From positions 3,286,001 through 3,350,000 of the forward strand of contig NZ_CP130713.1 of NCBI RefSeq assembly GCF_030553055.1: a DNA stretch of 64,000 nt, in the 5' to 3' direction. Source of the DNA: Streptomyces sp. XD-27 (GTDB lineage Bacteria > Actinomycetota > Actinomycetes > Streptomycetales > Streptomycetaceae). Numbering within the stretch: the stretch's first letter is position 1; each line of letters opens with the position of its first letter. This document shows, piece after piece, positions 1 to 64,000 of this stretch. Below the pieces are notes generated by a model that searched no databases, had not been told where the DNA came from, and saw only the letters and a program-made list of their open reading frames with translations. The translations under genes were made by a program, and so were the position numbers.

Positions 1-5
1 GGGGC

Positions 6-1133
6 TCACAGCGGGTTCGGTGGCGGCGTTGGGCGCGGTGGCGTTCCTGGTGCGTCGCCGCTGGCCGCTTCCGCAGCCGGCGCGTCGGGGCGGCCGGGGC
101 CGCGGCTGACGCTGCCGTCGGCCGCGTCGGCATCGCTTTCAGGGGCGGCGTCGGCGGTAGCGGCAGGGCCGTCGGCGTCAGCGGTCGCGGCAGGGCCGTC
201 GGCGTCAGCTTGGGCGTCAGCGGCCGGGCCCGCGGCGGCACCGGGGGCCGCGTCCTCCTCGGTGCCGCCGGGGGCCGCCTCCTCCTCGGTGCCGCCGGTG
301 GCCGTCCAGGCGGCGCAGTACAGCGTTAGCTTCGCGGTGAGGTTGATCCACAGGAGCAGGGCGATGGGCACACCGAACGCCCCGTACATGCTCTTGGCCG
401 CGACCCCTTGCAGATAGCCGCTGAGCGCCAGCTTCAGCCCCTCGAAGCCGACCGCGCCGATGAGCGCGGCGACGAGGACCTGGCGGCGCGGCGGATGCAC
501 GCTGGGCAGCAGCGTCAGCACGTAGCACATGAGGAGGAAGTCGGCGGCGACGGCGGCGGCGAAGGCGGCGAGCCGCAGCAGCCAGCCGCCGACGCCGTTG
601 CCGGAGATGTCCAGTTGGTCCGCCGTCCACCCGATGGCGGTCACGGCGAAGGTGGAGACGGCGAAGGAGCCGACCGCGACCCCGCCGAGGCCCATGAGCA
701 CCCCGCCGTCCTTGAGCTTGCGCAGCACCGGGTTGCCGGTCTCGTCGTCCAGTTCCCATACGGCCCGCAGGCACTCGCGGAGCGAGCCGACCCAGCCGAT
801 ACCGGTGAGGAGGAGCAGCGCGCCCGCGACTGATCCGACGGTGGCCGCGTTGTCCACCAGGCCGCTGAGGTCGAGCTGGCCGGAGATGCCGGGCACCCGC
901 TCGGCGAGCTCCTGTTCCAGCTCGTTCATCCGGCGCTCGCTGAGTACGGCCGCGCCGATCGCCGCCGCGACCGTGACGAGGGGGAAGAGCGCCACGAAGC
1001 TGACGAACGTGATCGCGGCCGCCAGCCGGGTCCAGTGGACGCGGTCCAGCGTCTCGTACGCGCGCCAGGCGTGCGTACGCATCAGGCGGGCGGCGAGCGG
1101 GCCGATCCACGGCAGCCGGGTCAACCAGTCCAT
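6..1133 (-). CDS. YihY/BrkB-family integral membrane protein
   Basis: A 375-aa polytopic membrane protein of the YihY/virulence factor BrkB family. Hydrophobic segments are visible at roughly residues 35-60, 100-120, 145-170, 185-215 and 220-275. The N-terminal pattern LDRVHWTRLAAAITFVSFVALFPLV and the ILLLWINL-like segment near residue 260 are typical of the family. The last ~95 residues are a low-complexity Ala/Asp/Gly/Pro tail (ADADGPAATADADG repeats) beyond the conserved domain, likely a cytoplasmic or disordered extension. The start ATG has a GGTGAGG-type ribosome site. It follows the GtrA gene by 28 nt on the same strand, so it is probably the last gene of that unit. The molecular function of the family is not established. 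Confidence 0.85.
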   Translation of the reverse strand: MDWLTRLPWIGPLAARLMRTHAWRAYETLDRVHWTRLAAAITFVSFVALFPLVTVAAAIGAAVLSERRMNELEQELAERVPGISGQLDLSGLVDNAATVGSVAGALLLLTGIGWVGSLRECLRAVWELDDETGNPVLRKLKDGGVLMGLGGVAVGSFAVSTFAVTAIGWTADQLDISGNGVGGWLLRLAAFAAAVAADFLLMCYVLTLLPSVHPPRRQVLVAALIGAVGFEGLKLALSGYLQGVAAKSMYGAFGVPIALLLWINLTAKLTLYCAAWTATGGTEEEAAPGGTEEDAAPGAAAGPAADAQADADGPAATADADGPAATADAAPESDADAADGSVSRGPGRPDAPAAEAASGDAPGTPPRPTPPPNPL

Positions 1134-1161
1134 GGTCCAGACCTCACCGGTTCGTCAGTGT

Positions 1162-1872
1162 TCATGCGTGGTCCTGAACCCGGAACACAAGGTTCCGGGT
1201 GCCCCAGAAGCGTAGGCAGGTGGCGAGGGCCATGCCGACTCCGGCCCCGGAGACGGTGTCGGCGCGGGCGGAGGTCAGGCCGAGGCCGTAGTGCGACACG
1301 AGCAGGCACAGCAACTGCACGGCGGCGCCGGCGGCGTTGACGGCGCAGAAGACGACGTACCGGCGGGCGCGGCGTACGCCCGGCCGACGCCGGTAGGTCC
1401 CGACGGCGTTGCCGAGGTAGGCGACGGTGCACGCGGCGGCGAAGGACAGCGCCTTCGCGGACAGCGGCCCGAACCCGGCGGACCCGCGCAACCAGACGAA
1501 GAGGACGACGTCGACGGCGTACGCGGCGCCCCCGGCGAGGGCGAACCCGGCCAGCTCGGGCAACAGGGCGCGGAGGCGGGCGACGGCACCGGCGGGACGA
1601 GCGCGCGGCGGCACACGGGGACGGGCGGGGCCGAGGGCATCGCGCGGCGGCGCACCCCTATCAGCGGCACCACGCGGCGGCGCACCCGGATCGGCGGCAC
1701 CACGCGGCGGTGCACCCGGATCGGCGGCACCGCGCCGCAGGACGCCCCGGCCGACGGCGCCTCGCGGCGGGGCGGCCCGATCGGCCGCATCGCGCGGCCC
1801 CCGCGGCGGGCCGCCGACGTCACCGACGTCACCGACGTCGCCGACGTCACCGGGAGCGCCGGGCGCCGTCAC
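1162..1872 (-). CDS. GtrA-family membrane protein (Rv3789-like)
   Basis: A 236-aa protein with a C-terminal GtrA domain of four predicted membrane helices over about residues 95-235 (ELAGFALAGGAAYAVDVVLF at the start, RFWGTRNLVF at the end). GtrA proteins handle polyprenyl-phosphate-linked sugars; mycobacterial Rv3789 acts with decaprenyl-phosphoryl-arabinose. The GTG start overlaps the UbiA stop codon as GTGA, which indicates translational coupling and fixes the start. Residues ~10-75 form an Arg/Pro/Ala-rich head with two internal repeats (DVG triplets; APPRGAADPG decapeptides) not present in the usual ~130-150-aa family member. The context with UbiA, PAP2, DprE1 and DprE2 supports a role in translocating or presenting lipid-linked arabinose; this is inferred. 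Confidence 0.8.
   Translation of the reverse strand: MTAPGAPGDVGDVGDVGDVGGPPRGPRDAADRAAPPRGAVGRGVLRRGAADPGAPPRGAADPGAPPRGAADRGAPPRDALGPARPRVPPRARPAGAVARLRALLPELAGFALAGGAAYAVDVVLFVWLRGSAGFGPLSAKALSFAAACTVAYLGNAVGTYRRRPGVRRARRYVVFCAVNAAGAAVQLLCLLVSHYGLGLTSARADTVSGAGVGMALATCLRFWGTRNLVFRVQDHA
1660..1860. repeat. Tandem coding repeats in the GtrA N-terminus
   Basis: Two short-period tandem arrays lie inside the 5' part of the GtrA gene. Around 1660-1735 a ~27-bp unit containing CACGCGGCGGTGCACCCGG-like sequence recurs about three times. Around 1818-1852 a 9-bp unit (GACGTCACC and variants) recurs four times. Both keep the reading frame and so expand the Arg/Pro/Ala-rich and Asp-Val-Gly parts of the protein. 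They look like slippage products. Confidence 0.7.
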
Positions 1873-2903
1873 AGCCCCGCGACCGCCAGTCCGTACAGTC
1901 CCGTCCAGGCCAGCGCGATCACCGCCAGCGGGCGGTCGCGCAGCACCACATCCTCCGGCGCCCCGGCCGTGCCCCGGTCCGCGAACACGGCGTACCGCAG
2001 GACGGCGAGGATGAAGGGGATCATGGACAGCTGGCGCCACGGCAGCAGTCCCCCGCCACCGCCGGTGCCGCCCTCCAGACCCTCCAGGCCCCCCACGCCT
2101 TCCACGCCCTCCAGCGCCCACAGGCAGTACGCGAGCACGGCCACCCCGGCGGCGAGCTGCCATACGAACCGCAGATAGCCGACGGTGTACTCGCGCAGCA
2201 GCGCCCGCGAGGCGCCCGGCGGGCGGCTGTCGCCCGGGCCCGCCGGGCGGGCCATCAGCAGCGCCTCGCTGTACCGCTTGGCAGCCACCATGAACAGCGC
2301 GCCGAACCCGGTGGTGATCAGGAACCAGCGCGACAGCGGAATGCCGAGCGCCAGCCCGCCGACGACGGCGCGCATCAGGAAGCCGGTGGTGACGACGGCC
2401 AGGTCGACGACGAGGACGTGCTTGAGCGAGACGCAGTAGGCCAGTTGCATGGCGACGTAGGCGGTCAGCAGCCCCGCGGTGGCCGTGTTGCACAGCGCCG
2501 CGGCGGTGACGGGGGCGAGGACCGCGAGGAGCGCGCCGACGGCGTACGCGACGGACTCGGGCACCTGCCCGGAGGCGACGGGGCGTCGGCACTTGTCGGG
2601 ATGCGCGCGGTCCGCCTCGGCGTCGACGGCGTCGTTGACGAGGTAGACGGCGGACGCGGCGGCGGTGAAGAGGGCGAAGACGACGGCGAGCCGGGCCAGG
2701 ACGGGCCCGGAGCCGAGTTCGCCGGCGGCGGCGGGCGCGGCGACGACGAGCACGTTCTTCACCCACTGGCGCGGCCGCGCGGTACGCAGCAGCCCGGCGG
2801 GCAGGGACGCCGCCCTCGCCCGCGCCGTGGCGGCGGCCGACGGGGGCTGGGGCCGGGGCCCCTGCGGCTGGGGCTCTTCGAGCAGCGTGTCCGGGTCGGT
2901 CAC
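1869..2903 (-). CDS. UbiA-family prenyltransferase (decaprenyl-phosphate phosphoribosyltransferase-like)
   Basis: A 344-aa polytopic UbiA-superfamily enzyme, related to mycobacterial Rv3806c, which transfers 5-phosphoribose from PRPP to polyprenyl phosphate. The first Asp-rich motif NDAVDAEAD is at about residues 90-98, followed by KCRRPVASG, both typical of this subgroup. Hydrophobic helices continue to the C-terminus, with a Gly/Leu/Glu-rich insertion (EGVGGLEGLEGG) around residue 265. The GTG start at 2903 is chosen because GGAGGG lies six bases upstream; longer readings have no ribosome site and an Arg/Pro-rich head. It precedes GtrA with a 4-bp overlap. Chain length and identity of the lipid acceptor cannot be read from sequence. 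Confidence 0.85.
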   Translation of the reverse strand: MTDPDTLLEEPQPQGPRPQPPSAAATARARAASLPAGLLRTARPRQWVKNVLVVAAPAAAGELGSGPVLARLAVVFALFTAAASAVYLVNDAVDAEADRAHPDKCRRPVASGQVPESVAYAVGALLAVLAPVTAAALCNTATAGLLTAYVAMQLAYCVSLKHVLVVDLAVVTTGFLMRAVVGGLALGIPLSRWFLITTGFGALFMVAAKRYSEALLMARPAGPGDSRPPGASRALLREYTVGYLRFVWQLAAGVAVLAYCLWALEGVEGVGGLEGLEGGTGGGGGLLPWRQLSMIPFILAVLRYAVFADRGTAGAPEDVVLRDRPLAVIALAWTGLYGLAVAGL

Positions 2904-3131
2904 GGGACCCTCCGGGCACACGGCAGCCGCATGCGGCACGCCCGGGCGCGGCACACGTGCCTGGGGTGCCATGGTCGGGCCCCCTGGCCGGGCCCCGCAC
3001 ACCGCAAGCCGGCTACGCGCCCCAGAAGCGCCGCCGAGGCACAGCCGACGGGGCACAGCCGACGAGGCACGGCCGTCGCGGACCCGCGACACCGGCGGCC
3101 GGCGGGCGGCACCTTCCGAACCGCCGCGGCG

Positions 3132-3932
3132 TCACCCATGACCGCTTCCCCTCCCCTGGAGGGGCCCGCGGGCCCAAGGGGCGGCGAGGCGGGCGGTCAG
3201 GGCGCCCAGGAGGGCGCCCGCCGCGATGTCCGTGGGGTAGTGGACGCCCGCCACCAGCCGGGACACGCACATCGCGGCCGCCGCGCCCGGCAGCCATCGC
3301 CCGCTCGGCCACCCGGTCGGCCACCCGGTCGGCCGCAGCGCGCCGTACGCGACCACCGCCGCGGCCGAGGAGGCCGCGTGGGAGCTGGGGAAGGAGTGCC
3401 GGGCCGCCGTGCGAACGAGGGGCGGGCGGCCGGGGAGGTCCGGGCGGGGCCGCCGTACCACCCGCTTGAGGCCCATGCTCGCCAGGTGCGCCGCGCCGAC
3501 GAGCACCGTGCCGCGCAACCACGCGGCACGCCGCCCGGCGTCGCCGGTCCTGCCCGCCCGCGCCGCTCCGGTCAGCCCGGCGGCCAGCCACACCGCGCCA
3601 TGCTCGCCGCACCAGGACAGCGCGCGGACGGCGGCCGCCACCCGCGGATCGCTCCCGCGGTCACGCAACGCGACGAGCAACCGCCGATCGAGCCCGCCAC
3701 CGGCCGGCGGGCCTTCGAGGCAGCCCGCCGCGAGGCCCCACACCGCCCACGGGAACGGCGACGCCGCCCCCGGCCCCGCGCCGCCGCGCCGCCCCGACCC
3801 GTTCCCGGTACGGGGCGCACCGTCCCGACGGGCGCGCGCCGACGCACGCCACGGCGGGCTGACCGCCGCGGGACGGCGCGGCGCGGGGCGCCCGGGGCGC
3901 GGCCTCGCCAGCGCCCCGGCAAGCGCCCCCAT
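3132..3932 (-). CDS. PAP2-family phosphatase
   Basis: A ~266-aa membrane phosphatase of the PAP2 superfamily. All three motifs are visible: K156-x6-RP (LKRVVRRPRP), PSSH at residues 182-185, and SRLVAGVHYPTD at residues 224-235 with the catalytic His. The position next to UbiA matches mycobacterial Rv3807c, thought to remove the 5-phosphate from polyprenyl-phosphoryl-5-phosphoribose, so that reaction is proposed here. The N-terminal ~60 residues are Arg/Pro-rich and the start is uncertain: ATG 3932 is given, but GTG codons at 3938 and 3950 are also possible, the former with a GGGGGG run upstream. It lies 228 nt upstream of UbiA on the same strand. Confidence 0.8.
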   Translation of the reverse strand: MGALAGALARPRPGRPAPRRPAAVSPPWRASARARRDGAPRTGNGSGRRGGAGPGAASPFPWAVWGLAAGCLEGPPAGGGLDRRLLVALRDRGSDPRVAAAVRALSWCGEHGAVWLAAGLTGAARAGRTGDAGRRAAWLRGTVLVGAAHLASMGLKRVVRRPRPDLPGRPPLVRTAARHSFPSSHAASSAAAVVAYGALRPTGWPTGWPSGRWLPGAAAAMCVSRLVAGVHYPTDIAAGALLGALTARLAAPWARGPLQGRGSGHG

Positions 3933-4194
3933 CAGCACGCCAGGCGGCACCCCCCGCGCATACGTGTCCTTCGGCGGCAGCGGACCCGCCCCCTCTCCTC
4001 CGTGGCGCTCTTCCGTCGTGCCCGTCCAGCGCGTCGCGCCCGTCCATCGCGTCGCGCCTCGTCCGCCTCCGACTCTCCCCGGCCGCCGCCGGAGTTCCAC
4101 GGCAATGTTGTCCGACACTCCGCTAATCACCCTTTTCGGCGAGAAAGGTGCGTATCTCCACACCAGGGACGCAACGGGCGATACCGTCGCGGAC

Positions 4195-5544
4195 ATGTCC
4201 CTTGTCACCGTCGGCTGGGGCCGCACCGCGCCCACCGCCGCCGCCCGGGTCCTGCGCCCCCGCTCGTACGAAGAGGCCGCCGAGGCGGTGCGGGGCTGCG
4301 GTGCGCGCGGGGGCATCGCGCGCGGGCTGGGGCGGGCCTACGGCGACGCCGCGCAGAACGCGGGCGGGGCCGTCCTGGACATGACCGGCCTCGACCGGAT
4401 CCGGACCGTCGACGCCGAGCACGGCGAGGTGGTCTGCGACGCCGGAGTGAGCCTGCACCACCTGATGGAGGTGCTGCTCCCGCTCGGCTGGTTCGTGCCC
4501 GTCACCCCCGGCACCCGCTACGTGACCGTCGGCGGCGCGATCGGCGCGGACATCCACGGCAAGAACCACCACGTCTCCGGCGCCTTCTGCCGCCACGTAC
4601 GGTCCCTGGAACTGCTCACCGCCGACGGTTCCGTGCGCACCCTCACCCCCGACATGGCCCTGTTCCGGGCCACCGCGGGCGGCATGGGGCTGACCGGCGT
4701 CATCCTCTCCGCCACCCTCCGGCTGCTGCCCGTCGAGACCTCCTGGATGTCGGTGGACACCGAGCGTGCCCGCGACCTCGATGACCTGATGGACCGGCTC
4801 GCCGCCACCGACCACCACTACCGCTACTCCGTCGCCTGGATCGACCTGCTCGCACGCGGCGCGGCCACCGGCCGGGCCGTCCTCACCCGCGGTGAGCACG
4901 CCCCGCTCGACGCGCTGCCCGCCCGCGTCCGCCGGGCCGCGCGGCCGCTGGCGTTCCGCCCCGGCCGACTGCCTCCTCCGCCGCGCGGGCTCCCCGGCCG
5001 ACTGCTGTCCCGTACCACCGTGGGGGTCTTCAACGAGCTCTGGTACCGCCGGGCGCCCGACCTGCGCACCGGCGAGCTCCAGACCATCCCCGCCTTCTTC
5101 CACCCCCTCGACGGCGTGCCGCACTGGAACCGGATCTACGGCCGCGACGGCTTCGTGCAGTACCAGTTCGTCGTCGGCCACGGCCGGGAGGAGACCCTGC
5201 GCCGCGTCGTCCAGCGCATCGCGCGCCGCCGCTGGCCGTCCTTCCTGGCCGTGCTGAAGCGGTTCGGCGAGGCCGACCGGGGCTGGCTGTCCTTCCCGTC
5301 GGCCGGCTGGACCCTCGCGCTGGACATCCCCGCCCGGCTGCCCGGTCTCGGCCGCTTCCTCGACGCCCTGGACGAGGACGTCGCCGAGGCGGGCGGCCGG
5401 ATCTACCTGGCCAAGGACGCCCGCGTACGGCCCGAACTGCTCGACGCGATGTATCCGCGGCTGGCCGACTTCCGCAGCCTGCGGCGCGCGGTCGACCCGC
5501 ACGGGGTCTTCACCTCCGACATGGCCCGCCGCCTGGCCCTGTGA
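4195..5544 (+). CDS. dprE1: FAD-linked oxidase, DprE1-like (polyprenylphosphoryl-ribose 2-oxidase)
   Basis: A 449-aa flavoprotein that aligns over its whole length with mycobacterial DprE1, recalled from memory: GWGRTAPT at the N-terminus, ARGLGRAYGDAAQN, GGAIGADIHGKNHH (H121 matching His132, the FAD-bearing region), LQYQFVV, AKDAR (K407 matching the essential Lys418) and the C-terminus VFTSDMARRL. DprE1 oxidises the C2 hydroxyl of polyprenyl-phosphoryl-ribose as the first half of epimerisation to arabinose. The residue matching Cys387, the covalent target of benzothiazinones, is Ala (A375, codon GCG at 5317-5319). ATG 4195 matches the family start; ATG 4105 with GGAG upstream would add 30 residues. 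DprE2 follows downstream. Confidence 0.88.
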   Translation: MSLVTVGWGRTAPTAAARVLRPRSYEEAAEAVRGCGARGGIARGLGRAYGDAAQNAGGAVLDMTGLDRIRTVDAEHGEVVCDAGVSLHHLMEVLLPLGWFVPVTPGTRYVTVGGAIGADIHGKNHHVSGAFCRHVRSLELLTADGSVRTLTPDMALFRATAGGMGLTGVILSATLRLLPVETSWMSVDTERARDLDDLMDRLAATDHHYRYSVAWIDLLARGAATGRAVLTRGEHAPLDALPARVRRAARPLAFRPGRLPPPPRGLPGRLLSRTTVGVFNELWYRRAPDLRTGELQTIPAFFHPLDGVPHWNRIYGRDGFVQYQFVVGHGREETLRRVVQRIARRRWPSFLAVLKRFGEADRGWLSFPSAGWTLALDIPARLPGLGRFLDALDEDVAEAGGRIYLAKDARVRPELLDAMYPRLADFRSLRRAVDPHGVFTSDMARRLAL

Positions 5545-5690
5545 GTCCGCCCCTCCATACGTCCCCGCGAGTCCGCCTCCCTACGCCCCTGTGAGCCCGC
5601 CGCCCCTGTGAGCCCTACGCCCCTGTGAATCCGCCTCCGTACACCCCCTATGAGCCGCCTCGTACGCCTCCATGAGTCCGCGTTCCCCCC
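5541..5690 (+). repeat. Degenerate tandem repeat between dprE1 and dprE2
   Basis: The 164-nt spacer between the two genes consists of about six or seven degenerate copies of a ~20-27-bp unit with the core CCTGTGAGTCCGCC followed by TCCGTACGCC. The first copy includes the stop codon of dprE1. This suggests the spacer arose by slippage of the 3' end of that gene, separating two genes that may once have been closer. No hairpin terminator is seen in it, so co-transcription is still possible. Confidence 0.75.
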
Positions 5691-5708
5691 ACATGCCCTG
5701 GAGCCCCC

Positions 5709-6467
5709 ATGAAAGACGCCTTCGGCGCCCCGCAGTCCCTGCTCGTTCTCGGCGGCACCTCCGAGATCGCCCTGGCCACCGCCGCCCGCCTGATCACGCG
5801 GCGCACCCGCACCGTCTGGCTGGCCGGCCGCCCCTCCCCCGCGCTGGACGCCGCCGCGGCGCGGCTGCGCACCCGGCCCGGCACCGACATCCGGACCGTC
5901 CCCTTCGACGCCCTCGATCCCGAGGCGCACGAGCCGACCCTCGGCAAGGTCTTCGCCGAGGGCGACATCGACATGGTGCTGCTGGCCTTCGGAGTGCTGG
6001 GCGACCAGGAGCGGGACGAGGACGAGCCGCTCGCCGCCGTCCGGGTCGCCCAGACCAACTACACCGGCGCCGTGTCCGCCGCCCTGGTCTGCGCCCAGGC
6101 GATGCGCCGCCAGGGCCACGGCTCGCTGGTGGTGCTGTCCTCCGTGGCCGCCGAACGCGCCCGCCGCTCGAACTTCATCTACGGCTCCAGCAAGGCGGGG
6201 CTGGACGCCTTCGCGCACGGCCTGGGCGACGCGCTGCGCGGCAGCGGGGTGCACGTGATGGTGGTACGCCCCGGTTTCGTACGGACGAAGATGACCGCCG
6301 GGCTGGCGGAGGCGCCGCTGGCGACCACCCCCGAGGCCGTCGCCGGTGCGATCGAGACGGGCTTGCGGCGGCGCAGCGAGACGGTGTGGGTGCCGGGTCC
6401 GCTGCGGCTGGTGATGTCGGCACTGCGGCACATCCCGCGCCCGGTCTTCCGCCGCCTGCCGCTGTGA
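5709..6467 (+). CDS. dprE2: SDR-family reductase, DprE2-like
   Basis: A 252-aa short-chain dehydrogenase. It has a Rossmann nucleotide site GGTSEI at residues 15-20 and the catalytic Ser144/145, Tyr158 and Lys162 (YGSSK). The VRPGFVRTKMT segment near residue 200 is shared with DprE2. In mycobacteria DprE2 reduces the 2-keto intermediate made by DprE1 to polyprenyl-phosphoryl-arabinose with NADH. It follows the DprE1 gene on the same strand after a repeat-filled spacer, with GGAG nine bases before the ATG. The pairing with DprE1 makes this assignment much stronger than the SDR fold alone. Confidence 0.86.
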   Translation: MKDAFGAPQSLLVLGGTSEIALATAARLITRRTRTVWLAGRPSPALDAAAARLRTRPGTDIRTVPFDALDPEAHEPTLGKVFAEGDIDMVLLAFGVLGDQERDEDEPLAAVRVAQTNYTGAVSAALVCAQAMRRQGHGSLVVLSSVAAERARRSNFIYGSSKAGLDAFAHGLGDALRGSGVHVMVVRPGFVRTKMTAGLAEAPLATTPEAVAGAIETGLRRRSETVWVPGPLRLVMSALRHIPRPVFRRLPL

Positions 6468-6522
6468 CCGGCCGCTCCCCGGACGGGGTCGGCTCTACAG
6501 CGGGCTCTTACAGCGTCGGGCT

Positions 6523-7107
6523 CTACAGCGTCGGCGCGGGCGGGCGGGAGAGGTGTCCCTGCCGGGGCACGCCCGGCGCCGCGCTCCCCCCGAACGGGAA
6601 CTCCCGCTCCAGCCGCCAGACCCCGTCCGGTCCCTGCTCGTACAGCGCGAAGCCGCTGATCGTCCAGGACGCCTCGAAGTCCGCCAGTTCCCGCTGCGCC
6701 CGGTCCATCGACGCCTCGTCGATGCCGTGCGCCACGGTCACGTGCGGGTGGTACGGGAACTGCAGCTCGCGCTCGCAGGGCCCGGCGCCCGCCCGGACCC
6801 GCGCCTGGAGCTCCGTGCACTGGTCGGCGCCCTCCGCGATCGCGACGAAGACGACCGGGGACAGCGGGCGGAAGGTGCCGGTGCCCGACAGCCGCATCGG
6901 GAAGGCGCGGCTCGCCGCCGCGACCCCCGCCAGATGCGCCTCGACGGCGGGCAGCGCGGAGACGTCGACCTCGGTGGGCGGCAGCAGGGTGACGTGGGTG
7001 GGGATGCCGTGTGCGGCCGGGTCCCCGAAGGCCGCGCGCCGCTTCTGGAGGAAGCTGCCGTACGGCTCCGGGACCGCGATCGAAACGCCGAGGGTTACGG
7101 TCCCCAC
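6523..7107 (-). CDS. 2'-5' RNA ligase / cyclic phosphodiesterase family protein
   Basis: A 194-aa 2H-phosphoesterase family protein. Two HxT motifs are visible, THVTLL around residue 37 and PHVTVAH around residue 120, with the spacing usual for bacterial 2'-5' RNA ligase or RNA 2',3'-cyclic phosphodiesterase proteins. The GTG start at 7107 is preceded by GGAGGGAG at a spacing of six and gives the usual family start VGTVTLGVSIAVPEP; the upstream ATG adds 14 residues without support. It is downstream of trpS on the same strand (210-nt gap). Substrate unknown; a role in RNA end processing is the likely one. Confidence 0.85.
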   Translation of the reverse strand: MGTVTLGVSIAVPEPYGSFLQKRRAAFGDPAAHGIPTHVTLLPPTEVDVSALPAVEAHLAGVAAASRAFPMRLSGTGTFRPLSPVVFVAIAEGADQCTELQARVRAGAGPCERELQFPYHPHVTVAHGIDEASMDRAQRELADFEASWTISGFALYEQGPDGVWRLEREFPFGGSAAPGVPRQGHLSRPPAPTL

Positions 7108-7317
7108 TGCGGTCTCCCTCCTGGCTCTCGCGAGCCCCGGCTGCTGCACCCCGTGTCAGTGTGGCGGCTGCACCGCCCTCGCGGCTACCTACGTCGGTCC
7201 CCCGGTGCACGGGCCCATGGTCCCTACACCGGCGCTTGCTCATTCCGTGCTGGGTGATCCCCTACTCAATGGTCCCGTGCCCGGTGCACCCTCGCTTGGT
7301 GATCCCGTGCCCGGCGA

Positions 7318-8364
<1,047 letters not shown>

Positions 8365-8397
8365 TCACCGCCCCCGTACGTCGGTCGACCAACGCGG

Positions 8398-9675
8398 TCA
8401 GTCGGTCGGCAGGCCCGGCGCAGGGAAGGCCGCCATCAGCTCGGCGACCTCGGCGCGGATCTTGCCGAGGGTCTCCTCGTCGCCGGTCCTGGCCGCGTTC
8501 ACGCCCCGGTCGATCCACTCCGCCACCGTCGCCATGTGCTCCGTACCCAGGCCGCGCGAGGTCAGCGACGGGGTTCCGATGCGGACACCGGACGGGTCGA
8601 ACGGCTTGCGGGGGTCGAACGGGACCGTGTTGTAGTTCACGACGATCCCGGCCCGGTCCAGGGCCTTGGCCGCCACCTTGCCCGGCACGTTCTTGGGCGT
8701 GAGGTCCATGAGGATCAGGTGGTTGTCGGTGCCGCCCGTCACGAGGTCGAAGCCGCGCGCGAGCAGTTCCGCCGCCAGCGCCCTGGCGTTGGCGACGACG
8801 GCGTGCGCGTACGTGCGGAAGGCGGGCTGCGCGGCCTCGTGCAGGGCCACCGCGATGGCCGCTGTGGTCTGGTTGTGCGGGCCGCCCTGGAGACCGGGGA
8901 AGACGGCCTTGTCGACGGCCTTGCCCAGGTTCTCCGGCTCACGGGCGAGCAGCATCGCGCCGCGCGGACCGCGCAGCGTCTTGTGAGTGGTCGTGGAGAT
9001 CACGTCGGCGTGCGGCACCGGGGAGGGGTGCGCGCCGCCCGCCACCAGCCCGGCGATGTGCGCGATGTCCGCGACGAGGACGGCGCCCACCTCGCGGGCG
9101 ATCTCCCCGAAGGCGGCGAAGTCGATGGTGCGGGGCACCGCCGTGCCACCGCAGAAGATCAGCTTCGGGCGCTCCTTGCGGGCCAGGTCGCGCACCTCGT
9201 CGAAGTCGACGACGCCGGTGTCCTGCCGCACGCCGTACTGCACGCCCCGGAACCACTTGCCGGTGGCGGAGACGCCCCAGCCGTGCGTGAGGTGGCCGCC
9301 CATCGGCAGCGACATGCCCATCACGGTGTCGCCGGGCTGGGCGAACGCCAGGTAGCAGGCGAGGTTGGCGGGCGAGCCGGAGTACGGCTGGACGTTCGCG
9401 TGCCCGGTGCCGAACAGCGCCTTGGCGCGCTCCCGGGCCAGGTTCTCCACCTGGTCGATGACCTGCTGGCCTTCGTAGTAGCGGCGGCCGGGGTAGCCCT
9501 CGCTGTACTTGTTCTGCAGCACCGTGCCGCCCGCTTCCAGCACGGCGCTGGAGACGTAGTTCTCGCTGGCGATCAGGCGCAGGGTCGCCGCCTGGAGCTG
9601 TTCCTCAGCGCCGACGAGGGCGGCGAGCTCGGGGTCCGCGGCGGACAGGGCGGGGTGGGAGAGGGGCAGGCTCAT
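8398..9675 (-). CDS. glyA: Serine hydroxymethyltransferase
   Basis: A 425-aa PLP enzyme that interconverts serine and glycine with transfer of a one-carbon unit to tetrahydrofolate. RLIASENY, SEGYPGRRYYEG and the PLP-lysine motif STTTHKTLRGPRGA (K232) are all present, and the length is normal. ATG 9675 has the strong ribosome site GGAGGAA; the open frame upstream is leader RNA, not protein. The leader contains a ZTP riboswitch, so expression should respond to ZTP/ZMP, that is to a shortage of formyl-folate. The product feeds the folate and purine enzymes encoded elsewhere in the window (FolD, PurN, PurH). Confidence 0.96.
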   Translation of the reverse strand: MSLPLSHPALSAADPELAALVGAEEQLQAATLRLIASENYVSSAVLEAGGTVLQNKYSEGYPGRRYYEGQQVIDQVENLARERAKALFGTGHANVQPYSGSPANLACYLAFAQPGDTVMGMSLPMGGHLTHGWGVSATGKWFRGVQYGVRQDTGVVDFDEVRDLARKERPKLIFCGGTAVPRTIDFAAFGEIAREVGAVLVADIAHIAGLVAGGAHPSPVPHADVISTTTHKTLRGPRGAMLLAREPENLGKAVDKAVFPGLQGGPHNQTTAAIAVALHEAAQPAFRTYAHAVVANARALAAELLARGFDLVTGGTDNHLILMDLTPKNVPGKVAAKALDRAGIVVNYNTVPFDPRKPFDPSGVRIGTPSLTSRGLGTEHMATVAEWIDRGVNAARTGDEETLGKIRAEVAELMAAFPAPGLPTD

Positions 9676-9717
9676 GCGGTTCCTCCGGGGCGATCGGCTG
9701 GTTTCCGGTCGTGTTCC

Positions 9718-9822
9718 CGGGGTGCCCAGGCGGGCGGCACCTCGTGGTGGTTCGGCCGTCGGCGGCCTCGATGCGCGCCGCTCCCTCGTGGTTCGTTCCA
9801 CGTTCGCCAGTCACGGCGCGCG
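9718..9822 (-). ncRNA. ZTP riboswitch (pfl motif) in the glyA leader
   Basis: Read on the minus strand, the leader carries the two conserved blocks of the ZTP/pfl riboswitch. The 5' block is GUGACUGGCGAACGUGGAA followed by ACCACGAGGGAGCGGC. The 3' block is CCGCCUGGGCA, with a variable linker of ~30 nt in between. The aptamer ends about 45 nt before the glyA ATG, leaving room for an expression platform overlapping the GGAGGAA ribosome site. glyA is a known target of this class. The call rests on matching the consensus by eye; no covariance model was run. Confidence 0.85.
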
Positions 9823-9824
9823 CT

Positions 9825-9850
9825 GCTCATTTTACGGCGCTACCGGCGTA
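9825..9850 (-). promoter_or_regulatory. Possible glyA promoter -10 region
   Basis: Just upstream of the riboswitch the minus strand reads CGTAAAATGAG, the only AT-rich hexamer (TAAAAT) in this stretch, placed so that transcription would begin a few bases before the aptamer. No clear -35 element is seen. Confidence 0.4.
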
Positions 9851-9963
9851 GCCCCGATCCGATACCCGCACACCTGGACGTACTCCGAAAGGACCCTTCG
9901 TAAATCGGCCAGGCGGCGATAGAAATGAGGCGCAGCCACCCGCAAGACCGAACGGAGTACACG

Positions 9964-11172
9964 TTGACGTCTACGGAACGCGCCATCGCCGCCGCCGAGG
10001 CCCACAGCGCGCACAACTACCATCCGCTGCCGGTCGTCGTCGCGTCCGCCGAGGGTGCCTGGGTGACCGACGTCGAAGGCCGCCGCTATCTGGACATGCT
10101 CGCCGGGTACTCCGCGCTCAACTTCGGGCACCGCAACCGCCGGCTGCTGGATGCCGCGAAGGCCCAGCTGGAGCGGGTCACCCTCACCTCCCGCGCGTTC
10201 CACCACGACCGGTTCGCCGACTTCTGCGCCGAGCTGGCGGAGCTGTGCGGCATGGAGATGGTGCTGCCGATGAACACCGGCGCGGAGGCCGTCGAGACGG
10301 CGGTGAAAACGGCCCGGAAGTGGGGCTACCGCGTCAAGGGGGTGCCGGACGGCCGCGCCAAGATCGTCGTGGCGGAGAACAACTTCCACGGCCGTACGAC
10401 GACGATCATCAGTTTCTCCACCGACCCGGAGGCCCGCGCGGACTACGGCCCGTACACCCCGGGCTTCGAGATCGTGCCGTACGGGGACCTGGCGGCGATG
10501 GAGGCCGCCGTCGACGAGCACACGGTGGCGGTGCTGCTGGAGCCGATCCAGGGCGAGGCGGGCGTGCTGGTGCCGCCGCCCGGCTATCTGGCGGGCGTGC
10601 GCGCGCTGACCCGCGAGCGGAACGTGCTGTTCATCGCGGACGAGATCCAGTCGGGGTTGGGCCGCACCGGCGCCACGTTCGCCTGCGAGCACGAGGGCGT
10701 CGTCCCCGACGTGTACGTCCTGGGCAAGGCGCTCGGCGGCGGCGTGGTGCCGGTCTCCGCGGTGGTGTCGTCGCACGAGGTGCTGGGCGTGTTCCGGCCG
10801 GGCGAGCACGGTTCGACCTTCGGCGGCAATCCGCTGGCCTGCGCCGTCGCCCTGGAGGTGGTCGCGATGCTGCGGACCGGGGAGTACCAGCAGCGGGCGG
10901 CGGAACTGGGCGAGCACCTCCACCGCGAGCTGGGCGTCCTGGTGGGCACCGGAGCGGTCGACGCGGTGCGCGGGCGGGGCCTGTGGGCGGGCGTCGACAT
11001 CAACCCGGCGCACGGCACGGGCCGCGCGATCTCCGAGAAGCTGATGGAGCGCGGCGTGCTGGTGAAGGACACGCACGGCAGCACGATCCGGATCGCTCCC
11101 CCGCTGGTGATCAGCAAGGAGGACCTGGACTGGGGTCTGGACCAGCTGCGGTCGGTGCTGGGCGCGGGCTGA
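9964..11172 (+). CDS. rocD: Ornithine aminotransferase
   Basis: A 402-aa class III PLP aminotransferase that converts ornithine and 2-oxoglutarate to glutamate semialdehyde and glutamate. NYHPLPVVV and GAEAVETAVKTARKW at the front, FIADEIQSGLGRTG (D226) and the PLP lysine in YVLGKALGGG (K255) identify the ornithine subgroup. The TTG start at 9964 is preferred because GGAG sits six bases upstream and the protein then begins TSTERAIAAAEAH as expected; ATG 9925 lacks a ribosome site. It is divergent from glyA and ends at a bidirectional hairpin. Confidence 0.9.
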   Translation: MTSTERAIAAAEAHSAHNYHPLPVVVASAEGAWVTDVEGRRYLDMLAGYSALNFGHRNRRLLDAAKAQLERVTLTSRAFHHDRFADFCAELAELCGMEMVLPMNTGAEAVETAVKTARKWGYRVKGVPDGRAKIVVAENNFHGRTTTIISFSTDPEARADYGPYTPGFEIVPYGDLAAMEAAVDEHTVAVLLEPIQGEAGVLVPPPGYLAGVRALTRERNVLFIADEIQSGLGRTGATFACEHEGVVPDVYVLGKALGGGVVPVSAVVSSHEVLGVFRPGEHGSTFGGNPLACAVALEVVAMLRTGEYQQRAAELGEHLHRELGVLVGTGAVDAVRGRGLWAGVDINPAHGTGRAISEKLMERGVLVKDTHGSTIRIAPPLVISKEDLDWGLDQLRSVLGAG

Positions 11173-11189
11173 GCCGAGAGTAGAGGGCA

Positions 11190-11221
11190 GCCCCCGCGCG
11201 CGCTGCGCGCCGTGCGGGGGC
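11190..11221. terminator. Bidirectional hairpin between rocD and the cupin gene
   Basis: GCCCCCGC at 11190-11197 pairs with GCGGGGGC at 11214-11221 and the GC-rich loop can pair further. It lies between two converging genes, so it can end transcription from both sides. Confidence 0.7.
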
Positions 11222-11244
11222 CGTCCGGTGGCCGTATTGGCCGG

Positions 11245-11616
11245 TCAGCCCGGCTGCATCTGGGCCTTGACGTGGTTGATGACCTTGGTGAACTCCGCGG
11301 TCGGCGAGATGTCCAGGAGTTCGCAGTCCTCGAGTGCCACGGGGATGTGGCCAGGTGCGAAGTAGAAAGCCTGTCCGGCCTCGTAGATCTCCTCGCGGTC
11401 CTTGCGCACCATCTTCAGCCGCCCCGAGAACAGGTATCCCCAGTGGGGGCACGTGCACATGTCGCCGGGCAGGCCCTTCACGCCCGGTGTCATGTCCGTG
11501 CCCTTGGGGAACTTGATGAACGCGGCGCACATGTCCCCGCCGATGTCCTGCAGCCGCACCTCGACGTCGCCGCTCTCGAACACGACAGGCGCGTCTTTCC
11601 GTGTCGTCGCCGTCAT
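11245..11616 (-). CDS. Cupin-domain protein
   Basis: A 123-aa small single-domain protein with a cupin-like barrel pattern. PHWGYLFSGRLKMV near residue 55 matches the first cupin motif region and FAPGHIPVALEDCELLDISP near residue 90 the second. Family members are often labelled cupin-domain proteins without known substrate. ATG 11616 has GGAGG at good spacing; ATG 11628 is possible but lacks one. It converges with rocD and is followed upstream by the YgiC-like gene on the same strand. Two Cys residues (CTCPHWG) next to the first motif may bind metal. Confidence 0.75.
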   Translation of the reverse strand: MTATTRKDAPVVFESGDVEVRLQDIGGDMCAAFIKFPKGTDMTPGVKGLPGDMCTCPHWGYLFSGRLKMVRKDREEIYEAGQAFYFAPGHIPVALEDCELLDISPTAEFTKVINHVKAQMQPG

Positions 11617-11681
11617 GACGTCCTCCATGACCGGACCAGTCTGGTCCCTTATGCCCAGTCTTGCCCCGGCCGGGAGGCGGG

Positions 11682-12866
11682 TCAAAGGATCACGTGCGGC
11701 AGGAAGCGGGCGTACCCGTCGGTCACGAGCCCGGCGGACTCCCGGATGCCGAGCCCGGCCGCCTCGCCCTCGACGACCCACGCGCCCAGCACGACGTGGT
11801 TGCTGTCGAAGACAGGGAGCGGATCGAGCGCCTGGTAGCAGCAGGGCTCGTCGCGCGGCTCCTCGGGCGCCCCGGCCGGGTGCACGGTCACCCCGGCCCC
11901 CTCCCGTCCGAGGAGCGGCTTGGCGACGTATCCCGTCGTACGGGCCAGCTCGCGGGGCCCGTCGAGGTAGGCGGGCAGCAGGTTGGGGTGGCCGGGGAAC
12001 AGCTCCCACAGGACGGCCAGCAGCGCCTTGTTGGACAGCAGCATCTTCCAGGCGGGCTCGATCCACAGGGTGGAGCCGGTGCCGCCGCCGTTGTCGAGGG
12101 TGTCCAGGACGTGCGGCCCGAACGCGTCGGTGACCAGCCACTCCCACGGGTAGAGCTTGAAGCAGGCCCGGATGAACCCGTAGCCCTCGTCCACGAAGCG
12201 GCCCGATATCCGGTCCCAGCCGATGTTCTCCACCGAGATGGCGCGGGCGTCGAGTCCGGCCTGCTCGGCGGTCTCCCGCAGGTACGCCACCGTCATCAGG
12301 TCCTCGCCGAGCTCGTCACCGGCGGAGTGCGCGAAGTGCACCGGCGCGCCGGGCGGCAGCAGCGCGGCCTGCCGCTTCCAGGCGTCCACGAGCCGTTCGT
12401 GGAGCGAGTTCCACTGGTCGGCGCCGGGGAACCGCTCCTCCATCCAGAACCACTGGGGACTGGCGGCCTCCACCAGCGAGGTGGGGGTGTCGGCGTTGTA
12501 CTCCAGCAGCTTCGCGGGCCCCGTGCCGTCGTACCGCAGGTCGAACCTGCCGTAGAGGGAGGGGAGTTCGTCCCGCCGCCGCCAGGACTCGGCGACGCGG
12601 TCGGCGACCCGCGGATCGGTGATGCCGAGATCGCCGAACCGCTCGTGCTCCACGATGTGCGCGGCGGCGGCCAGGCACATGCGGTGCAGCTCCTCCACGA
12701 CCTCCTCCAGCGCCTCGACCTCCGGCAGCGAGAACGCGTAGTAGGCGCTCTCGTCCCAGTAGGGCCGCAGGGAGTCGTCGGGGTAGCGGGTGAGGGGGTA
12801 GATGAGCCCCTGCGCCTCGACGGTGGCCTGCCAGCCGGGCCGGGGCTCGATGGTGTGCCGGTCCAT
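11682..12866 (-). CDS. Glutathionylspermidine-synthase-like ATP-grasp protein (YgiC-like)
   Basis: A 394-aa protein of the glutathionylspermidine synthase family (preATP-grasp/ATP-grasp fold), as in E. coli YgiC and YjfC. Visible family segments are GRFDLRYDGTGPAKLLEYNADTPTSL near residue 110, IEPAWKMLLSNKALLAVLW near 270, and KPLLGREGAGV near 320, the ATP-binding part. Substrates of the stand-alone enzyme are unknown; true glutathionylspermidine is not expected in actinobacteria. It lies 15 nt downstream of a small lipoprotein gene whose C-terminus resembles DUF1190/YgiB, reproducing the E. coli ygiB-ygiC pair. Confidence 0.85.
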   Translation of the reverse strand: MDRHTIEPRPGWQATVEAQGLIYPLTRYPDDSLRPYWDESAYYAFSLPEVEALEEVVEELHRMCLAAAAHIVEHERFGDLGITDPRVADRVAESWRRRDELPSLYGRFDLRYDGTGPAKLLEYNADTPTSLVEAASPQWFWMEERFPGADQWNSLHERLVDAWKRQAALLPPGAPVHFAHSAGDELGEDLMTVAYLRETAEQAGLDARAISVENIGWDRISGRFVDEGYGFIRACFKLYPWEWLVTDAFGPHVLDTLDNGGGTGSTLWIEPAWKMLLSNKALLAVLWELFPGHPNLLPAYLDGPRELARTTGYVAKPLLGREGAGVTVHPAGAPEEPRDEPCCYQALDPLPVFDSNHVVLGAWVVEGEAAGLGIRESAGLVTDGYARFLPHVIL

Positions 12867-12881
12867 GGCTTCCTACGCCCC

Positions 12882-13211
12882 TCAGCCGCCGCCGGACCCG
12901 GAGCACCCGAAGCCGCCACGGCTCACCGCGCTCTTGTTGAAGGTGCCGTTGTCGGCGTATCCGGCGCTGCGGTCGGAGTCGTAGTACCACTTGCCGGAGC
13001 GGCCCGTGCCGTACGAGGACGACCTGGAGCTCTTGCACTCGCTGGAGTCGAGGATCCGGTAGCCCTTGACGTAGTCGTAACTGTTCGGATCCACACAGCG
13101 CTTGTCGGGCTCGGACGACCCGCAGGAGGTCAGCGCCGCCGCCAGCGCGCCCATGCCTCCCAGGATCACGGTGCTGGACCGCAGCCGTCGCCGCGCGGGC
13201 GTGTTCCCCAT
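12882..13211 (-). CDS. Small lipoprotein, DUF1190/YgiB-like
   Basis: A 109-aa exported lipoprotein. It has a basic N-terminus, a hydrophobic stretch and the lipobox LTSC with the lipidated Cys near residue 30. The mature part is Ser/Gly/Tyr-rich and ends in KSAVSRGGFG followed by CSGSGGG; the SRGGFG ending is the hallmark of DUF1190 (YgiB). ATG 13211 has a GGGGGAG ribosome site, while the open frame extends further upstream without one. It is translated 15 nt before the YgiC-like gene, so the pair probably acts together at the cell envelope. The family assignment rests on short motifs and context. Confidence 0.7.
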   Translation of the reverse strand: MGNTPARRRLRSSTVILGGMGALAAALTSCGSSEPDKRCVDPNSYDYVKGYRILDSSECKSSRSSSYGTGRSGKWYYDSDRSAGYADNGTFNKSAVSRGGFGCSGSGGG

Positions 13212-13350
13212 GGTGCTCCCCCGTATGTCGTCGTCCCCGCCACCGAGCGGTGCGCCACGCACGACCTCGGCGCGGCGGGCGGACCGACAGGCTAGCCGGA
13301 CAGGTGTGCGCCCGGGCGGCGGGGGCGGCGCGGCGGCGGGGCCGGGGCCG

Positions 13351-13415
13351 AGTGACCAACGACCCGAAGGCTGAGTGACCAACACCCCGAAGACCGAGTC
13401 ACCGACGGAGGCCGG
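13351..13415. repeat. Three 23-bp direct repeats
   Basis: The sequence AGTGACCAACRCCCCGAAG and variants begin at 13351, 13374 and (shorter, AGTCACCGACGGAGG) 13397, a period of 23 bp. They sit in the spacer between the small lipoprotein gene and the DUF1453 gene and run into the 3' end of the latter. Confidence 0.6.
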
Positions 13416-13881
13416 TCTCCGGGGCGAAGGGCAGCCCGGTCACCAGCGCGCGGCGGCCGACGACGAGTGCCTCGCCGAGGAATCCGACGCCGATGGACAA
13501 CTGCGTGGACCGGGCCTCCTCATGCATGCCCAGGGAGGTGGCCAGCAGCCCGAACCCGGCCGAGGCCGCCAGGGAGACGACCATGACGAGGAAGGTCCGG
13601 CCGGTGTAGCGGTGCCACAGCACTCCTCCCTTGTCGAAGACCTGGATGGTCGCGCCGCGCACCGCGCCCAACCCGAGCCCCAGGGCGGCACCGGCGACCA
13701 CCCACGCGATGTCGGCGCCGGTCAGCCCCCCGGTCTCCCACAGCGACCAGGCCCCGAGGCCGGTCAGCACGACCGGCGGCGCGAACAGATCGCGGGCGTT
13801 GAGCGGTTCGCCCCCCAGCCGTCTGACCACCACGACGACCACCACGACGGCGATGACCGCCACGACCAGCCATGTGTGCAT
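13399..13881 (-). CDS. DUF1453/CcdC-like membrane protein
   Basis: A 160-aa membrane protein with about four hydrophobic segments (residues 3-20, 32-48, 55-75 and 95-115). The LGLGLGAVRGATIQVFDKGGVLWHRYTG stretch is characteristic of the DUF1453 family. Function unknown. It is divergently transcribed from a TetR regulator and the short shared region holds two tandem palindromes, so it is the likely target of that repressor. Confidence 0.8.
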   Translation of the reverse strand: MHTWLVVAVIAVVVVVVVVRRLGGEPLNARDLFAPPVVLTGLGAWSLWETGGLTGADIAWVVAGAALGLGLGAVRGATIQVFDKGGVLWHRYTGRTFLVMVVSLAASAGFGLLATSLGMHEEARSTQLSIGVGFLGEALVVGRRALVTGLPFAPETGLRR

Positions 13882-13895
13882 TCCCCGGCCCCCTG

Positions 13896-13944
13896 TTTAT
13901 AGCTCGCTCGTGCCAAAAAGAATTTAGCTTGATCGTGCTATAAA
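13896..13944. promoter_or_regulatory. Tandem operator for the TetR regulator
   Basis: Two 16-bp sites of the same pattern, TAGCTCGCTCGTGCCA at 13900-13915 and TAGCTTGATCGTGCTA at 13925-13940, lie 25 bp apart in the 69-bp divergent region. Each has TAGC/GCYA inverted ends, and the outer ends of the pair (TTTATAGC and GCTATAAA) are perfect inverted repeats. The AT-rich TATAAA and TTTATAG elements look like the two -10 hexamers, so binding would shut off both genes. Confidence 0.65.
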
Positions 13945-13950
13945 GGCAAC

Positions 13951-14577
13951 GTGCCGAAGATCGTCGACCCCGAGGCCCGCCGCCGGGCCGTGGCCGAGGC
14001 CGTCTTCCGGGTCAGCGCCCGGGACGGCCTGGAGCACGCGTCCCTGCGCAACGTCGCCGACGAGGCGGGGCTGGCCATCGGGTCGGTCCGCCACTACTTC
14101 CGCGACCACGCCGAGCTGATGCTCTTCGCGATGGACGAGCTGGCCCGCCGCGTCGGGACACGCATCCATGCCCACGCCGAGCGCCTGCTGTCCCCCGACT
14201 CCGGCATCGACCGCCGCGCCGCCACGGAGGAACTCCTCGGGGAGTTCCTCCCCTTGGACGCGGCACGCCACGAAGAGGCCGTCCTGCTCCTGGCCTTCAC
14301 GACCGCGGCCCGCACCCGCCCCGAACTGCGCCCCCGCGCACACGAACTGGACGAGAACGCGCGCGCGGTGATCACCCGCGTCCTCCAGGAAGCGCGACGC
14401 CTGGGCAGCCTCCCGGAGGGCACCGACATCCCGCTGGAGAGCCTGCGCCTGACGGCCCTCCTCGACGGCCTCACCCTCCAGGCGGTGCTGCGGCCGGACC
14501 ACATGACCCCGGCTGTGGTGCGGCGGGTGCTGCGCGGCCACCTGGACGCGCTCGCGACGGCTACCGGAGGGCCCTAG
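13951..14577 (+). CDS. TetR-family transcriptional regulator
   Basis: A 208-aa regulator with an N-terminal TetR helix-turn-helix (residues ~10-55; LRNVADEAGLAIGSVRHYFRDHAELM) and a C-terminal ligand and dimer domain of the TetR_C_6/BetI-like type. The start is GTG. It is divergent from the DUF1453 membrane protein across a 69-bp region with two tandem palindromes that it probably occupies. Ligand unknown. Confidence 0.88.
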   Translation: MPKIVDPEARRRAVAEAVFRVSARDGLEHASLRNVADEAGLAIGSVRHYFRDHAELMLFAMDELARRVGTRIHAHAERLLSPDSGIDRRAATEELLGEFLPLDAARHEEAVLLLAFTTAARTRPELRPRAHELDENARAVITRVLQEARRLGSLPEGTDIPLESLRLTALLDGLTLQAVLRPDHMTPAVVRRVLRGHLDALATATGGP

Positions 14578-14598
14578 GGATCTAAGGGCTCTAAGGCT

Positions 14599-16077
14599 CT
14601 AACGGAGGACGGCGACGGCCCGGTCGAAGGCGGAGTCGCGGTGGCCGGCGAACTCCTCCTCCGTGAAGACGGGTTCGGATATGTGCGGCGGTATGCCGGT
14701 CGCGTCGAAGGTCCGGCCGGAGCGGGTGCGGAACACCTCGTTGGGCAGGCCGAACTCCCAGCCGTTCGGCAGGGCGCGGACCATCACGTCCGAGAAGACG
14801 CCCTGGGTCGGCTCCCCGATCCGTATGGTCCGGCCGGGGCGGTCCATGAGGGCCTGGGTGAACGTCTCGCCCGCGCTGACCGTCGAGCCGCCGGTCAGAA
14901 CGGCTATCGGGCCGGTGTAACGGGGGCCCGGCGCGGGGTGGACGGATATGGGCTGGAGCCGGGTGAAGCGGGTCGGGTCGGCGGGGTCGTTGCGGGCCTG
15001 CTTGGCGTAGGCCCGGTAGCCACGGTCGGTGAGCCGCTCCGCGATCCGCAGTCCGAGGGCGTCGGATCCGCCGCCGTTGATCCGCAGGTCGATGATCAGG
15101 CCCCGCAGCCGGGCGGTGCGCGCGGGGGTGAGGACGGCGTCCAGGGCCCGATCCAGCTCGGCGCGGTTGGCGGCGTAGCTGTTGTGCCGGTCGTGTGTGT
15201 AGCCCCCGAAGCCGGAGATACGCAGATAGCCCTGGTCGCCGGGCAGATCGACGTAGCCGATGCGGCCGCGCGCGAACTCCCGGAGCCGGTGGCCTCCGAG
15301 GTCCCGCTTCGTGATGTACGACGTGGTCCGCTTGTCCAGGTCCTCGCTCGGGACGACGGTGCCGGGGCGGGCCCGCGCGAAGTAGCCCTTGGGGTGGGCG
15401 ACGTGGACATGCGCGTCGTTCAGCGGCTTGACCATGTCGCTCAGGACGGCGAACAGCTCGACGTCGGACATCCCGGCGCGGACCTTGGGCCGGTAGCGGT
15501 CCCGGACCGCGTGCCAGTCGATCCCCTTGGCGGCGAAGAACGGGTAGTTCTCCTCGAACGTCTGCCAGAAGACGTCGAAGGTCCGCACCGGGTCGGGTGC
15601 CGCCGGGGCCGTGCCGCCGCCCCCGGGCCGCCGCGCCTCCGTACAGGTGCGGGGCAGCTCGTCCAGGCGGCGCAGCCCCCGGTCGCCGGGTGAACCGTCG
15701 ATGTGCAGCCACGCCTGATCCCCGCCCCGGCCCCGGTGCCCGCCGCCACCGGTCCGCAGCCGGTAGACCGTCTTGTCGGCGGCCGTGTACGTGGCCGATC
15801 CGCCGCCGTCGCCGGTCTCGGTGCGCCGCGCGGAGCCACCCTCGAGGCAGCTGACGCCGGTGGTCTGGTACTCCCGCAACCGCCCGTTCGAAAGCTCCAG
15901 CACGGTGCCGTAGCCGTCCATCCGCCACACGCCGTCCAGGTGCGCGCCGGTGCCACGCGCGGAGTCCTCGGGCAGCGTCATCACCCCGCCCACGACAGCC
16001 AGCAGCGCGGCCGCGGTGACAGCCTTGGTGGTCTTGGTGGCCTTAGCGGCCTTGGCGGCGGAACGCCTCGACAGCAC
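14599..16077 (-). CDS. Exported S41-family (tail-specific) peptidase
   Basis: A 492-aa protein with a basic N-terminus rich in Lys/Ala and Lys/Thr repeats followed by a hydrophobic segment (residues ~18-35), probably a signal peptide. The C-terminal half is an S41 peptidase core: DDAHV-like LNDAHVHV, GLIIDLRINGGGSDALG, and the nucleophile region VLTGGSTVSAGETF near residue 390. No PDZ domain is obvious between them. These enzymes degrade proteins from the C-terminus outside the membrane. It converges with the TetR gene, whose stop lies 21 nt away. Confidence 0.85.
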   Translation of the reverse strand: MLSRRSAAKAAKATKTTKAVTAAALLAVVGGVMTLPEDSARGTGAHLDGVWRMDGYGTVLELSNGRLREYQTTGVSCLEGGSARRTETGDGGGSATYTAADKTVYRLRTGGGGHRGRGGDQAWLHIDGSPGDRGLRRLDELPRTCTEARRPGGGGTAPAAPDPVRTFDVFWQTFEENYPFFAAKGIDWHAVRDRYRPKVRAGMSDVELFAVLSDMVKPLNDAHVHVAHPKGYFARARPGTVVPSEDLDKRTTSYITKRDLGGHRLREFARGRIGYVDLPGDQGYLRISGFGGYTHDRHNSYAANRAELDRALDAVLTPARTARLRGLIIDLRINGGGSDALGLRIAERLTDRGYRAYAKQARNDPADPTRFTRLQPISVHPAPGPRYTGPIAVLTGGSTVSAGETFTQALMDRPGRTIRIGEPTQGVFSDVMVRALPNGWEFGLPNEVFRTRSGRTFDATGIPPHISEPVFTEEEFAGHRDSAFDRAVAVLR

Positions 16078-16402
16078 GATCAGGTCCCCCTGTGGATCGA
16101 TTCACATCCTCGGAGCACCATGGTCGTCTTCGCCGCCCGGCCCGGACCATCCCGCTGACTACCGTTTCAGCAGGGGGGATATCCCCCGTACCCCCCTGTC
16201 AGCGGCGCCCGCTCCGGCAGCGCCTCACGGCTTGCGCGTTGTTCCAGTAGGCCTGCTCCGGGCGGGTGGACTCGCGCCATACCCGTACAACCGGACATAC
16301 TTCGCAAGAGTCTCATCTGATAGTGAGACAACTGGCGTGACCGCATGGGATGCGGCCGAACTCCCGCCTGCCTGTCTCTTTCTCTCTCTCCAGGAGATCA
16401 GC
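16078..16402. other. Divergent intergenic region with a GGGGGATATCCCCC palindrome
   Basis: A 325-bp spacer between the S41 peptidase and a secreted protein. It holds the perfect palindrome GGGGGATATCCCCC near 16176-16189, flanked by CCCCCCTG. Closer to the plus-strand gene there is TTCGCAAGAGTCTCATCTGATAG-like AT-richer DNA that may hold the promoter. No open frame with a ribosome site was seen. Confidence 0.5.
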
Positions 16403-16879
16403 ATGAAGACCGACGCACGCCGGATCCGTCATGTCGCGATGGCCGTGGGCGCGCTGGCACTCACCTCGGTGACGGTCACCGGAGCCGTCTCGCCCGGGGC
16501 CGCCGCGGGCGCCTCCACCGCCGGAAGCCCGAGCCCGGTCCGCCAGCAGACGCAGCGGATCGCGACCAGCACCCTCGGGAAGGATCTTCAGGTCACCCTC
16601 ACCGCCGTGCGCTCCACGAGGGACCAGCTCGCGGCGACGGTCGACCTCGCCACATTCGTCCAGGTCAAGGGGGAGTGGCGGCTCCAGGACAGGACCAGGG
16701 TCGGTCAGAAGGACAGCTGGTTCTGGTTCCCGCTGACCGGCTCGCGGGCGGTGTGCGAGTTCTCCACGGCCAGCGCCGCACCGCAGCGCATCAGGGTGAG
16801 CCTGCTGGTCACCCCCTCCATCGGGTGCTCACCGGTGCACCGGTTCCATGTGGAGAACGGGAAGATCGTCACCGGCTGA
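16403..16879 (+). CDS. Secreted protein of unknown function
   Basis: A 158-aa exported protein. The N-terminus MKTDARRIRHVAMAVGALAL and the following hydrophobic stretch form a signal peptide, with likely cleavage after GAAAGA around residue 35. The mature part is a small beta-rich domain with two Cys (AVCEF and SIGCSP) that could form a disulfide. AGGAGATCAGC precedes the ATG. I do not recognise a family. It converges with the MocR-type regulator gene. Confidence 0.75.
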   Translation: MKTDARRIRHVAMAVGALALTSVTVTGAVSPGAAAGASTAGSPSPVRQQTQRIATSTLGKDLQVTLTAVRSTRDQLAATVDLATFVQVKGEWRLQDRTRVGQKDSWFWFPLTGSRAVCEFSTASAAPQRIRVSLLVTPSIGCSPVHRFHVENGKIVTG

Positions 16880-16890
16880 CGCGCTCGCGT

Positions 16891-18516
16891 TCACGCCAGT
16901 ACGCGGCACAGCGCGTCCAGCGCGCCCGCGAAGGCGTGGTCGGGCGGGGTGCCGTACGCGAAGACCAGCGCGTCCGGCGCCTCGCCCGATGGCCCGCCCT
17001 GACCAGCGTGCCCGGCACCCGATGGCTGACCAGCATGCTCGGCACCCGGTGGCCCGCCCTGACCAGCCTGCCTGCCCTGCCCGGTACCCGGCCGCCCGCC
17101 CTGACCAGCCCGCCCGCCCTGCCCGATGGCCGGCGGCCCGCCCCGCCATTCCGACCCGTCGCCCAGCGGCCCGTCCGCGTACCGGAACCGTGCCAGCCCC
17201 TCCAGCGCCAGGCCCTGCCACGCCGCGCCCCGCACCACCGACCGCTCCGTCCCGGGCGGCAGCCGCAGCACCGCGTGCAGCCCCGCCGCGATCCCGGTGA
17301 CCTCGATGTGCGGCGCGTGTTCGGCGAGCGCCGCCACCAGTTGGTCGCGGCGGCGCCGGTAGCGCAGCCGCATCCCGCGCACATGGCGGTCGTACGCACC
17401 GGAGGCCATGAACTCCGCGAGCGTGAGCTGGTCCAGGCTCCCGGACTGCCACTCCCCCGTGCTCTTGACCGCCCGCACCTCCTCCATGAGCTGCTCCGGC
17501 AGCACCATCCAGGCCAGCCGCAGCGCGGGCGCCAGGCTCTTGCTGGCCGTACCCAGATAGACCACCCGCTCCGGGTCGAGTCCCTGGAGCGCCCCGACCG
17601 GCTGCCGGTCGTAGCGGAACTCGCCGTCGTAGTCGTCCTCCAGGACCAGCCCGCCCTCGCGCGACGCCCAGTCGACGACGGCCGCGCGCCGGTCCGGATG
17701 CAGGGAGACGCCGGTGGGGAACTGGTGCGCCGGAGTGAGCAGGACGGCGCGTACGTCGGGCAGCGACGGCAAGAACTCGGTACGGGCGCCGTGTTCGTCC
17801 ACCGGAAGCGGTACGGTGCGCAGCCCGGCGCGGGCGAGTACGGCGCGGTGGAAGTCGAGCCCGTACGACTCGATGCCCACCGCGGGGCAGCCGCGCCGCT
17901 CCTTGAGGACGCGGCCGAGCAGGGAGAGCCCCTGCATGAACCCGGCGCAGATCACGATGCGCTCGGGGTGGGCCCGCACACCTCGGGCCCGCGCCAGGTA
18001 CTCGGCCAGCACACGGCGCAGCTCGGGGCGGCCCTGGGCGTCCCCGTAGCCGAAGGCCGCGTGCGGGGCGGCCGTCAGGGCCCGGCGGGCCGCGGCGAGC
18101 CAGGCGGCGCGGGGGAACGCGGAGACGTCCGGGGACCCGGCCGTGAGGTCGTAGGTGGGGCGGGGGGCCAGCCCGGCGGGTCGGGGTTCACGCGGCGCGG
18201 GCTCCGAGGGCACGACGCGCCGGGCGACGCGGGTGCCGGAGCCCTGGCGGGCGGTGAGCCAGCCCTCGGCGACCAGCTCGCCGTACGCGTCGGCGACGGT
18301 GTTGCGGGCGATGCCGAGGTCGGCGGCGAGGGAGCGGGAGGAGGGCAGCCGGGTGCCGGGAGCGAGCCGGCCGGTGCGTACGGCGTCGCGCAGGGCCCGG
18401 ATGAGCGCGGCCCGTACGCCGGTCGCGCCGCGGCCCGACGCGCCGTCAGCCCGAGACCGGTACGCGGACAGGTCCAGATGCAGATCGGCGCCGAAAGTGG
18501 CCCAGGAATCCTCCAT
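16891..18516 (-). CDS. MocR/PdxR-type GntR regulator with aminotransferase domain
   Basis: A 541-aa fusion regulator. The N-terminal GntR winged helix spans ~residues 30-100 (LPSSRSLAADLGIARNTVADAYGELVAEGWL) and a fold-type I aminotransferase domain follows, with the PLP lysine in GTASKSLAPALRL near residue 330 and LEDDYDGEF before it. Such proteins sense PLP or amino-substrate adducts. Near the C-terminus (residues ~465-515) a Gly/Gln-rich insertion built from repeated AGQGGPP-like units interrupts the aminotransferase domain. It is divergent from the AhpD-like gene, its probable target. Confidence 0.88.
   Translation of the reverse strand: MEDSWATFGADLHLDLSAYRSRADGASGRGATGVRAALIRALRDAVRTGRLAPGTRLPSSRSLAADLGIARNTVADAYGELVAEGWLTARQGSGTRVARRVVPSEPAPREPRPAGLAPRPTYDLTAGSPDVSAFPRAAWLAAARRALTAAPHAAFGYGDAQGRPELRRVLAEYLARARGVRAHPERIVICAGFMQGLSLLGRVLKERRGCPAVGIESYGLDFHRAVLARAGLRTVPLPVDEHGARTEFLPSLPDVRAVLLTPAHQFPTGVSLHPDRRAAVVDWASREGGLVLEDDYDGEFRYDRQPVGALQGLDPERVVYLGTASKSLAPALRLAWMVLPEQLMEEVRAVKSTGEWQSGSLDQLTLAEFMASGAYDRHVRGMRLRYRRRRDQLVAALAEHAPHIEVTGIAAGLHAVLRLPPGTERSVVRGAAWQGLALEGLARFRYADGPLGDGSEWRGGPPAIGQGGRAGQGGRPGTGQGRQAGQGGPPGAEHAGQPSGAGHAGQGGPSGEAPDALVFAYGTPPDHAFAGALDALCRVLA
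16985..17145. repeat. In-frame repeat inside the MocR gene
   Basis: A 15-24-bp unit containing GCCCGCCCTGACCAGC recurs about seven times with changes across this stretch. On the minus strand it encodes the repeated AGQGG/GTGQG segments of the MocR-type protein. The length is a multiple of three overall, so the reading frame survives. Confidence 0.75.
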
Positions 18517-18563
18517 GGAAATGGACCATACTCCTGGGCTGATACCGCTCTAGCGTGGTGGTC

Positions 18564-19073
18564 ATGACGACAACCGAGAACACCACCGAGAACACCCGGG
18601 TACCCCAGGAGCACAAGGCACGACTGAACATCGCCGGCCGTATTCCCGAGGTCTACAAGGCCATGGTCAGCCTCGACGCGGCGTCCAGCAAGGGCCTGGA
18701 CCCCGTCCTCGTCGAACTGGTCAAGGTACGCGCCTCGCAGATCAACCACTGCGCCTTCTGCCTCGACATGCACACCAAGGACGCGCGGCACGCGGGCGAG
18801 ACCGAGGCGCGGCTCTATCTCCTCAACGCCTGGGAGGAGGCGGCCGGTTACTACACCGAGAAGGAGCGCGCCGCACTCGCGCTCACCGAGGCGATCACCG
18901 TGCTGACCGACGGCTTCGTGCCGGACGAGGTGTACGAGCGCGCGGCCGCGCACTTCGAGGAGCAGGAGCTGGCCCAGCTCATCGCCATGATCATCACCAT
19001 CAACGCCTGGAACCGGTTCGCCGTCACCACCCGCGCGGTGCCCGGCGCCTACCAGCCGGGCCAGCACGCGTGA
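18564..19073 (+). CDS. AhpD-like carboxymuconolactone decarboxylase family protein
   Basis: A 169-aa peroxidase-like protein of the CMD/AhpD family. The redox pair is in INHCAFCLDMH near residue 65, followed by the conserved His. The typical C-terminal IAMIITINAWNRFAVTTR is present. These proteins reduce peroxides through the CxxC dithiol. ATG 18564 is chosen, with GTG codons at 18555 and 18558 as alternatives; no ribosome site is visible, so the transcript may be leaderless. It overlaps the next gene by 4 bp and is divergent from the MocR-type regulator, which probably controls it. Confidence 0.88.
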   Translation: MTTTENTTENTRVPQEHKARLNIAGRIPEVYKAMVSLDAASSKGLDPVLVELVKVRASQINHCAFCLDMHTKDARHAGETEARLYLLNAWEEAAGYYTEKERAALALTEAITVLTDGFVPDEVYERAAAHFEEQELAQLIAMIITINAWNRFAVTTRAVPGAYQPGQHA

Positions 19074-19900
19074 GTGGCGCCGCGGCGCGTGGGGGCGCGG
19101 TGCGTGGGGGCGCGGTGAGCGAAGCCTCGGCGAGCGGCGCCCCGCTGCGTGCGGACGCGGCGAGCGGCGCCGCGGCCTTCCGCGCGCTGCACCACGGCCG
19201 CACGCCCGGCGACCCCCTGATCCTGCCCGGCCCCTGGGACGCGGCCAGTGCCCGCGTCTTCGCGGACGCGGGATTCGCGGCCCTGGCCACGCCGAGCGCG
19301 GGGGTCTCGGCGTCGCTCGGCTACCCGGACGGCGGCGCGACCCCGCCCGACGAGATGTTCGCCGTCATCGCCCGGATCGCGCGCGCGGTGGACATCCCGG
19401 TGTCGGCCGACATCGAGGACGGGTACGGGCTCGCGCCGAAGGAGATCGTCGAACGGCTGCTGGCGGCCGGGGCGGTCGGCTGCAACCTGGAGGACTCCGA
19501 CGCCGCGTCCAAACACCTCAAGGACCCCCGTCGGCACGCCGACTGGCTGGCCGAGGTACGCGCGGCGGCCGGTGACAGCCTGGTGATCAACGCCCGCGTC
19601 GACACGTTCCTGAGCGGCGAGCCGACAGCGGGCGCGGCGATCGAACGCGGCCGCCTGTACGCGGCGGCGGGCGCGGACTGCGTGTACCCGATCGCGGCGC
19701 CCCCGGAGCTGCTGCCGGAGCTGGCGGCCGCGATCGGCGCGCCGATCAACGCGCTCGCGGGTGCGGAGGCGGGGCCGGATGCCCCAACGCCGTCGCGCCT
19801 GGGCGAGTTGGGGGCGTCGCGCGTGACGTTCGGGGGCGGGCTCCACGGAGCGTCGATGGCGGCGCTGACGACGGCGGCGGAGCGGCTGCGCCGGTCGTAG
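19070..19900 (+). CDS. Isocitrate lyase/PEP mutase family protein
   Basis: A 276-aa enzyme of the isocitrate lyase/PEP mutase superfamily. It shows LPGPWDAASARVFADAGFAALATPS, then ADIEDGYG with the metal-binding acids, and NLEDSDAASKHLKDP, matching the small-protein branch annotated as PEP phosphonomutase-like or methylisocitrate-lyase-like. The reaction is not known for this branch. The GTG start overlaps the AhpD-like stop as GTGA, so the two are co-translated. The first ~35 residues are Ala/Gly-rich and lie outside the domain. Confidence 0.85.
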   Translation: MSGAAARGGAVRGGAVSEASASGAPLRADAASGAAAFRALHHGRTPGDPLILPGPWDAASARVFADAGFAALATPSAGVSASLGYPDGGATPPDEMFAVIARIARAVDIPVSADIEDGYGLAPKEIVERLLAAGAVGCNLEDSDAASKHLKDPRRHADWLAEVRAAAGDSLVINARVDTFLSGEPTAGAAIERGRLYAAAGADCVYPIAAPPELLPELAAAIGAPINALAGAEAGPDAPTPSRLGELGASRVTFGGGLHGASMAALTTAAERLRRS

Positions 19901-19925
19901 GCATGGCCGTACGCGGCTCCGCCGG

Positions 19926-19973
19926 CTACGGGCCTACGGGCCTACGGGCCTACGGGCCTACGGGCCTACGGGC
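19926..19973. repeat. Six perfect copies of an 8-bp tandem repeat
   Basis: CTACGGGC is repeated six times without a mismatch in the spacer after the PEP-mutase-like gene. The short period and perfect identity mean the copy number is probably unstable. No gene covers it. Confidence 0.9.
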
Positions 19974-20074
19974 AGGGTTCCAGCCGCGGTCGGCAGGCGC
20001 CCTGCCCGGCGGACGGCGGACCCCTCCGATATTGGGATGCGGCACCCGTCGAGGCGGGCCTAGGGTCGACGCCC

Positions 20075-20578
20075 GTGGAACCGCTCAGTGAGAAACAGAT
20101 CCGCTCATCCTTCGTGAACTGCACCAAGGGCGAGGCCGCGCGGCTGCGTCTTCCGCAGGACTTCGCCGAACTCCCCTGGGATGACCTGGACTTCCTGGGG
20201 TGGGTGGACCCGGGAGCGCCGCTGCGGGCACATCTCGTGCTCCCCCGCGCGCAGGGCCCCCTGGGGATCTCTCTGCGCGTACCCCCCGCGAGCCGCAGCA
20301 GCGCGGTGAAGTCCCGTATGTGCGAGATCTGTCTGACGGGTCACGCTGCCTCAGGGGTCGCCTTGCTCGTCGCCCCCCTGGCGGGCGCCCGGGGCCGCGA
20401 GGGCAACACGGTCGGTATCTACATCTGCGCGGACCTCGCCTGCCCCCTGTATCTGCGCGGCAAGCGGCAGCCGAAGCTGCGTTCCGGGCTGTACGAGGAG
20501 ACCCTGACCCTGGACGAGCGCCTCGCCCGCATGTCGGGCAACCTGGACTCCTTCGTGGCCAAGGTCACCGCACGGTAG
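20075..20578 (+). CDS. FBP-domain (FusB-like C-terminal treble-clef) protein
   Basis: A 167-aa actinobacterial FBP-type protein, related to the zinc-binding C-terminal domain of EF-G-binding proteins such as FusB. The four zinc ligands are visible as CEIC (about residue 91) and CADLAC (about 125), followed by LYLRGKRQP. The family is thought to act on the ribosome with elongation factor G; here this is inferred from fold only. The GTG start has no ribosome site, and TAGGGT lies nine bases upstream, so a leaderless transcript is plausible. Confidence 0.8.
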   Translation: MEPLSEKQIRSSFVNCTKGEAARLRLPQDFAELPWDDLDFLGWVDPGAPLRAHLVLPRAQGPLGISLRVPPASRSSAVKSRMCEICLTGHAASGVALLVAPLAGARGREGNTVGIYICADLACPLYLRGKRQPKLRSGLYEETLTLDERLARMSGNLDSFVAKVTAR

Positions 20579-20698
20579 GCGCCTGCGGCTGCGTCTGTGG
20601 TCTGCAGCCTGTCCCACCCGATCGGACCGGGCACAGGATGTCGGGTCCGGGAGGGTGCGGCCTTCCTAACGTGAGGGACGTAAGGGAAGGAGACCGAG

Positions 20699-21568
20699 GT
20701 GCTGGAGCGGCTGAACGAGGCCCTGGAACACATCGAGTCGCATCTCGATCAGCAGATCGAGGTGGCCGAGCTGGCGCGGATCGCGGTGACGTCGGAGTAC
20801 CACTTCCGCCGGATGTTCTCCGCGCTGGCGGGGATCTCGCTGTCGGAGTACATCCGGCGCAGGCGGCTGACCATCGCGGGCGCCGAGGTGCTCGCCGGAG
20901 AGCGGACGCTGCTGGAGATCGCGGTGCGATACGGCTACGGCTCGGGGGAGGCGTTCGCGCGCGCGTTCCGGGCCGTCCACGGTGTGGGCCCGGGCGACGC
21001 CCGGCGAACGGGCGCCTCACTGCGCTCCCAGCCTCGGATGTCCTTCCGCCTCATAGTCGAAGGGAGCAGCAGCATGCGATACCGGATCGTGGAGAAGGAG
21101 CAGTTCCGTGTGGTCGGCAAGAAGGCCCGCGTCCCCCTCGTGCACGAGGGCATGAACCCGGCGATCGCCGATTTCATCCGGAGCATCGACCAGGAGACGA
21201 TGCGGCGCATCACCGCGCTGTCCGATCAGGCGCCGGAGGGGATCGTCGGGGTGAGCGACAACCTCGACCCGAGCCGGGCGGAGGGAACGGAACTCGACTA
21301 CTACCACGGCGTGGTGACCGGAGCCGACCCTGCTCCGGAGGACCTGGACGCGCTCACCGTCCCGGCGGGGACATGGGCCGTCTTCGAGAACTCCGGGCCG
21401 TTCCCGCAGGCCCTCCAGTACCTGTGGCGGGACGTGTTCACGCAGTGGTTCCCCTCCAACCCGTACCAGAGCAGGCCGGGACCTGAGATCCTGCGCACCC
21501 GGCTGTCGCAGGACGCGGCACAGGCGGACGCGGAGCTGTGGATCCCGGTGGAGCGGACCGCGGACTGA
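20699..21568 (+). CDS. AraC-family regulator with GyrI-like effector-binding domain
   Basis: A 289-aa protein. Residues 1-100 form the double AraC/XylS helix-turn-helix (LARIAVTSEYHFRRMFSALAGISLSEYIRRRR). The C-terminal ~160 residues are a GyrI-like/AraC effector-binding domain, with YYHGVVTGADP and PAGTWAVFENSGPFP, similar to Rob and BmrR ligand domains. Such proteins sense small hydrophobic compounds. GGAAGGAGACCGAG precedes the GTG start. No obvious partner gene is next to it; it converges with LysE. Confidence 0.87.
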   Translation: MLERLNEALEHIESHLDQQIEVAELARIAVTSEYHFRRMFSALAGISLSEYIRRRRLTIAGAEVLAGERTLLEIAVRYGYGSGEAFARAFRAVHGVGPGDARRTGASLRSQPRMSFRLIVEGSSSMRYRIVEKEQFRVVGKKARVPLVHEGMNPAIADFIRSIDQETMRRITALSDQAPEGIVGVSDNLDPSRAEGTELDYYHGVVTGADPAPEDLDALTVPAGTWAVFENSGPFPQALQYLWRDVFTQWFPSNPYQSRPGPEILRTRLSQDAAQADAELWIPVERTAD

Positions 21569-21579
21569 GCAAACGGCGC

Positions 21580-21615
21580 GGCGGTGTCCCCCCGCGGGGG
21601 GAGGGGGACACCGCC
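21580..21615. terminator. Hairpin between the AraC-type and LysE genes
   Basis: GGCGGTGTCCCCC pairs with GGGGGACACCGCC around a short G-rich loop, a 13-bp perfect stem placed between converging genes. Confidence 0.8.
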
Positions 21616-21665
21616 GTACCACCGCTACCTCGACCGTGTCTGCATTCGGGGTGGGAATCGACCGC

Positions 21666-22310
21666 TCAGTCGGCGCGGCCCGTCGCCGCCACCGTCACAC
21701 CCAGTCCGATCATCGCGAAGCCGCCCGCCCCGCCCACCATCGACAGGCGGCGGTCCGAGCGGGCGAACCACGAACGGGCCGCCGAGGCGCCCAGGCCCCA
21801 CAGCGTGTCCGTGATCAGGCCGATGGCGACCGGGACCAAGCCCAGCACCATCATCTGGAGGGGGACATGGCCCGCCGAGTGGTCCACGAACTGCGGTAGC
21901 ACCGCCGCGAAGAAGACGATGCCCTTCGGGTTGGTGACGCCCACGAGAATCCCGTCAAGGATCGTGCGCAGATCACCGCGCCGCTCACCCGCCGTCACCT
22001 CCATGTCCGCCGCACGCATCGCCTTGCGGTGCCGGAACGCCTGCACGCCCAGGTAGACGAGATACGCCGCTCCGGCCAGCTTCACGCCCATGAACACCGC
22101 CGCCGAGCTCTCCACCAGGGCGCCGAGGCCCCACGCCACAGCGATCACCAAGAGGTACGAGCCGACCAGGTTGCCGAGGACCGTCGCGAGTGCCGTGCGG
22201 CGGCCGTGCGCGAGCGCTCTGCCGATCACGAACAGCACGCTCGGCCCCGGAACCACGATCACCAGCAGCGACATCGCCGCGAACGCGAGCATGCTCTCCG
22301 TGGACACCAT
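21666..22310 (-). CDS. LysE-family amino-acid exporter
   Basis: A 214-aa LysE/RhtB translocator with about six hydrophobic segments. The family signature VPGPSVLFVIGRALAHGRR is at residues ~22-40 and GVTNPKGIVFF near residue 130. It exports amino acids or derivatives; the substrate cannot be told. ATG 22310 is fixed by the strong ribosome site GGAGGTG seven bases upstream; the longer frame adds 13 residues without support. Confidence 0.9.
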   Translation of the reverse strand: MVSTESMLAFAAMSLLVIVVPGPSVLFVIGRALAHGRRTALATVLGNLVGSYLLVIAVAWGLGALVESSAAVFMGVKLAGAAYLVYLGVQAFRHRKAMRAADMEVTAGERRGDLRTILDGILVGVTNPKGIVFFAAVLPQFVDHSAGHVPLQMMVLGLVPVAIGLITDTLWGLGASAARSWFARSDRRLSMVGGAGGFAMIGLGVTVAATGRAD

Positions 22311-22471
22311 GTGGCCGTCACCTCCTGGATGCTTTTCAGGGGAATACAAACAGGTGGCGGACGGTCCCCTCTAGGGCTCGTCCACATGCCGATATCCGGC
22401 CACTCACGGACGCTGTCCCGGCCCCGGCCCCGGCACGCAGGTCGCTGACCAGATAGACCGGAACGAACGGC

Positions 22472-23050
22472 CTAGCCCTTCTCGCCCATGGCGGTACGGA
22501 GCCAGTCGAGGGAGTCCTGCCCGAGGAGCCCGTCCGCGAGGCGCCTCGCGGTCTCGGTCACCAACCGCTCGCGGCTGCTGTCGATCCACCGTTGGGTGTT
22601 CGCATAGCCCTGGGCCTTGTACTCGATCCCTTGCAGCAGGCATTCGAGTTTGTCCGCGTCCCGAGCGCATACGGCCTCGGCCGATTCCCTGGCCTCGTAC
22701 TCCGAGACGACCGCCCGCACGGTCGAGGCGAGAGGCTCCGGCATGCCCACCGTCTGGGCGGCGGTCACCTCCCGTGGGTCGGTACTGGTGGCGTACCTCT
22801 TGCCGAGGTGGTTCACGTCTCCCGTACGGCTCTCCTGCGAGTCGTGCCAGACCGCCAGAAGGGCCGCTCGTGCGGGGTCCGCGCCCTCCAGCGTGGCGAT
22901 GATCGAGGCGATGAGCGAGGTGCGCCACGCATGCTCGGCGACGCTTTCCGGATCGCGCACCCCGGCCATCCACCAGCCGGTGCGCCGTGCATGCTTCAGC
23001 GTCCCGGCCTCGAAGAGAAAGCGCGCCACCGCTTGAAGTTCGTCAGTCAC
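22472..23050 (-). CDS. HD-domain hydrolase (YfbR-like)
   Basis: A 192-aa HD-domain phosphohydrolase. Metal ligands are visible as H37 region (RRTGWWMAGVRDPESVAEHAWR), HDSQE near residue 66 and a later Asp (CARDADKLE). This is the pattern of the YfbR/HD_3 group that removes phosphate from deoxynucleoside monophosphates or related substrates. The GTG start at 23050 is preceded by AGGAGACGG. Directly upstream, in another frame, lies a remnant of a GNAT C-terminus that overlaps this start. Confidence 0.85.
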   Translation of the reverse strand: MTDELQAVARFLFEAGTLKHARRTGWWMAGVRDPESVAEHAWRTSLIASIIATLEGADPARAALLAVWHDSQESRTGDVNHLGKRYATSTDPREVTAAQTVGMPEPLASTVRAVVSEYEARESAEAVCARDADKLECLLQGIEYKAQGYANTQRWIDSSRERLVTETARRLADGLLGQDSLDWLRTAMGEKG

Positions 23051-23186
23051 CGTCCGTCTCCTGTCGCGGGGGATAGAGGGATGAGAGGGATACGCGTGTA
23101 CGCGCCATCGCGTCGTAGCGCGGCGTGTCAGGGAACGGAACGAGTTCGCCCGCCCACAGGTAACTCCGCTGGTCGCCCCGCTTGGC
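23043..23186 (-). pseudogene. Remnant of a GNAT acetyltransferase C-terminus
   Basis: In the frame ending with TGA at 23043-23045 the minus strand reads SYLWAGELVPFPDTPRYDAM, which matches YQWLGELIPFPDAPIYDAM at the C-terminus of the intact GNAT gene at 28036-28575. The DNA is also similar: about 80% over 42 bp near 23105-23150 versus 28065-28110. No N-terminal GNAT domain or start codon precedes it; it begins right after the CYTH stop. It looks like the 3' end left by a deletion that fused neighbouring genes. Confidence 0.6.
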
Positions 23187-23194
23187 AACCCCGC

Positions 23195-23773
23195 TCACGA
23201 CTTCGGCGGGCTCCCACGGCCACGCGCCGACCTCACCGCGTCCGTGTACAACTCCGTGGTGAGGTCGCCATCGGCGACGCCGAGTTCTCGCAGCACGCCG
23301 CGCACCGCGACAAGCGCGGCCTGCACGTCCCCTTCATGCGCGACGAGGGTTTCCACCTCGATGAACGTCCCGCCGATCTCCGGTACGCGGACCAGCGTGG
23401 CGAGCATGCGGCGGCCCAGCGCATCGAACTCGTAGTTCCTGCACCGTTTCTGGAAAGCGATGGCCGGCGCGTATCCGAGGCCGCGCAGCATCGCGTGGAC
23501 CGCCTCGACGTCCCTCACACGCGTTTCGTGCTCCGGCTTCGAGCCCGAGGCCTCGTCGACCTTGGGGCCCTTGAACGTGAGGAGCGAGTGGGTCTCGTGC
23601 GCACCGTGCACGGTCCGCACCCGCAGTTCGCGGTCGGATGCGCCGAGGCTGCCGGACAGATCGTCGTAGTAGGTGTCGTGATACACCTCCGGCCGCCCGG
23701 TGGCGCGTTCCTCCAACGCGCGCAGCATGGTCTCCGGTACGCGCACCCGGGCTTTCAGCTCCGCTTCGATCAT
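23195..23773 (-). CDS. CYTH-domain protein (class IV adenylate cyclase-like)
   Basis: A 192-aa CYTH-domain protein. The ExExK signature is at the N-terminus (IEAELKARV), followed by Arg/Lys-rich strands (RELRVRTV, LLTFKGPKV, HETRVRD, FQKRCRNYEF) and Glu pairs (FIEVETLV) forming the tunnel fold. The family includes class IV adenylate cyclases and thiamine- or tri-phosphatases; the activity here is undetermined. ATG overlaps the cupin stop as ATGA, so the two are co-translated. Confidence 0.87.
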   Translation of the reverse strand: MIEAELKARVRVPETMLRALEERATGRPEVYHDTYYDDLSGSLGASDRELRVRTVHGAHETHSLLTFKGPKVDEASGSKPEHETRVRDVEAVHAMLRGLGYAPAIAFQKRCRNYEFDALGRRMLATLVRVPEIGGTFIEVETLVAHEGDVQAALVAVRGVLRELGVADGDLTTELYTDAVRSARGRGSPPKS

Positions 23774-24120
23774 CTGCCGCGCCTCTCCGCTCGGCGGCTC
23801 CCCAGCTCCACGATCACCAACGTGCCCCGGCTGCCCGGCCGGACCGCGTGGGGCGTACCCGCCGGGATCAGATACAGCTCGCCCGATCGCACCGTCACCG
23901 GACGGCCCGCTACGGCGAGTTCGAGCCGGCCGTCGAGGACGAGCAGCGCTTCGGGGGCCTCGTGGCTCTCCTCCGCCAGCGGCAGTTCGTCCATCCGCAG
24001 CACCTTCACGCAGGCGGAGCCCACCCGTCCGAGGACGAGTGAGCTCCATGCCTGCGGGAGGCCCGCCGCCGTCTCGTTCAGATTGACCGGACTGACCGGA
24101 CTGACCCGACCACCCACCAT
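23770..24120 (-). CDS. Cupin-domain protein
   Basis: A 116-aa single cupin domain. Motif 1 is EALLVLDGRLELAVAGRPVTVRSGELYLIPAGTPHAV, with the metal-binding His near the end. It starts at ATG 24120 with GGGAG upstream and overlaps the CYTH gene by 4 bp. The N-terminal ~12 residues contain a short duplication (SPVSPVN). Substrate unknown. Confidence 0.8.
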   Translation of the reverse strand: MVGGRVSPVSPVNLNETAAGLPQAWSSLVLGRVGSACVKVLRMDELPLAEESHEAPEALLVLDGRLELAVAGRPVTVRSGELYLIPAGTPHAVRPGSRGTLVIVELGSRRAERRGR

Positions 24121-24268
24121 GCGTCGCTCCCGCTGACTTTCGACGATCTCAAGGACGTCTTCGACGCTATGTGGCCCCGGCCTCCGGTTGGTCGACCGTT
24201 CGGCAAAGGATACGGAGCCCGCCGAGTCCTGCTGCCGATCCTGGTGGCGCGTAGCGCGTAGGGGGAGC

Positions 24269-25255
24269 TCAGGACGCAGCCGCCCGGCAGTCGCGGCAGC
24301 GGCTGTGCTCGGCGGAGCGGAAGGCGCGGTCGCAGCCGGGGCAGTTGCGGAGCGCGACGACCGCCGGTCGGGCCGGTCCCCTCAAGGCCGACGGCACTCC
24401 GGGGTGGACGCGCCCGGCGGGCGGGAGAAGTTCGCGGAGGCGGTAGGCGATCAGTCCGGTCGGGCGGCCCTTGAAGCGCTCGGGCAGGCCGGTGACAACC
24501 GCGTCGATGATCTCGGTGGGCCAGGCCACGCGCTCCAGCCACAGGTCCACGAGGGGCGCGAGGTGCGCGATCTCACGTGCGGAGAGAGCGAGTCGGGGAT
24601 CACGGGTGCGCAGAGCGACCAGGACGCCGATGGCGGCGGGGCTGGGCGGCGGGTCCTCGTCCCACTTGGCCGGGTCCAGCGGTACGGGCGCGTGCGGGTC
24701 ATCAGGGTCTGAGGGTGCGAATGCGGGTGCGGGTGCGGATGCGGGATCGGGTGCGGGATCGGGTGCGGGTGCGGGATCGGGTGCGGGGTTGGGACCTCGT
24801 ACGGCCTCGGCCACGGCCTCCTCGGGCTCGGGCTCGGGCTCGGGCTCGGGATCGGCAGCAGGGACAGGACCTGTCGTCATCGCGTCCTCGGGCGGTGCTG
24901 GGGCGGTAGGCGGGGCCGCACCCACGCGCGGCTTGTCGTAGAGGTAGGTCCTGGTGATCAGCCGACCGTCCGGCCCCCGCTCGACGCGGCGCTCCAGCCA
25001 CCCCTCGGCCTCCAGCTCGTTGAGCGCGCGGCGGATCCGGATCTCGCCCTCTTCGAAGTGCCTGCACAGGGCCTTGATCGTGATCGATTCGCCGTCGGCG
25101 AGGGAGAAAATGTAGAGCGCGACGCCGCCGGTGACCGCGCTTCCGGGGCGCTGGGCGAGGCGGTTGGAGATGATCGTGAACTTGGACTTGTGGCGGTGGC
25201 GGATATGGATCACCCCGCCGGCGCGCGTGGGCGCGCTAGGCTGCTGGCTAGCCAT
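24269..25255 (-). CDS. Helix-turn-helix protein with C-terminal zinc ribbon
   Basis: A 328-aa protein. The N-terminal ~90 residues form a winged helix (ALYIFSLADGESITIKALCRHFEEGEIRIRRALNELEAEGWL) of the replication- or MarR-like type common in Streptomyces. A long Pro/Glu/Ala/Asp linker (PEPEPEPE, then APDPAPAPDPAP) follows. The C-terminus has LVDLWLERVAWPTEIIDAVVTGLP and a zinc-ribbon-like CPGC...CRDC pair. I recognise the architecture but not a studied homologue. ATG 25255 is chosen as the start of the conserved part; the ribosome site (GCAGGAC) is weak. Confidence 0.8.
   Translation of the reverse strand: MASQQPSAPTRAGGVIHIRHRHKSKFTIISNRLAQRPGSAVTGGVALYIFSLADGESITIKALCRHFEEGEIRIRRALNELEAEGWLERRVERGPDGRLITRTYLYDKPRVGAAPPTAPAPPEDAMTTGPVPAADPEPEPEPEPEEAVAEAVRGPNPAPDPAPAPDPAPDPASAPAPAFAPSDPDDPHAPVPLDPAKWDEDPPPSPAAIGVLVALRTRDPRLALSAREIAHLAPLVDLWLERVAWPTEIIDAVVTGLPERFKGRPTGLIAYRLRELLPPAGRVHPGVPSALRGPARPAVVALRNCPGCDRAFRSAEHSRCRDCRAAAS
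24720..24850. repeat. Short tandem repeats coding for the Pro/Asp/Glu linker
   Basis: Two hexanucleotide arrays are present: GGGTGC/GGATGC/GGATCG variants over ~24720-24785 and GGGCTC over ~24826-24848. They encode the alternating Ala-Pro/Asp-Pro and Glu-Pro runs of the HTH protein. Length differences between strains are expected. Confidence 0.8.
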
Positions 25256-25572
25256 CGGGAAGGTCCTGCTTCCTGATCGGTCAGGCCCTCGTTCGGGATT
25301 GCAGTCCCGGCCGGGGGCCGTTTCTGTGTGCGGTTGTCGTCGCTGAGCGTAACCCTGCCCGAGCGGCGATTGCACACAACTCACCCGTAAGAGTGAGGGA
25401 TTGGGATGGGGGGTATTTCTACCGTTCCTCTAAGGGATCGCGCGGCCCACCGGCCCCCGGCCCACACGGACCTGGCCCCGCTCCACCGGCCCCCGGCCGC
25501 CCGAGCTCCGGCGCGACCTGCGCGCTTTCGTCGAGGCGAGAAGGCCAGATGCGGCGGACGGCGACACCGGTC
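25256..25572. other. Intergenic region with palindrome CTCACCCGTAAGAGTGAG
   Basis: A 317-bp spacer between the HTH gene start and the left end of the insertion element. At 25380-25397 CTCACCCGTAAGAGTGAG is an imperfect 18-bp palindrome, a candidate operator for the adjacent HTH protein. The remainder has short open frames without ribosome sites. Confidence 0.4.
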
Positions 25573-25575
25573 TTA

Positions 25576-25614
25576 CGATCCCGGGGGAAATTGAGGTCCG
25601 GACGTGCTGGCCTG
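25576..25614 (+). repeat. Left terminal inverted repeat of the element
   Basis: The end begins CGATCCCGGGGGAAATTG and finishes GACGTGCTGGCCTG. It matches the reverse complement of 27931-27969 with two differences (T/C at position 4 and A/G at position 19). Confidence 0.9.
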
Positions 25615-25700
25615 CCGCGATATAGAGCTCGCTACATGTAGCCAGTGTTTAGAAAGTGGCCCTGGCGTCGAACGCGACGACGTAGGCAGGATCGTGAGTC

Positions 25701-26432
25701 ATGCGTGCAGTTGTGTTCGACATGGATGGGACGCTGCTGGACAGCGTCCCCACGGTGTCCCGCGCGTACGCCGACGCGATTCGCTCGCTCGGCGGCCCGC
25801 CGGTCTCGCCGGATGAGGTGGTCGCCAGCTGGCATGTCGGCCACACAGAGCTGGTTCTCGCACACTTCCTCGGCCGTACCTGCGGCCCCGCCGAGGTCGA
25901 GCGCTTCCACGCTCACCTGGATCCGGCCGTCGCCGAGCTGCGGCCGTTCCCTGGCATACCGGCCCTGCTCGACGCAGTCGCCGATGCGGGCATGCGGCTG
26001 GGCGTATTCACGGCGGCCACCCGGCGAGTGGCTTCGAGCATGCTCGCTGCCGCCGGAATCGACGCTCGATTTGGGGTGGTCATCGCAGGCGACGAAGTCG
26101 ACAGACCCAAGCCGGCGCCGGACGGGTTGTTGCTGGCGCTGCGGCAGCTCGGGGTTCCGGCCGAGGCAACTGCCTATGTGGGTGATGCTGAAGTGGACCT
26201 CGGCTGTGCCGACGCCGCGGGATCGCTGGGAGTGCACGCCAGGTGGGGTGCACGCGCCGGTGTCCGTGCCGGGGCTCACCCGGTCGCGCCGCGTCCGTAC
26301 GACGTGCTCAGCCTGCTGGTGGCGCCTCGCAGGCGTACGGGCGAGGGCACGGCCCGCCAGGGCGGCTCCGGGACAGTGGCCCGCAGATCGGCAGATCAGT
26401 TGAGGCTCGCTAGTGAGGATGGGCAGTTGTGA
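25701..26432 (+). CDS. HAD-superfamily phosphatase (passenger gene)
   Basis: A 243-aa HAD hydrolase. Motif I FDMDGTLLDS is at residues 6-15, motif II in VFTAATRR near residue 105, the lysine in DRPKPAPDG near 135 and motif IV in YVGDAEVDL near 160, all the parts of a phosphoglycolate-phosphatase or beta-phosphoglucomutase-like enzyme. The last ~45 residues are Arg/Gly/Ala-rich. Its stop overlaps the GNAT start (GTGA). Codons are less GC-biased than in the core genes. Being inside the insertion element, it is probably horizontally moved; substrate unknown. Confidence 0.85.
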   Translation: MRAVVFDMDGTLLDSVPTVSRAYADAIRSLGGPPVSPDEVVASWHVGHTELVLAHFLGRTCGPAEVERFHAHLDPAVAELRPFPGIPALLDAVADAGMRLGVFTAATRRVASSMLAAAGIDARFGVVIAGDEVDRPKPAPDGLLLALRQLGVPAEATAYVGDAEVDLGCADAAGSLGVHARWGARAGVRAGAHPVAPRPYDVLSLLVAPRRRTGEGTARQGGSGTVARRSADQLRLASEDGQL

Positions 26433-26905
26433 TCACTATTGGTTCGTTGCGCGAGGAGGATCGCGCCGCTTGGGAAGCGCTGGCGCGCGGTTACAAGGCG
26501 TTCTACCGCACCACGGTGCCGGACGAGGGCTACGAGCAGACTTGGCAGCGGCTACGGGGCGGCACCGAGTTCCACGGCATCGGCGCCTGGTCGCAAGGGA
26601 AGCTGGTCGGCATCGCACACTATTTGTTCCACCCGACGTTCTGGATGGAAGACAGCTGCTACCTCCAGGACCTCTTCGTCGACGAGGCGGCACGCGGCCG
26701 AGGCGTGGCACGGATGCTGATCGAGAAGGTGGCCGATGCATCGCGGGAGCAGGGGGCATCCCGCTTCTACTGGACCACTCAGGAGGACAACACCGCCGCC
26801 CGCGCACTGTACGACAAGGTAGCGAGCTTCAAGGGGTTCATACGCTACGACTACCCCATGGCTTGCGACCTGGGGGAAATGCTGGCGGGGGCCGGTCGGC
26901 AGTGA
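26429..26905 (+). CDS. GNAT acetyltransferase (passenger gene)
   Basis: A 158-aa GNAT acetyltransferase. The acetyl-CoA site is visible as LQDLFVDEAARGRGVARMLI around residue 83, followed by the ARALYDKV helix. The GTG start overlaps the HAD stop as GTGA, so these two genes form a coupled pair. The transposase start lies 31 nt after its stop. Many IS passenger genes are of this type; whether it modifies an antibiotic or a metabolite is not visible. Confidence 0.85.
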   Translation: MITIGSLREEDRAAWEALARGYKAFYRTTVPDEGYEQTWQRLRGGTEFHGIGAWSQGKLVGIAHYLFHPTFWMEDSCYLQDLFVDEAARGRGVARMLIEKVADASREQGASRFYWTTQEDNTAARALYDKVASFKGFIRYDYPMACDLGEMLAGAGRQ

Positions 26906-26936
26906 CGTGAGAAGCGCCGTGCGGGTTAGGGGAGTT

Positions 26937-27911
26937 GTGAAGCTGACCTGGGCCCGCACGGCCTGCTCCCATCCTGCCCTCTCCGGTATCTCCCGCGCAC
27001 ACTTCGGCGAGTTGTTCGCCGAACTCGCCGACCCGTGGGAGGCGGCCCGACAGTCCACGCTGCGCGTGGCGCGGGGTGGTGAACGCAAGCGGGCGGCCGG
27101 AGCAGGACGCAAGCCGAAGCTGGTTCTTTACGACAGGCTGCTTCTCACGCTGGTACACCTGCGCCATCAGCTGCCGCACGAGGTCCTGGGTGAACTCTTC
27201 GACGTCGACCGCTCAACCGCCTCGGCGGCGATCCGGCAGGTCCGCCCGCTGCTCGCGGCACGCGGCTTCGCGGTGCCCGACCGGCCCGGGGTACGACTGC
27301 GGACGCTGGCCGACGTCTTCGCCTACGCCGAGGCCGAGGCCGTCGAACTGCGGCTCGACGGAGCTGAGACGCAGGTCAGGCGCCCACAGACCGACCGCCC
27401 CGGACGCCGGGCATTCGTCTCTGGCAAGCGGAAGCAGAACACGATCAAGACCACCACGTTCAGCGACGGACAGGGCCGGATGCTGCTGTCCGGGGTTGTA
27501 CGGCCCGGCCGGATGCACGATCAGACCGCCGTGCGCACTGAGGGCATCGCCGAGCAGTTCCGGCTCCACCCGTCGGTGAAGTCCCAGGCCGACGCCGGGT
27601 ATGCCGGGCTGGCCAAAGAGTTCCCCGACCAGGTCACCGCCCCGCCGAAGAAGCCGAAGGACGACGCGTGTGACGGCGACAAGCGGGCCTGGCACGAGGC
27701 ACGGCGGAGACAGTCCTCCGCCCGGATCTGCATCGAGCACACCAACGCCGAGCTGCGGCAATGGGCGCCCCTGCGACGCTTCACCGGATCCCGTGACACC
27801 TACGCCGAGACCCAACTGGCGATCGCCAGCCTGGTCTCCGACCGCTCCGCGCGGCGCCCCACCCGCCGCCGGACCAGCACCGACCTCGTCCTCGTCCGCG
27901 ACAGAACCTGA
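26937..27911 (+). CDS. IS5-family transposase
   Basis: A 324-aa transposase of the IS5 group with a DDE_Tnp_4-type domain. An N-terminal helix-turn-helix (LPHEVLGELFDVDRSTASAAIRQ) precedes the catalytic core; the acids are in VELRLDGAETQV, SQADAGYAGL and ICIEHTNAELRQW. The GTG start at 26937 has GGGGAG upstream; an earlier start adds ten residues. It is the last gene of the element and appears intact, so the element may be active. Confidence 0.88.
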   Translation: MKLTWARTACSHPALSGISRAHFGELFAELADPWEAARQSTLRVARGGERKRAAGAGRKPKLVLYDRLLLTLVHLRHQLPHEVLGELFDVDRSTASAAIRQVRPLLAARGFAVPDRPGVRLRTLADVFAYAEAEAVELRLDGAETQVRRPQTDRPGRRAFVSGKRKQNTIKTTTFSDGQGRMLLSGVVRPGRMHDQTAVRTEGIAEQFRLHPSVKSQADAGYAGLAKEFPDQVTAPPKKPKDDACDGDKRAWHEARRRQSSARICIEHTNAELRQWAPLRRFTGSRDTYAETQLAIASLVSDRSARRPTRRRTSTDLVLVRDRT

Positions 27912-27930
27912 TCACACCAGCCGAACTGTC

Positions 27931-27969
27931 AGGCCAGCACGTCCGGACCCCAATTTCCCCCGGGGTCGT
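27931..27969 (-). repeat. Right terminal inverted repeat of the element
   Basis: Reverse complement of the left end with two mismatches; it starts 19 bp after the transposase stop and is followed by TTA, the duplicated target. Confidence 0.9.
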
Positions 27970-28035
27970 TATTGGCGTAGGCCACGACGTCGGCCCTCCC
28001 GCCGTAGCCGCGGCGGGACGCTGCGTGTGTCGCCG

Positions 28036-28575
28036 TCAGCGGAGCGGCAGGATCATGGCGTCGTAGATGGGCGCGTCAGGGAACGGGATGAGTTCGCCAA
28101 GCCACTGGTAGCCCCACTCCTCGTACCGGGCGCGCACCCGTGGATGGGCACGCTCGACCAAGAGCGTGGCGCGCTCCTCATTCCGGTCGCCCATCAGCTC
28201 ATCATGGATCCGCCGGGCTACTCCCGTGCCTCGCGCCTTGTCGGTCACCATCAGTTCGGACAGGGCGAATGTCCGGGCGCCTGTCTCCGTGACGGCGTCG
28301 GTGGGGACAGGGGTATGAAGCCCGTCCCACCAGCGGGTGCCGGGCTGGAGCGTGCAACCGTAGGCGAATCCGATCGGCGTGCCCGACGAGTAGCCGATGG
28401 CGGCCGCGAAGCCGGGGACCTCCATGTTCCAGCCAAGGCGCTCGTCGAACCTGGGCACGCTGTGGAACTCCTCGCCGAGCCGGTCCACGAACGCTTCGGC
28501 GTACACGCTGAGGATGTCGGGCCTGACGTCCGCCAGGTCTGCGGCGGTGCGATGTTCGACCGTCAGGTGCTCCAT
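28036..28575 (-). CDS. GNAT acetyltransferase
   Basis: A 179-aa GNAT protein. The acetyl-CoA-binding segment is SELMVTDKARGTGVARRIHDELM around residue 110, and the C-terminus ends YQWLGELIPFPDAPIYDAMIL. ATG 28575 has GGAGG six bases upstream and follows the regulator stop by one base, so it is translated with the XRE-type regulator. A decayed copy of its C-terminus lies at 23043-23186. Substrate unknown. Confidence 0.85.
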   Translation of the reverse strand: MEHLTVEHRTAADLADVRPDILSVYAEAFVDRLGEEFHSVPRFDERLGWNMEVPGFAAAIGYSSGTPIGFAYGCTLQPGTRWWDGLHTPVPTDAVTETGARTFALSELMVTDKARGTGVARRIHDELMGDRNEERATLLVERAHPRVRARYEEWGYQWLGELIPFPDAPIYDAMILPLR

Positions 28576-28576
28576 G

Positions 28577-29850
28577 TCACGCCTCCATGTCACGCGTCTG
28601 TTCCCAGAAGTCCGTTGCCGCATGCGCCTTCTTATGGGCGCCGATCTCGCGACGCAGATCGGTTAGCTTTCCCCGTACCCGTGCGCTTTCCACGTGCCCG
28701 CTCATGGCCACCGCGCGAGTAGCCGTGGCGACGGACTCTTCGAGCTCCCCGCTGTCAAGGAGCGTTTTGGCTTGCTGGACTGTGTAATAGAAGCGGTTCC
28801 GTTCGAACTGCGGTTCCAGCATGGTGAGTGCGCTGGCAGTGAGTTCGTGGGCACGCTGGTGGTTGCCAAGGGCTTGGTGGGCGGCACCGGCAAGCCCGGA
28901 CAGCTCGGCGGGAGTGAGGAATGTCAGCCACGCATCCGGTCGTCCGGAGGTCCGGTCGTACGCGGCCTCCGCGCGAGCCAAGGACCGTTCAGCGCGCGAA
29001 CGCTCGCCCGTGCGCGCGTGGCCGACCGCCTGGCGGCAGTGCAGCAGCGCCATGAGCCATGGATCCCCTTGGCCTGGCGCGTCTCCACCGCGGCCCGCCC
29101 GATTCGTACTGCCTCCTGCTCTCGGCCGAGCAATCGGGCCTGCATTGCCAGGTTTGACCAGACCCGGGCCTGCAACGAGCCGTCTCCGGCGAGAATCGCT
29201 GCTTGAAGCGCCTCGTTGTACAGGTCACTTGCCGCTCGTTGATGGCCTGCGTCGTAGGCGAACCAGCCTGCCGAAGCGGCCAAGTCACCTGCGGCGGCGT
29301 AGAGCTGCCTCTCGACCCGCTCACCGTAGGTGCAGAGGTTGAGGGCTTCATGCACGCGGACCAGTGCCTCTGCGGCAACGGCGTGGAGAGCACCGCCTCC
29401 GAGAGCGTGATCGTGTGCGTACAGCGTGGGGACGATGCTGCGGATGCGCGCGGCACCGGTGCTTCCTAAACGGCCGGCCGTGGGGATGGCGTCGATGCCG
29501 ATCGCGGCCGTCAATCCAGCGGCGATGAACTCTCGGCGTCGCACGGGCTGTGGCTCCTTCGCGGGCGCCTGACGCGCCACGGGAGCAGGAGCGCGTGAGG
29601 ACTTGCCTCGTGGCACGAACCCCATTGCGTCGGGGCTGCGGCCGAAGATCTCCTGCAAGGGTCGAAGGTAGCGCGCCCACGGCCATTGGACGTCGCCTGC
29701 GATCCAACGGCGGACGTGCCGATCGGTGCATGTGGTGCCCTCGCCGAACAGAGCCTCTGCCGTCCGATTGACCTCCTCTGCAAGTTCCTCGTGTGTGAAG
29801 CCGAACTCGCTCAGCAGCTCCTCCAGCTTCACGTTGCGCTGCTTCGACAT
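28577..29850 (-). pseudogene. XRE-type regulator with TPR-like region, frameshifted
   Basis: A ~424-aa regulator if repaired. The N-terminal part has an HTH (FTHEELAEEVNRTAEALFGEGTTCTDRHVRRWIAG), a twin-Arg-like RRREFIAAGLTA stretch and helical repeats (LYAAAGDLAASAGWFAYDAGHQRAASDLYNEAL). The helical repeats continue in another frame from 29053 (LLHCRQAVGHARTGERSRAERSLARAEAAYDRTS). Adding one G to the GGGG run (minus strand; 29065-29068 on plus) joins the frames as AKG-DPWLMALLHC. Full-length homologues of this design are common beside small Streptomyces gene sets. Either a true mutation or an assembly error. Confidence 0.8.
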
Positions 29851-29987
29851 GTCACGGCTCCCTCACGGCGACTCCGAGATCGGAGCACTTCGCGTTCGGT
29901 GGATCACAGAAAGTGTCCGGTCGTACGAGAGTAGCTGCCGTGTTTGTGTCCTGATGCCGCTCAGAGCACATCCGGTTTTCTCGAATC

Positions 29988-30525
29988 ATGACGAGCACAG
30001 TGGACGTGTGGACACCGCCTGGCGGTATGGACATCCAGGCGTTAAGAGCAGGCCGTTGGTGGGACGCGGTGCGCGTGACCGAGCCGGTCGGGGCGCTGGC
30101 CCTGGGCGCGCTCGGCGACGACAGTGGCGCGGTCATCGCGGATCTGTACGGCCGGTCGCTGTACTGGCTGGTGGCGCCGGGAGCCGCCGCGGACTGGCGC
30201 CTGCCGCATGTGAGCGTGCTCGGGGCGAAGGCCCACGAGGTGACGTACGTGGGGGTGCCGCCAGCAGGGTGTGTGCGAGGGCCAGGGGTTCACTGGCGCG
30301 TGCCGTACGTCCCTGGCCGGTATCTCACCGAGCCGGACCGGCTCCACCGGGCGCTGCTGTCGGCCCTCGCACACGTGCAGGTCTGCCGCGGCTGCGACAA
30401 GCCCACGACCGAGCGTGCCCGTCGACGTGGTGCATGGCGGGAGCGGTCCCGGCCACACCGTCTACGCCTGCCCGCCGTGTGCACCGGTGTTCCGTGTGCG
30501 GCGCGAGGCGGTGCGGAGCCGGTGA
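29988..30525 (+). pseudogene. Hypothetical protein with split zinc-ribbon, frameshifted
   Basis: The frame starting at ATG 29988 encodes ~140 residues (TSTVDVWTPPGG... to VCRGCDKPTTER), then loses sense. From about 30415 the next frame continues PVDVVHGGSGPGHTVYACPPCAPVF and stops at 30525. The CRGC and CPPC pairs, one in each frame, would form a zinc ribbon in the ~178-aa repaired protein, which supports the repair. The shift is +1 (one extra or two missing bases) near CGAGCGTGCCCG. Family unknown; it is divergent from the XRE-type regulator. Confidence 0.65.
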
Positions 30526-30740
30526 GCACGGCCGACGCCGCCCATGTCGAGGTCCAGCGGCTGACCTTGGACCAAATCCAGGGCTGGTACTGCGCCCTGT
30601 GCGGGGCGCGGCTGTTCGCCGACCGGTCCCTTGGGCTCTTCGAGCTCACCTTCGGCCGTACGACAGAGACCGTCGAGCTGTGGGCCTGCGCGCCGTCCTG
30701 CGAAGCCGCCCGCCAGGCCAGGGCAAAGCGCCCCTCGTAA
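30522..30740 (+). CDS. Small Cys-containing protein
   Basis: A 72-aa protein. GTG at 30522 overlaps the stop of the repaired upstream gene as GTGA. CALCGARLF and the later CAPSC form a possible zinc site. I do not know the family; such proteins occur next to XRE-type regulators in Streptomyces. Earlier in the same frame the sequence belongs to the upstream gene, so the longer reading is rejected. Confidence 0.6.
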   Translation: MSTADAAHVEVQRLTLDQIQGWYCALCGARLFADRSLGLFELTFGRTTETVELWACAPSCEAARQARAKRPS

Positions 30741-30904
30741 ACCTCGCGGATCGCCCCACCACAAGACCCCCGCCCCGGCCGCCGCATGTCTTGCCGGACC
30801 TGGCGACCAGGGCGGGACGGGCCCCGCAAAAGGAGGCCCTTGGCAGTGCCCGACCGGCGCCCGGAACCCGCCGCGCGCCGACCACACAGCACAGGAGGTT
30901 CACG

Positions 30905-31011
30905 ATGCGCCACCAGCGCGACGCGGTCAACCACGACCCGAGGACGACGACGGCCAGGGCGGCGGCCAGTCCGGCGGCTGCGGTGACGGCGACGGATGCG
31001 GTCGCCACTGA
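30905..31011 (+). pseudogene. Very small gene, probably frameshifted
   Basis: ATG 30905 follows a strong ribosome site (AGGAGG, six bases before). The frame starts MRHQRDAVNHDP, but one missing C in the CCC at 30937-30939 would lead into PEDDDGQGGGQSGGCGDGDG and stop at 31011, a ~35-aa acidic Gly/Asp peptide. A 10-bp perfect hairpin follows that stop at 31028-31053. Without the repair the frame continues to 31078 as a 57-aa peptide overlapping the next gene. The hairpin favours the repaired reading. Confidence 0.4.
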
Positions 31012-31027
31012 CAGCAGACGGACACAA

Positions 31028-31053
31028 CGGTCCCCGCCCCGGGGGCGGGGACC
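31028..31053 (+). terminator. Hairpin after the small gene
   Basis: GGTCCCCGCC pairs with GGCGGGGACC around a short CCGGG loop. It lies between the small gene and the ATG of the following gene (31075), so it could also act as an attenuator. Confidence 0.65.
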
Positions 31054-31074
31054 GCCTGCGATCGAGGATCCGCC

Positions 31075-31539
31075 ATGACACGTACGCCGCACCACCACGC
31101 CTACCTCTGGGTCGGCAACGGACGCGCCCTCCTCAAAGACGGGCCCCGACGGCCCGTGCACCCCGAGTTCCGTACCGCCGACGCGCCACCCCTGGAGTGC
31201 GCCCACTGGCTCCTCAAACCCGCCACCCGCATCGCGGGGACCTTCGCCCCCGAGCCCGCCGCCGACTGGTACGACGCCCAGATCGCCCAGTACGCCGATG
31301 CCGTCACCGGCAGCTACGGGCCTGCCCCCGGACGTGCCGAGATCATCCGCAGCCTCACCGCCGGAAACGACATCGTCGGCGGCTGGTGGCTCACCGGCGG
31401 CCGGTTCCTCTCCCTGAACCTCATCGCCTGCCCCCACCGCGTACGACCCGACTACCCCTGCCCGCACCCGCACCGGCACCGGGCGGCCGGAGACGGCGAG
31501 TTCGAGAGCCGCGCCGCCGGTTGGGCGGCCGTTCGGTAG
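31075..31539 (+). CDS. Hypothetical protein
   Basis: A 154-aa protein of unknown function with no recognised motif. It begins TRTPHHHAYLWVGNGRALL and contains the globular-looking segment GNDIVGGWWLTGGRFLSLNLIACPH, with a His/Pro/Arg-rich stretch (YPCPHPHRHR) toward the C-terminus. It is the last gene of the regulator-associated set on plus and ends before a terminator shared with opuAC. Confidence 0.6.
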   Translation: MTRTPHHHAYLWVGNGRALLKDGPRRPVHPEFRTADAPPLECAHWLLKPATRIAGTFAPEPAADWYDAQIAQYADAVTGSYGPAPGRAEIIRSLTAGNDIVGGWWLTGGRFLSLNLIACPHRVRPDYPCPHPHRHRAAGDGEFESRAAGWAAVR

Positions 31540-31561
31540 AGGGTGCGGCAGAGCGGAAAAG

Positions 31562-31612
31562 GCGGCAGCGGCGGCCCGTGGTGAGGAAGGCACCACCGGC
31601 CGCCGCTGCCGC
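31562..31612. terminator. Hairpin between the hypothetical gene and opuAC
   Basis: GCGGCAGCGGCGGCC at 31562-31576 pairs with GGCCGCCGCTGCCGC at 31598-31612, a 15-bp stem between converging genes; TTTTC follows on plus. Confidence 0.85.
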
Positions 31613-31632
31613 GGCTTTTCATCTCAGGGGCG

Positions 31633-32625
31633 TCAGGGGATCCACTTCTTCCAGACCTCCGGGTTCTCCTTCACCCACTTCTCCGCCGCGTCCTCCGGTG
31701 CCATCCCGTCCGACGCGATCAGCTCCGAGACCTCGTTCTGGCTCTCCTTCGTCCAGCGGAAGTTCTTCAGGAACTTCGCCGCCTTGCCGCCGTTCTTCGC
31801 GAAATCCGCGTTGAGGTGCTTCTGCAGCGGCGTCGTGGGGTAGGCGCAGTCGACCGTCTTGGGATCCTCCGCGCCCTTCTCCGCGCACTCGTCCGTGTAC
31901 TTCGGCAGCTTCACCTCGACCATCGGCACTTCGTTGAAGAGCCACTGCGGCTCGTACCAGTAGGTGAGGAACGGCTTCTTCTTCTTGGCGAACTGCTTGA
32001 TCTGGGTGATCTGCGCCGCCTCCGACCCCGCGAAGACCACCTTGTAGTCCAGGTCGAGGTTCTTCACCAGCGCGTTGTCGTTGGTGATGTACGACGGCGA
32101 GCCGTCCATGAGCTGGCCCTTGTCGCCGCTCTCGGAGGTGCGGAACTGGTCGGCGTACTTGTTGAGGTTCTTCCAGTCGGTGACGTCGGGGTGCGCGTCG
32201 GCGAAGTACTTCGGTACGTACCAGCCGATGTGGCCGGTGACGCCGAGGTCCCCGACGTTCGCGATGGTCTTCTTGTCCTTGACGTACCGCTGTTCCTGCT
32301 CCGGGTGGCCCCAGTCCTCCAGCAGGGCGTCCACCCGGCCCTGGCTGAGCGCGTCCCACGCCGGGATCTCGTCGACCTGGACGGTGTCGACGCGGTAGTC
32401 CAGCTCGTGTTCGAGCAGGTACTGGGCGACGGCGACGTTGGCCTGCGCGCCGACCCAGGACTGGACGGAGAGCGTGACCGTGTTCGCGCCGTCCACGTTC
32501 GCGTACGGCGAGGACTGCTTGGACATGTCGGCCTTGCCGCAGCCGGTGGCGGTGACGGCGAGGAGGGCCGCGGCGGCGGTGGCCGCCGCCGCGGTCATCG
32601 TTCTGCGCATGTGCATACGGGCCAT
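31633..32625 (-). CDS. opuAC: Glycine betaine/choline ABC transporter, substrate-binding lipoprotein
   Basis: A 330-aa OpuAC-type binding protein. The N-terminal signal ends with a lipobox (AVTATGC). The mature part has the family segments WVGAQANVAVAQYLLEHELDYRVD and WDALSQGRVDALLEDWGHPE, whose Trp residues line the betaine pocket. It ends in SDGMAPEDAAEKWVKENPEVWKKW as usual for this family. It is the last gene of the unit betB-betA-opuAA-small ORF-opuAB-opuAC; its ATG overlaps the permease stop region (TGACATG). Confidence 0.9.
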   Translation of the reverse strand: MARMHMRRTMTAAAATAAAALLAVTATGCGKADMSKQSSPYANVDGANTVTLSVQSWVGAQANVAVAQYLLEHELDYRVDTVQVDEIPAWDALSQGRVDALLEDWGHPEQEQRYVKDKKTIANVGDLGVTGHIGWYVPKYFADAHPDVTDWKNLNKYADQFRTSESGDKGQLMDGSPSYITNDNALVKNLDLDYKVVFAGSEAAQITQIKQFAKKKKPFLTYWYEPQWLFNEVPMVEVKLPKYTDECAEKGAEDPKTVDCAYPTTPLQKHLNADFAKNGGKAAKFLKNFRWTKESQNEVSELIASDGMAPEDAAEKWVKENPEVWKKWIP

Positions 32626-32626
32626 G

Positions 32627-34663
32627 TCAGGCCCCCTTCCGTGAGCGGCGCGCCGTCGGCTGCGTCACCCGGTCGAGCATCAGTCCCAGGCAGACGATCG
32701 CGACGCCCGCGACCATGCCGGTGGCCGGGTCGCCCTGGGCCAGGCCGGCGAGGACCTGGTAGCCGAGCGCGCCGGAGCCGACCAGGCTGCCGATGACGAC
32801 GACGGCGAGGACCAGGACGACGCCCTGGTTGACGGCGAGCAGCAGCGCGGGGCGGGCCAGCGGGAGCTGGACCTGCCACAGCTGCTGGCGCGGCGTGGCG
32901 CCGAGGGAGCGCGCGGACTCCAGTGCTGCCGGGTCGACCTGCCGCAGCCCCTGGGTGGTGATGCGGATGACGGCGGGCAGGGCGTAGACGATGGCCGCGG
33001 CCGCCGCCGGGGCCCGGCCGACGCCGAACAGGGCGACCACCGGGATCAGGTACACGAACTGCGGCATCGTCTGGAAGACGTCCAGGACGGGGCGGAGCAG
33101 CCGTTCCAGGCGGGGGCTGCGGGCCGCCGCGACGCCGATGGCGAAGCCGAGGACGAGGGTGACGGCGAGGGCCGCCAGCACCTGGGAGAGGGTGTCCATG
33201 GACGGCTCCCACACGCCGAGCACGCCGATCGCGGCCATGGCGAGGGTGGCGGTCAGGGCGGTGCCCCAGGTGCCGATGAGCCAGGCCAGGGCGGCGACGA
33301 TCAGCAGCACCGACCACCACGGCAGGGCCAACAGGCCGTCACGCAGCGGGTCGAGGACCCAGCGGACGTAGCGCGAGGCCCAGTCGGCGGTGCCGCCGAC
33401 GACGGGCACCCCGGAGTACAGGTGGTCGACCATCCACTCCTTGGCGTCGTTGACGGGCTCGACGATGGCGACGGTCCAGCCGCCCGGCCAGGTCAGGGCG
33501 TCCATGGCGCGGCCGACGAGGGCCACCGCCGCGGTGCCGGCGGCGGCCGCGGCCCAGGCGGGCCAGCCGCGCAGCAGGCGGGGGCCGGTGGGTTCGGCCC
33601 CGGCGCGCTCGCCGGCCGCCGCCGTCGTACGGTCCAGGACGATCGCGAGCAGCACGATCGGGATGCCCGCGGCCAGCGCCTTGCCGACGTCGACGGTGGA
33701 CAGCGCCTGGTAGACGCGGTCACCCAGACCGCCGCCGCCGATCATCGAGGCGATGACGGCCATGGAGAGCGCCATCATGATCGCCTGGTTGACGCCGAGC
33801 AGGATCTCCTTGCGGGCCAGCGGCAGCCGCGCGGACAGCAGCCGCTGCCGCCCGGTGGCGCCGAGCGAGGCCACGGCCTCCAGCACGCCGGCGTCCGCCT
33901 GCCGCAGTCCGAGCGCAGTGAGCCGGGCCATCGGCGGAGCCGAGTAGACCACGGTCGCCAGCACCGCGCCGGGCACGCCCATCCCGAAGATCATGACGAC
34001 CGGCAGGAGGTAGGAGAAGGCGGGCAGCACCTGCATGGTGTCCAGGATCGGCCGCAGCGCCCGGTGCGTACGGTCCGACAGCCCGCCCGCGAGGCCGAGC
34101 AGTCCGCCGATGACGACCGAGGCGGTGACGGCGACGACCATCAGCGCCAGCGTCTGCATCGTCGGCACCCACATGCCCAGCAGCCCGCACACGGCGAAGG
34201 AGGCCGCGGCGGTGACGGCGACGCGCACCCCCGCGACGCGCCAGGCGAGCAGGGTGGCCGCGGCCGTGGTCCCGGCCCAGCCGAGGGCCAGCAGCACGAC
34301 GTAGACGGCGCGGACGCAGACGATGATCGCGTTGCTGATGTGGCCGAAGAAGTAGACGAAGAGCGGGTGGGTGTCGCGGTTGTCGATGATCCAGTCGCTG
34401 GCGTCGCCGAGCGGCTCGGACAGGTCGACGGTCAGCGCGTCCGGCCACGTACCGCTGGCCCACTTGGCGTGTGCGAGGGGTATGAGTACGGCCGCGAGCA
34501 GCGCGAGGACGGCCAGCTTGCCGAGCGCGGGGCGCGCCCGGAAGGCGGCCAGCGGAGAGCCGGCGGCCGGGGCGGGCGCGGCAGCGGCGGCCTGCTTGGC
34601 GCCCGGGTCCGCGCCGCTGTCGCGGGTCGGCTCGGGCAGGGTCGGGGTGGTGGCCGTACTCAT
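32627..34663 (-). CDS. opuAB: Fused two-domain OpuA-type ABC permease
   Basis: A 678-aa permease with two complete binding-protein-dependent transport domains in one chain. The first lies at about residues 55-330 and the second at about 385-665. Each has a conserved EAA-type loop: EAVASLGATGRQRLLSARLPLARKEI and ESARSLGATPRQQLWQVQLPLARPAL. Usual OpuAB/ProW is a ~280-300-aa subunit acting as a homodimer, so this is a fused dimer. GGGGAGG precedes the ATG, which overlaps an upstream 85-codon frame by 4 bp. Confidence 0.88.
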   Translation of the reverse strand: MSTATTPTLPEPTRDSGADPGAKQAAAAAPAPAAGSPLAAFRARPALGKLAVLALLAAVLIPLAHAKWASGTWPDALTVDLSEPLGDASDWIIDNRDTHPLFVYFFGHISNAIIVCVRAVYVVLLALGWAGTTAAATLLAWRVAGVRVAVTAAASFAVCGLLGMWVPTMQTLALMVVAVTASVVIGGLLGLAGGLSDRTHRALRPILDTMQVLPAFSYLLPVVMIFGMGVPGAVLATVVYSAPPMARLTALGLRQADAGVLEAVASLGATGRQRLLSARLPLARKEILLGVNQAIMMALSMAVIASMIGGGGLGDRVYQALSTVDVGKALAAGIPIVLLAIVLDRTTAAAGERAGAEPTGPRLLRGWPAWAAAAAGTAAVALVGRAMDALTWPGGWTVAIVEPVNDAKEWMVDHLYSGVPVVGGTADWASRYVRWVLDPLRDGLLALPWWSVLLIVAALAWLIGTWGTALTATLAMAAIGVLGVWEPSMDTLSQVLAALAVTLVLGFAIGVAAARSPRLERLLRPVLDVFQTMPQFVYLIPVVALFGVGRAPAAAAAIVYALPAVIRITTQGLRQVDPAALESARSLGATPRQQLWQVQLPLARPALLLAVNQGVVLVLAVVVIGSLVGSGALGYQVLAGLAQGDPATGMVAGVAIVCLGLMLDRVTQPTARRSRKGA

Positions 34664-34913
34664 GCGGTCCTCCCCAGGCCGGGGTGCGCGGCCCGTCGGG
34701 GGCCGCCCATGAGCGCGCGGAGTCGTCGCATACGCGCGGCGTGACGCTCAGGGCGCGCGGCCTCCGGACGCGCGGCGCCGCCGCGCGGCGCGACAGCCGT
34801 ACGCGCCGTGCCGGCGTCGGTGGCGGTCAGCCGTCTGACACGCGCCGCATGGCGGGCCGCCGTCGTGCGGCGGCCGGGGGCGCACCGTTCGTGCCGGTGC
34901 CGAAGGGCGGGGG

Positions 34914-34917
<4 letters not shown>
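34660..34917 (-). CDS. Arg-rich 85-aa frame overlapping both neighbours
   Basis: An 85-aa open frame exactly bridging opuAA and opuAB. Its GTG overlaps the opuAA stop as GTGA and its TGA overlaps the opuAB ATG as ATGA, the pattern of coupled genes. The predicted product is Arg/Ala-rich with a repeat ([18 protein letters not shown]) and no recognisable domain. It has no good ribosome site of its own. It may be a real coupled peptide or simply translated linker. Codon bias is typical but GC-rich DNA favours such frames by chance. Confidence 0.4.
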
Positions 34918-36160
<1,243 letters not shown>

Positions 36161-36161
<1 letters not shown>

Positions 36162-37702
36162 CACGCCTCACCTCCTTGGTTGGTGGCTTCGGCGAGCAAC
36201 TCGGCGGCCTTCTCCCCCACCATCAGCACGCCGATCATCGGGTTGACCGCGGGGATCGTCGGGAAGACGGAGGCGTCGACGACGCGGATCCCGTCCAGGC
36301 CCCGGACCTTCAACTCGGGGTCGACCACGGCCATTCGGTCGTCCTCGGCGCCCATCTTGCAGGTGCCCGCCGGGTGGTAGACGGTGTGGTGCGCCTTCCG
36401 CAACAGCTCGCTCAGGCGCTCGTCGTCCGTGACGTCCGGGCCGGGGAAGACCTCGCGCTTGAGCCACTTGGCGAACGGCTCGGTCCGCGCGATCTCACGG
36501 GCGATCCTGACGCCGTCGACCAGGGTCCGCGCGTCGTAGCCGTCCTCGTCGGTGAAGTAGCGGAAGTCGAGGGCGGGGTGGGCCTCCGGGTCGGCGGAGG
36601 TGAGGTAGAGCCGCCCGCGGGCGCGGGACTTGGGGATGTTGGGGGTCATCGACACGCCGTGCTCGGGCCGTTCGTAGCCCAGCCGCTCGGGGTTGTCGGT
36701 GAACGGGATCTGGTAGAAGTGGAACATCAGGTCGGGCGCGTCCTGCGCCTCGTCCCGCCGGACGAACAGCGCCGCGTCGGAGTCCATCGCGGAGTTCTCC
36801 GGCAGCGGCCCGTTGGTCTCCCACACGATCACCGACTCGGGGTGGTCCTGGAGGTTCTCGCCGACGCCCGGCAGGTCGTGCGCGACCGGGATCCCCAGCT
36901 CCTCCAGGTCCTTCCGCGGGCCGATGCCGGAGAGCAGCAGCAGCCGCGGCGAGTCGATCGCGCCGGCGCAGACCAGCACCTCGCGCCGGGCCGAGATCAG
37001 CCGCTCCTGGCCGTCCTTGGTCCGGACGTGCACGCCGGTGGCGCGCTTCCCGTCCAGCTCCAGCTTGTACGCCCACGTCTCCAGGAACAGCTCCAGGTTC
37101 GGCCGGTCCCCGGCCTCCATGTGCGGGTGGAGGTAGGCGACGGACGCGGAGGAGCGCTTGTTGTTCTCGGGGTGGTAGGCGAGGTCGAGGAAGCCGACGC
37201 CCTCGTGGAACGGCTCGTCGTTGAAGCCGATCACCTCGGGGATGTCGAGGGAGGACTTGACCGCGTCGATCCAGTCCTTGGCGATGGCGTTCTGGTCCTT
37301 CTCGGCGACCCGCACGATGTTGTTGCGGAGCTTGCCGAAGTACGGCTCCATGGCGGCCGCGCCCCAGCCGGTGGCGCCCTCGGCCTCCCACTCGTCCCAG
37401 TCGGAGGGCAGCGGCTTGAAGGCGATCAGGGTGTTGTGGGAGGAGCAGCCGCCGAGCACCTTGGCGCGGCTGTGCAGGATGTGCGAGTTGCCCTGCGGCT
37501 GCTCGACCGTCGTGTATCCGTAGTCGAGGTCACCGCCCAGCAGACCCAGCCAGCGGCGCAGGGTGAGGACGTCCTCGCGGTCGATGTCGGACGGGCCGCC
37601 CTCGATGACGGCGACCGTGGTGTCCGGGTTCTCGGTGAGCCGGGAGGCGATCACCGAACCCGCGGTGCCGCCGCCGATGACGACGTAGTCGTACTGGGAC
37701 AT
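36161..37702 (-). CDS. betA: GMC-family oxidoreductase (choline dehydrogenase-like)
   Basis: A 513-aa flavoprotein of the glucose-methanol-choline family. The FAD site is [19 protein letters not shown] at residues ~5-23, the GMC signatures follow ([29 protein letters not shown]) and the active-site His pair is in [13 protein letters not shown] and [10 protein letters not shown]. With the betaine-aldehyde-dehydrogenase-like gene upstream and the betaine transporter downstream, choline is the best substrate guess. ATG 37702 starts the FAD motif directly; the longer frame adds nine residues. Confidence 0.86.
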
Positions 37703-37852
37703 GGGGAGGTACTCCTGTCGGTGGTGCAAAGGTGCGTCGCGTAATGGGGTTTGCGTAAGGGGGCTTGCCTAAGGGGGCTTGCGTCAGGGGGACGCGTCGG
37801 GCCGGAGGGGGAGCCGGTTCCAGGCTCGGGGGGGCGCCGGGCCGGTCTCCGC

Positions 37853-39355
37853 TCAGCCCGCGAACCAGCGGACCGGCCGGGGCCGCAGGTTCTCGTAGAC
37901 GTGCTTGGACTCGCGGTACTCGGCCAGGCCGGTGGGGCCCAGCTCGCGCCCGATGCCGGACTTGCCGAAGCCGCCCCACTCCGCCTGCGGGAGGTAGGGG
38001 TGGAAGTCGTTGATCCATACGGTGCCGTGCCGCAGCCGGGCGGCGATCCGGCGGGCGCGGGCGGTGTCGGCGGACCAGACGGCGCCCGCCAGCCCGTACT
38101 CGGTGTCGTTGGCCAGCTCGACCGCCTCGTCCTCCGTACGGAAGGTCTCCACGGTCAGGATCGGGCCGAACGTCTCCTCCCGGACGACCCGCATCTCGCG
38201 GTGGCAGCCCTCTATGACGGTCGGCTGGTAGAAGTAGCCGGAGGCGGGGCGCTCGGCGGACGGGGCGGGCCGCCGGCCGCCGCAGCGCAGCCGGGCGCCC
38301 TCGGCGAGCGCGGAGGCCACGTAGCCCTCCGTCTTCTCCAACTGCGCCGCCGACACCAGCGGGCCGCACTCCACGCCCTTCTCGGTGCCGCGGCCGAGCC
38401 GGATCCGCTCGGCGCGGCGGGCGAGCTCGGCCACGAAGCGGTCGGCGACGGACTCCTCGACGATGAGCCGGGAACCGGCCGAGCAGACCTGGCCGCTGTG
38501 GATGAAGGCGGCGTTCAGCGCCTGGTCGACGGCGGTGTCGAAGCCCTCGTCGGTGGCACAGGCGTCGGCGAAGACGACGTTGGGGTTCTTGCCGCCCAGC
38601 TCCAGGGCGACCTTCTTGACGCTGTCGGCGGCGGCCTTCATCACCTTCGTACCGCTGGCGAGGCCGCCGGTGAAGGAGACCAGGTCCACGTCCGGGTGCT
38701 CGGCCAGCCGGGCGCCCACGGGGTCGCCGGCGCCGGTCACCAGGTTGCCGACGCCCGCCGGAAGCCCGGCCTCCACCAGCAGCTTCATCAGCTCGACGGT
38801 GGAGAGCGGCGTGACCTCGCTGGGCTTGATCACGAAGGTGTTGCCGGCCGCCAGAGCGGGGGCGATCTTCCAACTGGCCTGGAGCAGCGGGTAGTTCCAG
38901 GGCGTGATCATCGCGCACACGCCGACCGGCTCGTGGACGACGACGCTGTGGATGTCGGGGCTGCCCGCGTCCACGACGCGGCCGCCGGACTCGTTGACGA
39001 CGAGGTCGGCGAAGTAGCGGAAGGCGTCGGTCACGCAGTCGACGTCGGTGCGCCCCTCTTCCAGGGTCTTGCCGGTGTCGCGGCTCTCGACCAGCGCGAT
39101 CTCCTCGCGGTCGCGCTGGAGCAGCTCGGCGACGCGGCGGAGCAGCGCGGCGCGCTCGGCGACGGGCGTACGGGGCCAGGGGCCGCTGTCGAAGGCGCGG
39201 CGCGCGGCGGCCACGGCCGCGTCGGTCTCCTCGGTGCCGCCCTCGGCGACTAGGGCGAGTGTGGTGGCGTCGGCGGGGTCGAGGACCTCCCGCTGCGCGC
39301 CGGACGCGGCCGCTCGCCACGCCCCGTCCACATGAATGGTCTCGACTGCCGACAC
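37853..39355 (-). CDS. betB: Aldehyde dehydrogenase (betaine aldehyde dehydrogenase-like)
   Basis: A 500-aa NAD-dependent aldehyde dehydrogenase. ITPWNYPLLQASWK, the catalytic Glu in VALELGGKNPN and the nucleophile Cys in HSGQVCSAGSRL are all in place, and the EETFGPIL segment follows. With the GMC oxidase and betaine transporter downstream, oxidation of betaine aldehyde to glycine betaine is the likely role. The GTG at 39355 has GGAAGG ten bases upstream and gives the normal family start; the longer frame adds 37 residues. First gene of the osmoprotection unit; 150-nt gap to betA. Confidence 0.87.
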   Translation of the reverse strand: MSAVETIHVDGAWRAAASGAQREVLDPADATTLALVAEGGTEETDAAVAAARRAFDSGPWPRTPVAERAALLRRVAELLQRDREEIALVESRDTGKTLEEGRTDVDCVTDAFRYFADLVVNESGGRVVDAGSPDIHSVVVHEPVGVCAMITPWNYPLLQASWKIAPALAAGNTFVIKPSEVTPLSTVELMKLLVEAGLPAGVGNLVTGAGDPVGARLAEHPDVDLVSFTGGLASGTKVMKAAADSVKKVALELGGKNPNVVFADACATDEGFDTAVDQALNAAFIHSGQVCSAGSRLIVEESVADRFVAELARRAERIRLGRGTEKGVECGPLVSAAQLEKTEGYVASALAEGARLRCGGRRPAPSAERPASGYFYQPTVIEGCHREMRVVREETFGPILTVETFRTEDEAVELANDTEYGLAGAVWSADTARARRIAARLRHGTVWINDFHPYLPQAEWGGFGKSGIGRELGPTGLAEYRESKHVYENLRPRPVRWFAG

Positions 39356-39582
39356 TGGTGCTCTGCCTTCCGGTTCGCGGGCCCTTCGCCCGTCGTTCTT
39401 CTCGCTGGTCACACACCAACGACTGGGGTCGCCTAACCGGGAGGTCGATTTGTATGCGTCATTCATGCGGGAATGTGGCCCGCATCACTGGATACGCGAC
39501 CGGGCGCAGGCAGACTCACCCGCGGAAAGTAAGGTAAAGAGCCAGTAAGTAAGCATTTTTTGATCAAGGGGTAGGGCGTCCG
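39356..39582. promoter_or_regulatory. Divergent region of betB and a lipoprotein gene, with a 7-bp inverted repeat
   Basis: ATGCGGG at 39465-39471 and CCCGCAT at 39479-39485 form a perfect inverted repeat around seven bases, preceded by TGTATGCGTCATTC. This is a candidate operator for the bet-opu unit, since no regulator gene is adjacent. The plus-strand gene has AT-rich DNA (GTAAGGTAAAGAGCC) before it that could hold its promoter. Confidence 0.4.
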
Positions 39583-40353
39583 ATGACGAAGAAGTACGGG
39601 GCGTGGGCCCTGGCCGCGTGTGCGGCCATGGCGATGGGTCTCACCGGCTGCGGCGGTGACGACAAGAAGGACGACAAGCCCACCAAGCCGCCGGCGCCGG
39701 CCACCAACGGCGTGGAGAAGCTGACCGGCCCGGAGATCGCCGACAAGGCGAAGAACGAGCTCACGAGCGCTACGTCCATGCGGATCAACGTCAGCGGCAA
39801 GGACGAGGGCGCCGCCATGAACATGAACATGATCATGGACACCAAGGGCGACTGCCGCGGCTCGATGACCACGGCCGAGGGCGCGTTCGAGCTCGTCAAG
39901 CTCGGCGACAAGGTGTGGATGAAGCCCGACGAGCAGGCCATGAAGTCGATCTTCGGCGACGACAAGGAGGTCCAGAAGCTCCTCCACGGCAAGTGGATGT
40001 ACGGCACCACCACGGCCGACAAGGACCTCAAGGACATGACCGCCGTGTGCGACCTCAAGGGCCTGCAGGCGAGCGCGGGCGGGAGCAGCGAGTCGAACAA
40101 GACCTTCACCAAGGGCGCCGTCACCACGCTGGACGGCCACCAGGTCATCCCGGTCAGCGGCAAGAACCGCTCCGGCGAGCCGATCACGCTCAGCGTCGCG
40201 CTGGAGGGCAAGCCCTACCCGGTGAAGATCGTGAAGACCGGGGCCGACGCGTCGACCAGCACGCTGTCGGACTTCGAGAAGCCGGTCGGGACCCAGACCC
40301 CGCCGGAGATGGAGACCATCGACATGGACGAGCTGGCGAAGTCGTCCGGCTGA
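39583..40353 (+). CDS. Lipoprotein (LppX/LprG-like)
   Basis: A 256-aa exported lipoprotein. The signal peptide ends in a clear lipobox (GLTGC) at residue ~23. The Asp/Lys/Pro-rich linker is followed by a domain with TSATSMRINVSGKD, LVKLGDKVWMKPDEQ and PVKIVKTGAD, a pattern shared with LppX/LprG-like lipid-binding lipoproteins of actinobacteria. Exact ligand unknown. It is monocistronic and ends at a strong hairpin before mdh. Confidence 0.8.
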   Translation: MTKKYGAWALAACAAMAMGLTGCGGDDKKDDKPTKPPAPATNGVEKLTGPEIADKAKNELTSATSMRINVSGKDEGAAMNMNMIMDTKGDCRGSMTTAEGAFELVKLGDKVWMKPDEQAMKSIFGDDKEVQKLLHGKWMYGTTTADKDLKDMTAVCDLKGLQASAGGSSESNKTFTKGAVTTLDGHQVIPVSGKNRSGEPITLSVALEGKPYPVKIVKTGADASTSTLSDFEKPVGTQTPPEMETIDMDELAKSSG

Positions 40354-40418
40354 CCTGAGGGCCTCCGGGCCCGCACACGCCCGACGGGCGTCCCCACCCC
40401 CCACGTCGGAAACGGCAC

Positions 40419-40457
40419 AAGGGCCGTGACCCGGATCAGATCCGGGTCACGGCCCTT
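40419..40457. terminator. 19-bp perfect hairpin between the lipoprotein gene and mdh
   Basis: AAGGGCCGTGACCCGGATC at 40419-40437 is the exact reverse complement of 40439-40457, with a single base between. It separates two converging genes and should stop transcription in both directions. Confidence 0.9.
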
Positions 40458-40524
40458 CGCTTTGGTACGGCTGTCGAAGCGGTGCGGCTACGGGAGCTGC
40501 TACGGCTCCTGGACGGTGCGGCCG

Positions 40525-41691
<1,167 letters not shown>

Positions 41692-42744
41692 CTAGGAGGG
41701 GGAGCGCAGACGGCCGCCTGGCGGCACCCGTGGGGGGTCGGGCTGCGCCTGCCCCGAATCCGCCGGCGCATGCCCCCCAATCGGGGGATAGTTTCGGCCA
41801 GAACGGTTGACCGGTTCTCCGCCTCCGGCGTCGCGGGTCGGCAGGAAGTCCTGCTCCCCGGACCCCAGAAGCACGGCGTCGCCTCCGGCGATCGCGGCGA
41901 CGAGCCGCACCCGGTCCGGCAAGGCGGTCGCCAGCATCATCGTGCGGACGACGCCGTCCGTCGCGGGCAGCGTCCGCGCGCTGCCGTGCTCCGACTCGAT
42001 GAACAAGGACATGGCCTGGGCCTCCTCCTCGGCCTCCATCTCGCCCCACGCGGCGTGGCAGCGCGCGCTGTACCAGATGCGTAACCCCACCTGGCGCACC
42101 CTCGCCTGCGTCAGCCGCTTGCGGTCGTCGTGGCAGTCGTATGCGGCGGGGTCGCGGTTCGAACACTCCACTGCCCGGCAGCGCTTGACCTCCTCGGTGC
42201 GGTCCCGGTCCCGGTCCCCGAAGGCGGCGGCCGCACCCCCCACGGCGGCGAGCACGCCGACGCCGGCCAGCAGCACGGCCGTCAACCGCCCCCATCGCCG
42301 CGCGGGCGCGGGCGCAGGCGCCGGCCCGTCGCCCGGGACGTCCCGCGGTGCCTCTGCAGGCGCCTCGGCAGGTGGCGCCTCGGCCGCCTCGGCAGGCGGT
42401 GGCTCGGCAGCGGCGCCCGGTGGCTCCGGCGCCTCCCTGTCCCGCGCCCGCTCCCCTTCGCCGGTGCACGGCTCGTCACGTAGCCACGCCGCGTCCGCCA
42501 GTTCCCACAGCACCGTGAGCCGCCGCGGGTCCGCGCCTGCCACCGTGCCCAGCGCGAGCACCGCCTGCCGGGGCGGCATCTTCTGCCCGTTGAGGTACCG
42601 CTGCCATGACGACTTGCTGTACGCGGTCTTGTCCGCGAGCGCCACGAGGCTGAGGCCGGTGCGGTCCTTGAGCCGTCGCAGCTGTTCGACCAAGTGCCGT
42701 ACTTCGGACGGCAGTTCCCCGGACAGTGCTGTCCATCGCGCCAC
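41692..42744 (-). CDS. XRE-type regulator with transmembrane helix and DUF2690 domain
   Basis: A 350-aa protein. Residues ~15-75 form a helix-turn-helix (LSLVALADKTAYSKSSWQRYLNGQKMPP). A Pro/Glu/Ala-rich linker leads to one membrane helix (LTAVLLAGVGVLAAVGGAAAA, near residue 175), and the outer part has the DUF2690 pattern with several Cys (KRCRAVECSNRDPAAYDCHDD). This suggests a DNA-binding protein that senses the cell envelope. The GTG start at 42744 begins the HTH region. The divergent region holds repeats of GACGTCCCAC that may be its operator. Confidence 0.82.
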   Translation of the reverse strand: MARWTALSGELPSEVRHLVEQLRRLKDRTGLSLVALADKTAYSKSSWQRYLNGQKMPPRQAVLALGTVAGADPRRLTVLWELADAAWLRDEPCTGEGERARDREAPEPPGAAAEPPPAEAAEAPPAEAPAEAPRDVPGDGPAPAPAPARRWGRLTAVLLAGVGVLAAVGGAAAAFGDRDRDRTEEVKRCRAVECSNRDPAAYDCHDDRKRLTQARVRQVGLRIWYSARCHAAWGEMEAEEEAQAMSLFIESEHGSARTLPATDGVVRTMMLATALPDRVRLVAAIAGGDAVLLGSGEQDFLPTRDAGGGEPVNRSGRNYPPIGGHAPADSGQAQPDPPRVPPGGRLRSPS

Positions 42745-43023
42745 TGTTCCACCCCCGTGTGGCCGCGTGTTTCCCCGTGCACAAGACGGACCACCGTCGC
42801 GGAGGGTTCCGCTCCGGTCAGCCGACGTCCCACTCCCGTCCCCGAACGGGCCTGACGCCATGGGCATTCCCGCAGGCCAGAGGGCGGGACGTCCCACAAT
42901 GTCCCACGCTGCCCGCCGCCGGTGGCCGGCCGGGCGGCGCGACGCGCAGTCTCGGCAGGGCAAGCCGGGCGGCGCACCGCTCGCGCCGCCCGGTCCACGA
43001 ATCAGGAGGAAGGAAACCCATCG
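42745..43023. promoter_or_regulatory. Divergent region with repeated GACGTCCCAC
   Basis: GACGTCCCAC occurs at 42824-42833 and again at 42888-42897, where it is part of the palindrome GGGACGTCCC (42886-42895) and is followed by a further GTCCCAC (42901-42907). These shared elements between the XRE-DUF2690 gene and the secreted-protein gene are candidate binding sites for that regulator. Confidence 0.45.
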
Positions 43024-43488
43024 ATGAAGACCCGTAAGAGCCTCGCGCTCGCGACAGCCACGGTGGCGCTCGGATCCGGGCTCGCCCTGGCGGCCCCGGC
43101 CGCGCAGGCCGCCGAAGCGCCTGCCCGTACCACCGCGGCCACCGCGCCCCAGGGCGATGCCGATGCACGGGCCTGGCACCGGCTCTGGGGACCTCACGAC
43201 ATCAGCCAGGCGGAACTGATCAACGGCAACGGGAAGTGGACCTCCAACCGGTACCGGACGCCCACCTCCACGACCCGCGCGGTCCTGCGGTGCTGGAACA
43301 CCCGGGAGAAGATGCGGGTGCGCATCTGGGACGTCGCGGACCAGCGGTGGGTCGGCAGCAGTGGCTGGACGTACTGCAACCCCAACCGCTCGATGATCGC
43401 CGAGGCGCGCGTGAACGTGAACCACAAGCTGCGCGTCCGCGTCGAGGGTGACCAGGGCGCGCGGGTGACCACGTACTACCGCGGCTGA
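43024..43488 (+). CDS. Secreted SH3-like protein
   Basis: A 154-aa exported protein. The signal peptide ends around AAPAAQAAEA (residue ~30). The mature part is basic and beta-rich (RVRIWDVADQRWVGSSGWTYC, KLRVRVEGDQGARVTTYYRG) with two Cys that can form a disulfide; the fold looks like an SH3-type or RICIN-like barrel. AGGAGGAAGG lies upstream. It is divergent from the XRE-DUF2690 gene and may be its target. Confidence 0.7.
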   Translation: MKTRKSLALATATVALGSGLALAAPAAQAAEAPARTTAATAPQGDADARAWHRLWGPHDISQAELINGNGKWTSNRYRTPTSTTRAVLRCWNTREKMRVRIWDVADQRWVGSSGWTYCNPNRSMIAEARVNVNHKLRVRVEGDQGARVTTYYRG

Positions 43489-43496
43489 TCACGCAC

Positions 43497-43541
43497 GACG
43501 GCGGCCCGTCCTCTCCACGGGGGAGGGGACGGGCCGCCGTC
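43497..43541. terminator. Hairpin between the secreted-protein gene and the DUF3017 gene
   Basis: GACGGCGGCCCGTCC pairs with GGACGGGCCGCCGTC, a 15-bp perfect stem between converging genes. Confidence 0.85.
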
Positions 43542-43559
43542 ATGCGCGTGGGGCGCGGG

Positions 43560-43982
43560 TCACCGCACCGTGAAGTGGACCACGTCCTCCAGGAACGGGA
43601 CCTCCAGCCACGGATCCGGCTGGGCCATCATCGCCAGCATCACGATCGCGAACCCCAGCCCGCCGTAGGTCAGCAGATCGGTGAAGCGCGACCGAACCGC
43701 CAGCATGCCGACATCGGGCAGCGTCCAGCGCAGAGCGGCGCCCAGCAGCAGCGAGAGCCCGATGACGATCGTTCCGGCGCGGAACGCGTCGAGGGCGACG
43801 ATCAGCAGCCCGAGGCCCACCCCGGCCATCACCGTCAGCAGCGGCCACTGCCGTACGGGGGCGGGGGCGTCGCCCGGCGCGGCCCGGCCGCCGCCCTCCG
43901 GCCGCGCCGTGTCCCGCGTGATCAGCGGGAAGCGACGCGACTTCCGCGGTTCGGGAGCCGGTTTCCGCGATGCGGCAGCCAT
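43560..43982 (-). CDS. DUF3017 membrane protein
   Basis: A 140-aa small membrane protein with about three hydrophobic helices (residues ~50-115) and a basic N-terminus (RKPAPEPRKSRRFPL). This matches DUF3017, a conserved actinobacterial family usually encoded beside folD and purH. ATG 43982 is preferred because GGAGG precedes it at a spacing of five; ATG 44018 is a longer alternative. Function unknown. It follows folD by 25 nt. Confidence 0.82.
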   Translation of the reverse strand: MAAASRKPAPEPRKSRRFPLITRDTARPEGGGRAAPGDAPAPVRQWPLLTVMAGVGLGLLIVALDAFRAGTIVIGLSLLLGAALRWTLPDVGMLAVRSRFTDLLTYGGLGFAIVMLAMMAQPDPWLEVPFLEDVVHFTVR

Positions 43983-44007
43983 CAGGCCCTCCGTCGTCAC
44001 ACCCGCC

Positions 44008-44877
44008 TCAGCCGACATCGCCGATCCCGGCGGCGCGCTCGGCGGCCTCCACCACGTTGACGAGCAGCTGGGCGCGGGTCATCGGGCCGACGCCGCCGGG
44101 GTTCGGCGAGAGCCAGCCCGCGATCTCGGCGACGCCGGGGTGCACGTCACCGACGATCTTGCCGTTGGCGTCGCGCGAGACACCGACGTCCAGGACGGCC
44201 GCGCCCGGCTTGACGTCCTCGGGCTTGACCAGGTGCGGCACGCCCGCCGCGGCCACGATGATGTCCGCCCGCCGCAGGTGCGCGGCCAGGTCGCGGGTGC
44301 CGGTGTGGCACTGGGTCACGGTCGCGTTCTCGGAACGGCGGGTGAGCAGCAGCGGCATCGGGCGGCCGATCGTGACGCCGCGCCCGACCACCACCACCTC
44401 TGCGCCCGCGATCTCCACGCCGTGCTCGCGCAGCAGCGTGACGATGCCGTACGGGGTGCAGGGCAGCGGAGCCGGCTCGCCCAGGACCAGGCGGCCGAGG
44501 TTCATCGGGTGCAGGCCGTCCGCGTCCTTGGCGGGGTCCATCAGCTCCAGGACGCGGTTCTCGTCGATGCCCTTGGGCAGCGGCAGCTGGACGATGTACC
44601 CGGTGCACTCCGGGTCCTCGTTCAGCTCCCGGACGACCGCCTCGATCTCCTCCTGGGTGGCGGTGGCGGGCAGCTCGCGCTGGATCGAGGCGATGCCGAC
44701 CTGGGCGCAGTCGCGGTGCTTCCCGGCCACGTACTTCTGGCTGCCGACGTCGTCGCCCACCAGCAGCGTCCCCAGGCCGGGCGTGACGCCCTTCGCCTTC
44801 AGGACCTCGACACGGGTGGCGAGGTCGGCTTTGATCGCGGCCGCGGTGGCCTTGCCGTCAAGAATCTGGGCGGTCAT
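44008..44877 (-). CDS. folD: Methylenetetrahydrofolate dehydrogenase/cyclohydrolase
   Basis: A 289-aa bifunctional enzyme making 10-formyl-tetrahydrofolate from methylene-tetrahydrofolate. The substrate site is [17 protein letters not shown] (catalytic Lys in YVAGK near residue 53) and the NADP loop is [12 protein letters not shown], with [14 protein letters not shown] and [10 protein letters not shown] as usual. GGAGG lies upstream of the ATG. It follows purH by 42 nt, so the purN-purH-folD-DUF3017 genes form one operon that supplies and uses formyl-folate in purine synthesis. Confidence 0.96.
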
Positions 44878-44919
44878 AGGTCCATCCTCCCGGATGCCGG
44901 GATGTCGGTGTCCATCAGG

Positions 44920-46523
<1,604 letters not shown>

Positions 46524-46527
<4 letters not shown>

Positions 46528-47177
46528 GGGATCATTACCTTTCGTCCCTCAATGCGGTAGCTGTTGCGGGCCAGACGCCCTACGACATCGACGAGCAGCG
46601 AACGCTCGACTTCCTTGATCCGCTCGTGCAGCGCGGATTCGTCGTCCTCGTCCCGGACCTCGACCACGCCCTGGGCGATGATCGGGCCGGTGTCGACGCC
46701 GTCGTCGACGAAGTGGACGGTGCAGCCGGTCACCTTCGCGCCGTACGCGAGCGCGTCGCGTACGCCGTGGGCGCCGGGGAAGCTGGGCAGCAGCGCGGGA
46801 TGGGTGTTGACGAACCGGCCGCCGAAGCGGGCGAGGAACTCCCGGCCCACGATCTTCATGAACCCGGCCGAGACGACGAGGTCCGGGGCGTACGCGGCGG
46901 TCGCCTCCGCGAGCGCGCGATCCCAGGCGGCACGGTCGGCGTGGTCCTTGACCCGGCACACGAACGTGGGGATCCCGGCGCGCTCGGCGCGCTCCAGTCC
47001 GGCGATCTTGTCGCGGTCCGCGCCGACGGCGACGATCTGCGCGCCGTACCCGGCGGCACCCTGGTCGGCGATGGCGTCCAACAGCGCCTGCAGGTTCGTG
47101 CCCGAGCCGGAGACGAGGACGACGAGGCGGGCCGGAGCCGGGGAGGCCGGAGGTACGGAGGGAGGCGGGGAGGCCAC
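46524..47177 (-). CDS. purN: Phosphoribosylglycinamide formyltransferase
   Basis: A 217-aa GAR transformylase using 10-formyl-tetrahydrofolate. [16 protein letters not shown] opens the domain at residue ~20; catalytic residues are in [17 protein letters not shown] and [16 protein letters not shown]. The GTG start at 47177 gives the usual length; the frame stays open 63 bases upstream. Ribosome site weak. First gene of the purN-purH-folD operon. Confidence 0.94.
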
Positions 47178-47685
47178 GGCGGGGCTCTTTCTCGCTGACG
47201 GTGCGGTTTGTGTGGTCGTACAAGCCGACGCTGGTTTCAATTCCGGGGAACTCTACGAAGCCGCCGACCGTCAGCAACGATACCGGCACTTCACGCGGCC
47301 CCCACGGGACGGGGGCGGACGCGAGAGGTAGCGTCTGGGCAGGCAGTCCCACCGGCAGCCGGTGCGGACCGCCGACACGTCAAGGAGCGGTGCGCGGACG
47401 CGCGTGATCCCGTACGCCGGTACAGGTGCGTACGCCGGTCCACGCGCGATCGCGTCGCGCCGTCGCGTACGCGCCCCCGTGCCGGATCGCGTGCGGGCAT
47501 ACCGCGCGGCCACCGGACCCCGTACCGTGCCCGGGGGTGCACGACGACGACACGACGTCGACGCCACGACGTGCAGGACGTGCAGGACGACGACACAAGG
47601 GGAAGACACACTCCACATGCCGGACCGACGCCGCCGCGCGGCTCACTCCCCCACACCGACCCCCGACCTCGCCGGGGGTGTGGCG
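47178..47685. other. 508-bp intergenic region before the DUF4190-like gene
   Basis: Holds the promoter region of purN on minus and of the DUF4190-like gene on plus. It contains scattered TACGCCGGT repeats (around 47413-47440) and CGACGACACGACG-type repeats (around 47540-47600). No riboswitch motif of the ZTP kind was found here, although purH is a known target in other bacteria. ATG 47617 could extend the next gene. Confidence 0.5.
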
Positions 47686-48590
47686 ATGAGGCGCGCCAGC
47701 ACGCCGCCCGCAGCGCTGCTGCGGGAGCGGCAGTCGCCGTCCTCCTCCGCCCCGCGGGGCGGCCAGGACGAGCACAACCCGTTCGCCCCGCCGCCCGAGG
47801 GCGCCCCGGACCAGCCCTGGCAGCCACGCCACCCGGCGGGCGGCCGCGAGGGCGCGGCCCCGGGAGCCGACGGCGGCGGACAGGGAGACGGACACGGGGG
47901 TGGCAACGGGCACGGCCCCGGGAGCGACGGCTCCGGCGGCCAGGACCCGCAGCAGCCGCAACCGCCGCAGCAGCCGCCGACCTGGGGCAGCCAGTGGAGC
48001 AGCCGCCAGCCCGGACGGCAGAGCGGCGGCTTCGGCAACGGCGGCTGGGGCGGCTCCGGTGGGTCCGGCGGCTCCGGTGGGCCGGGCGGCAGCCGTCCCC
48101 CCGGCCCGAACGGCCGGCGCGGCTCCGGCGGACTGCGCTGGGACCCGAAGGACCCGGCCCAGCGGCGGGCCCGTTATGCCCTGCTGGCCGGTATGTGGGC
48201 GTTCTTCTTCGCGCTGTTCAGCCTGCCGGAGATCGCGCTGCTGCTGGGCGCGCTGGCCACGTACTGGGGCATCAGCTCCCTGCGCGCCAAGCCGCGGCGC
48301 GCCGCGCAGCCGGGCGGAGCCGCCGTGGACGCCCCGCCACCCGCCCCCGACGCGGCCCGCGCCGCGCTCCCGGCCCCCGCAGCGGCTCGAAGCCGCAGGC
48401 GACGGCGGCGATCAGCGGCCTGGTGACGGGCGGCATCGCGCTCGCGATCGTGGCGGCGACGTTCAGCTCCCAACTGATCTACAGCGACTACTACTCGTGC
48501 GTGGACGACGCGCTGACGCAGAAGTCGCGCCAGGCGTGCGAGGACATCCTGCCGAAGCACCTCCGCCCGCTGCTGAGCGCGGACGACTGA
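47686..48590 (+). pseudogene. DUF4190-like membrane protein, frameshifted
   Basis: The N-terminal half is Gly/Gln/Pro-rich ([18 protein letters not shown]; later a long Gly-rich run). It is followed by a membrane region ([42 protein letters not shown]), a pattern of DUF4190-type proteins. The second half is in the next frame: [28 protein letters not shown] with [13 protein letters not shown] and the C-terminus LRPLLSADD. One missing base between ~48340 and 48390 explains the break. If repaired the protein is ~300 aa with two membrane helices. The start is uncertain. Confidence 0.7.
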
Positions 48591-48747
48591 CCCGACGCGG
48601 GTCCACCGGGCCGTACCGCGCCTGCCCGGATGGCCCCCGGGCGCAGCCGATCCTCAACTGCCGACCGGGTGGTGGCACCGATGTGCGGCTCCGCCGCGTG
48701 GGGCCTGGGGCGGAGCACCAGTTCGGGAAGGTGGGGGTCCCCCCACG

Positions 48748-48776
48748 CCCTCAAGGGCGTAGGGGGAGGGACGGGC
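48748..48776. terminator. Hairpin between the DUF4190-like and DUF6350 genes
   Basis: CCCCCCACGCCC and GGGCGTAGGGGG pair across a TCAA loop with one mismatch. The two flanking genes converge here. I recall very similar hairpins as dispersed intergenic elements in Streptomyces. Confidence 0.75.
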
Positions 48777-48798
48777 AACAGAGACCGGCAGCGCGGCG

Positions 48799-50688
48799 TC
48801 ACGGGAACCGGTCCTCGTCGGTGAACGGTTCCACGAACACCGGGGCCCTGGTCGGCTCCGGCGGACCCGCGTCGCGCGCGTCGTCCGCCGGTGGCCGCAA
48901 GCGGACCTCGTCCCGCCGGTACAGGCGCCGGCGGCGTCCGGCGGGCGCGGCGCCGCCGCCCGTCGGCCCGCCACTGGCAGGGGGCCCGGCGGGCGCAAGG
49001 GCCGCGGTCCGGGGCTCGGCGGCTGCCGAGCCGGCGGGCGCCGGAGCCGAGCCCGGATCGCTCGCGGAACCCGGGACACCGGCGGAGCCGGCCATGTCCG
49101 CCGCCCCCGTGCCCGCCCCCGCGCCCGCCTCCGTACGCCGCCCGAGCGTGATCAGCCGCGCGCAGCTGTCCCACACGCGCCCCCGCCCGCGCCTCTGACC
49201 CGACGCCCGCCCCTGACCCGACGCGCGCCGCTCCCGCGCGCGCGCCGACGCGGCGCGCATGCTCAGCCACCAACGCACCAACAGCGCGCCCGGGATCCCG
49301 ATCAACGCCGTCCAACCCGCCGCCACGGGCCCCACCGCCCACCAGCTCGGGCCGAAGTCCGCCAGCCGCCCGGTGCCCACGGGGCCGCTCGCGAGGCCGG
49401 CGAGGAAGGCCATGGCGACACCGCAGCCCGCCGCGGCCAGGACCGCCGTCAGCGCCGTACGCCGCAGGCTCCACGCCCCCCGCCCCGCCGCCCCACCGCC
49501 CTGGCCGCCGCTTCGGTGGCCGTTGTGCGGACGAGGACGACCGCTCCTCGTATGGCCGCTGCCGCGGTGGCTGTCCTGGGCGACGAAGACCGCCACCGAG
49601 ACCCCTGCCGCGATCGGCACCAGCCCCGCGAGCAGGCCGTGCAGCGTCCCGTCCGCGGCGTTCGCGCCGGGCAGCGCGGCGAGCAGCGGGAAGTTCGGCG
49701 GGGCCGGATGGTCCGTCACGGCGAGCGGGGCGAACGCGCTGCCCGCGCCCACGGTGAACCCCGGCCCCAGCCCGTACGCCGTACCCCAGACCACGGCGTT
49801 CGGCAGCAGCGTCACGCTGAGCAGCAGCACCGCGAAGCGGCCCGACCAGTCGTGGGTGAGCTGCGCGAACGCCCCGCTCATCGGCCCCACATGGCACACC
49901 ATCGACAGCGCGGTCAGCAGCGCGCCGCCCGCCACCGCCGCGAGCGTCGCGCCCGCCGCGGCGCGGGCGGCGGCGAGCAGGCAGGTGCGCGGCAGCCAGG
50001 CGGGGGGCCGCCACGCGGCGACCTGGTCGCCGCCGGGGACGCGGACCAGCGCACCGCGCACGGCGGTGGGCAGCAGCCCGTACGGACGGCCGCACCCGGC
50101 CCACGCGCCCACCGCCGCGACGGCGAACGTGACCACGGGCAGCCGCAGCAGCGCGCCGAACGGCTCGACGTGCACCGGGCCCTCCGCCCCGTAGACCACC
50201 GCCGCCAACCCGACCACCAGATATCCGGCGGACACCCAGAGGATGGCGCGGCGCGGCACGAGCGGCGGTGTCGACAGGGCGAGTTCGGCGGGGGGCGAGG
50301 GGGTGGTTCCGGGGACGGCGACCGGCTCGGGCGGTTCGAGGGCGTGCCGGGCGGCCCGGTAGAGCAGCCAGCACGGCAGGGCGCTGAGCAGCAGCGGCGT
50401 CAGGCCGATGGGCGCCGGGTCGCCGGACAGCGTCTCCGTACGGACGAGTTCGGCGCCGTGGGCGAGCAGCCACAGGTCGGCGGCGAGGTGGAGCGCGCCG
50501 CTGAATCCGCTGTCGGGGTACGGCGAGGCGATCCACAGCAGGAGCACGGCGACGGCGAGCACGCCGAGGCCGAGCCCCGCGGCCACGGCCCCGCAGAAGA
50601 AGGCCTGGCCGACGGCGCTCGAATCACGGGCCGCCACGGGGAGGCCGGGCGAGGACAGCGACGGGCTGTGGTCGGTCGTCCGGGTCAC
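48799..50688 (-). CDS. DUF6350 integral membrane protein
   Basis: A 629-aa polytopic membrane protein with about ten hydrophobic segments in residues 25-470, matching DUF6350, a conserved actinobacterial family encoded beside purN and sucCD. The C-terminal ~150 residues are an Ala/Pro/Gly/Arg-rich tail ending in PVFVEPFTDEDRFP. The GTG start has a weak ribosome site. Function unknown; the conserved position next to purine and TCA genes is known, its meaning is not. Confidence 0.82.
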   Translation of the reverse strand: MTRTTDHSPSLSSPGLPVAARDSSAVGQAFFCGAVAAGLGLGVLAVAVLLLWIASPYPDSGFSGALHLAADLWLLAHGAELVRTETLSGDPAPIGLTPLLLSALPCWLLYRAARHALEPPEPVAVPGTTPSPPAELALSTPPLVPRRAILWVSAGYLVVGLAAVVYGAEGPVHVEPFGALLRLPVVTFAVAAVGAWAGCGRPYGLLPTAVRGALVRVPGGDQVAAWRPPAWLPRTCLLAAARAAAGATLAAVAGGALLTALSMVCHVGPMSGAFAQLTHDWSGRFAVLLLSVTLLPNAVVWGTAYGLGPGFTVGAGSAFAPLAVTDHPAPPNFPLLAALPGANAADGTLHGLLAGLVPIAAGVSVAVFVAQDSHRGSGHTRSGRPRPHNGHRSGGQGGGAAGRGAWSLRRTALTAVLAAAGCGVAMAFLAGLASGPVGTGRLADFGPSWWAVGPVAAGWTALIGIPGALLVRWWLSMRAASARARERRASGQGRASGQRRGRGRVWDSCARLITLGRRTEAGAGAGTGAADMAGSAGVPGSASDPGSAPAPAGSAAAEPRTAALAPAGPPASGGPTGGGAAPAGRRRRLYRRDEVRLRPPADDARDAGPPEPTRAPVFVEPFTDEDRFP

Positions 50689-50831
50689 GTGGTCATGCTG
50701 CCAAGAACATCCGTTTCATCCCCGCAGCGGGCGAATAATCGCCGTGTCGCCGAATATGTAGCTATGCGTATTTTTGTACGGGTTGGCGGGTCGGCCGGGG
50801 GACGCTGGATACGAGCCGGGGAGCACGGGAT

Positions 50832-51765
50832 ATGACGCGCGCCGGCAGACCCGGTGGGCGGCCGGACGGACGTGGTCCCCACGCGGGTTCGAGGACGGCG
50901 GCACGGAGGCGACCGGGGCGGCCGCCCGCTGGTGCCGCACGCGCCCCGTCCCCCTCCTCGCCCCCGTCCCCGCCCCCGCCCTCGTCTCCCTCTCCGTCGC
51001 CGGATGACGAGGACACGATCCCTCTGCCGGTGATCAGCGAACCGGCCGACATGGAGCCACGGACCACCCGGTCAGCCGAAACCGAAGCGGCGGTCATCGG
51101 GCCCTTGGCCGAACAGACCGCGGCCGCCGAGGAGGCGCGCCCTCAGACGGCGCAGGCGGCGGCGCGCGAAGGGCCGACCGGCTCAGCCGCCGCCCCGAGC
51201 CCCGGGACCGATGTCGCCCCCAGCCCCGGGACCGATGCCGAGGCCGGCACCGCCCGCGCCCGTGCTGCCCCGGCCGGGCCCGCCGAGGCGTTCGACGCGC
51301 TCTACGCCCGCCACGCCGCGGCGCTGACCCACCAGACGTACCTGCTCACGGGCTCTGCGACCGCCGCCCGGCGCGCGGTCGAGTGCGCCTTCCGACGGGC
51401 CTGGCAGCACTGGCCGGAGGTGGCCGTCGACGGCGACCCGGCGGGCTGGATACGGGCCGCCGCGTACGAGTACGCGCTGTCCCCGTGGCGGCCACGGCAC
51501 CGGCGCGACGCGCCGGCACGGCAGCCGCTGTTCGACGCGCTGCTGTGCCTGCCCCGCTCCTACCGCCGCGCGCTGCTCCTCTACGACGGCGTGGGCCTCG
51601 GCCTCCCCGAGACCGCCGCCGAGTCCGAGGCGACCACGCGCGCCACCGCGAACCGGCTGACGCACGCGTACGACGTACTCGCCGAGCGGCTGCCGGAGCT
51701 ACGGGAGGCGGCGCCCGCTGGAGGCTCCCAGCGGCCGCGCTGGGGAGGAGTCCGATCGTGCGTGA
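50832..51765 (+). CDS. Sigma-factor-like protein, probably frameshifted near its end
   Basis: After a disordered Pro/Ser/Ala-rich head (~155 residues, with PSPGTD repeats) comes a sigma-70 region 2/4-like part: EAFDALYARHAAALTHQTYLLTGSATAARRAVECAFRRAWQHWP and LPRSYRRALLLYDGVGLGLPETAAESEATTRATANRLTHAY. The helix-turn-helix part is present. The frame then runs on without sense into sucD, so an indel near 51700-51760 is likely. One repair ends at TGA 51763-51765 (ESDRA); another joins it to the next frame. GGGGAG precedes the ATG. Confidence 0.65.
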
Positions 51766-52036
51766 GCGGCTGGCCGAGTTGGCGGATCCCCCGCCGATGC
51801 GTACGCGGGAGGCGCGGGCCGTACGGCTGGCGGGCGAGCGTGCCGCGCGGCGGTGGACGCGGGCGGCGCTCGGGCTCACGGCCGCGCTCGCGGCGGGAAC
51901 ATGGCTGGCGACGGCGATCACGCCCGACGCCGGCGAACCCGCGTCGGAGCCGCCACCCCCTACGCCGACGGCACCGACCGCGCCCCCCAACCCCCCGCAC
52001 GCGGAGCAGCACCCTCTCCCCCGCCCGACCCCCTGA
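51758..52036 (+). CDS. Small membrane protein or C-terminal part of the sigma-like protein
   Basis: GTG at 51758 has an excellent ribosome site (GGGGAGGAG, spacing seven). The product, ~92 aa, starts RERLAELADPPP, has one membrane helix (WTRAALGLTAALAAGTWLATA) and ends in a Pro/Thr-rich tail. It may be a separate anti-sigma-like membrane protein overlapping the previous gene by eight bases. Alternatively, one missing base would make it the C-terminus of that gene. The ribosome site favours the first, the frame offset (-1, as in other genes here) the second. Confidence 0.5.
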   Translation: MRERLAELADPPPMRTREARAVRLAGERAARRWTRAALGLTAALAAGTWLATAITPDAGEPASEPPPPTPTAPTAPPNPPHAEQHPLPRPTP

Positions 52037-52146
52037 CCGGTCCCGACGGCAGAGCCCGTGCGCCGACCCGACCGCCCCCCACCGTGGTGCGGCCGGACCG
52101 GCGGTGCCCTTTCCCACCGACGGCCCGCACACAGGCTCGTACGCCA

Positions 52147-52187
52147 AAGGGGCGTGGCCCGCACCTGTCGGTGCGGGCCACGCCCTT
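52147..52187. terminator. Hairpin between the sigma-like gene and sucD
   Basis: GGGCGTGGCCCGCACC and GGTGCGGGCCACGCCC form a 16-bp perfect stem with a TGTC loop; it separates converging genes. Confidence 0.9.
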
Positions 52188-52215
52188 ACCCTCGTGACGG
52201 CATACAGCCGAAAGC

Positions 52216-53100
52216 TCAGCCGGCGAGCGCCGCCCGCGCCAGACGCGCGGTCTCGGACGGCGTCTTGCCGACCTTCACGCCCGCGGCCTCCAGGGCCTCC
52301 TTCTTCGCCTGGGCCGTGCCGGAGGAGCCGGAGACGATGGCGCCGGCGTGGCCCATGGTCTTGCCCTCGGGCGCGGTGAAGCCCGCGACGTAGCCGACGA
52401 CCGGCTTGGTCACGTTCTTGGCGATGAAGTCCGCGGCCCGCTCCTCGGCGTCGCCGCCGATCTCGCCGATCATCACGATCAGCTCGGTGTCGGGGTCGGC
52501 CTCGAACGCGGCCAGGGCGTCGATGTGGGTGGTGCCGATGATCGGGTCACCGCCGATGCCGACGCACGACGAGAAGCCGATGTCGCGCAGCTCGTACATC
52601 ATCTGGTAGGTCAGCGTGCCGGACTTGGACACGAGACCGATGCGGCCGGGCTTGGTGATGTCGGCCGGGATGATGCCCGCGTTGGACTGGCCCGGCGTGA
52701 TCAGACCCGGGCAGTTCGGGCCGATGATGCGGGTCTTGCTGCCCTTGGCCTGGGCGTGCGCCCAGAACGCGGCGGTGTCGTGGACCGCGATGCCCTCGGT
52801 GATCACGACGGCCAGCGGGATCTCGGCGTCGATCGCCTCGATGACCGCGTCCTTGGTGAACTTCTCCGGGACGAAGATGACCGTGACGTCCGCACCGGTC
52901 TTCTCGATGGCCTCGGCCACGGTGCCGAACACCGGGACCTCGTTGCCGTCGAAGTCGACGGAGGTGCCGGCCTTGCGCGGGTTCACACCGCCGACGATGT
53001 TCGTGCCAGAGGCGAGCATCCGGCGGGTGTGCTTCTGACCCTCGGAGCCGGTCATGCCCTGGACGATGACCTTGGATTCCTTGGTGAGGAAGATAGCCAT
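52216..53100 (-). CDS. sucD: Succinyl-CoA synthetase, alpha subunit
   Basis: A 294-aa subunit that binds CoA and carries the phosphohistidine. The CoA site is [15 protein letters not shown] near residue 16, and [19 protein letters not shown] and the active His251 in [12 protein letters not shown] follow. It makes ATP or GTP from succinyl-CoA in the TCA cycle with SucC. It follows sucC by 22 nt and ends at a hairpin. Confidence 0.97.
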
Positions 53101-53122
53101 GGTGTTGGTGTCCTCGTCCTTC

Positions 53123-54298
53123 TTACTTCGCAGCCAGCTCGGCGGCGCGCTCGGCGGCGCCGTCCATGGTGTCCACCTGCTGCACCAGCGGGTGGTTCGC
53201 GTCGGTCAGGATCTTGCGGCCCAGCTCGGCGTTGTTGCCGTCGAGGCGCACGACCAGCGGCTTGCTGACGTCCTCGCCCTTGGACTTGAGCAGCTCCAGG
53301 GCCTGCACGATGCCGTTGGCGACCGCGTCGCAGGCGGTGATGCCACCGAAGACGTTGACGAAGACGGACTTGACGTCCGGGTCGCCGAGGATGATCTCGA
53401 GGCCGTTGGCCATCACCTCGGCGGAGGCGCCACCGCCGATGTCGAGGAAGTTGGCGGGCTTGACGTTGCCGTGCGCCTCACCGGCGTACGCGACGACGTC
53501 GAGGGTGCTCATGACGAGACCCGCGCCGTTGCCGATGATGCCGACCTCGCCGTCGAGCTTGACGTAGTTCAGGCCCTTGGCCTTGGCCGCGGCCTCCAGC
53601 GGGTTGGCGGACGCCTTGTCCTCCAGCTCGGCGAAGTCCGGGTGGCGGAACTCGGCGTTCGCGTCCAGGGAGACCTTGCCGTCGAGGGCGAGGACGTCAC
53701 CGGAGGCGACCTTGGCCAGCGGGTTGACCTCGACGAGGAGCGCGTCCTCGGCGATGAAGGTCTTCCACAGGGTCACCAGGACCTCGGCGACCTTCTCGGC
53801 GACGTCGGCCGGGAACTTGGCCTGGGCGACGATCTCGCGGGCCTTCTCGATCGAGACGCCCTCGATGGCGTCGACCGGGACCTTCGCGAGCTTCTCGGGC
53901 GTCGTCGCCGCGACTTCCTCGATGTCCATGCCGCCCGCGACCGAGGCCATGGCCAGGAAGGTGCGGTTGGTGCGGTCGAGGAGGTACGAGACGTAGTACT
54001 CCTCGACGATCTCCGGAGCGGTCTCGGCGATCATCACCTTGTGGACCGTGTGGCCCTTGATGTCCATGCCGAGGATGTCCGTCGCGCGGGCGACGGCCTC
54101 GTCCGGGGTGGCGGCCAGCTTCACGCCGCCGGCCTTGCCTCGGCCACCGACCTTCACCTGGGCCTTGACGACCGACTTGCCGCCCAAGCGCTCAGTCGCC
54201 GCGCGCGCCGCCTCAGGCGTGTCGATGACTTCACCGGCCAGCACCGGTACACCGTGCTTGGCGAAGAGGTCCCTCGCCTGGTACTCGAACAGGTCCAC
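53123..54298 (-). CDS. sucC: Succinyl-CoA synthetase, beta subunit
   Basis: A 391-aa ATP-grasp subunit. The N-terminus [35 protein letters not shown] and the C-terminal [16 protein letters not shown] with [14 protein letters not shown] identify it. GTG start at 54298 with a GGGA-rich ribosome site. First gene of the sucCD operon. The upstream region contains a match to the Crp/GlxR-type site at 54479-54492. Confidence 0.97.
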
Positions 54299-54478
54299 GC
54301 GCGTCCGTCCCTTTTCCCTGAATTCGCGGTTCGTTGTCTGCGCGGGCGTGCCGCGGTGGCAGCGTGAGGACGCGATCTTTTACGAGGGCGGCACACGTGC
54401 GCCGGGTACGCGGCATGTCCGTCTGGCAGGTTATCCCCGCCGGAGGTGGGTCCCTAAATCACAGGTCACACTCGCGCG

Positions 54479-54492
54479 GTGATTACAGTCAC
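54479..54492. promoter_or_regulatory. Candidate Crp/GlxR-type site upstream of sucC
   Basis: GTGATTACAGTCAC fits the Streptomyces Crp pattern GTG-N6-GNCAC, and on minus it reads TGTGACTGTAATCACC, close to the corynebacterial GlxR site TGTGA-N6-TCACA. It lies ~180 bp before the sucC start. Confidence 0.5.
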
Positions 54493-54542
54493 AGAGCCCG
54501 GCGGGGCCACCGGCACCGGGAACTGAGGTCGCGGGCATGCGA

Positions 54543-54582
54543 CGGCCGGGCAACCCTGTCCCCAAACAGGGCTGCCCGGCCG
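54543..54582 (-). terminator. Hairpin downstream of the repeat-protein gene
   Basis: CGGCCGGGCAACCCTGT and ACAGGGCTGCCCGGCCG pair over 17 bp with one mismatch around a CCCCAA loop; it is placed to end minus-strand transcription from the secreted repeat gene. Confidence 0.75.
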
Positions 54583-54707
54583 GTGTCGCGGGCGCCGTTC
54601 GGCCGTACCGCCGTACGACCGAATGGCGGAGGGGGCGCTGCGGGCTCGTGCCCTACGGCCCCGGGGGTGCCTCCCCAAGGGGAGTCACCTCAGAGGGATC
54701 AGAGAGA

Positions 54708-56180
54708 TCAGACGCCCAGGCCGCCGGTGGCGGGCAGGGTCGGGAGCTCGGCCGGAACGGTCGGCAGCTCGGCCGGAACGGTGGGCAGGTCCGCCGGGAC
54801 GGCCGGGACGGTCGGCAGGTCAGCCGGGACGGTCGGCAGCGCGGTCGGGACAGCCGGAACGGTCGGCAGCTCGGCCGGGACGGCGGGCACCTCAGCCGGG
54901 ACAGCCGGGACGGTCGGCAGGTCAGCCGGGACGGTCGGCAGCGCGGTCGGGACGGCCGGGACGGTGGGCAGCTCGGCCGGGACGGCGGGCACGCTCGGGA
55001 CGGCCGGCACGCTCGGGACGGTGCCCGGCAGGCCCGGCAGCACCGGCAGCGCCGGGATGTTGGCGGCGTCGGTCAGGTCGGCGGGCAGGGCCGGGACGCC
55101 CGGGGTGCCCGGCACGGCCCGCTGGACACCGGCGGTGGCGTCGGCGGCGGTGGCCTGCGCGTCGGCGACGACGACGGTGACCAGGTCCTGGGCGAACGGG
55201 GCGGCGTCGGCGGCCACGCCGTTCGCCAGGGTCTGCGCGTCGGCGGTCACGCCGGTGGCCAGGGTCTGGGCCTTGCCGACCGCACCGGTGGCGAAGACCT
55301 GCACGCCGCCGACGGTCCGCTGGGCGAACGGCACGGTGCGGCCGGTCACGTGGCCGGCCAGCTCGCCGACGTTGCCGACCGCCTGCTCGGCCACCGGCAG
55401 CACCTGGACGACGACGCGGTGCGCGAGGGGCGGCAGCACGTCGGTGGCGGTCTGGTCGACGGTCGGCCGGGCCTCGGCGATGACCTGCCTGGCGGCGCCG
55501 GTCAGCTCCTCGGGGCGGACGCCCGCGCCGGACAGGGCGGACAGCAGGTTGTCGGCGGAGCCGGGGGTGGCGGGCAGCTCGGCCGGGAGCTGCGGAACGG
55601 CGGGCGCGGCCGGGACCGACGGGACGGCGGGCGCGCCCGGCAGGGAGCCGAGGACCGGGATGTTGGGAACGACGCCGGGGACCTCGCCGGTGGGCAGGTC
55701 CAGGTCGGCACCCTTGGCCGTCTTCTTGGCCGTCTTCTCGGCCTGCTTGCCGGTCTTCTTGACCGTCTTCACAGCCTTGTTCACGTCGGCGTTCTTCGCC
55801 TGGCCCGTGACGCCGTCGAGCGCGCCGAGACCGTCGACACCGTCGAGCGCGTCGGCGCCGCCCAGGCCGTCGATCGCGCCGGTGGCGCCGGAGACGTCCG
55901 GCAGGCCGCCGCCCACGGTGCCGTCGACCGTGTCGGTCGCCTTCGCCTTCGCGCCGTCCACGGCGCCCTTCACGGTGTCGGTCGCGCCGGTCGCCCCGGA
56001 GAGGTCGGGGGCGGGCAGGGCGCCCTTGGCCGTGTCGGTGGCACCGGTCACCGAGCTGGTGACGCTGTCGGTGGAGGGGACGGCCGGCAGCTCGTCGGCG
56101 CTCGCGGCGGCGGTACCCAGGGCCCAGATACCGGTGGCGGTGGCGGCGACGAGGATGGAGCGACGCAGGTTCTTGCGCAT
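54708..56180 (-). CDS. Secreted repeat-rich protein
   Basis: A 490-aa exported protein. Signal peptide at residues 1-28 (ILVAATATGIWALGTAAASA). The middle is Ala/Val/Asp/Gly-rich with helical segments (GKAQTLATGVTADAQTLANGVAADA). The C-terminal ~110 residues are Pro/Val/Ala/Leu repeats (LPTVPAVPTALPTVPADLPTVPAV). The end is LPTLPATGGLGV, containing an LPATGG sortase-like motif, but without the membrane helix and basic tail needed for sorting. I recognise no enzyme domain; a structural envelope role is likely. Next upstream is a second secreted protein gene. Confidence 0.75.
   Translation of the reverse strand: MRKNLRRSILVAATATGIWALGTAAASADELPAVPSTDSVTSSVTGATDTAKGALPAPDLSGATGATDTVKGAVDGAKAKATDTVDGTVGGGLPDVSGATGAIDGLGGADALDGVDGLGALDGVTGQAKNADVNKAVKTVKKTGKQAEKTAKKTAKGADLDLPTGEVPGVVPNIPVLGSLPGAPAVPSVPAAPAVPQLPAELPATPGSADNLLSALSGAGVRPEELTGAARQVIAEARPTVDQTATDVLPPLAHRVVVQVLPVAEQAVGNVGELAGHVTGRTVPFAQRTVGGVQVFATGAVGKAQTLATGVTADAQTLANGVAADAAPFAQDLVTVVVADAQATAADATAGVQRAVPGTPGVPALPADLTDAANIPALPVLPGLPGTVPSVPAVPSVPAVPAELPTVPAVPTALPTVPADLPTVPAVPAEVPAVPAELPTVPAVPTALPTVPADLPTVPAVPADLPTVPAELPTVPAELPTLPATGGLGV
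54724..55035. repeat. Minisatellite in the 3' end of the secreted protein gene
   Basis: Units of 15 and 24 bp built on GGGACGGTCGGCAGGTCAGC and GGAACGGTCGGCAGCTCGGC recur about 15 times. A larger block of roughly 117-130 bp is nearly duplicated (around 54770-54880 and 54905-54985). All are in frame and code for Pro/Val/Ala/Leu repeats. Confidence 0.85.
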
Positions 56181-56276
56181 GATGAGGGAAGTCCTTCGAA
56201 TTCAGGAGGATTGGCGAATGGGCAGACCTGTCCACCCCCGCGCGGCAGGTCTCAGCAGACGGGGGAAAGGTCTGCC

Positions 56277-57128
56277 CTAGCCAGGGAATTCGAGGACTTC
56301 GTTGTACCGCTCGCGCGTCGCGGCAGAGCTGCCGGCGCCGACCGCGCCGCGGGCGAGCCCGAAGCGCGTGGTGTCATACGGCGGCAGGGCGGCGTGCTGG
56401 TCCCCGCCTCGGGAACCGCTGTTGTCGCCGCTGATCTGGGACGCCGTTCCGCAGGGGGCCTGCGGAAGACGGCCCTGCGTCGGGGCACCGCCGGGAAGGC
56501 CGCTGTCGGCGGCGCCGGCGAAGGCAGTGTGGTGGCGCGTGGAGTCGTGGGACGCGCTGTCCGGCGCGTCGGTACGCGCCCAACTGGCCTGCCACACAAG
56601 GGATTCGGCGGCATCGGCCGCCGGGCGGCGGTCGCCGTCGGAGGCCCGGTCGCGCTGCTGCGCACGGGCGTCGTCCTGGCGCTGACCGCCGTGCTCGGGC
56701 GCGTCGGTGTGCGCGCCGGTGTCCGCGTCGAGCCCGTCGGCGGGCAGCCGTACGGGCAGCGTGTCGGCGGTGTCCCGCACGACGTCGACGACCGGCTCCG
56801 CGACCTTCCGCGTCTGCTCCTCGACCGGCTGCGCCGCGGTCCGCAGGGTGCTTCCCGCGGTCTTCACGGTCGTGGCCGACGCCTGCGCGCCGTCCTCGGT
56901 CCGCTCCCGCATGGTGTCGGCGGAGCCGGAGTCGAACAGCCGGGACGCGCCCGGCCGCTGCTCGTCCGCGTCGCCGAGTCCGCCCTGCTCCGCCGCGTGC
57001 GCGCTGCCGCCGAAGACGGCCGCGAGCACCAGGAAGCCCCCGAGGAAGAGCATCCCCAGCAGCGCCCGCCGCAGCGCCACCGTGCGCGAGGTGCGCACGG
57101 CGGCGGATGCTGCGGAAGCGACAGACAA
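56277..57128 (-). CDS. Secreted protein of unknown function
   Basis: A ~283-aa exported protein. The N-terminus has ASRT-like basic residues and a long hydrophobic stretch (LLGMLFLGGFLVLAAVFGGSAHAAE), with cleavage after SAHA. The mature part is hydrophilic and disordered-looking (Asp/Arg/Gln-rich, EEQTRKVAEPVVDVVRDTADTLPVRLPADGLD). TTG 57128 has GGGAAGG eight bases upstream and gives SVASAASAAV as the start; GTG codons at 57164 or 57098 are alternatives. It is followed by the secreted repeat protein on the same strand; they may act together. Confidence 0.7.
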   Translation of the reverse strand: MSVASAASAAVRTSRTVALRRALLGMLFLGGFLVLAAVFGGSAHAAEQGGLGDADEQRPGASRLFDSGSADTMRERTEDGAQASATTVKTAGSTLRTAAQPVEEQTRKVAEPVVDVVRDTADTLPVRLPADGLDADTGAHTDAPEHGGQRQDDARAQQRDRASDGDRRPAADAAESLVWQASWARTDAPDSASHDSTRHHTAFAGAADSGLPGGAPTQGRLPQAPCGTASQISGDNSGSRGGDQHAALPPYDTTRFGLARGAVGAGSSAATRERYNEVLEFPG

Positions 57129-57268
57129 GAGAGGGGCCTTCCCAAAGGATGCGGACAAGAGCACACAGACCAGGTGAGGTCAGAGAGGATCGGTCGGACG
57201 GAGAACGACACGTCTCGGCCGGTGGCTTGATCCTTGCATGACCACCGGGGGGCGGCGCAACCCCCCGG

Positions 57269-58528
57269 TTACCGATGCTCCGCCTTGTCCGGTATCGGCA
57301 ATTGGCGCTTCTCGATGGCCGCCGCCATCACCTCGGGGAACAGGTCAGGCGTGCAGGCGAAGGCAGGCGCGCCGAGCCCGGCGAGCGCCGCCGCGTGCGC
57401 GCGGTCGTACGACGGCGCGCCCTCGTCGGACAGCGCGAGCAGCGTCACGAACTGCACGCCGGACGCCTTCATCGCCGCGACCCGGCTCAGCATCTCGTTC
57501 CGTATCCCGCCCTCGTACAGGTCGCTGATGAGGACGACGACGGTGTCGGCGGGCCGGGTGATCCGCGACTGGCAGTACGCCAGCGCCCGGTTGATGTCCG
57601 TGCCGCCGCCGAGCTGGGTGCCGAAGAGGACGTCCACCGGGTCCTCGAGCTGGTCGGTCAGGTCCACGACGGCGGTGTCGAAGACGACCAGGCGGGTGGC
57701 GAGGGAGCGCATCGAGGCGAGGACGGCGCCGAACACGGACGCGTAGACGACGGAGGCGGCCATCGAGCCGGACTGGTCGATGCACAGGATCACCTCCTTG
57801 CGGACGCCGCGTGCGGCCCGCCCGTAGCCGACAAGGCGTTCGGGGATGACGGTGCGGTGCTCGGGGAGGTAGTTCTTGAGGTTGGCCCGGATGGTGCGGT
57901 CCCAGTCGATGTCGCGGTGGCGCGGGCGGCTGATGCGCGCGGACCGGTCGAGGGCGCCGGTGAGCGTGGCCCGGGTCCGGGTGGCCAGCCGCTTCTCCAG
58001 GTCCGCCACGACCTTGCGGACGACGGCGCGCGCCGTCTCCTTGGTGGTCTCCGGCATCGCCTTGTTGAGCGACAGCAGCGTGCCGACGAGATGGACGTCC
58101 GCCTCGACGGCCTCCAGCATCTCGGGCTCCAGCAGCAGGGCGGACAGGCCGAGCCGGTCGATCGCGTCGCGCTGCATGACCTGGACGACGGACGTGGGGA
58201 AGTAGCCGCGGATGTCGCCCAGCCAGCGCGCCACCTGAGGCGCGCCGGCGCCGAGCCCGGCCGAGCGCGGGCCGCCCGCCGCGCCCTGGCCGCCGCGGCC
58301 GGTGCCGTCCTTGGCGGCCGCGCCGTACAGCGCCTCCAGGGTGCGATCCATGGCGGCGTCGCGGCCGCTCAGCGCGTACCCGGTGCCGTCGGCGCCGGCG
58401 CCGGAGCCCGCGTCGCCTTCGCCGCCCAGCACGAGCCGCCAGCGGCGCAGCCGTTCTCGCGCGGCGTCGGTGTCGTTCATGCCGGATGTCGTGGTCGTGC
58501 CCTTCGTGCTGTCCGTCCTGCCCGTCAT
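57269..58528 (-). CDS. VWA-domain protein (YehP-like)
   Basis: A 419-aa protein. The C-terminal von Willebrand A domain has an intact MIDAS (DQSGSM at residues 251-256, then GGGTDINRAL and ISDLYEGG). The N-terminal ~240 residues are helical. With the MoxR ATPase, DUF5682 and SWIM proteins next to it, the set parallels E. coli yehP/L/M/Q. ATG 58528 overlaps the DUF5682 stop (TGATG). Last gene of the minus-strand operon. MoxR-VWA pairs commonly act as chaperone-like remodelling machines; the target is not known. Confidence 0.9.
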   Translation of the reverse strand: MTGRTDSTKGTTTTSGMNDTDAARERLRRWRLVLGGEGDAGSGAGADGTGYALSGRDAAMDRTLEALYGAAAKDGTGRGGQGAAGGPRSAGLGAGAPQVARWLGDIRGYFPTSVVQVMQRDAIDRLGLSALLLEPEMLEAVEADVHLVGTLLSLNKAMPETTKETARAVVRKVVADLEKRLATRTRATLTGALDRSARISRPRHRDIDWDRTIRANLKNYLPEHRTVIPERLVGYGRAARGVRKEVILCIDQSGSMAASVVYASVFGAVLASMRSLATRLVVFDTAVVDLTDQLEDPVDVLFGTQLGGGTDINRALAYCQSRITRPADTVVVLISDLYEGGIRNEMLSRVAAMKASGVQFVTLLALSDEGAPSYDRAHAAALAGLGAPAFACTPDLFPEVMAAAIEKRQLPIPDKAEHR

Positions 58529-61229
58529 CAGGCCGCCCCTGTCCGTGGGTTCGTGTGGCGGTGGTCGTCGCCGAGCCCCAGCAGCAGGTGGAGCGTGGGG
58601 AGTACGGCGACCGCGCGGTCGTGGTCCAGGCCCGGGCCGAACCCGGGGCGGGCGGCTCGGCCGCGGACCGCGCGCCGCCCGGGGCGGCGGGGCCCGCGCC
58701 CCGGCGGACCAGTTCGCCCAACGTGCGGCGGATGCCCGCCTCGTACGCGGAGAACGTGCGGCGCAGCAGGGGCAGCACGTCCGTGAACGCGCCGGCGGGC
58801 ACGCTGGTGAGCCAGCCGTCGAGGAGGGCCAGCAGCCGTTCGTCGTGGACCAGGAGCATGCCGCCGCCCGCTCCCCCTCCGGCGAACCCCTCGATCCACG
58901 CGGCGGCTTCGGGCGGCTCGGTGCCCGGCGAGAGCGCGAGCCGCATCAGCCGGGCCGCCTCGCCCTCGGCCAGCCGGCCGTCGTCCAGCAGCAGCCGGGT
59001 GGCCCGGCCGCGCAGCAGTCCGGGGACGCTGTCGCGGTCGGCGAGGACGCGGAGCGCGCCGGTCCAGCGAACCCGCAGTCCGTCGTCGGCCAGCAGCCCG
59101 ATGGCCTGGTGGACGGCCTCCATATGGGTGCGCAGCTCCGCCGCGCCGTCCGCGTCCAGCCCGGCGCAGGCCGGGGGCAGGCCGACGATGACCCGCTCCG
59201 CGAGCCCGGTGGCCACCTCGGCCAGCGCCGCCGTGCCGGTGCCGCGCACGTCGCCGTACCGCACGGAGCGGACCAGGGCGGGCAGCGCCTGCGCGAGGTG
59301 CCCGACGTCCGCGTCGAGCGCGGCCCGGTCGGCGAGCGCGCGCATCACGACGGGCAGGGCGTCGGTGAGGTCGGCGAGCAGGCAGCGCTCGGCCAGCTCG
59401 GTGATCTCGGCGAGCGCCGCCGCCCCCACGGCCTGGCTCTGCGCCTTGGCGGTGGCGGCGGACACCACGGTGGTGCCCCAGACGCCCGCCTCCGCGACCC
59501 GTACCGACAACTCCGGCTCCCAGCGCAGCCGCCAGCTCTCCCGGAAGGTGCCGGTGGTGCCGCGCGCCGGGCGGGCGGGGGTGCCCCAGTCGACGCTGAG
59601 GAGCCGCAGCCGGTGCAGCAGGCGGCTGCGCGCGGCGTCGTTGTCCTTGCGGAGGTCCAGCTCCAGCTCGCGCTCCGCCGCCTCGGGCTTGAGGCGCAGC
59701 GTGCGCTGGGCGCGAGTCAGGTCGCGCTGGAGCGGAACCGCAGGGGCGGAGTCCGGCACCTCGCCGAGGACGTCGCCGACGACGAGCCGGTCCCGTACGA
59801 GCGCGAGCGGCACGTCGGAGCCGTCGCACATCACCGCGCGCACCGCGTCGAGGGTCTCGGCGAGCCCGGCGAGCGGACGGCCACGCATGACGGCGAGGGT
59901 CTCGGCGAGCCGTACGGCTTCGATGACATGGGCGGAGGAGACGGGGAGGTCCTCGGCGCGGAGGAGGTTGGCGACCTCGGTCAGCCAGCGCTCGATGGGC
60001 CGGTCGGGGGCGCGGAAGAGGTGGCCGTACCAGCCGGGTGAGGTGATTCCGGCGCCGTACCCGCTGGCGCGGGAGAGCCGGCGGTGGGTCCACGGCACCC
60101 AGCTCAGCTCGGCCTTGACCTTGGGCAGGCCCTTGAGGAGCGCGCGGTCGGCGGTCACGGTGGTCTTCTCGGACAGCGCGGGTACGTGCCAGGCCCCGCA
60201 GACGACGGCGACCCCGTCCCCGAACTCCCGCCGCGCCTCCCGCAACCGCAACCGCATGTGCGCCTCGCGCACGGCGTCGTGGGGCTGCCCCCCATGCCCG
60301 TACGCGGCCCGCAGAGCACCCATGGCCTCCGCCAGCGCCACGAACGGCGCGAGCGCGGAGCGAATCGCCGCGGAACCGTGCGGTGCGGCGTCCCCAGGCG
60401 CGGCGTCCCCAGGCGCGTCTTCCGGCGCGCCGGCACGGTCAGCCCTCGTCGCCGCGCCCGTCGCCCCCGCGCCCGTCGCGGCGTCGCGCTCGGACGGGGC
60501 GTCACCCGCCGTGGCGGGTGCGGCCTCCGGGGCGGGGCGCGGGCCGGAGGCGCGGTGTTCGATGACGTCCTCCCACCAGCGCTCCGGGTCGTCGTAGCCG
60601 GCGGCCTGGGCGAGTGCGGCGAGCGGGTCGACGCGCGGGTCCGCCGGGCCGACACCGTCCGCCGGGGCGTTCGGGGGCGGCTCCGCGGCCGTGGCGGGGC
60701 CCGGCGCGTACGTCCCCGCGCCGTCGGGCGGCGGCTCGGGCCGCCCGGCGCCCTCGTCACCCCGGGCACCGTCGCCAGGTTCGGCGCCGTCGCCGCGGGC
60801 GCCCTCGGTGGCGCTGCCGGGACCCTCGCCACGCTCGGCCTTCTCGGCGCCTTCGGCGCCGTTCCGCTCGGCCAGCGCCAGCGACACCGCCGCCGGGAGG
60901 TCGATGAACCGGACCGGAACCTCGTGGGTCAGCGCCCACCGCATGGCCACCCATTCCGGCGAGAACTCGGCCAGCGGCCAGAACGCGGCGCGGCCCGGGT
61001 CGTCGGCGGCGTGGGCCAGCAGCGCGACCGGCGGGCGCATGCCGTCCTCGGCGGCGAGGCCGATCAGCGCGTCCGCCTCCGGTGGCCCCTCGATGAGCAC
61101 GGCGCTCGGCCGGCAGGCGTCCAGCGCCGCGCGGACGGCCCGCGCGGAGCCGGGGCCGTGGTGCCGTATGCCCAGCAGCACCGGGCCGCCGCCGGGCCCG
61201 CGGGCCGCGTGCGGCGATGGGGTCGTCAC
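58528..61229 (-). pseudogene. DUF5682-family protein (YehM-like), frameshifted near its C-terminus
   Basis: About 900 aa if repaired. The N-terminus (LLGIRHHGPGSARAVRAALDACRP, LIEGPPEADALI) and the VVCGAWHVPAL and PWTHRRLSRASGYGAGITSPGWYGHLF segments identify the family. A disordered Ala/Gly/Pro/Glu insertion occupies residues ~125-230. From ~58700 the frame loses sense, while the -1 frame reads HDRAVAVLPTLHLLLGLGDDH and stops at 58528, overlapping the VWA start. One missing base in a G/C run near 58650-58700 would restore it. GTG start overlaps the MoxR stop (GTGA). Confidence 0.82.
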
Positions 61230-62365
61230 GCGCTCACCTCACGGCACGCCCGGTAGAAGTCCTTCCACCCTTCCCGTTCGCGGACGACCGCCTCCAGATA
61301 CTCCTGCCAGATCACGCGGTCGGCGGCCGGGTCGCGGACCACCGCGCCGAGGATGCCCGCGGCCACGTCCCCGGCGCGCAGCACGCCGTCGCCGAAGTGC
61401 GCGGCCAGCGCCAGCCCGCCGGTGACCACGGAGATCGCCTCCGCCGTGGACAGCGTGCCGGAGGGCGACTTGAGCTTCGTACGCCCATCCGCCGTGACGC
61501 CGTCCCGCAGCTCCCGGAAGACCGTGACCACCCTGCGGATCTCGTCCACGCCCTCGGGCAGCCGGGGCAGGTCCAGGGAGCGGCCGAGCTGCTCGACGCG
61601 CCGCGCGACGATGTCGACCTCCGCCTCGGCGGTCGCGGGCAGTGGCAGCACCACCGTGTTGAACCGGCGGCGCAGCGCGCTGGAGAGCTCGTTGACCCCG
61701 CGGTCGCGGTCGTTGGCCGTGGCGATCAGGTTGAAGCCGCGGACGGCCTGCACCTCCTCCCCCAGCTCCGGGATCGGCAGGATCTTCTCGGACAGCACCG
61801 TGATCAGGGTGTCCTGTACATCGGCGGGGATACGGGTCAGCTCCTCGACCCGCGCGGTCATGCCCTCCGCCATCGCCCGCATCACCGGGCTGGGCACGAG
61901 CGCGTCGCGGCTGGGGCCGTGGGCGAGCAGCTGCGCGTAGTTCCAGCCGTAGCGGATGGCCTCCTCGGGGGTGCCCGCGGTGCCCTGGACCAGCAGCGTC
62001 GAGTCGCCGCTGACCGCCGCCGCCAGGTGCTCGGACACCCAGGTCTTGGCCGTGCCGGGGACCCCCAGCAGGAGCAGCGCCCGGTCGGTGGCCAGCGTCG
62101 TCACGGCGACCTCGATGATGCGGCGGGGGCCCACGTACTTGGGCGTGATCACAGAGCCGTCGGGCAGGGTGCCGCCGAGCAGATACGTGGCGACGGCCCA
62201 GGGCGAGAGCCGCCAGCGGGCGGGGCGCGGTCGGTCGTCAGCCGCGGCGAGCGCCGCGAGTTCGTCGGCGAAGGCGTCTTCCGCGTGCGGGCGCAGGGCC
62301 GTCTCCGCCGCCGCGTTCACCGTGTTCGTGGTGTGTGTCGTGGGTCCGGGCGCAGTCGTGGTCAC
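61226..62365 (-). CDS. MoxR-type AAA+ ATPase (YehL-like)
   Basis: A 379-aa AAA+ ATPase. Walker A GVPGTAKT at residues 101-108, a Walker B/sensor region (FNLIATANDRDRGVNELSSALRRRF) with the arginine finger, and AAA lid segments at the C-terminus. The N-terminal ~50 residues are a flexible Thr/Ala-rich tail. GTG start with GGGGGA upstream. It heads a minus operon MoxR-DUF5682-VWA and is divergent from the SWIM gene. A PafBC-type promoter with -35 TTGTCAGTG is placed ~60 bp upstream. Confidence 0.92.
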   Translation of the reverse strand: MTTTAPGPTTHTTNTVNAAAETALRPHAEDAFADELAALAAADDRPRPARWRLSPWAVATYLLGGTLPDGSVITPKYVGPRRIIEVAVTTLATDRALLLLGVPGTAKTWVSEHLAAAVSGDSTLLVQGTAGTPEEAIRYGWNYAQLLAHGPSRDALVPSPVMRAMAEGMTARVEELTRIPADVQDTLITVLSEKILPIPELGEEVQAVRGFNLIATANDRDRGVNELSSALRRRFNTVVLPLPATAEAEVDIVARRVEQLGRSLDLPRLPEGVDEIRRVVTVFRELRDGVTADGRTKLKSPSGTLSTAEAISVVTGGLALAAHFGDGVLRAGDVAAGILGAVVRDPAADRVIWQEYLEAVVREREGWKDFYRACREVSA

Positions 62366-62410
62366 AGTTCCCCCAACTCGTCACTCAGTCCGTTTCCGGA
62401 TGCGTGTCCC

Positions 62411-62492
62411 ACCCTGCACCAGCCCACTGACAATCCGTCCGGGCCCAACAAACCCGCAGGTCAGGGCGATTGTCAGTGGGTGGCCGTACTGT
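62411..62492. promoter_or_regulatory. Two divergent RecA-NDp/PafBC-type promoters
   Basis: Plus: TTGTCAGTG at 62470-62478, eight bases, then TACTGT at 62487-62492, an exact fit to the PafBC-dependent pattern TTGTCRGTG-N8-TAnnnT, ending seven bases before the SWIM ATG (leaderless). Minus: TTGTCAGTG (62433 to 62425), eight bases, then CAGGGT (62416 to 62411), a near fit with C for T at the first position, 45 bases before the MoxR GTG. The two -35 elements are part of a 13-bp perfect inverted repeat (CCCACTGACAATC, 62423-62435, and GATTGTCAGTGGG, 62468-62480). Confidence 0.75.
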
Positions 62493-62499
62493 CGTAGAC

Positions 62500-63927
62500 A
62501 TGAATCCGCAGGGGGAACGCTGGACGGCGGAACAGGTGCTCTCGCTCGCTCCTGACGCCGCATCACGCAAGGCGGGAAGCAAGCTGGCCGCGGCCGGGCC
62601 CTGGTCGGGGACCGGAGCGGCGACCGTGGCGACGGAAGGGCGCGGCGGACAGGCTCTGTGGGGCCTGTGCAAGGGCAGCGGCAGCACGCCCTACCAGACG
62701 ATCGTCGACCTCGGCGGGCCGGACGGCCCGGGATACACGTGCAGTTGCCCGAGCCGGAAGTTCCCGTGCAAGCACGCGCTGGGCCTGCTTCTGCTGTGGG
62801 CGGGCGAGACGGGAGAAGGGGGCGTGCGGGAGGCGGAGGGGCCTCCGGAGTGGGCCGAGCCGTGGCTGAGCGGGCGGCGTGAGCGCGCGGAGCGCCGGGC
62901 CACCGAGGCGGCGGACGGTCCTGGCGGGGCCGCCGGTCCGGGCGGAGGCGGCGGTGCGGGAGCCGCCGTTCCGGCCGCGGCCGGGCGGCGGGCCGAACAG
63001 CGGGCGCGGCGGATCACCGCGGGCGCCACGGAGCTGGAGCAGCGGCTGGCCGACCTGCTGCGCGGCGGACTGGCCGAGGTCGGCGACAGCCATCCCGACC
63101 TGTGGGACGAGACCGCGGCCCGCATGGTCGACGCCCAGGCGCCGGGCCTCGGCGCGCGCGTGCGCGAGCTGGGGGCGGTGCGCGCCTCCGGCCCCGGCTG
63201 GCCCGCCCGGCTTCTGGAGGAGTGCGCCCTCACCCATCTGCTCAACCGCGGCTATCTCCATATGGACGCGCTGGCACCGGAGTTGGCGGCGACGACCCGG
63301 TCGCGGGTCGGCATCACCATGAACGCCGCGGAGGTGCTGTCCTCCGGCCCGGCCGTGCGGGACCGCTGGCTGGTCCTGGGCCGGCAGGACAGCAGCGACG
63401 GCAAGGTCACCACGCGCCGGGTCTGGCTGCGCGGCGAGCGCACGGACCGGATGGCGTTGCTGCTGTCCTTCGGCGCGGCCGGACGGCCGCCCGAACCCGC
63501 CCCGCCCACCGGCCTCGTCGTGGACGCGGACCTCGTCTACTACCCCTCCGCCCGCCCGCTGCGGGCGGCGCTCGGCACCCGCCACGGACAACCGTCGCCG
63601 CCGTCGGACGCGTCGGCCGTACCGCACGGCGTCGACATCCCCACCGCCCTGGCGGGGTACGGGGCGGCGCTGCGTGACGACCCGTGGCTGGACGCCTGGC
63701 CCACCGTCCTGACCGGCGTCACCCCGATACCGGGCCCGGACGGCTGGCAGCTCGCGGACGCCCGGACGGCCTCCGCGCTTCCGGTGGACCCGCGCTGCCT
63801 GGCGCGTACGAACCTGTGGCAGCTGACGGCCGTGTCGGGAGGCGGCCCGGTCACGGTCTTCGGCGAGTGCGGCCACCGGGGCTTCGCGCCGCTCACCACG
63901 TGGGACCCGCAGCCCGTATCGCTGTGA
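62500..63927 (+). CDS. SWIM zinc-finger protein (YehQ-like)
   Basis: A 475-aa protein. The SWIM finger CxCx6CxH is complete: C81, C83, C90 and H92 (YTCSCPSRKFPCKHALGL). The region between residues ~135 and 180 is a Gly/Ala-rich linker; the remainder is a large uncharacterised domain (LEERLADLLRGGLAEVGD-like start, EECALTHLLNRGYLHMDAL, ending GHRGFAPLTTWDPQPVSL). SWIM domains bind DNA or proteins. ATG 62500 lies seven bases after a PafBC-type -10, so the message is likely leaderless. Divergent from the MoxR-DUF5682-VWA operon. Confidence 0.88.
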   Translation: MNPQGERWTAEQVLSLAPDAASRKAGSKLAAAGPWSGTGAATVATEGRGGQALWGLCKGSGSTPYQTIVDLGGPDGPGYTCSCPSRKFPCKHALGLLLLWAGETGEGGVREAEGPPEWAEPWLSGRRERAERRATEAADGPGGAAGPGGGGGAGAAVPAAAGRRAEQRARRITAGATELEQRLADLLRGGLAEVGDSHPDLWDETAARMVDAQAPGLGARVRELGAVRASGPGWPARLLEECALTHLLNRGYLHMDALAPELAATTRSRVGITMNAAEVLSSGPAVRDRWLVLGRQDSSDGKVTTRRVWLRGERTDRMALLLSFGAAGRPPEPAPPTGLVVDADLVYYPSARPLRAALGTRHGQPSPPSDASAVPHGVDIPTALAGYGAALRDDPWLDAWPTVLTGVTPIPGPDGWQLADARTASALPVDPRCLARTNLWQLTAVSGGGPVTVFGECGHRGFAPLTTWDPQPVSL

Positions 63928-64000
63928 CCGCCACGCCTCCCCGGCGCCAGACGGCCTGTACGGCCTCGTACAGGCCCATACGGACTTGCACGGACTTGCA

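Follow-up and report, generated by a model that had tools for sequence, protein, structure and literature searches.

Divergent RecA-NDp-type promoters suggest DNA-damage control of a conserved MoxR/VWA/DUF5682/SWIM gene cluster in Streptomyces

We analysed a window of 64,000 nucleotides from the chromosome of Streptomyces sp. XD-27 (contig NZ_CP130713.1, positions 3,286,001 to 3,350,000). It contains genes for a VWA_CoxE protein, a DUF5682 protein and a MoxR-type ATPase, which are oriented divergently from a gene for a SWIM zinc-finger protein (Table 1). A preliminary description of this DNA had named these four genes and likened them to yehL, yehM, yehP and yehQ of E. coli. Pfam searches with the window proteins recover all four domains, and the K-12 products likewise give AAA_5, DUF5682, VWA_CoxE and SWIM. 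The count of four has to be extended, as a fifth cluster gene, DUF5691, directly follows SWIM just outside the window end. There is a frame shift in the DUF5682 gene near 58641-58647, ~30 codons ahead of its natural end, and hence the mechanically derived ORF of 1294 aa does not represent the real protein. Since the DUF5691 frame is shifted as well, the XD-27 copy of the cluster may be damaged or mis-assembled. A UvrD/PcrA-like helicase is encoded ~6 kb from SWIM in the XD-27 genome. The MoxR protein is 87-94% identical to those of the named relatives (79 Streptomyces and one further Streptomycetaceae; best 80 of 551). With a cut-off of E 1e-120, it is found in 101 of the 104 genomes of the genus, the misses being G432, G478 and G504, and thus the cluster is part of the core genome.

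Table 1. Genes and promoter features of the cluster (positions within the window)
Feature	Position	Strand	Basis
VWA_CoxE protein (YehP-like)	57269..58528	-	Pfam PF05762, E 3.2e-60
DUF5682 gene (YehM-like)	58552..61229	-	PF18934, E 1.1e-283; tblastn with relative P0001; structure models of relatives
MoxR-type AAA+ ATPase (AAA_5, YehL-like), GTG start	61226..62365	-	PF07728, E 3e-37
GGGGG, ribosome-binding-like, ahead of MoxR GTG	62370..62374	-	sequence; similar purine-rich stretch by eye in printed relatives
MoxR-side -10 CAGGGT (CAnnnT subclass), TGGTG ahead, N8 spacing	62411..62416	-	sequence
MoxR-side TTGTCAGTG, RecA-NDp/PafBC -26 element	62425..62433	-	exact match
Element X, GCAGGTCAG, phased with both arms	62456..62464	+	sequence; comparison across loci
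SWIM-side TTGTCAGTG element	62470..62478	+	exact match
SWIM-side -10 TACTGT (TAnnnT), N8 spacing	62487..62492	+	strict motif scan
SWIM zinc-finger protein, predicted leaderless	62500..63927	+	PF04434, E 4.8e-07

Between the two gene groups, an inverted pair of RecA-NDp/PafBC-type elements had been proposed, and its two arms turn out to be the sole exact copies of TTGTCAGTG in the window; allowing for one mismatch, ten copies were counted vs 4.9 expected. The TTGTCRGTG element that characterizes the -26 region of RecA-NDp/PafBC promoters is thus present in both arms. The SWIM arm combines it with the N8 spacing and a TAnnnT hexamer, the claimed TACTGT, which makes it the one occurrence of the strict motif TTGTCRGTG-N8-TAnnnT in the window (62470-62492; 0 in 100 shuffles). 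The MoxR arm has the N8 spacing as described, but its -10 box does not conform to TAnnnT. The hexamer CAGGGT had been taken for a near match; it is not a decayed box, as CAnnnT occupies this position in 111/111 loci compared. In the window, the ATG of SWIM starts 8 nt downstream of the -10 box, and therefore a leaderless transcript is predicted. Control of the cluster by LexA was rejected; one GAACNNNNGTTC is present in the window, 34 kb off.

The preliminary description had named conservation ahead of orthologous clusters as a check. In all 80 named relatives (best 80 of 551), both arms are present with at most one mismatch each, and in 70 of these 80 both are exact. The comparison was extended to 111 loci with 108 distinct MoxR sequences, comprising the 80 named relatives, the XD-27 locus and 30 loci preselected for an exact pair. 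In this set, which is biased by the preselection, both arms occur with at most one mismatch each in 111/111 loci and exactly in 101/111. SWIM and MoxR are divergent throughout, and the SWIM-side -10 box is TAnnnT at every locus, where candidates with a -10-like hexamer were preferred if a locus offered several SWIM arms. The TGGTG ahead of the MoxR -10 box is 97-100% conserved per base over the 111 loci, and the SWIM ATG follows 8 nt after the -10 box in ~96% of them. Both arms are also exact in S. rimosus (L113); it was the recA promoter of S. rimosus that defined this promoter type in the cited 2002 work. Wiring of the cluster to what appear to be damage promoters is strongly supported at the sequence level.

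RecA-NDp promoters as such are already known from Streptomyces. The recA gene of S. rimosus has one (Ahel 2002, cited in both PMC2375139 and PMC5087735), and the macrodomain gene SCO6735 of S. coelicolor shares this promoter type and is UV-inducible according to excerpts of PMC5087735. SCO6735 is a single gene encoding a different protein, and the excerpted text describes no divergent pair.

In the 7.55 Mb genome of XD-27, the strict motif occurs at 17 sites, as compared to 0 for the backwards pattern. Each site was paired with the reading frame following it, picked by third-position G+C. The Pfam-named genes include the DNA-repair genes recA, ruvC, ung (uracil-DNA glycosylase) and ogt (O6-methylguanine methyltransferase), and also phoH, a WGR-domain protein, SWIM and others; four of the 17 frames gave no Pfam match. 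One further gene behind a strict site is, judging from its domains, presumably radA-like. Neighbouring WYL genes close to a pafA-like gene are the candidates for pafB and pafC, the pafA-like gene and the gene order being judged by eye. The cluster resembles the RecA-NDp/PafBC promoters of mycobacteria and of Streptomyces recA in TTGTCRGTG, in N8 and in a -10 box with A2 and T6, and the XD-27 genome holds both pafBC candidates and DNA-repair genes under the motif. Unlike those promoters, the cluster has a divergent pair with quantised spacing, an additional element X and CAnnnT on one arm.

The MoxR arm fits a larger group of sites. Across 13 genomes of the genus, 270 CAnnnT sites were found vs 14 with the reversed control, next to 333 strict TAnnnT sites vs 1 reversed. 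CAnnnT therefore looks like a second promoter subclass, again a new observation. Not every one of the 270 sites need be a promoter.

The distance between the two arms is quantised, which is new as well. In 90 of 108 loci the arms lie within 90 bp of each other, and the lengths are solely 43-45, 54-57, 66-68 or 78-79 bp; the remaining 18 range from 103 to 782 bp. The steps correspond to approximately one DNA turn, with a best period of 11.1-12.1 bp and a resultant of 0.933 at this period; random lengths reach null maxima of 0.415 (90 lengths) and 0.782 (21 lengths). The period exceeds the 10.5 bp turn of B-DNA. A quickly built MoxR DNA tree, several branches of which are weakly supported, requires at least 20 changes of length class.

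A third element between the arms, here designated X, is likewise described for the first time. In either orientation and with at most one mismatch, GCAGGTCAG is present in 104 of 108 loci, whereas shuffled 9-mers occurred in 1.5 loci on average (maximum 40). Its distance upstream of an arm is 13-14, 24-26, 36-38 or 47-48 bp, with one outlier at 9, counted from a presumed dyad centre whose full palindrome is seen in few loci only. Where the arms are more than 500 bp apart (13 loci), both arms have an X of their own in 10. In L117 and L138, two of these 13, a short inserted gene between the arms was noted by eye. X is not indispensable, since no copy within two mismatches is found at the SWIM arm in five and at the MoxR arm in two of the 111 loci.

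X is not confined to the MoxR/SWIM cluster either, as it recurs at other promoters. The combination GCAGGTCRG-N4-7-TGTCRGTG was detected in 102 of 121 genus genomes, as compared to 7 occurrences in total for the reversed control. Together with a full promoter, X accompanies CAnnnT at 117 sites (73 genomes) and TAnnnT at 60 sites (56 genomes), with controls of 0; the arms of the MoxR/SWIM cluster are part of these counts. Among 59 fetched loci (L251-L309), drawn from two overlapping searches, 51 fit the full promoter pattern and represent 37 distinct sites when those fetched twice are counted once. Of these sites, 9 are MoxR arms and 4 SWIM arms; the others belong to HEPN_SAV_6107 genes (11, located before them), Lhr helicase genes (3), pentapeptide-repeat genes (3), DNA_pol_A-like genes (2) and five single genes, including one for a SNF2-type helicase. 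In the 13 genus genomes X accompanies 14 of 270 CAnnnT but 6 of 333 TAnnnT sites (Fisher p 0.023); this association is weak, and a strict tie of X to CAnnnT was rejected.

Further DUF5682 clusters of Streptomyces genomes fall into paralogous types B, C and D. For types B and C, the reading covered the first gene with its promoter in most genomes and longer stretches in L186, L187, L189 and L190. Type B, as read at length in L187, has the gene content and order of E. coli, with a YehI-type WGR-DUF4132 gene first, followed by YehL, M, P and Q. Of 121 genus genomes, 9 have the YehI-type gene, and in 8 of these the strict motif precedes it; in the ninth, the motif points away from it. In type C, whose first gene has no Pfam match, the motif is present in 23/23 genomes with this gene (21 strict, 2 with one mismatch). 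All 6 type D loci have it ahead of the operon, 4 in strict form and 2 with a single mismatch; in L230, the sole locus tested for this, the operon begins with DUF4132. Presence of the motif on three paralogous cluster types is a new observation. The window cluster, too, shares the joint MoxR AAA_5, DUF5682, VWA_CoxE and SWIM genes with E. coli yehLMPQ (and yehI). It differs in being divergent instead of co-directional behind yehI, in having DUF5691 after SWIM, and in that no YehI gene was seen in its type.

In a sister family of the same order, a near-identical MoxR-side promoter, TTGTCAGTG-[GC]CGTGGTG-CAnAAT, precedes the DUF5691-MoxR-DUF5682 genes in 8 of 11 loci (DUF5691 tested in L239) and was not seen in the other 3; a site before SWIM is found in 5 of the 11 (2 strict, 3 with one mismatch) and none in 6. 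Outside Streptomyces, one type C locus (L189) has the motif ~2 kb ahead of the VWA gene, and it is absent at the two G305 loci of types C and D. Orthologous clusters from outside the order lack it in the fetched stretches of 10 loci, one of which ends inside SWIM, and so do L178 and L182, which are of another kind or cut short. An origin of PafBC control ancestral to all DUF5682 clusters was therefore rejected, and damage control is thus not essential to the machine everywhere.

As to the DUF5682 protein, structure models of relatives predict an EreA/ChaN-like hydrolase fold for the N-terminus, a prediction that is new here, and a helical repeat for the C-terminus and much of the protein. The N-terminus carries an invariant R-H, E and H and one further, nearly invariant H; the His and Glu residues are putative catalytic residues. 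With Foldseek alone, no fold was matched at an E value of 0.001 or below, and whole-protein searches returned mostly helical-repeat matches. Sequence comparison with solved structures gave no convincing match. The predicted fold and the conserved H, E and H are reminiscent of EreA/ChaN/TraB-like proteins; unlike these, DUF5682 has a long helical repeat attached and shares its gene cluster with a MoxR-VWA pair.

Taken together, since the cluster carries two divergent candidate RecA-NDp (PafBC-type) promoters, it is likely switched on by DNA damage via PafBC. The corresponding suggestion of the preliminary description stands up well at the level of sequence. By extension from the mycobacterial mechanism (described in PMC11804915 and PMC6789036), single-stranded DNA arising from damage would activate PafBC, which would in turn recruit RNA polymerase at the -26 elements of both arms. 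Transcription of SWIM-DUF5691 would depend on a consensus TAnnnT box, and that of MoxR-DUF5682-VWA on a non-consensus CAnnnT box with the conserved TGGTG ahead. X, at about -44, -55, -66 or -78 from the predicted starts, may be the site of a co-regulator acting on both promoters. The products could make up a machine induced by damage: MoxR ATPase and VWA protein would remodel the predicted EreA/ChaN-like hydrolase DUF5682 or load it onto a target picked by the SWIM and DUF5691 proteins, perhaps protein that sits on damaged DNA. Of this model, the link to DNA damage is the well-supported part, and the machine would have its role in the damage response; we infer the induction itself, the factor at X and the reaction, and our view of substrate and reaction is a guess.

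It is possible, if on the improbable side, that the arms are damage promoters read by a different WYL regulator in place of PafBC, or that PafBC needs an obligatory second activator at X, so that damage alone would not suffice. The XD-27 genome has 10 WYL matches, and another of these regulators could read the motif; the near-universal presence of X in the compared loci, its recurrence elsewhere, its weak bias towards CAnnnT sites and the non-consensus box of the MoxR arm point in the same direction. However, the motif equals the PafBC element letter for letter, it also precedes recA and ruvC in a genome encoding pafBC candidates, and 327 of the 333 TAnnnT sites have no X nearby.

A second alternative, which concerns the function of the products and which we consider rather doubtful, is a CoxD/CoxE-type chaperone that inserts a metal or cofactor into a client needed after damage, with DUF5682 serving as scaffold and not as enzyme. 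Among Pfam families, VWA_CoxE matches the VWA protein best, MoxR-vWA pairs have tasks of this kind in other systems according to excerpts of PMC7159879, and the large helical-repeat portion of DUF5682 would suit a scaffold. Yet the invariant residues are retained in the EreA/ChaN-like model, and no gene for a client enzyme was recognised among the five.

Unlikely, in our view, is an anti-phage or conflict system that is armed through these promoters by phage-caused DNA damage. The combination of MoxR ATPase, vWA and a third component does resemble the MoxR-vWA ternary conflict systems (eLife 2020; excerpts of PMC7159879), and a profile search of the window proteins gave bpMoxR at E 1.5e-05. 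The score of 24.6 bits is nevertheless below the cut-off of 27, Pfam revealed no beta-propeller or effector domain in the window proteins, and PADLOC matched 0 families for five proteins (three from the window, two from relatives). Moreover, the genes belong to the core genome with a helicase gene close by, and not to a variable island. Among repair, replication stress and defence against mobile elements, defence is thus less likely, given the core-genome status and the lack of a PADLOC match.

That the elements reflect chance or simple shared descent without function can practically be dismissed: relatives do share sequence by descent, so that counts of X and of the pair are not independent, but the arms are fixed while the spacer diverges through its many length changes, spacer bases conserved equally to the arms were not seen in the compared loci, paralogous clusters carry the motif too, and shuffles and reversed controls (0 in the XD-27 genome, in the search for exact pairs and in those for X with a full promoter; 1 over 13 genus genomes) speak against a chance origin of the motif.

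Returning to control by PafBC, a wider model can be put forward tentatively, as one that may well prove wrong. Four paralogous lineages of AAA+/VWA-driven hydrolases with EreA/ChaN fold would be under PafBC, and the phased arms of the core lineage would share X as an operator that requires a second factor in addition to the single-stranded DNA signal. The machine might remodel or hydrolyse protein at sites of damage, e.g. by clearing protein from damaged DNA, and X together with CAnnnT would mark composite damage promoters that TAnnnT searches miss.

Our searches of the literature (DUF5682; yeh + SWIM; MoxR/vWA + SWIM; PafBC + SWIM; RecA-NDp) found no paper that ties the cluster to DNA damage, and none on DUF5682; the S. 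coelicolor gene list of SIGffRid (PMC2375139) may contain the cluster among its motif hits. According to excerpts of PMC9380542, the mycobacterial PafBC motif is seemingly not conserved in S. venezuelae, and the existence of a PafBC-type response in Streptomyces is left undecided there. The 333 strict vs 1 reversed sites in 13 genus genomes, S. venezuelae not among them, bear on this question. The CAnnnT sites suggest that present motif definitions possibly overlook a large share of damage promoters, and X is a candidate operator with which the protein binding to it could be isolated. If true, control by DNA damage would provide a first physiological context for DUF5682, DUF5691 and the yehLMPQ genes of E. 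coli.

The two divergent RecA-NDp elements between the MoxR and SWIM genes lie more than 500 bp apart in 13 loci (among them L078, L085, L105, L117 and L138), and in all 13 a promoter is retained on both arms. Inspection by eye indicates that a short gene is inserted between the arms in L117 and L138.

Alignment with the proteins of relatives revealed apparent frame shifts in both the DUF5682 gene, ~30 codons short of its end, and the DUF5691 gene of strain XD-27, which could reflect assembly error or decay. The first gene of the paralogous type C clusters (L206–L229) yields two matching pieces in different frames in 16 of 23 genomes, often with a TGA near residue 130–150; in a few genomes, it is read in a single frame. 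A programmed frameshift is possibly at work in this gene.

Locations of frame shifts and WGR genes
Feature	Locus	Position
Frame shift, XD-27 DUF5682	window	58641-58647
Frame shift, XD-27 DUF5691	L250	4356-4374
Divergent WGR gene pair	L238	1-5590
WGR + beta-propeller gene, XD-27	L005	1522-3009

The L238 pair, two divergent genes that share a WGR stretch at their starts and have a RecA-NDp site in between, looks like a partial YehI duplication. In XD-27, the strict motif (TTGTCRGTG-N8-TAnnnT) precedes a gene for a WGR and beta-propeller protein, with the ogt promoter ~3 kb away. The L187 type B cluster likewise has WGR in first position.

At 13 of the 17 strict sites of the XD-27 genome (L001–L017), the -10 element ends at most 10 nt upstream of the first possible start codon, as chosen mechanically for each site. 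Judging from this spacing, leaderless transcripts may be common in the regulon.
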